From IMG/VR virus record IMGVR_UViG_3300031688_000139, positions 1-22,815 of that record: a stretch of 22,815 nt of DNA; one strand, written 5' to 3'. Numbering within the stretch: position 1 is the stretch's first letter; every line of letters begins with the position of its first letter. Source of the DNA: a virus. The notes beneath the pieces were generated by a model. It did no database searches, was not told where the DNA came from, and saw only the letters and a program-made list of their open reading frames with translations. Of this stretch, positions 1 through 22,815 are shown piece by piece. The position numbers and the translations under genes were made by a program.

Positions 1-420
1 AATTCCAGCATAGTCAACTTGAGTATTAGATCCATCAACTAACGATACTCCATTGTGGTTATCTGCTGCTGTTAATCTATTATATCCAACACCATTTAAT
101 GTAGCAATAATACCATCTGGGACTGAGCCACCCATAAAGCAGCGTATTACTACCGCTCCTAAATCATTTGCTAAATCAATATTAGCATCAAAAACTCCAT
201 TTTGATTACCGATAGATGCAGAAAGTCCTGATCCACATGGAACTAAACAAGCGCTGCATGGTTGAGCGTTAAGTAGTACGCCATTTAATTGTTGCCTTAC
301 TATTAATCCTTGACCATAATAACCATCATTAGCTAAAGTGCTTAATGTAGAGTCTGTGTATAAAGATGTTGCTGACGAAAAATTTACGCCATCGAAACAA
401 AATGTTCCTAATGTTGCCAT
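1..420 (-). CDS. Partial tail/virion protein with cysteine motif, 5' part only (140 aa visible)
   Basis: The frame opens at an ATG (418-420), 11 bases after the stop of the 1608-aa tail gene, and stays open to the left edge, so the C-terminus lies outside the window. The visible 140 residues are rich in G, N, S, T and V, as in beta-structured virion proteins. Near the N-terminus are the pieces NDGYYGQG, LNGVLL and then CSACLVPCGSG. These follow the same pattern as the last 40 residues of the preceding 1608-aa protein (GYY, then IRV, then NG, then a C-terminal Cys), which suggests a shared surface module. Its position at the end of the tail operon fits a tail-tip, spike or fibre protein, but that is inference. 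No enzyme motif is visible. The reading frame is certain and the function is not. Confidence 0.72.
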   Translation of the reverse strand, partial: MATLGTFCFDGVNFSSATSLYTDSTLSTLANDGYYGQGLIVRQQLNGVLLNAQPCSACLVPCGSGLSASIGNQNGVFDANIDLANDLGAVVIRCFMGGSVPDGIIATLNGVGYNRLTAADNHNGVSLVDGSNTQVDYAGI

Positions 421-431
421 ATTTTATTTAT

Positions 432-3400
432 TTAAGGACAAGTTACTAATTCTATTACTAATCCATTTGATGTAACTCTAATATATTTAGTAGCTTCTGA
501 TTTATAATAACCTGCTGTTAAAGGCACTGCTTGACTACTGGTACAAATAGAAGAAGAATAAACAAAATCATTTAAACCAGGATATGTTCCTGATCCAGTG
601 TGATAATATGTTTGAGACAATGGTTGATTACATACATCCGAAACCTCTTGACTTGTACTTGCTAAAAAAGCAACACAATTAACAACGCATTCGCAACAAG
701 CATTATCAGCAGAAGTTGCATCGTAACAAAACTGTTGACACGATGTCGTTCTATAGTCGTATATCAAATATAAATATTGATTACTTAAAGGAATTGACAA
801 TGCGGTCAATGTAGCTTGATACAACCCTTCAGATGGACTAACAACGCTACTGTTTGGTATAGTGGTTGATGCAGTCAATAAAGACGCTATATCAGTCTGA
901 TTGTTTTGATACAAAGTATTGCTTGAAAGATATTTAAAATTATCGTTAGGATAACCCCAATCATAATCGTCAAAATTTATTTTATTAGATCTAAGAGTTA
1001 AATCTACTCCATCAAGTGGAAACACCCCTAAAGATCTAATTCCAACTTGAGGATCATAGGTAGACGCTATTAAATGCGAATTACCAAATTGATTCAAATC
1101 ACTATCTACAGGACTTATATTCGTAGAGTTTTCCCAGAAATATTCATTATGAATATATTTATTAGCATCAACATTTGAGTTCATAACCACCTTCACAACA
1201 GTAATATTTACTTGAGTAGGGCAATTATAATCTATAATAAAACTTGATGATGAACCAATAGAATTAACAGTTACAACTGCATTAGTTGGTGTATTTAAAG
1301 ACTTACTCCAAGAGTATGATCCTGAACCAGTTAAAGTGCCACTTGTAAATGTAGTTCCGTTCCATAATACTGATATTGTAATACTTCCTGAAGTTACATT
1401 ATAGCCAATTAAAACATCTCCGATTACATTTCCAAAATTTACTGTAGAAGGAAAAGCTGTACCAACTGGTAGACCGCTTCTATTTATAGATGTACCACAT
1501 GGTATTACTTGAGGGGGAATAGGCACTGGTATTTGATTCATAGCCAACACATACTCATCCATATAAGGATCAAATGCTCCTAATTTTTGATTATTTAAAT
1601 TGTTATAAAATTCATCTCTAAAAAAAGATCTCATTCCAGAATCGGAAATAACAGTCAAACTTTCTCCTTGACCTCCTTGTGCGTTTCCTGACAGCAATAA
1701 TACAGCTCCTCTTTTTGAATCTGTAAAGTAAGTATCAAACCCATGAGTTATAAAGCTTTCTGGATTAAAACTAATACCATACTCTTCTATACGAGCTATT
1801 TGAGTTCCTAAGACTTGAGGGACAGATGTAACAACACCGCCTCCTGTAGAATCAGTCAATAAATTTTTGCTTGCTAAAACATATGATATTTTATCTTCTT
1901 GTAAAACTAATATATCAGTTTTTCTTGCGTGCATTTTTTGAATAGGCCCATAAGAAGTTTCTAAATCTTTAAAGTTTACTAAGCCTAAATTAAATTCATT
2001 TAAGTTATTTGTTCCACTATTACTACTATAAACTCCACTATAAGTCATTCCCTCAAATCTATCCGTTTCTTTATAGTCTTGATTAGATACAGCTAAAACC
2101 CTTTCGCCTAACTGAAAACTCTTAGCTGCTAATTGATCTTTTATCTTATAACTTTCAACACCATTACCAAACGTATAAACATCTGCGAAATCTAACCCAA
2201 TAACAGCATCTTGTGTAGAAGTTTGGTTTTGATCAAACTCTCCTGTTCCTGACAAGTGATTTCCATTAGCATCAATATCAAACATTTGACTTGCATCATA
2301 ATATAAATCTGGATTTGCGTCTAATGGTTCTGATTCAAATACCATTAAAGTGTTGGCTCTAAATACAATAATATCAGCCGATATACTTGATTTTCTTTGA
2401 GAAGCAAATTGTCTGTTTGCGCCAGGTATACCACTATTTATACCAAAGTATAACGGAGAGGTTTCGTCACCTGGAACATCTTGAACAAAACCTAACCTTA
2501 CTTTAAAACCTTCACAAGGAAGGTTTGAGGCAAACCCAAATTCATTTTGAGGTGGAGGTACTGATGCATTTACAAATCCTGCATCATAAGAAGCGACTAC
2601 TTCGTCATCTCCAAAACCATTTACATTACCAGGAGATGCTAATGCTACATTTACATTATCTCCATCATACCATCTTTTTAAATCTAAAAAATCTCTACTT
2701 GCCACAAACTGCTGCTCCCATTCCCAAGTATATTCTTTAGCTCCACCTGGAAAACCAGTTGAAGATCTTTGCGCTCTAAATTTTAATTTAATAATTGAAC
2801 CAGCTGGAACAGTATACTGTGTTGTTCCTGTAATAACTCCATCAGAATCAAATTGAGTGGTAAAACAAGGATACCCTACATTTCTTCCCTCTGGACTACA
2901 ACCTTGTCTTACAGAATTTGCTACTTGATCTCCATAATCTATAACAGAATCATCAGGAATCGCAACATTAAAATTTTGATTTTTAACATTCATATATAAA
3001 CCAGGCAATTGGCTTATTTCTTCAAAGCCAACCTCTCCAGCTATCTTTAAGAAATCCGTACCCTCTGCTGTTATATCTAAAACAGTAATTTTTTCTACCC
3101 TTGGTAAAGCTCCATCTACATCTGCTTTTACTATTAACGTCTGTCCCTTTGAAACCTTATTAGCATTATCACCTTCTAATTTAAAGAAAATCATATTGTC
3201 ACTTGGTCTTACATAATAGAAATTTGTAAATATAGTTTCATATGTTCCTAAACTTGGTTTGACAACAAACTTATATTTGCTTGCCCAATAAGGAGCTATA
3301 CTACTTAATTGAACTAAAATTGAATTTACACTAACAGAATTAGCAGGTTCAATATATATTGTATTATACTCTGAAACTAATACAGTAGAAGCTCGCGCAT

Positions 3401-5258
3401 ATTCATCCATGTAAACAATACCTGTCTCATAATCTCTATTACTATGTAAACTTGTGGTATCATTATCAGAAGTAAAAGTAACTTCTCCAGAAACAAATCT
3501 AAAAAATTCAAAAATATTAGTTGTTATTGGTGCTGCTGGATCAGTAACATCTATGTTTTGATAGTTCATTGCGATTAACTGCAACTCAAGTGTATCAGAT
3601 CCTGGAACTACAGCAGTTAAAGCAAATCCTTGCTGTGCAGTAGCATCAGTTATACTACTATTAAATTTTATAAAAACACATTCTTCAGCAGGAACAGCTA
3701 AAATATTATTAAATAAATCAGTTAAAGAGCTTCCTGTATCCGCTAAAAGTATAGACTTAAATCTACCATCTGTTAATATACCTGTTCCAATTGCGTCTTT
3801 AAATTGAGCAGAACTGGCAAAATCATAAACAGAAGAGTAATTTTCTTCTAACGTAATAGATATTGATATAGCAAAATTTGCGTTTTTAAACTCTTCATTA
3901 GCAGCGTAACAAGTAGTAGTTGTTGTGCCAGTTAATTTAGAGTGTTCAAAACGAAAAGAAAAACCTATTACAGATCCTTGTTTTAACTTAGAAGAAATTT
4001 CCGATAAGTTAATAGTGATTTTACTATTATCTATACTTTCAGTTGTTCCAGAAAGAGTATATGAAGCTCCATTTCCAACGCTTGGCTGAGACAAAGTTAC
4101 AAAGTCTACATTTTTTGAAACATAAGATGTTGAAAAATCTAACGCTATGTTTGATCCTTCAGAACTATTTCTTTTAAAATCATATCCATCAACAAAGTTT
4201 CCATAAAACAATCTATTACTCATTACTGTTTGAGCTTTTGCTGTTCTTGGAACATTGTCGTATTGTCTTAATAATTCATCTCCACCTATTGTGGTATAAA
4301 TTTTACTATTTGTAAACGAATAAGTTTTAGACGTATCATCGGCCCATCCATAGTCTTCTTTTTTGAATCTTTCTATTACAAAAATAGTGTTTGAAGTTGT
4401 TTCTTTGTATAATAAGTCTATTTCTAAAACACGCTTACTACCAGTATTAAAAGTTATAACCGCTCCGTTATACCTATTAACCATACCGCCATTTAAATAA
4501 TTTCTTGGATCAAATGAAAAAGTACTTGCTGCAAAAGCTGGTTTTGTAAATAAAGAAGTAGCGCTATATTGATTATCTTGATATCTATATCTATATGCAA
4601 AACAAACAAATCTTTCTTTTAAGTAATTTTCATTACCAGGTAATGTAACAAGTTCAACAGTTGGAGCTGGTAAAGTAATATTCCCTCCAACAACATCCTC
4701 AAAACCAGGAGGTTTAACTATTACAGATATATCTTCTTCAACAATCTGATCTGTGTTACCAATTGGATTAGGATAATTTCTACCTATATTAATCATTCTT
4801 GGAGGATTTATATCGTCTGTAAAAAACAATAATTCTCCATCCACTAAATCAACTGCTGTTATTAAAAACTTAGGATCAAAATTTAATACTTGAGTAGAAA
4901 CTACGTGATATTGAACAACTTGATTTTGAGTATTAAAAGAAACTATTAAATCAATACCTTCAGCTTTTGAGGGAAAATCTTTGTCATGTATAAACCAATA
5001 GATGTTTTCTCTCATCCCATCCTCATAAGCTCCTATACATATTGCTGTTGATGACAACGAGACACCTTCAAATTGAATTGTAGTTAACTGTTCATTACCT
5101 CTGGAGTTTTCTACAGCACCTATTTCAGTAGTTTCTGTAGCTCCTAAACGAACATTTAAAGCATCAATATACTCCCCAGGAGGAAGTAATCTTTCATCGA
5201 TAGATTTATTCATTCTACCTGCGGTAAAATTAGTTGTAACTATTTCTGATTTAGCCAT
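432..5258 (-). CDS. Very large tail-hub protein of the crAss-like stabilisation/muzzle type (1608 aa)
   Basis: This 1608-residue protein begins with a short region containing GRMNKSIDERLLPPGEYIDA and then NVRLG and AVENSRGN. I recognise that signature from the tail stabilisation proteins (now called muzzle proteins) of crAss-like and related podoviruses. A second conserved block, RQYDNVPRTAKAQ followed by NRLFYGNFVDGYDF, lies at about residues 325-360. In those phages the protein forms the distal tail barrel through which DNA leaves. The C-terminal quarter looks like appended beta modules: a G/S/T/N-rich segment bounded by Cys at about residues 1245-1356, and a Cys-rich end (nine Cys in the last 104 residues). 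The start is an ATG one base after the stop of the 307-aa gene (TAATATG), so the two are probably translationally coupled. The stop is TAA. Family recognition is by eye; the tail role is likely and the exact homology is less sure. Confidence 0.68.
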   Translation of the reverse strand: MAKSEIVTTNFTAGRMNKSIDERLLPPGEYIDALNVRLGATETTEIGAVENSRGNEQLTTIQFEGVSLSSTAICIGAYEDGMRENIYWFIHDKDFPSKAEGIDLIVSFNTQNQVVQYHVVSTQVLNFDPKFLITAVDLVDGELLFFTDDINPPRMINIGRNYPNPIGNTDQIVEEDISVIVKPPGFEDVVGGNITLPAPTVELVTLPGNENYLKERFVCFAYRYRYQDNQYSATSLFTKPAFAASTFSFDPRNYLNGGMVNRYNGAVITFNTGSKRVLEIDLLYKETTSNTIFVIERFKKEDYGWADDTSKTYSFTNSKIYTTIGGDELLRQYDNVPRTAKAQTVMSNRLFYGNFVDGYDFKRNSSEGSNIALDFSTSYVSKNVDFVTLSQPSVGNGASYTLSGTTESIDNSKITINLSEISSKLKQGSVIGFSFRFEHSKLTGTTTTTCYAANEEFKNANFAISISITLEENYSSVYDFASSAQFKDAIGTGILTDGRFKSILLADTGSSLTDLFNNILAVPAEECVFIKFNSSITDATAQQGFALTAVVPGSDTLELQLIAMNYQNIDVTDPAAPITTNIFEFFRFVSGEVTFTSDNDTTSLHSNRDYETGIVYMDEYARASTVLVSEYNTIYIEPANSVSVNSILVQLSSIAPYWASKYKFVVKPSLGTYETIFTNFYYVRPSDNMIFFKLEGDNANKVSKGQTLIVKADVDGALPRVEKITVLDITAEGTDFLKIAGEVGFEEISQLPGLYMNVKNQNFNVAIPDDSVIDYGDQVANSVRQGCSPEGRNVGYPCFTTQFDSDGVITGTTQYTVPAGSIIKLKFRAQRSSTGFPGGAKEYTWEWEQQFVASRDFLDLKRWYDGDNVNVALASPGNVNGFGDDEVVASYDAGFVNASVPPPQNEFGFASNLPCEGFKVRLGFVQDVPGDETSPLYFGINSGIPGANRQFASQRKSSISADIIVFRANTLMVFESEPLDANPDLYYDASQMFDIDANGNHLSGTGEFDQNQTSTQDAVIGLDFADVYTFGNGVESYKIKDQLAAKSFQLGERVLAVSNQDYKETDRFEGMTYSGVYSSNSGTNNLNEFNLGLVNFKDLETSYGPIQKMHARKTDILVLQEDKISYVLASKNLLTDSTGGGVVTSVPQVLGTQIARIEEYGISFNPESFITHGFDTYFTDSKRGAVLLLSGNAQGGQGESLTVISDSGMRSFFRDEFYNNLNNQKLGAFDPYMDEYVLAMNQIPVPIPPQVIPCGTSINRSGLPVGTAFPSTVNFGNVIGDVLIGYNVTSGSITISVLWNGTTFTSGTLTGSGSYSWSKSLNTPTNAVVTVNSIGSSSSFIIDYNCPTQVNITVVKVVMNSNVDANKYIHNEYFWENSTNISPVDSDLNQFGNSHLIASTYDPQVGIRSLGVFPLDGVDLTLRSNKINFDDYDWGYPNDNFKYLSSNTLYQNNQTDIASLLTASTTIPNSSVVSPSEGLYQATLTALSIPLSNQYLYLIYDYRTTSCQQFCYDATSADNACCECVVNCVAFLASTSQEVSDVCNQPLSQTYYHTGSGTYPGLNDFVYSSSICTSSQAVPLTAGYYKSEATKYIRVTSNGLVIELVTCP

Positions 5259-5259
5259 A

Positions 5260-6183
5260 TTATTTTATCCATTTATTCTGACCTCTCAAGTTCATTAAAA
5301 GTCTGCCAGGGTGTATATTACTTAATCTAATTTTTGCATTTCGCAATAAAGAAGATCTGTCTTTTCTTGCTCTATTAATAACGTACTCTGAAACACCTAC
5401 TCTTCCGTTTAAAATAGTATATCTAATGTACGCATAAATGTATTCCTCAAAGAGTTTATTTACGTGAACATCTGTGTCTACTCCATTTTCCATTCCATCC
5501 GAAACATATTCTAAAACAATAGAAGATGATGCTATAATATTACTAAAATTAATAACACCTGCTTGTTTGTTTATTGTAAATGTTGGATTAGAATTTGCAG
5601 TCTCTGTATTTAAACCAAAACGCGCGCCTACAGCGTAATTAAAACACCATACACCATCTATACACCATCCTTCAGAGTTGTTGTAAGGACTACTGGAGTT
5701 CAAGTATATACTTGGAGCTGTAGCTGACATTTGATTTAAATTCAACTCTGACTCTTGAGGACTTAATGCATTACCATCTTGATCAAATAATACATTTGAT
5801 TGATTGTCTTGTAAATATGCAGAAGACCAATTTGTCTGAATGTTTTCTGACAATGGATGTAATATTCCATTTACAAATTGAGAAATACGAACCCAGTTAA
5901 CATAATCTGGAGGTAATACAAAACGTAATTGATCTGTAATATCTAATTGAAGAATTTTTATCTCCTTCATTGCATCATAATTTAGTTCTTGTATTCCTCT
6001 TTTAGCATGAAACAAAACTTGATACCGTTCTAAGTTGTTTATTAATTCATGATTACCTTGATACATCAACATAAAATTATTGACTATATCAGCTAAAGAA
6101 AGAAATTGATAAGAACCCCAGTTTGCATCAGTTGGAGCAGCACCTGAATTTTGATAATATGCGAAATCATTTATATATGCCAT
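5260..6183 (-). CDS. Head-tail connector / ring-type structural protein (307 aa)
   Basis: This is a structural protein of the portal-vertex region. The first half is mostly helical and carries the block FHAKRGIQELNYDAMKEIK (residues about 58-76), followed by LRFVLPPDYVNWVRIS. I associate that combination with the connector or ring proteins stacked under the portal in crAss-like and other Bacteroidota podoviruses. The C-terminal region (EEYIYAYIRYTILNGR and an R/K-rich end, RLLMNLRGQNKWIK) is also typical of adaptor proteins that touch the portal. It starts 5 bases after the 326-aa gene and is followed after one base by the 1608-aa gene, so the three form a tail-assembly operon. It has no catalytic motif. 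T7 gp11-like tubular protein A is an alternative analogy. The structural role is fairly sure; which ring it forms cannot be told. Confidence 0.66.
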   Translation of the reverse strand: MAYINDFAYYQNSGAAPTDANWGSYQFLSLADIVNNFMLMYQGNHELINNLERYQVLFHAKRGIQELNYDAMKEIKILQLDITDQLRFVLPPDYVNWVRISQFVNGILHPLSENIQTNWSSAYLQDNQSNVLFDQDGNALSPQESELNLNQMSATAPSIYLNSSSPYNNSEGWCIDGVWCFNYAVGARFGLNTETANSNPTFTINKQAGVINFSNIIASSSIVLEYVSDGMENGVDTDVHVNKLFEEYIYAYIRYTILNGRVGVSEYVINRARKDRSSLLRNAKIRLSNIHPGRLLMNLRGQNKWIK

Positions 6184-6188
6184 AATTA

Positions 6189-7169
6189 TTATTGTTGTTG
6201 TTGATTATCTGAAACCTCCATATCCTTCCCAAAAGCAACTACATCAGCTTCTCTTATTTCAAGACCTACGTATTGACAAATCTTAGCTATTAACATAGGT
6301 TCATCAGAAAGAGGTAATTCAAAGTCTTGATAATCAGCCGCTGAAGCGTCAAACAAAGGTTCTCCAGCCAATAAAACAGCATAAGTCCAGTTTGGAGCTA
6401 AAGGATATCTAATGTACTGTGATGTAAATCTTCCAGGTGTATTTATCGTAATAGGAAAAGCTTCTGCTACGAGAGCATTTTGAGTGTATGCTGGATAGCT
6501 TATATTTGGTTTTGTTAAAACAGAGTTGTTTAACATTGTAATTTTACTTTGTGCTACTCTTTCTGCTTCAACAATATCATTGGCTGAATATATATTGTAA
6601 CTTTTTCCTACATTATCCCAAACTGTTTCACCTGCTGTTGCAAAGACTAAAAGATTTGTTGCGTTTACAACTGTAGAAATTACGGTGTTATAAACCGCTC
6701 CATTTGAAATTGCAGAAACAATATCCCCAACAGCTACTCCTGCCGCAATAAAATCCGCTGTAGTGTCGTTTACCGCTGTAGCAGCGCCATTGGTCGAAGT
6801 TGTTACTCCTGAAGCCAATACTTTAGTAAACACCAACATCTTATTAATCAAATAATAATCAGAAGGTAGTGTATATAGATTTGGTGCAATACTTGCAGCT
6901 CCTATAATCCCAGGATTATTTAATAAAGGAATATTTACATAAAAAGTATCTATAACCTCTGCTAATCCTTTTGTAATATCCGCATAACCAGTACCTGAAA
7001 TTCTTTGATTTTCTTTTACTATTTGATTGTTGTATTGATAAAAATAATCCTCAAACATATCCATTTGAGATTGTTGAGCATATAAATTAAAATCTTGAGG
7101 AGATATATATCCATAATTATTTTTATTTGCTATGGCTAATACAGTGTTTCGTACTTCGTTTATTGGCAT
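6189..7169 (-). CDS. Connector/ring structural protein with an inserted beta module (326 aa)
   Basis: This is the first gene of the tail operon, with its ATG 15 bases downstream of a TAnnTTTG box. The N-terminus (VRNTVLAIANKNNYGYISPQ, then DFNLYAQQSQMDMFEDYFYQ) resembles the start of the ring or adaptor proteins in crAss-like structural blocks. A G/A/T/V-rich segment at about residues 119-195 interrupts the protein (…TADFIAAGVAVGDIV… to …VGKSYNIY). It looks like a small beta domain inserted between two conserved helical parts. After it the sequence returns to an alpha/beta virion-type fold that includes YIRYPLAPNWTYAVL. The end is a short glutamine tail (DNQQQQ). Its neighbours are the 307-aa connector and the 1608-aa tail protein, which supports a tail-connector role. 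No enzyme signature is present, and the exact ring assignment is open. Confidence 0.62.
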   Translation of the reverse strand: MPINEVRNTVLAIANKNNYGYISPQDFNLYAQQSQMDMFEDYFYQYNNQIVKENQRISGTGYADITKGLAEVIDTFYVNIPLLNNPGIIGAASIAPNLYTLPSDYYLINKMLVFTKVLASGVTTSTNGAATAVNDTTADFIAAGVAVGDIVSAISNGAVYNTVISTVVNATNLLVFATAGETVWDNVGKSYNIYSANDIVEAERVAQSKITMLNNSVLTKPNISYPAYTQNALVAEAFPITINTPGRFTSQYIRYPLAPNWTYAVLLAGEPLFDASAADYQDFELPLSDEPMLIAKICQYVGLEIREADVVAFGKDMEVSDNQQQQ

Positions 7170-7184
7170 AATTAATTCTTTTTA

Positions 7185-7192
7185 CAAAGATA
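7185..7192 (-). promoter_or_regulatory. Candidate Bacteroidota -7 promoter box for the tail operon
   Basis: On the minus strand this reads TATCTTTG, matching the TAnnTTTG -7 consensus of Bacteroidota promoters. It lies 15 bases upstream of the ATG of the 326-aa gene and directly after a terminator U-tract. No TTG is present at the usual -33 distance; that stretch is occupied by the terminator hairpin. It is one of four such boxes, each in an intergenic gap. Confidence 0.5.
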
Positions 7193-7194
7193 GC

Positions 7195-7229
7195 AAAAAA
7201 AAAGAGGTTACTTTTTTTTGTAACCTCTT
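7195..7229 (-). terminator. Intrinsic terminator after the 92-aa gene
   Basis: The minus strand shows a perfect 9-10 bp stem (AGAGGTTAC with GTAACCTCT), an all-A loop of 8 bases and a run of nine T. It lies about 46 bases after the stop of the 92-aa gene. The structure matches a rho-independent terminator. Confidence 0.88.
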
Positions 7230-7256
7230 GATTAATTAAAGTATGATTGTATTGCT

Positions 7257-7292
7257 GTATTCTTAATTAATGCTGTTATGCATTAAGAATAC
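7257..7292 (-). repeat. Imperfect inverted repeat spanning a stop codon
   Basis: On the minus strand GTATTCTTAATGC (7280-7292) is followed by a 6-base loop and then GCATTAATTAAGAATAC (7257-7273). The two arms are complementary apart from a 4-base bulge. The TAA stop of the 92-aa gene lies in the loop. It is AT-rich with no T-run of its own, so it is not a classical terminator. It could be a 3'-end structure that protects the transcript. Confidence 0.6.
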
Positions 7293-7554
7293 TTGTCACA
7301 GCTTTTGGAAGACTTACCTCATAATAAGGCTTCTGCCAAGATGTAGCTAATGCTACTTCTATATTCTCTAATATAGAGTTGTAAACATCATGAGCTACTT
7401 GAGCTGCTGTTGTAATTGTAGTAGTAGTTCCATCAACATAATCGATTGTAACTGTTACTGCCGTAGCTGTTGCTGTAGCAACCGCTTTTACTCCATCAAG
7501 ACTGATCAATTGACCAGTAATAGGAGCATTCGTAATTTTAAGAAATTTTACCAT
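7276..7554 (-). CDS. Small beta-rich virion-type protein in a one-gene cassette (92 aa)
   Basis: The protein begins MVKFLKITNAP and is dominated by T, A, V and I in alternating patterns (VATATATAVTVTIDYVDGTT), as expected of a small beta-sandwich or barrel. The C-terminal half turns helical (YNSILENIEVALATSW). I chose the ATG at 7552-7554. The frame is open further upstream to 7611, but that start would lie inside the preceding terminator hairpin and before the promoter box, so the longer form is unlikely. The gene stands alone: a TAnnTTTG box is 33 bases upstream, terminators lie on both sides, and it sits between head and tail genes. This isolation suggests separate, possibly high-level expression, as for a decoration or abundant minor virion protein. 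That role is inference; I do not recognise a named family. The stop is TAA. Confidence 0.72.
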   Translation of the reverse strand: MVKFLKITNAPITGQLISLDGVKAVATATATAVTVTIDYVDGTTTTITTAAQVAHDVYNSILENIEVALATSWQKPYYEVSLPKAVTSILNA

Positions 7555-7586
7555 TTTATAAAAAGTTTTTAATGGGTTAATAAAGT

Positions 7587-7606
7587 ACAAATATAGCAAA
7601 AAAAAA
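7587..7606 (-). repeat. 20-base terminator-promoter junction element, copy 1 (copy 2 at 7184-7203)
   Basis: The minus strand reads TTTTTTTTTGCTATATTTGT here and the same with C at one position (TATCTTTG) at 7184-7203. The two copies match at 19 of 20 positions. Each joins the U-tract of a hairpin terminator directly to a TAnnTTTG box. Confidence 0.8.
7588..7595 (-). promoter_or_regulatory. Candidate -7 promoter box for the 92-aa gene
   Basis: It reads TATATTTG on the minus strand, 33 bases before the chosen ATG and two bases after the T-run of the upstream terminator. A -33 TTG is not visible at the expected spacing. It matches the TAnnTTTG consensus and the three other boxes in the window. 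Confidence 0.5.
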
Positions 7607-7626
7607 GCCACCCTTTTAAGGTAGCT
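7598..7626 (-). terminator. Intrinsic terminator after the 254-aa gene
   Basis: On the minus strand AGCTACC pairs with GGTGGCT (six Watson-Crick pairs and one T-G wobble that works only on this strand), followed by nine T. It begins 21 bases after the stop of the 254-aa gene. Confidence 0.83.
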
Positions 7627-7647
7627 ATTTTTCGGTTAGTTGATTTT

Positions 7648-8412
7648 TTACTTTTTATTCTTTAATTTATTTTTTAAAAGTTTATAAACCTCAAGTCCTT
7701 CATCTGATTGTAAAAAAGAACCAACAATATAGTTTGGATCTTCTCCGTAAGGAACTGTTAGCATTTTCTTTTTATTGTTAGGTAAATTATAATAAACATC
7801 TTTATTGTTATTTCTAAACGCAATAAAACCTGCTATTACAAATTGATGGATTGTATCCATTAATTCTAACATTGGATCATTTATGGTATTCATAAAATCT
7901 TCTGGTCTTGATTTAGCGTATAAAAGAATATCTCTTTTTAATTCTGGAATAGTCATATTGTCTACACCATTACCCATTAAAACTCTACATACTGAAGTTA
8001 ATTTATTTACATCAGTAGTTATTTTTTTAGCTTCTATTTGAGCATTTAACTCCGCTTCAACGTATTCTAATTCAACAGACGCATCGCGAGAATTATTTAT
8101 TTCTTCAAACACCATTCCATTACTTGGATGATAGTGTAAGAATTTTTGTAATGATTGATTTTGTTTCTCAACCATTAACATACCATCTTCAAAAACAATA
8201 GGCTCTAAAATTGCATTACCATCTTGCTCATCCTCAAATGGGCTTCTCTGGTTTCTTGCATAACGAAGAGGTCTGTTAATACCTTGTTCTTCATCAAAAT
8301 GTAATAAAGGAGATCTACTTGAATGCCTTGAAGCCAGCATATATGAAAGTGGATACTGGTTGCCTGAAAGTCTATAGGCTTTGTTTTCGTACTTTTCTTT
8401 TTGTTTTGACAT
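7648..8412 (-). CDS. Conserved virion-associated protein of unknown function (254 aa)
   Basis: This gene follows the capsid gene. The protein has an R/S-rich beginning and then a strongly patterned block: FDEEQGINRPLRYARNQRSP, FEDEQDGNAILEPIVFEDG and HPSNGMVFEEIN (residues about 38-108). A helical region with ELKRDILLYAKSRPEDFMN follows, and then DVYYNLPNNKKKMLTVPYGE and FLQSDEGLEVYKLL before a lysine-rich end. I have the impression of seeing this arrangement in marine phage head-gene clusters, but I know no assigned function and see no enzyme motif. The ATG is 77 bases after the capsid stop and downstream of the capsid terminator. No promoter box is visible in that gap, so expression probably depends on leaky read-through, giving less of it than of capsid. 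A terminator follows the gene. Confidence 0.7.
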   Translation of the reverse strand: MSKQKEKYENKAYRLSGNQYPLSYMLASRHSSRSPLLHFDEEQGINRPLRYARNQRSPFEDEQDGNAILEPIVFEDGMLMVEKQNQSLQKFLHYHPSNGMVFEEINNSRDASVELEYVEAELNAQIEAKKITTDVNKLTSVCRVLMGNGVDNMTIPELKRDILLYAKSRPEDFMNTINDPMLELMDTIHQFVIAGFIAFRNNNKDVYYNLPNNKKKMLTVPYGEDPNYIVGSFLQSDEGLEVYKLLKNKLKNKK

Positions 8413-8435
8413 TATAATATAATTTAATTTGATTT

Positions 8436-8473
8436 ATAAAAAATAATTACCCTCGTCATTATAACGAGGGTAA
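8436..8473 (-). terminator. Strong intrinsic terminator after the major capsid gene
   Basis: The minus strand has a perfect 10-bp stem (TTACCCTCGT with ACGAGGGTAA), a 7-base loop and a T-rich tail (TTATTTTTTAT). It starts about 16 bases after the capsid stop. This is the most GC-rich hairpin seen in the window's intergenic DNA. Confidence 0.88.
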
Positions 8474-8489
8474 GTATTACTACTATTTA

Positions 8490-9983
8490 CTATGCATCTT
8501 GGAATAAGAAGAAGTTGTTTGCACCTAAAGTACATACAGCTCTTTCACTCAAGAAGTTTACTTCCATTGCATCAAGATCGCTATTTCTTGCACCACCAGC
8601 AGAACCAGTAATCCAAGTTTTGTAACGTCTATCTTCAGTTTCAGAAGCTCTATAACGAACGTGTAAGAAAGGACGTTTTGCGTTCTTTCCTAAGATTTGG
8701 TCATATACAGTTGTTGAACCAGCTGGAACTAAAAGTCCATTGATTGCTCCTGCATTTACTCCACCTCTCATTGTAGGATCGTTTAAGTATTTCCAATCAG
8801 ACTTGTAAAAGTCATAACCTCTACGGAATCCTGTGAAACCTAAGTTCAAAGCCATATCCTTATCATTGTCAAATAAACCATAAGAAGTACCACCTGCTCC
8901 ATAAGAGTTTTGTGATGCCAACATATCATCAATATCAAATGAGAATTGTCTGTTTACAAAAATTACATTTTCTTCAATAGAACCTTGCTTGTCAAGTCTT
9001 TGAATAACATTGTCAAATTGAGCTAAAGCAACTGGGTTTCCACCACCGAATACATTACCTCTATTTCCTACCACGTAGAAGATACCATCAGATCCTGAAA
9101 GATTAGCTGCACCTGCACCTACTCCCACACCTTGTAAGAAATCTGCCGCACCAGAAGCTGCGTCTGCTGGAACTGCTTCCACCATTGCTGTCTCTAAGTA
9201 ATCTTCAAAACGTAATCTTGTATCATGTTCAGATTTCAAATACCATAAGTATCCTGTTGCACCTGCTTCAGATGTAACTTCAATCCAACCAATCTGAGCC
9301 ATATCAGAACCAGAAACAGAATATTTGTCTTTGATAATAATTGGCTTGTTGTCAAAAATAAAGTCATCAGACTCGTTAGAACCAACCATTCCGTTAGTAC
9401 CTTTTGCAAATTCAGAACCATAGATAAAAATATCACATCCTGCTGCTGCTGCCATTGCTTGACCGCCTGCTTCATAATAAGCTACAGTAAATGTTCCTGG
9501 AGCTGCTGAAGTTGGAGCTACTTTGATAATTGCTTTATTCTGTAATGTTGATCCAACTGTATTGTCAGAAATCATTACAGTTTGTCCAACTCTAAGTGTA
9601 GCTAAAATACCTGAATTAGCATTTAACTGTGGATTAAAGTTAGTAGGATTGTTAGCTCCAGCTCCTGGCGCTGCTCCTACTCCTGGAACTGTCCAAACAC
9701 CATCTACTGCACCTGCTGCTGAAGCAGAAGTACATCCTTGATATTTTGTGTGTAATCTACCTTGTTCTGCCCATTTAATTAAATCCGAGTTAGAAGGCAT
9801 TTCAGCTCCTACCATTCTCAAGAATGATGCTACTGATCTGTTTCCATAACGCTCAAATTCCTTTTCGTAAGTATCTGGAAGATACTGATTTAAGAAATCA
9901 AAGTTGTTTATGTAGTTTGTTGATAAAGGAGTTTGCTGCGCACTTGGTTGCAAGTCAAATCCTGGTGTTAAATTTACTGCCAT
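8490..9983 (-). CDS. Major capsid protein (497 aa)
   Basis: This is the shell-forming protein. The length (497 aa) fits crAss-like major capsid proteins, which have the HK97 fold. The N-terminal part carries YLPDTYEKEFERYGNRSVAS then FLRMVGAE and KWAEQGRLHTKY (residues about 34-81), a helix-rich start I associate with that family. An A/G/P-rich variable stretch lies at about 82-195 and is probably a surface-exposed insertion. The second half is well ordered: VIFVNRQFSFDIDDMLASQN, GLFDNDKDMALNLG and GFRRGYDFYKSDWKYLNDP, then a C-terminal FLSERAVCTLGANNFFLFQD. The position right after a scaffold-like gene and right before a strong terminator also fits. The start is an ATG behind an A-rich leader without Shine-Dalgarno; the stop is TAG, unlike most neighbours (TAA). 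The GC content looks higher than in its neighbours, as often seen for highly expressed capsid genes. Confidence 0.85.
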   Translation of the reverse strand: MAVNLTPGFDLQPSAQQTPLSTNYINNFDFLNQYLPDTYEKEFERYGNRSVASFLRMVGAEMPSNSDLIKWAEQGRLHTKYQGCTSASAAGAVDGVWTVPGVGAAPGAGANNPTNFNPQLNANSGILATLRVGQTVMISDNTVGSTLQNKAIIKVAPTSAAPGTFTVAYYEAGGQAMAAAAGCDIFIYGSEFAKGTNGMVGSNESDDFIFDNKPIIIKDKYSVSGSDMAQIGWIEVTSEAGATGYLWYLKSEHDTRLRFEDYLETAMVEAVPADAASGAADFLQGVGVGAGAANLSGSDGIFYVVGNRGNVFGGGNPVALAQFDNVIQRLDKQGSIEENVIFVNRQFSFDIDDMLASQNSYGAGGTSYGLFDNDKDMALNLGFTGFRRGYDFYKSDWKYLNDPTMRGGVNAGAINGLLVPAGSTTVYDQILGKNAKRPFLHVRYRASETEDRRYKTWITGSAGGARNSDLDAMEVNFLSERAVCTLGANNFFLFQDA

Positions 9984-10000
9984 TTTTTTATTATTTTAAA

Positions 10001-11152
10001 TTAATTATTTTTACTACTTCTAATTTTGAGTCCTCTTCCATGCTCATTACGATTATTAGTAGTCACAGGGCGTATTTTCATTCCATCTTTTGAAACAGTT
10101 TGAGATTGTTGTCTAAGATCCATATTAATGTTTTTAGATTTTCTTGAAACATCATCTACAGCGTTAGCTACACCTTGATCATAAAAATATTGAGCAAATT
10201 TATCAGGATTCATCGCTACCGATAAAGCCTTATGATAACCTACAGCGTCTTTAATTAATCCACTTTCATCTAAATATTTGCCGATAAAATTACCAACATT
10301 AGATTGAACATTTTTTAATTCTTCCGCAGTCCCTGGTTTAAAAGTAAGTTTATTATCAGACACATTAAAATCAAAACCTTTGAAATCACTGTTAAACACA
10401 TCATTTGTTCTGTCTGTAAAAAATTTAGCTTTTTTACCGTTTGCCTCTTCTAAACTTTTAGATTCCTCTATATAACTTTTATAAGCATTAATGTTTTTTT
10501 CTTGATCTTCAGATAATGCACCCCCACTTGACTCAAGAGGAATGTTGTACTTATCTTTCTGTTCATTTAAAAACTTCTTTGCCTTAGAAAGTTCACGTTT
10601 TTTAGCTAATTTTACCTTCTTAATTTCTCTTGGTTCATCCAGGTCTTCGTCAAAACTGAATTTATCCTCAATAATATCTTGAATATCTATTTCATCTAAA
10701 CCTTCTTCAGTTGATGAATAGTAATTAGCCAGTACAGCATCATCATCCATAGAATCAAAATCCTTTTGTAAATTATAAAAGTCTTCAATTCCACGACCTG
10801 TTTCTTGCTTGTACTTAAAATACGCTGACACATCATCTGGTAAATCTACATTTGCCTCTTTTTCCGCAAATAATTCATCAACAGATTCAATATCTTTGTC
10901 GTATCTATCTTTTATATATGAAAGAACATCTCTGTCATTTATCTCTGACGGTGTGTTTACTTCAACTTTTTCTTCAACTTTTTCTTCAACTTTTTCTTCG
11001 GTTGAATTAATATTAGATAAATTAATTTTATCTATTCCAGTTTCTTTATTTGCTGAATCGTCAAATTTTTCTTCATGTGCTTTTAGTAAATCATTCTCTA
11101 CTTCAACACGAGACTTCTCTTCTTTTGTTACTTCTTTTACTTTAAATTCCAT
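10001..11152 (-). CDS. Probable scaffolding protein, acidic and coiled (383 aa)
   Basis: This gene lies between portal and major capsid genes, the usual place of a capsid scaffold, and stops 17 bases before the capsid ATG. The protein is highly charged and helix-rich, with no cysteine that I see. It has an acidic first half (three EKVE repeats at about residues 53-64, then DEIDIQDIIEDKFSFDEDLD), a K/E-rich middle that may form coiled coil, and a basic tail (NEHGRGLKIRSSKNN). An acidic coiled body with a basic C-terminal end is common in phage scaffolds, where the basic end contacts the capsid. No protease motif is visible, so whether it is removed by cleavage is unknown. The ATG follows a TAnnTTTG box by 16 bases. 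The call rests on position and composition rather than recognised homology. Confidence 0.6.
   Translation of the reverse strand: MEFKVKEVTKEEKSRVEVENDLLKAHEEKFDDSANKETGIDKINLSNINSTEEKVEEKVEEKVEVNTPSEINDRDVLSYIKDRYDKDIESVDELFAEKEANVDLPDDVSAYFKYKQETGRGIEDFYNLQKDFDSMDDDAVLANYYSSTEEGLDEIDIQDIIEDKFSFDEDLDEPREIKKVKLAKKRELSKAKKFLNEQKDKYNIPLESSGGALSEDQEKNINAYKSYIEESKSLEEANGKKAKFFTDRTNDVFNSDFKGFDFNVSDNKLTFKPGTAEELKNVQSNVGNFIGKYLDESGLIKDAVGYHKALSVAMNPDKFAQYFYDQGVANAVDDVSRKSKNINMDLRQQSQTVSKDGMKIRPVTTNNRNEHGRGLKIRSSKNN
10961..10996 (-). repeat. Three tandem 12-base repeats in the scaffold-like gene
   Basis: The plus strand shows ttcaactttttc three times without gaps. On the coding strand it encodes a charged EKVE repeat. 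Such an in-frame unit can change copy number by slippage without breaking the gene. Confidence 0.9.
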
Positions 11153-11168
11153 TTGATTTTATTTTTAA

Positions 11169-11176
11169 CAAAGTTA
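11169..11176 (-). promoter_or_regulatory. Candidate -7 promoter box for the scaffold-capsid unit
   Basis: It reads TAACTTTG on the minus strand, in the 53-base gap between the portal stop and the ATG of the scaffold-like gene, 16 bases before that ATG. No TTG is found near -33. It matches TAnnTTTG and would allow capsid and scaffold to be made at a higher level than portal. Confidence 0.42.
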
Positions 11177-11205
11177 ATACTAATTTAATTATAATTTTAA
11201 GTAGT

Positions 11206-13641
11206 TTATCTTGGATTAAATTCCGCAAAATCAAACCCATCTAAACTATCTTCATTAGATTCAAAATTAATAGAAGGTAGATTACGTTTTCTTTGTTCTA
11301 TCATTCTTGATTGATTAGATGATTGATTATTTAATCTATCAGCTTTATTTGTTTCTCTACTTTTTTCTCTGTCTTCTAATTGAGATTGCTCAACACCTTG
11401 TAATTGCATTTGGTAGTTAAATTCTACCTCCATTAATTTAGTTTTTAACTGAGCCTCCATTTGCATTTTTTGAATTTGCATTTGATTTTGAGCAGTCATT
11501 GTTTCCATTTTAGCCGCAGAAGTGGCTTGAGCTATTTGCATTTGTTGTTGAGCAGCAGCTTCTTGTGCTTGCATTTGTTGTTGCGACTGCATCTCTTGCT
11601 GTTGCATTTGCATTTGCTGTTCTCTTTCTTCTTTTTGCTTACGTTTTAATTTTAATAGCTGATTTGCCATTTTTAAATTATGAATCTCTCTGATATCAAT
11701 CGCGTCCTCTAAACTTATATTCTTCTGAGATAAAGCCATTTGAATGTTTTGTTCCAGCATAGCCTTCTCCTCTTCATCTGGAGACATTTCAATAAATATT
11801 CCGAAATCATATAAATACAAATCTTTTATTTCATCAATAATTTGCAAATTATATTTTCCAATCTGCATAGCAAACTCATCTTTAAAATCAGCATATTCTA
11901 ATATATCTGCCATTCTTATAGATAAACATTCAGCCAAACTTCTTGTCATATATAGACTCGCTTGTAATATATGCCTTGTAGCTGTATTTGAATTTAATGC
12001 AGCTAATTTATTAACCCCTACTAAAGAATTTGGATCAGGACTTGATCCATCACGCGCTTCATTTAAGCCTGTTACAGCTCTTATCATATCTAAGTAATGA
12101 TTATAGTTACCTATAAGCATTTGCATTTTACCTGCTCCACTTGAAGCTGTTAGCTGAGTAATTGGAACTTTTGCATTGTTAAATTCTCCATCTTGAGTAT
12201 AGCTCCTACCGATAACACTACCTGTTTGAAAATACAAACGTAATGCGTCTTCAGGATTATATGCAGCTCCAGTACCTAAGTCAACCTCATTTAAACCATC
12301 AGCATCAATAAACACTCCATCAGGAACTACTCTTGAAACTACTTGTTGTATTTTTAAGTGACTCATTTGAATTAAATCTGCAAATGGAATCATTCTACGA
12401 ACTAAAGATTCTACAGAACCTTTGTACATTCTTGGCGCACACGCTATATAATTTGGTCTTGCATATTGATTTGCAGATTTTGGCCTAACCATATTTTCGC
12501 TCAATTTCCATTTAAGCATAATGTTAGTACCCATAACCATTACACCATCATACCAAACATCAATTCGTTTAGTTACTTTCTCAAAATTACCCTCATCCAT
12601 CATTTCTTGTGGAGGATTAAAAGAATCGTCTTTTTCTACAGTCTTAAAACTACCATCTGGCATTCTTTTCTTTTTATAAACAAAAGAATGTGTAGACTTA
12701 TAATTAAAATATAATAATGTAGCAGTATCTTTATTAAACATACTATTATTAAAAGCTTGCGCTCCATCATAATATTGCGCCCAATCTTGACTGTATTTAG
12801 AAATTTCTGATAAATCTGCAAGAGATAAATCTGGATCTATTTTTATTAACTCCCCAATCGGAACTGTTTTTATTTCACCCCAATAAAAGTTGTCCTTAAA
12901 ATAAGGATCTTCAGTATAACTATAAACCACATTTGCTGGATCAACATAATCAATCTTAACTCCAGATCCAGGTAGAAACATATGTTTACACATTCCAATA
13001 CCTATAACTGTTTGATCGTAATCAACTCGTTTTCTTATATCTTGATAATGATTTTCATCTAACAAAGTATTAATACCTACCTCTTGAGCAATCTCAATAG
13101 CTGGCTTATATTTCATTTGCATATACAACTCCATCTCTTGATCATTCCCTGGAAGTTCTTCCTCTGCTACACTAAAAACAGGTACTCCAAAATCTTTTTC
13201 TAACTGCTGTAATACAGGAGCTGAAACCATGTCGGCTTGAATCATGTCTTGAAAAACATTTCTTTTTTCTGCTGACATAGCATCTTGAGCATATGTTTTT
13301 ATTTTGAATAACCTATCAGACATTCCGTTAACAACTATATCAACAAATTTAGGAATAATTGGCACTGGAGTCCAGTCTAAGTTTAAGTGACTTAGATCAC
13401 CATCTACTGAAATTTCATTTTTATATTTAGCAATAGATTGCTCTCCTCTGGCATAAAGCCTTAATCTATTAAAGTCTGCCCATTGATTATAGAACCTACA
13501 TGAACCACTATCTCTCCTAAACCACTCATACTGTATTGCTTGTCCTACTTTCAATCCAAACTCCATTTGACCTTTTACGGAATCCGATTCAAATTGATCA
13601 GGAAAAGCAGCAGAGTTAACTTGTATATTTACATCTTTCAT
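11206..13641 (-). CDS. Portal protein (811 aa)
   Basis: This protein forms the ring at the DNA-entry vertex and docks the terminase. It follows the large terminase gene with an ATGA overlap, as is usual. The N-terminal third contains RLRLYARGEQSIAKYKNEIS and LNLDWTPVPIIPKFVDIVVN followed by GMSDRLF (about residues 70-140), a block I recognise from crAss-like portals. The length is also in the range I expect for them. A long helical region with AVTGLNEARDGSSPDPNSLVG comes before the C-terminal part. From about residue 665 to 735 the sequence is dominated by Q, M, E and K (for example EREQQMQMQQQEMQ), probably a long coiled barrel or disordered tail. The end (SLDGFDFAEFNPR) is acidic. The stop is TAA and the next gene begins 53 bases later. 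Confidence 0.86.
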   Translation of the reverse strand: MKDVNIQVNSAAFPDQFESDSVKGQMEFGLKVGQAIQYEWFRRDSGSCRFYNQWADFNRLRLYARGEQSIAKYKNEISVDGDLSHLNLDWTPVPIIPKFVDIVVNGMSDRLFKIKTYAQDAMSAEKRNVFQDMIQADMVSAPVLQQLEKDFGVPVFSVAEEELPGNDQEMELYMQMKYKPAIEIAQEVGINTLLDENHYQDIRKRVDYDQTVIGIGMCKHMFLPGSGVKIDYVDPANVVYSYTEDPYFKDNFYWGEIKTVPIGELIKIDPDLSLADLSEISKYSQDWAQYYDGAQAFNNSMFNKDTATLLYFNYKSTHSFVYKKKRMPDGSFKTVEKDDSFNPPQEMMDEGNFEKVTKRIDVWYDGVMVMGTNIMLKWKLSENMVRPKSANQYARPNYIACAPRMYKGSVESLVRRMIPFADLIQMSHLKIQQVVSRVVPDGVFIDADGLNEVDLGTGAAYNPEDALRLYFQTGSVIGRSYTQDGEFNNAKVPITQLTASSGAGKMQMLIGNYNHYLDMIRAVTGLNEARDGSSPDPNSLVGVNKLAALNSNTATRHILQASLYMTRSLAECLSIRMADILEYADFKDEFAMQIGKYNLQIIDEIKDLYLYDFGIFIEMSPDEEEKAMLEQNIQMALSQKNISLEDAIDIREIHNLKMANQLLKLKRKQKEEREQQMQMQQQEMQSQQQMQAQEAAAQQQMQIAQATSAAKMETMTAQNQMQIQKMQMEAQLKTKLMEVEFNYQMQLQGVEQSQLEDREKSRETNKADRLNNQSSNQSRMIEQRKRNLPSINFESNEDSLDGFDFAEFNPR

Positions 13642-15887
13642 TTGTTAAGTAATTGACTAACCGAGGCTGTATTATTATATCTTGCAAAGTTAATGCTTAT
13701 TTTTGATTTTTCTTTAGCAGGGGTGTACAAGTGCTTTTGATTCGCCATTATAGCTAAACCTGAACTAATAGAAGCATCAAACTTGGTTCTGTTATTTATA
13801 TCAAACTTGGCCCAGTCTTCTAAAGTTCTATGAAAATAACATATACCCATATCATCTTTATCTCTATAACTCCCCTCCATATCTAAACCAACATATTTTT
13901 CTATGTATGATTCTATTGCAGAAGCGTGTGATTGTTTCACATCTTCACTTGAGTTGGGAATCCCACCTAATTCTTTTTCAGTTTTAGATAATTTATTAAA
14001 TGTTTTATCAGGTCTATTTATACTAAAACCTCTGTAACCTCTATTTTTTAAATGATACAATAAACGAGGTTTATTGTTTTCACATAATATTGGCATTCCG
14101 AAAAACACACAAGCCATAAGTACTTCTTCAAAAAATATTTCAGCAGTTTGAGGCCGAGCTATATATTCTAAAAAAAACTCATTACTTGGAGCGTTACCCA
14201 TATTAAACTTTGTTAAGCCATGCAAAGAACCGTTAGATCCTTTTCCAACTACAACTCCTGAAATATCATATGAATCACATCCAAATGTACCTAAGTGTTC
14301 ATTACCTGGATATCGCTTTCCATTTTTAGTAATAACATTGTTTTGTAATGCCTTTTCTGGTAACCAAGATACAAAAAATCTTCCTCTTTTATTTGGTGAC
14401 CAAATTACCCTTGTATCTTTAATTCCATTTTCCCAAGAAAAAGATCCTTGAGTAACATATCTGTCTATTATTAAAGAATCGTTGTAGTCTATTTGTTGAT
14501 ATATTTTAGTAAGATTAAATATTGACTGCTTACTTTCATCTCTAAATGCGTGAGACTCAGTTCTTGGAAACTGTCTATAAAATTCATTCAATGCATCTGG
14601 ATCATTAGATAAAGAATCCACTTCGTTTTGCCAATAATTAATAGCTCCTTGATTTATCATTTCACCATCTATTCCCTTTATAGGCTTTTCAGGAGTTTCA
14701 AAAACAGGCATTCCATACATATCAATAAATCCTTCCATATTCCATTCCATAGGAATAAACAGACTATACAATCCGCTTTTTGTTTGTCCGTTTGAGTTAC
14801 GTTTAGTAACATCAGAGTCGTAATATAATTTTTTAAAATTAGATCCACCTTTATCTAATGCGTTTGATGTTGAACCCATCATGCATTTCCCAATAACCTT
14901 ACTACCTAAACGTAAACACGTTTTCGTAACTCGCCAGTTGTTTAAGATATTGTCTGGTCGCTCCCATTTACCACTTTCATCATGAACTAATAATTTTAAT
15001 TTTTCACCATCATAACTATTATCTCCTGTATTCTTCCAGTCAATTGTTGTATCTAAACCTTCAAGCTCTTGATCTTCATTTAAATACATATTTTTTTTAG
15101 TAATCTTAGAAGCTGGAACTCTAAAAGCTAATTCAGTTTTTGGTTTATCCATACCATCCTGAATAGGTTTAAAAAAGAAAGGATAATTATTTGATATAGG
15201 GACAACCTTATCGGTAAACATTTTTTTTGCGTCAGAACCAGTTTTAGACAATATACCTATCCTTGCGTCTTTTGTAATCGTGCCTATATTTGCACACTCC
15301 TCGGAAGCCATAAACGAAAAACCTGAACGTCTAATTTTTAAATAATCATTACCAAAACTTCTTTTATCGGCCTTGCAAGCTTCCCAATGTATATAAAAAA
15401 TTCTATTTGCTTCCCTAAAGTCAGGTAGACCAACATCAATTTTAGTATGCTGTATGTACATCCAGTGAGAACCAGTTATGTATGTAGGTTTCCCATTATT
15501 CATAAACCAATAACCTTGTTCTCTATAATCAAATTGACTTTCTATGTAATCAACCCACTCATTTTTAAAACTTGCAGGAGCATCATGCCATTGAAAAATA
15601 GACTTTATTTTTTTTAAAGGTTTTGGTATTTCTTGAGGAGACCAGTGTTGTTCGTCTTTTTTTTCAGACCTCTTATATACTTCTTTAGATATTTTAGGAA
15701 GAGCAATGTTTAATCCTTGTATGTTTATTATTTGATCAATTTGACCTGTGCGTGAAATAACAACAAAATTATATTTTTCATTATAACCATAAGACCATGA
15801 TTTAGCTTTGTTTTTTATAGACAAAACATTTTTTGGAACTATGTTAATAAGCTCAATATATAGTTTATTTTGACTTTCTTTCTGCAA
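13638..15887 (-). CDS. terL: Terminase large subunit, TerL (749 aa)
   Basis: This is the packaging motor ATPase and nuclease. At about residues 125-148 is GYWFMNNGKPTYITGSHWMY, a hallmark of crAss-like large terminases. The Walker A position is the divergent KIRRSGFSF (184-192). Walker B is LKLLVHDES with D303 and E304, and a likely coupling motif is GKCMMGSTS (333-341). The nuclease half has TFGCDSYDISG (D538, D541) and a later acidic site in MPILCENNKP (E603), as expected for an RNase H-like fold. The start is unusual: no ATG lies near the beginning of the frame, which is closed by a stop at 15903-15905. The TTG at 15885-15887 is the only plausible start I see, preceded by AAAGGG. It overlaps the 91-aa gene by 23 bases. 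The stop (TGA) overlaps the portal start. Confidence 0.92.
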   Translation of the reverse strand: MQKESQNKLYIELINIVPKNVLSIKNKAKSWSYGYNEKYNFVVISRTGQIDQIINIQGLNIALPKISKEVYKRSEKKDEQHWSPQEIPKPLKKIKSIFQWHDAPASFKNEWVDYIESQFDYREQGYWFMNNGKPTYITGSHWMYIQHTKIDVGLPDFREANRIFYIHWEACKADKRSFGNDYLKIRRSGFSFMASEECANIGTITKDARIGILSKTGSDAKKMFTDKVVPISNNYPFFFKPIQDGMDKPKTELAFRVPASKITKKNMYLNEDQELEGLDTTIDWKNTGDNSYDGEKLKLLVHDESGKWERPDNILNNWRVTKTCLRLGSKVIGKCMMGSTSNALDKGGSNFKKLYYDSDVTKRNSNGQTKSGLYSLFIPMEWNMEGFIDMYGMPVFETPEKPIKGIDGEMINQGAINYWQNEVDSLSNDPDALNEFYRQFPRTESHAFRDESKQSIFNLTKIYQQIDYNDSLIIDRYVTQGSFSWENGIKDTRVIWSPNKRGRFFVSWLPEKALQNNVITKNGKRYPGNEHLGTFGCDSYDISGVVVGKGSNGSLHGLTKFNMGNAPSNEFFLEYIARPQTAEIFFEEVLMACVFFGMPILCENNKPRLLYHLKNRGYRGFSINRPDKTFNKLSKTEKELGGIPNSSEDVKQSHASAIESYIEKYVGLDMEGSYRDKDDMGICYFHRTLEDWAKFDINNRTKFDASISSGLAIMANQKHLYTPAKEKSKISINFARYNNTASVSQLLNK

Positions 15888-16140
15888 ATCCCTTTGGTGT
15901 GTTATTTACTTTAGTATCAACTCCTTCTAATAAATCTTTTTCTTCTTGTATTCTTTTTAATATTTCAAACGAATCAAATATTGCTAATTTTTTTGTTGCC
16001 GCTGCGTTTTTTAATTTATCTGCCGCAAGGTCATCTTCACTATCATATTTAATAATATCTGCCTTTGCCACTTTAATTAATTGCTGTACAGCTAACTCAC
16101 CAGCTTTTATAATCTCTCTTTTTATGTTTTTTATATCCAT
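15865..16140 (-). CDS. Small helical protein before TerL, candidate terminase small subunit (91 aa)
   Basis: This is an all-helical, charged protein of 91 residues (IKREIIKAGELAVQQLIKVA, then ADKLKNAAATKKLAIFDSFE and a basic end GFAERKSK). It sits immediately upstream of TerL and overlaps it by 23 bases, the classic place for the small subunit that recognises packaging DNA. Small terminases are usually longer and have an N-terminal helix-turn-helix, which I cannot confirm here. The alternative is a small structural or regulatory protein that merely precedes TerL. The ATG has no Shine-Dalgarno at normal spacing. A GGGAGG lies about 37 bases upstream, too far to serve it. The frame is closed by a stop a few codons before the ATG, so no longer form is possible. 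Confidence 0.6.
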   Translation of the reverse strand: MDIKNIKREIIKAGELAVQQLIKVAKADIIKYDSEDDLAADKLKNAAATKKLAIFDSFEILKRIQEEKDLLEGVDTKVNNTPKGFAERKSK

Positions 16141-16217
16141 CTTGATTTCGATTATATTTAAGTTTTAGTTTATCTGCTTTATCCTCCCAATCAGATTTTT
16201 ATTTATTAATATTTTTT

Positions 16218-16799
16218 TTATTCATAATCAGAAACTTTGTAAAACATTACAAAAACCTTTCTACCTTCTTCCCAAGATACATTAGGATATTTGCTATGAA
16301 AATAACTTGAAGGATATGAAACCAATCTATTTTCTTCATAACCAACAACCGTACTTAATCTCCATCTATCTAAATTATTAGCATCTACTTTTATTATTTT
16401 ATCATAATCAGTATCACTAATATCTTTAGGTAACTCTCTACCATAAACATCATGTTCCCATAATGCTGTACCATGCAAATTTTCTTTTTCTCTGGGCGAT
16501 AAATAAAGAACTAAAGCTCTATCAGGTTTCTCACCTTTAATATTTAAATCAGAATGAATACGCCAAGAAACGTCTAATTTATCTGTAGCAATTCTAAAAA
16601 AACTTAAAATATTTTTAATTTCCTTACCCTCAATAATAGATATTTTTTGTGTTATGTATTTATCAAACTCTTCATTTGATTGTTGAATATGAAAATCTTT
16701 GTTTCCAGCTTCAGTTTTTTTAAACTCATTACTGTCTAAATGTTTATTGGCTATTTCAAAAAGATTTTTTTGCACAAAATCATCTACAATATATATCAT
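16218..16799 (-). CDS. 2OG-Fe(II) oxygenase-like protein (193 aa)
   Basis: The layout fits the jelly-roll 2-oxoglutarate/Fe(II) dioxygenase family. An HxD metal motif is in RIHSDLNIKGEKPDRALVLY (H82, D84), a distal histidine is in SYPSSYFHSKYP (H168), and an arginine that could bind 2-oxoglutarate lies 12 residues later (R180 in GRKVFVMFY). WEHDVYGRE (about 114-122) resembles the loop before the core strands. Phage members of this superfamily are common in marine viruses and their substrates are mostly unknown. They may hydroxylate proteins, nucleic-acid bases or small metabolites. The ATG overlaps the stop of the GroES-like gene (ATGA), so the two are coupled and likely made together. It could also be a degenerate, non-catalytic member, but all metal-binding positions appear intact. 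The protein would act in the cytoplasm, as no signal peptide is seen. Confidence 0.7.
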   Translation of the reverse strand: MIYIVDDFVQKNLFEIANKHLDSNEFKKTEAGNKDFHIQQSNEEFDKYITQKISIIEGKEIKNILSFFRIATDKLDVSWRIHSDLNIKGEKPDRALVLYLSPREKENLHGTALWEHDVYGRELPKDISDTDYDKIIKVDANNLDRWRLSTVVGYEENRLVSYPSSYFHSKYPNVSWEEGRKVFVMFYKVSDYE

Positions 16800-17359
16800 A
16801 AAGAAAAAGTTATATTGTTGGTAAACATCCTATAAAGTCTTTCTCCATCAACATTAAATTCATATTCACTTTCTGGTTGATAAGAAATCTCATCACCAAC
16901 TTTTAAACCCATACTTAAAAGCTGATCGTTAATGTATTTAATAGTTCCGAACAAAGGTTCTTCTGTAATAGATTTTTTAATAAAAGAATCTTTTGAAGCA
17001 GATGGTTTTATAAAACAATATTTATTATAACCTTTCCATTCTTTATTTTGTTTGTATAAAAAGAATTGATCAGGATCAACAAAAAACAAGTCATCTTTAA
17101 AATAACTTTTACCGCTTTTTCTTCGGCCCTGCATATCGTTATAAAACTTAAATACATTATGATGAACTAAAAGGGTGTCTCCTTCTTTTACAGGCCCTGA
17201 GTAATCTATAGGTGTTGATACTACAACAGCATAACGATTAGACGCGCTATGGTCTTCTTCTGAAGTACTTATGATAAAATCAGTTTCACCATATTTTTTT
17301 GTATTATCGTATCTCTTATTATTATAAGGTTTTACAATAAACGAGTAAGGAGATTTCAT
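16796..17359 (-). CDS. GroES-like co-chaperonin-type protein (187 aa)
   Basis: Two segments resemble the 10-kDa chaperonin beta-barrel. Residues about 43-103 contain YAVVVSTPIDYSGPVKEGDT, LLVHHNVFKFYND and later DPDQFFLYK. Residues 137-185 contain FGTIKYIN, GLKVGDEISYQPESEYEF and NVDGERLYRMFTNNITF, close to the GroES ending where a GD-turn is followed by a D/N-G-E-E-Y/L-like strand and a final strand. Marine phages often carry such proteins. Phage T4 gp31 is a known case in which a phage GroES substitute lets the host GroEL fold the capsid protein. Here the gene is in the terminase-portal operon, which fits help with head assembly. The tandem barrel reading is my interpretation; a structural protein with a similar barrel is the alternative. 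The start is an ATG 10 bases after the 41-aa gene. Confidence 0.58.
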   Translation of the reverse strand: MKSPYSFIVKPYNNKRYDNTKKYGETDFIISTSEEDHSASNRYAVVVSTPIDYSGPVKEGDTLLVHHNVFKFYNDMQGRRKSGKSYFKDDLFFVDPDQFFLYKQNKEWKGYNKYCFIKPSASKDSFIKKSITEEPLFGTIKYINDQLLSMGLKVGDEISYQPESEYEFNVDGERLYRMFTNNITFSL

Positions 17360-17369
17360 TTTATTTAAT

Positions 17370-17495
17370 TTAGACTAAATTATTTTCAGTTTTTAAAACT
17401 GTTTTTTTATCAAATACACTTGGTTTTTCTTTTTCGTCTTTTGACATTTTTTCCCAAAGTATATCTTTCCAATCTTTTTTAATAATTTTTTTCAT
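17370..17495 (-). CDS. Small charged hypothetical protein (41 aa)
   Basis: This is a short gene in the gap between the 74-aa and GroES-like genes. It reads MKKIIKKDWKDILWEKMSKD and then a lysine/glutamate-rich stretch ending ENNLV, with TAA stop. The ATG (17493-17495) is one base after the stop of the 74-aa gene (TAATATG), the same junction as used before the 1608-aa gene, and the next gene begins 10 bases after its stop. It fills the gap exactly, which supports its reality. No family is recognised. Confidence 0.6.
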   Translation of the reverse strand: MKKIIKKDWKDILWEKMSKDEKEKPSVFDKKTVLKTENNLV

Positions 17496-17496
17496 A

Positions 17497-17721
17497 TTAA
17501 AAATTAATATTATATTCTAAAGATATAGGGAGGGTGCATTTAAATTCTTTCCAAAGTAAAATTTCATCTTGCTTCATAATCCATATTTTATAAGACTCTG
17601 AAGAAACGTCATGCTGTATAAGATGTATCCCATAACTACCGCCTAAAACATCCTGACCAACTATGTAATGCATAGCTCCAGACTTGTAATCTGCTCCGAT
17701 TGAAATTTTTCTTATGTCCAT
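17497..17721 (-). CDS. Small conserved-type hypothetical protein (74 aa)
   Basis: A compact protein of mixed strands (MDIRKISIGADYKSGAMHYI, GQDVLGG, then YGIHLIQHD and SYKIWIMKQDEILLWKEF). It has a regular hydrophobic/polar alternation typical of a small beta domain and two Trp. I believe similar proteins occur in marine phage head-gene clusters, but I know no function. It follows the 152-aa gene after 4 bases and is coupled to the 41-aa gene. No cysteine, signal peptide or enzyme motif is seen. Confidence 0.68.
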   Translation of the reverse strand: MDIRKISIGADYKSGAMHYIVGQDVLGGSYGIHLIQHDVSSESYKIWIMKQDEILLWKEFKCTLPISLEYNINF

Positions 17722-17725
17722 TTGT

Positions 17726-18184
17726 TTATAGGTAGATTCTTATCTCTACATGACCTTCATCAATGCTGTCCTCTGTAACACCAGTTGTAGTATCTATGTT
17801 TACAAATCGTGAAAACGTAACACCTACAAATTTTCCAAAAACCTGCTTATCTTCAGCAGCACCAAATCCAGCAATCATCCACCAGGCTCTACCTGACTTA
17901 AAAGGACTGCTTGGTGTTATGTCGTAAACTCCTGAACTATTTCGTGTCCATGTAAAAGATAAGCCTGTTGTGTTTTGAAGTTCTGAAGCAACTGGATCAG
18001 CTGTTCCGCTTTGAGAAAAATTAGCCACGTAAGACGTATACGGTTGAGCAACTAAACTTGATACTTGTGCAAGTGTTGCTGTTTTTGTCATTAGATTATT
18101 TTCCGCGTCAGTTATAATTAAATAATCTGCTGCATCAAGATTGCTAATGTTAGGATACGCTGATGTGTTGCTAATTTTTGCCAT
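17726..18184 (-). CDS. Fibre- or tail-associated structural protein (152 aa)
   Basis: The N-terminus (MAKISNTSAYPNISNLDAAD, then YLIITDAENNLMTKTATLAQ) has the form of N-terminal attachment segments of phage fibre and tail proteins, in which a short helix follows a D-Y-L-I-turn. The rest (about residues 50-152) is beta-rich, with NTTGLSFTWTRNSSGVYDIT and SGRAWWMIAGFG, and looks like a small C-terminal beta domain. It could be a short fibre, a base for one, or an accessory of the 1024-aa fibre, whose gene is nearby upstream. It lies 6 bases after the 84-aa coiled-coil gene. The structural role is likely; the exact position in the virion is unknown. Confidence 0.58.
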   Translation of the reverse strand: MAKISNTSAYPNISNLDAADYLIITDAENNLMTKTATLAQVSSLVAQPYTSYVANFSQSGTADPVASELQNTTGLSFTWTRNSSGVYDITPSSPFKSGRAWWMIAGFGAAEDKQVFGKFVGVTFSRFVNIDTTTGVTEDSIDEGHVEIRIYL

Positions 18185-18190
18185 GTTGTT

Positions 18191-18445
18191 TTATTCTACT
18201 GCCTTTAAAGGCTTTTCTTCTTCGTCTTTAACCTCACCTGTTTGTAAGTTAATAACTGCATTTTTACCAAATTCCTTCATTAAAGATTTCTCTTGTTCTG
18301 CGAATTTTTCTTTGATACCAGCTATTCCAGATATAAGATCTGCTTTTTTAATTTCTAAATCTGCAATTTCAAATTTTGAATCATTAAATTGTTTTTGTAA
18401 ACCCTGTAATAATTCTAACTGCTCTTTACTTAATTGTTTTGACAT
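18191..18445 (-). CDS. Small coiled-coil protein next to the fibre gene (84 aa)
   Basis: A soluble, strongly helical protein. Residues about 3-58 (LSKEQLELLQGLQKQFNDSK and on through IKEKFAEQEKSLMKEFG) have heptad-like spacing typical of coiled coil. They are followed by NAVINLQTGEVK, which looks like a short beta hairpin, and an acidic end. I recall similar small proteins in marine phage structural clusters but no function. It is the first gene behind a TAnnTTTG box (30 bases upstream of the ATG) and so may be the first gene of the operon leading to terminase and portal. Its position suggests a fibre-assembly helper or a small virion component. Both are guesses. Confidence 0.6.
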   Translation of the reverse strand: MSKQLSKEQLELLQGLQKQFNDSKFEIADLEIKKADLISGIAGIKEKFAEQEKSLMKEFGKNAVINLQTGEVKDEEEKPLKAVE

Positions 18446-18475
18446 TTGATTATATTTTATTTATTAAACTTAATA

Positions 18476-18483
18476 CAAATATA
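18476..18483 (-). promoter_or_regulatory. Candidate -7 promoter box for the terminase-portal operon
   Basis: It reads TATATTTG on the minus strand, in the 57-base gap after the 1024-aa fibre gene, 30 bases before the ATG of the 84-aa gene. No -33 TTG is seen. The surrounding DNA is almost pure A/T. No GC-rich terminator hairpin separates it from the fibre gene, so transcription from upstream may continue through. Confidence 0.5.
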
Positions 18484-18502
18484 AGTATATTTTTCTTATA
18501 AT

Positions 18503-21500
18503 TTATAATTCTTTAAACTCCCTTGGGCCAGGCTCTCTTGGTAGTCTTTTCTCTATACTGGTTACTCTTGCTTGTAAATCTTTAATAGCTTGCGTTAAAT
18601 AAGGAATTAATTTAGTCGCATCAACCTGTTGATATATCGGTTGGCCAAAATTTGGAGACTCTCTATTATTATCTACTTCGCCTGCAAGACCTGAAACTGC
18701 ATCTGGAACAACCTCTTGTAACTCATCTGCTATAAAACCAGCGACATTAGGACCGAACGCAAACGGATCTTTAGGATCAACAAAGGTAAATCTACATGGG
18801 CGCAATTGATCTAATACTTCCCCAGCGCCATCCAGAGTTTTTGTTATTTTTTCCTTTAACCTACGATCAGAACTTGTGTTAAAACTTGTTGATCCATTGT
18901 TTGCGACAATGCTTCCAACTTGAGTTCCAGTATACCTAAGTATCTTCATTACAGTAGAACCTGAAGTTTGATTGCTTGTTAATTGAATTGCGCTACCGTA
19001 TCTCGGAGTTTTAACATCTATACCTAAAGCTCCGTAAGTTGAAGATAAAGTAGTGTTTATAAATATTGATTTACCACCACTGTTTGTAGTTCCTGGCATT
19101 TGTAAATGTCCAGCTGTTCCTGAAGTTGGGTTTACGTTTATACCTAAAGCATTTTGAGTTGAGTTCCAATACAAGTCGTCAGATGCTTGCGTTCGAGTTC
19201 CTGTAAAAAAGGCTACTCTACCACTTGCTCCTGCTCCTGTTATAGCTCCAGCATTTGATAAAAACTGTGCTGGTGTTTGCTCTCTCAATAGTCTTGGAAC
19301 AGTGCTACTTGCAGAATCTGTATAAACAGGAATAAATGTAGCGTTACTTGAAGTTGAACCATTTATAATGCTATAAATATTTTCTAACTTTATATCTCCA
19401 AATAAATTTTCTTCTATATTTATTAAAGTAAGAGTTCCTCCAACTGCCATATCAGTATTTCCTGAATTAGCATAAATATAATTCCAATTATCACCATCAA
19501 CATCAAAAACTATTTTACTACCCTCATCTAAATTTATTGGCCCAGAATTAAATGTATTCCCAAAATTGCTCATAGTTCCATTTGAGCTTATTGAAAGTCG
19601 GTTTGTACTGCCATCTTTTACTCGGAAATTATCTCCAAAATATATTATAGTATCAGATCCAGTAGTAAGAGCTGAGTTTGAAACCTCAACATCATTACCA
19701 GAAGTTAAAGATATTAAGGTTCTGGCACTACCACCTGTATCTGTTCCTAAGTAATCACCGTTGTTTGGTATTTGAAAAAGAGTGGATGTTAGTTTGTTTG
19801 TTGAAGTGTCAAAAAGAAGTTGTGCATCAGAACTAAGGATGTTAGTTCCACTCCAGATAGTTACTCTACCACCAGCACCAGAACCTGATAATGATGATGA
19901 ATTAGCATCCACATAAGCTTTGTTTGCTGCATCTGTAGAAGCAGAAACTGTATCTATACCTTGTATTCTTCCAGTTCCGCCAAGGGTAATATCACCACCA
20001 GACACTGTAAGATCGTTATCAATATTCACGTTAGATGAAAATGTTGCGCTTTTATTGTGGTTTAAAGTTAATGATATACCTGCACCTGTAGTAAATACAA
20101 AATTAGATGTACTGGCTGTAGCAGTATTTTTTATACTACTCCAATTATTATTTGAACCGTTTGCATCATTTTTAATTGCTAAACCTGTTCCATCTATATT
20201 TAAAGAATGTAAAGCTGTATATAAACCTGTTCCACCCAAACCAACATCTCCTGCAAAAGTTGAGTTTCCATTATCTAAAATTGTTAGTAATGTAGAACCC
20301 TTATTAGCCGAATAGAATTTAGTAGTATAAGCAGCATTATTAGTAAAAAACTGCATATCTCCATTAGAGGTATAAATTGCTCCATTCCCATCTCCTGATA
20401 ATTTTACATACCCTGCTGCACTTGTCCCTTGAACTATTACATTTCCTGTAAAAGTTGCAGCTTGAGAAGCGTCTATTGTTAAAGCATCACTACCATTTGT
20501 TGCTAAAATAATTTTATCGTTAGTGTCCGCAAATTGTATATAAGTATTTGCATCACCGTTATGAATAATTTTTGTATCAACATAAACATTTGTTGCAAGT
20601 ACATTTCCTGTAAAAGTTGCATTATTATTTCCATCTAATCTTAATGCTGTATTTAAATTAGTACCATCCCAAGTTTGAAAAGATAAACTATAATTATTAA
20701 CTAATCCTTCTATAATTCGTGCATCTCCGTTAGCCCAATCAAGCACACCTCCTGATGGCAGGTTATATTCTGTTGCTGTTACTTGTCCTGCAAAAGTTGC
20801 ATTACCAGTTACTTCGGATAACCTAAATGCATTTACATTGTTTGTTGAATCTCTAATACAAAAATCATCATTAGTTATTCCTGTAGTACCAGCCGTAATG
20901 TTCCACTGTTGATCTGTACCTGCTTCGTTTATTAATCTTAACCCTCTATTCTCACCTGTTGATATGTCATTTATATTTATAGTTAACATATTATCGACAG
21001 TCACCGTACTTGTGAAATTTGCAGTTGGCCCTGTTAATGTGCCTGTAAAAGTTGGATTATTAATTGGTAAATAAATACCAGAACCAGGAGTAAGACCATC
21101 AGCATATGCTTTAGTAACAAAGTTTGCAGCAGAAGTAGGCGTAATACCAGATACTAATCCAGTAAAAACTACATTATTATTGTCTCTTGCAAGAGTCATT
21201 ACAGTTGAACCAGCAGTACTATTACTGTGTCTTTTTATTTCTAATGTATTACTTACATTTCCAGTTTGATTAAATGAAAATCCATAATTCATATCTTTAC
21301 CTACACCTGTTGTAGTTTCAGTAAGTTCTAATCTTGAGCTTTGATTCCCTGCTCCTCCTATTCGCAAATAAGGTGTATTGGCAGCAGTTGTTGAGCCTAT
21401 AAGAACTCTTTCATAAGCACCATCAAAATGAACTAAAGGATTAGTTGTATTAGCAGGATCTCCTACTGATACCTCCAATCCTTGAGAAACCATTTTTAAT

Positions 21501-21577
21501 GTAGCGTAGTTTTCTCCACCCCCTACAAATTTAATAGTATTATCAATCGTTTGGTTTGCTAAAAAATTAATTGCCAT
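18503..21577 (-). CDS. Long tail fibre with C-terminal S74 self-cleaving chaperone (1024 aa)
   Basis: This is a host-recognition fibre. Most of the protein is beta-rich and repetitive (units around NATFTGNV and variants), as in trimeric fibres. The last 122 residues form a Peptidase_S74 intramolecular chaperone: SDRRLKEKI (S903, K908), AGFIADELQEVVPDAVSG, then a C-terminal coiled coil (LIPYLTQAIKDLQARVTSIE). In this family the chaperone drives trimer folding and then cuts itself off just before the conserved Ser, using a Ser-Lys pair. Both residues are present here, so cleavage is expected and the mature fibre would be about 902 residues. The ATG has no Shine-Dalgarno and follows the partial fibre gene by 32 bases. 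The sugar or protein it binds cannot be told. Confidence 0.9.
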   Translation of the reverse strand: MAINFLANQTIDNTIKFVGGGENYATLKMVSQGLEVSVGDPANTTNPLVHFDGAYERVLIGSTTAANTPYLRIGGAGNQSSRLELTETTTGVGKDMNYGFSFNQTGNVSNTLEIKRHSNSTAGSTVMTLARDNNNVVFTGLVSGITPTSAANFVTKAYADGLTPGSGIYLPINNPTFTGTLTGPTANFTSTVTVDNMLTININDISTGENRGLRLINEAGTDQQWNITAGTTGITNDDFCIRDSTNNVNAFRLSEVTGNATFAGQVTATEYNLPSGGVLDWANGDARIIEGLVNNYSLSFQTWDGTNLNTALRLDGNNNATFTGNVLATNVYVDTKIIHNGDANTYIQFADTNDKIILATNGSDALTIDASQAATFTGNVIVQGTSAAGYVKLSGDGNGAIYTSNGDMQFFTNNAAYTTKFYSANKGSTLLTILDNGNSTFAGDVGLGGTGLYTALHSLNIDGTGLAIKNDANGSNNNWSSIKNTATASTSNFVFTTGAGISLTLNHNKSATFSSNVNIDNDLTVSGGDITLGGTGRIQGIDTVSASTDAANKAYVDANSSSLSGSGAGGRVTIWSGTNILSSDAQLLFDTSTNKLTSTLFQIPNNGDYLGTDTGGSARTLISLTSGNDVEVSNSALTTGSDTIIYFGDNFRVKDGSTNRLSISSNGTMSNFGNTFNSGPINLDEGSKIVFDVDGDNWNYIYANSGNTDMAVGGTLTLINIEENLFGDIKLENIYSIINGSTSSNATFIPVYTDSASSTVPRLLREQTPAQFLSNAGAITGAGASGRVAFFTGTRTQASDDLYWNSTQNALGINVNPTSGTAGHLQMPGTTNSGGKSIFINTTLSSTYGALGIDVKTPRYGSAIQLTSNQTSGSTVMKILRYTGTQVGSIVANNGSTSFNTSSDRRLKEKITKTLDGAGEVLDQLRPCRFTFVDPKDPFAFGPNVAGFIADELQEVVPDAVSGLAGEVDNNRESPNFGQPIYQQVDATKLIPYLTQAIKDLQARVTSIEKRLPREPGPREFKEL
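20250..21056 (-). repeat. Five dispersed repeat motifs within the fibre gene
   Basis: The plus-strand motif cctgtaaaagttgca or a close variant occurs at 20250, 20445, 20607, 20787 and 21042. The spacings are 195, 162, 180 and 255 bases, all multiples of three. It encodes ATFTG or a variant and marks successive beta modules of 54-85 residues in the fibre shaft. Confidence 0.8.
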
Positions 21578-21609
21578 CTATTTGATTTGTTTTAAAATGT
21601 TATGTACTA

Positions 21610-22815
21610 CTATGTTACTTTTGTAATAATAACTGACACTTGATTAGAGGATAAAGCAGCTGTTGTTCTTAAAGTAACTTGATTTACACTTGTTCTTTCT
21701 ACATCCAACATAACTGTGTCAAAAGGAGTAGAGTTTCTATAGCATGATACAATTACATTTCTTGTATTTAAATTATGATTTATAGCGTAAGCTACAGCTG
21801 ATCCATCTCCTATATTAGCAGTTACACCATTATCAGCAACACAAGTATCAACCGCTGTACAGAAATCAGTTACCTGAGATGCTGTAATTGCAATTGCTTG
21901 TTCTGAAGCTGAAGTAATAATACCATCTGCATTTACTGCAAGAGTTACTGTTTCATTAGCATCTCCGTAGTTACCTGCTGTACCTTGATTGTTTAATTGA
22001 ACCCAACCATTAGAACTTACTGTAAAGTTAGCTGAATCAAATCCAGATGCACCTTTATTTGTTCCACCATCTGTACTACCAGAACCTGCGATGTTGGCAT
22101 CTGCCTGGACAACTGTATATGCTGAAGCTGCTGGACTTGAGTTTGCTGCAATATCTGCATCTGCAAATATAAAATCACCAGGTTCTAAAGTCGGAAAATA
22201 TCCTCCGTTATTACCTGCAACAGACACTACAAAGTAATCTCCTAAATTAAGAGCCACGTTACTTCCTCCAGATATAGCTGGAGAGTTTGTGTTTGCGTTA
22301 TATGCTCCTTGGAAAACACCTACTCCTGCAATAAGTAATTCTACTTGAGCTAAGTTTGGTGCGCTTGTTCCTGTATTTGCTGTTGGCACAGTAACTTGAC
22401 CTGTAAATGAACCAGTACCTGATACAATTAAATCATTTGTTACAGTTAAATCATTTCCTACACCAACATCTTGAACAACAGTTAAAGAATCTGCTATTGT
22501 AACGTCATCTTGTAAACCTATAGTAATACTACCGTTATTTCCTGTACTCTCTGTTACTTTAACACCTGATCCAGTACCATTAAATGTTACTGTTGATTTA
22601 ACTCCTGATCCAGTTCCACCTGCTGTTAATTGAACCGAAGCTGAATTTGATCCTCCTGCTGCAACTGGAAGTGTATATGTTTCATTAGTATCAGTAGAAC
22701 TAAAGGTAACTAACTGAGTCGCACTTGAAAAAGCTATTGATGTTCCTCCACTTGCCGCAAATCTAACCCCTGTTGTTTGATTAGAAGTAAATTGAGTAGT
22801 TCCTCCACTATTTTT
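21610..22815 (-). CDS. Partial fibre-like structural protein, C-terminal 401 aa
   Basis: The frame is open from the stop (TAA, 21610) to the right edge without interruption, so the gene begins outside the window. Possible internal starts, such as the GTG at 22387-22389, are in the middle of a continuous repetitive sequence and are not real starts. The visible part is rich in G, S, T, N and V, with units such as DSLTVVQDVGVGNDLTV and NDLIVSGTGSFTGQV. These match the shaft modules of the 1024-aa fibre that follows. The C-terminal part (about the last 75 residues) becomes more ordered: IGDGSAVAYAINHNLNTRNV followed by SCYRNSTPFD and a final VSVIITKVT, a small beta domain that may be a knob or a trimer cap. 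It has no S74 domain. It is probably a fibre or fibre-base protein working with the 1024-aa fibre. Confidence 0.75.
   Translation of the reverse strand, partial: KNSGGTTQFTSNQTTGVRFAASGGTSIAFSSATQLVTFSSTDTNETYTLPVAAGGSNSASVQLTAGGTGSGVKSTVTFNGTGSGVKVTESTGNNGSITIGLQDDVTIADSLTVVQDVGVGNDLTVTNDLIVSGTGSFTGQVTVPTANTGTSAPNLAQVELLIAGVGVFQGAYNANTNSPAISGGSNVALNLGDYFVVSVAGNNGGYFPTLEPGDFIFADADIAANSSPAASAYTVVQADANIAGSGSTDGGTNKGASGFDSANFTVSSNGWVQLNNQGTAGNYGDANETVTLAVNADGIITSASEQAIAITASQVTDFCTAVDTCVADNGVTANIGDGSAVAYAINHNLNTRNVIVSCYRNSTPFDTVMLDVERTSVNQVTLRTTAALSSNQVSVIITKVT

Follow-up and report, generated by a model that had tools for sequence, protein, structure and literature searches.

A gene for a 92-aa protein lies in a variable slot, between the gene for a 254-aa protein and that for a virion structural protein, in the 22,815-base virus record analysed here (the whole stretch, hereafter the window), and each border of the slot reads as a transcription stop followed by a transcription start, the two placed within ~45 bases. 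We consider it likely that this interval between the 254-aa gene and the virion gene is a site for moron-like cassettes, bordered by terminator–promoter junctions whose predicted promoters are of the host primary-sigma type.

Genomic setting of the slot

On the minus strand of the window, the genes run in the order terminase, portal, a 383-aa protein, a capsid-like protein, the 254-aa protein, the 92-aa protein and two virion proteins of 326 and 307 aa. The 92-aa gene (7276–7554, minus strand; ATG at 7554, stop at 7276) is accessory and belongs to the MxK[FY]L family. It is followed by the gene for the 326-aa virion protein (6189–7169, minus strand; phrog_14543, head and packaging, E = 1e-33), which would be served by the downstream promoter, and is preceded by the 254-aa gene (7648–8412, minus strand; phrog_34748, unknown function), which forms the upstream border of the slot in 234 of 234 loci with both flanking genes.

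As judged by the capsid-like protein, the nearest annotated phages are MW202828 (61%) and Flavobacterium Elemovirus (44%), followed by the Pervagoviridae phi38:1 and Calle_1 (37%) and the Pachyviridae phi18:3 (25%). In the Pervagoviridae (phi38:1, Calle_1), Elemovirus and the Pachyviridae (phi18:3), the portal gene, the capsid-like gene, the 254-aa-like gene and the virion genes come in the same order as in the window. The source phage is flavobacterial and podovirus-like, and the slot is common to a large, widespread group of marine flavobacterial phages. An assignment of the window to the crAss-like phages was rejected, the best annotated relatives being Elemovirus, Pervagoviridae and Pachyviridae.

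Two junctions frame the 92-aa gene

An earlier note on this DNA had described a 20-base element at both ends of the cassette, alike at 19 of 20 positions. This holds: TTTTTTTTTGCTATNTTTGT matches with 0 mismatches at both 7184–7203 and 7587–7606 on the minus strand, and the sole difference between the two copies is the base at N (C versus A). The element has the form T9-GC-TATnTTTGT, and each copy stands behind a hairpin. No further match to TTTTTTTTTGCTATNTTTGT occurs in the window at ≤3 mismatches (chance expectation 0.12).

The upstream border begins with a hairpin (7606–7626, minus strand; folding energy –12.6 kcal/mol) that is predicted to end the transcript of the 254-aa gene. It leads into the upstream junction (7587–7606, minus strand), which is composed of T9 (7606–7598), GC, the –7 box TATATTTG (7595–7588) and a T, and from there a conserved leader (7555–7587, minus strand; ...CTTTATTAACCCATTAAAAACTTTTTATAAA), which is kept in relatives, runs up to the ATG. 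At the other end of the gene, a hairpin predicted to end the 92-aa transcript (7202–7229, minus strand; –13.5 kcal/mol) is joined to the downstream junction (7184–7203, minus strand), with T9 (7203–7195), GC, the –7 box TATCTTTG (7192–7185) and a T. By sequence and folding energy, a stable stem followed by a T-run, as in an intrinsic terminator, is present at both junctions, in agreement with the earlier placement of the T-run in a hairpin terminator and of the box two bases further on. The hairpins share with intrinsic (Rho-independent) terminators a G+C-containing stem, a short loop and nine T, but here the next promoter region follows immediately and partly overlaps.

The –7 boxes as candidate promoters

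In work on Flavobacterium johnsoniae, the –7 element of the primary sigma factor is given as TAHHTTTG, with start sites 4–5 nt below the box, AT-rich tracts near –18 and –28, and a weak, much less evident –33 TTTG element (PMC6847099). Both TATATTTG and TATCTTTG fit TAHHTTTG, with no G at the H positions. With positions counted relative to the box, T9 spans ~–23 to –15, so that one T-run could be both the U-tract of the terminator and the –18 tract. Compared with Bacteroidota primary-sigma promoters as described there, the junctions have the same –7 box and an AT-rich tract where the –18 tract would be, but the tract here is a terminator U-tract, and the –33 TTTG, a weakly diagnostic element, was not visible by eye at the expected distance upstream of either window box. 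A scan of the window for E. coli-type promoters returned 52 matches versus 39 expected, and is uninformative for this phylum. Two further –7-like boxes (TATATTTG at 18476–18483 and TAACTTTG at 11169–11176, both minus strand) are located in short intergenic gaps, without terminators.

Conservation of the downstream border

Conservation was counted in loci recruited independently of the junction, via the 92-aa protein, via the 326-aa protein or as named phages. These 140 loci yield 81 distinct intervals between the 254-aa and 326-aa genes, 61 with a 92-aa homologue, 11 empty and 9 with other genes. Loci recruited by the junction (L086–L200) and bacterial loci (L201–L287) were excluded from the counts, apart from L162, L175 and L196, which were also recovered with the 326-aa protein.

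The downstream box is present in 81 of the 81 distinct intervals, and a run of at least six T followed within 0–4 bases by the box in 75 of them, compared to means of 6.4 boxes and 0.095 junctions per 81 in dinucleotide shuffles (200 rounds, largest junction count 1). Hairpin, T-run and downstream box occur together in 76/81, the called hairpin lying 46 nt before the box in 2 of the 76; automatic calling overlooked L012, the junction of which is visible by eye. Within the 92-aa class, the downstream hairpin and T-run are found in 58 of 61 intervals, and 55 of 61 have a T-run-to-box distance of 2 nt. The observation that the hairpins differ in sequence while the junction is conserved extends from the window to its relatives, where the hairpins vary with pairing kept, and T-run, spacing and box stay constant. 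Paired changes in the hairpin arms, read by eye, include GAGGTTAC/GTAACCTC, GAGGCTAC/GTAGCCTC and GAGTCCGAT/ATCGGACTC.

The earlier note proposed a search for the junction at gene boundaries of related phages, and it does recur there. It precedes the virion gene also where the 92-aa gene is absent (MW202828, elemoA, elemoF, phi38:1 and Calle_1), and is thus common to the named relatives except phi18:3 and Maribacter phage Panino, in which no hairpin–T-run junction was found before the virion gene. Since the downstream junction persists whatever the slot contains, it appears to serve the virion gene, and a unit tied to the 92-aa gene is not supported.

The boundary between the capsid-like gene and the 254-aa gene in the same phages provides an internal comparison. 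In the window, a hairpin with a T-rich tail and no TAHHTTTG box follows the capsid-like gene (8447–8473, minus strand). In 60 distinct homologous intergenics, a run of at least six T is present in 56 and the box in 2, which by eye are those of MW202828 and elemoA. A terminator alone therefore brings no promoter here, and the pairing of the two is site-specific.

The upstream border and its leader

The exact upstream box is found in 60 of the 61 distinct intervals with the 92-aa gene, and the combination of T-run and box in 48 of 61, with one changed base allowed (L023). In the other 13, the box lies either just past the 254-aa stop with no terminator (9 intervals) or ahead of the hairpin (4 intervals). 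With the upstream terminator missing or misplaced in these 13 of 61, insulation of the 92-aa gene is not obligatory. From the picture of an insulated single gene drawn in the earlier note, the borders of hairpin and box can be retained, but not the general insulation.

After the upstream box, TTTATTAACCCATTAAAA is unchanged in 47 of the 61 intervals and present in a relaxed form in 51. The sequence CTTTATTAAC occurs once in the window, and shortened versions of the leader (CTTTATTAAC...) stand ahead of the first genes in other cassettes; at the downstream junction the leader is absent. Given this conservation and the shortened forms in other cassettes, promoter plus leader looks like part of a transferable unit. 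A coding reading of the leader (a 111-aa ORF from a GTG) was rejected: in L302 and L314 one A fewer shifts the frame, so the leader is taken as non-coding. Within genomes, the six- or seven-base core of both junctions is identical in 12 of the 44 readable intervals (of 61), compared to 11.7 expected, which argues against recent duplication or copying and points to two sites with a common consensus.

Some loci differ in this region. L052, L054, L058, L078 and L357 have no upstream terminator and carry a small inverted repeat, for example GAGAATATTCTC, directly after the predicted start. In L061, L068, L069 and L081, a G+C-rich hairpin with a T-run takes that leader position instead of the inverted repeat, and L107 has both the leader inverted repeat and a full junction.

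Content of the slot

The slot census covers the 234 loci with both flanking genes, and includes junction-recruited loci and repeat views of the same contigs. A 92-aa homologue is present in 146 and absent from 88, and the gap in the latter is shorter than 150 bases in 39, middle-sized in 24 and long in 25. The short gaps are single junctions or deletion scars. The scars L317, L332 and L342 have lost the gene, and their upstream promoter is disrupted or missing, but the hairpin and T-run of the upstream border remain, as do the T-run and box of the downstream one; the second hairpin of L332 is without its 5' arm. Across the flanks, these loci have 83–89% identity to the nearest gene-bearing locus. 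The flanking genes are adjacent, with gaps of 82–85 bp, in MW202828, elemoA, elemoF, phi38:1 and Calle_1. No 92-aa homologue was found in the 50,697 phage records searched, and phi38:1, Calle_1, Elemovirus and phi18:3 are thus without it.

The longer gaps mostly contain 1–4 ORFs, nearly all with the start M-x-K-[FY]-[LI]. These longer cassettes have one leading box, and none was seen ahead of internal cassette genes; exceptions are L071 and L078, with an extra gene that has its own box, and Panino and phi18:3, with other ORFs. The profile of the other cassette proteins aligns to the 92-aa profile with an hhalign probability of 99 (E = 2.6e-18). Four loci (L086, L154, L164 and L170) have cassettes of 3–4 kb, with proteins of 300–560 aa that start MAKYLGIPL or MANFLKLN. 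Several of these proteins contain LVTNGDF-type stretches, which we take to be reminiscent of carbohydrate-binding modules; a Pfam search gave no match to such modules for them. A two-gene slot was also seen in a phage locus (L278) on a contig binned as a Pseudomonadales genome (WLWP01000006.1, 61,607 bases), which is probably a misbinned phage.

The 92-aa protein and other cassette proteins

The 92-aa gene has a median dN/dS of 0.18 (41 usable of 42 comparisons), indicating that it is maintained under purifying selection. The AlphaFold model of the protein (pLDDT 84.6, pTM 0.74) is beta-rich with one helix. A Foldseek search against the PDB returned no match for this model at E ≤ 0.001, and the PDB sequence search gave only weak matches to enzymes (best E = 0.0046). 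The closest model matches are viral proteins with no named function (E = 1e-8). No Pfam match above the cut-off and no PHROG match were obtained for the 92-aa protein. The other cassette proteins gave no Pfam match above the cut-off, and their only PHROG matches are to two groups of unknown function, phrog_15734 (3 of 21 members) and phrog_30593 (1 of 10). From their position and the behaviour of the family, the cassette proteins are probably virion-associated, and we would guess at capsid decoration.

Junctions elsewhere in viral and bacterial DNA

The pattern T6-N0-6-TATnTTTG has 21 sites in the records of eight relatives, and the slot accounts for 16 of these (counted by hand). Seven records have a pair around the 92-aa gene, and G006 has one site after this gene and another after the second gene. 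Both elemoA and MW202828 have a junction before the virion gene and another before the 254-aa-like gene. The exact 20-mer is present in at least 119 viral stretches, and of 131 exact sites read in viral loci, 109 lie between genes and 127 are accompanied by a hairpin. In genome contigs, a scan without a matched control found it in 87 stretches (by hand count, 66 Bacteroidota by title, 17 other groups, 3 unspecified and 1 Ignavibacteria), of which 53 are intergenic and 31 have a hairpin. Set against the viral figures (109/131 and 127/131), these numbers led us to reject a wider bacterial role of the junction. In 61 Flavobacterium genomes, T7-NN-TATMTTTG occurs at 114 sites versus 30 for the reversed pattern (3.8-fold). 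At about two sites per genome, the junction exists in hosts but is rare.

Discussion

In the explanation we favour, the two junctions are the borders of a variable slot between the 254-aa gene and the virion structural gene. At each border an intrinsic terminator would end the preceding transcript, and a host primary-sigma promoter (–7 TAHHTTTG), 2 nt past the T-run and presumably read by the host RNA polymerase, would begin the next transcript ~4–5 nt below the box; the T-run could double as the AT-rich promoter tract around –18. The downstream border would belong to the virion gene and be kept with or without a cassette, while the upstream promoter and the conserved leader would travel with the cassette, which here would be the 92-aa gene equipped, moron-fashion, with its own promoter and terminator. 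Conservation, the slot itself, gene swapping and loss, hairpin pairing and purifying selection are the parts of this explanation read directly from sequence, and the comparative data fit the earlier suggestion that the unit may end one transcript and start the next.

In PMC4378225, which cites work on lambdoid phages, a moron is a coding region that brings its own promoter and terminator and lies between genes that are adjacent in relatives, and decoration-protein genes are on record there as morons. Like these morons, the cassette is accessory and inserted between genes adjacent in relatives, with its own promoter and terminator by sequence only (box in 60/61, downstream hairpin and T-run in 58/61). 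It differs in that one slot serves many alternative cassettes, whose proteins are mostly of a single family, and in that the borders are fused terminator–promoter junctions. Odd base composition is usual, though not defining, for morons, whereas the GC content of the 92-aa gene (0.358; third position 0.161) is not outstanding beside that of six neighbouring genes (0.299–0.386 and 0.177–0.215); we therefore use the term moron-like and do not file the cassette as a moron.

Several other explanations were weighed. Terminator and promoter might lie close by chance in a compact AT-rich genome, the 20-base match reflecting ancestry and low complexity. Indeed, T9 and the AT-rich box are low-complexity sequences, many of the relatives are close, and the commonest form, GCTATC, may be inherited; but the shuffles (0.095 versus 75 in 81), the scarcity of boxes beside the T-runs of the capsid-end boundary (2/60 versus 56/60) and the hairpins that change with pairing kept next to a constant T-run, spacing and box make such a by-product of packing unlikely. 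That the 20-mer is an operator for a phage late regulator, not a plain promoter, would suit the leader CTTTATTAACCC, which is conserved well past the box and of which different cassettes have a shortened form in common. Nevertheless, the box alone matches the host consensus and the downstream junction lacks the leader, and we regard an operator as quite improbable. Homologous exchange between near-identical junctions could insert or remove the cassette, in keeping with the direct copies that frame the gene and with the existence of empty sites with a single junction. Such a recombination site is very unlikely, given a stretch in common of only ~20 bases, the lack of homogenisation within genomes (12/44 identical, 11.7 expected) and the three scars, which have not collapsed to one junction but retain the first hairpin with its T-run as well as the T-run and box of the downstream border.

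A further explanation accepts the boxes as promoters and has the hairpins act chiefly in 3'-end protection or in reducing read-through, the 254-aa and 92-aa genes being partly co-transcribed and little insulated. The 92-aa gene is still conserved in the 13 of 61 intervals with no terminator before the upstream promoter, and a hairpin without a box follows the capsid-like gene in 58 of 60 intergenics, from which the 254-aa gene is probably read through. The retention of the downstream hairpin and T-run in 76 of 81 intervals speaks against it, and as an account of the whole it is possible but doubtful; for the upstream border, partial read-through is a strong rival to the moron-like slot with terminator–promoter borders.

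The moron-like slot could also involve a relay, in which a polymerase terminating in the T-run remains bound to the DNA and is passed on to the promoter that follows 2 nt later, the T-run acting as both U-tract and –18 promoter element. Reuse of RNA polymerase after termination is reported for the E. coli enzyme in single-molecule work (PMC6978380, PMC6978322), and the authors of the former expect it to depend on the distance between terminator and promoter; at the junctions here this distance is near the minimum. We give the relay little credence. If it were true, any cassette in the slot would pass polymerase to the virion gene, coupling late output while keeping the messages separate.

In titles and abstract openings of the open-licence literature, we found neither this slot nor junctions of this type in Bacteroidota phages described. 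The slot is a site for swappable cargo that occurs naturally in empty, scarred and multi-gene forms across a widespread group of marine flavobacterial phages. The cassette protein family is not described in the Pfam copy searched. The borders are predicted natural parts of ~45 bases that would end one transcript and start another in Bacteroidota, and offer a native arrangement in which polymerase reuse of the kind described in PMC6978380 and PMC6978322 could be tested.

The hairpin at the end of the capsid-like gene

In the window, 8447–8489 contains the strongest of the three hairpins (–17.5 kcal/mol), which ends the capsid-like gene, with no box before the 254-aa gene; the arrangement suggests a step-down of 254-aa expression by read-through. 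A terminator-like hairpin whose inner part (GTGAAMGGYATRC...GTYCYCTTAGTARC) is strongly conserved is found at this boundary in L034, L302, L314, L024–L026, L017, L019, L012 and L071. It had no Rfam match in five sources. Its outer stem has paired changes (4 of 14 pairs, in 5 sequences), and a pattern for it was found in 15 viral stretches.
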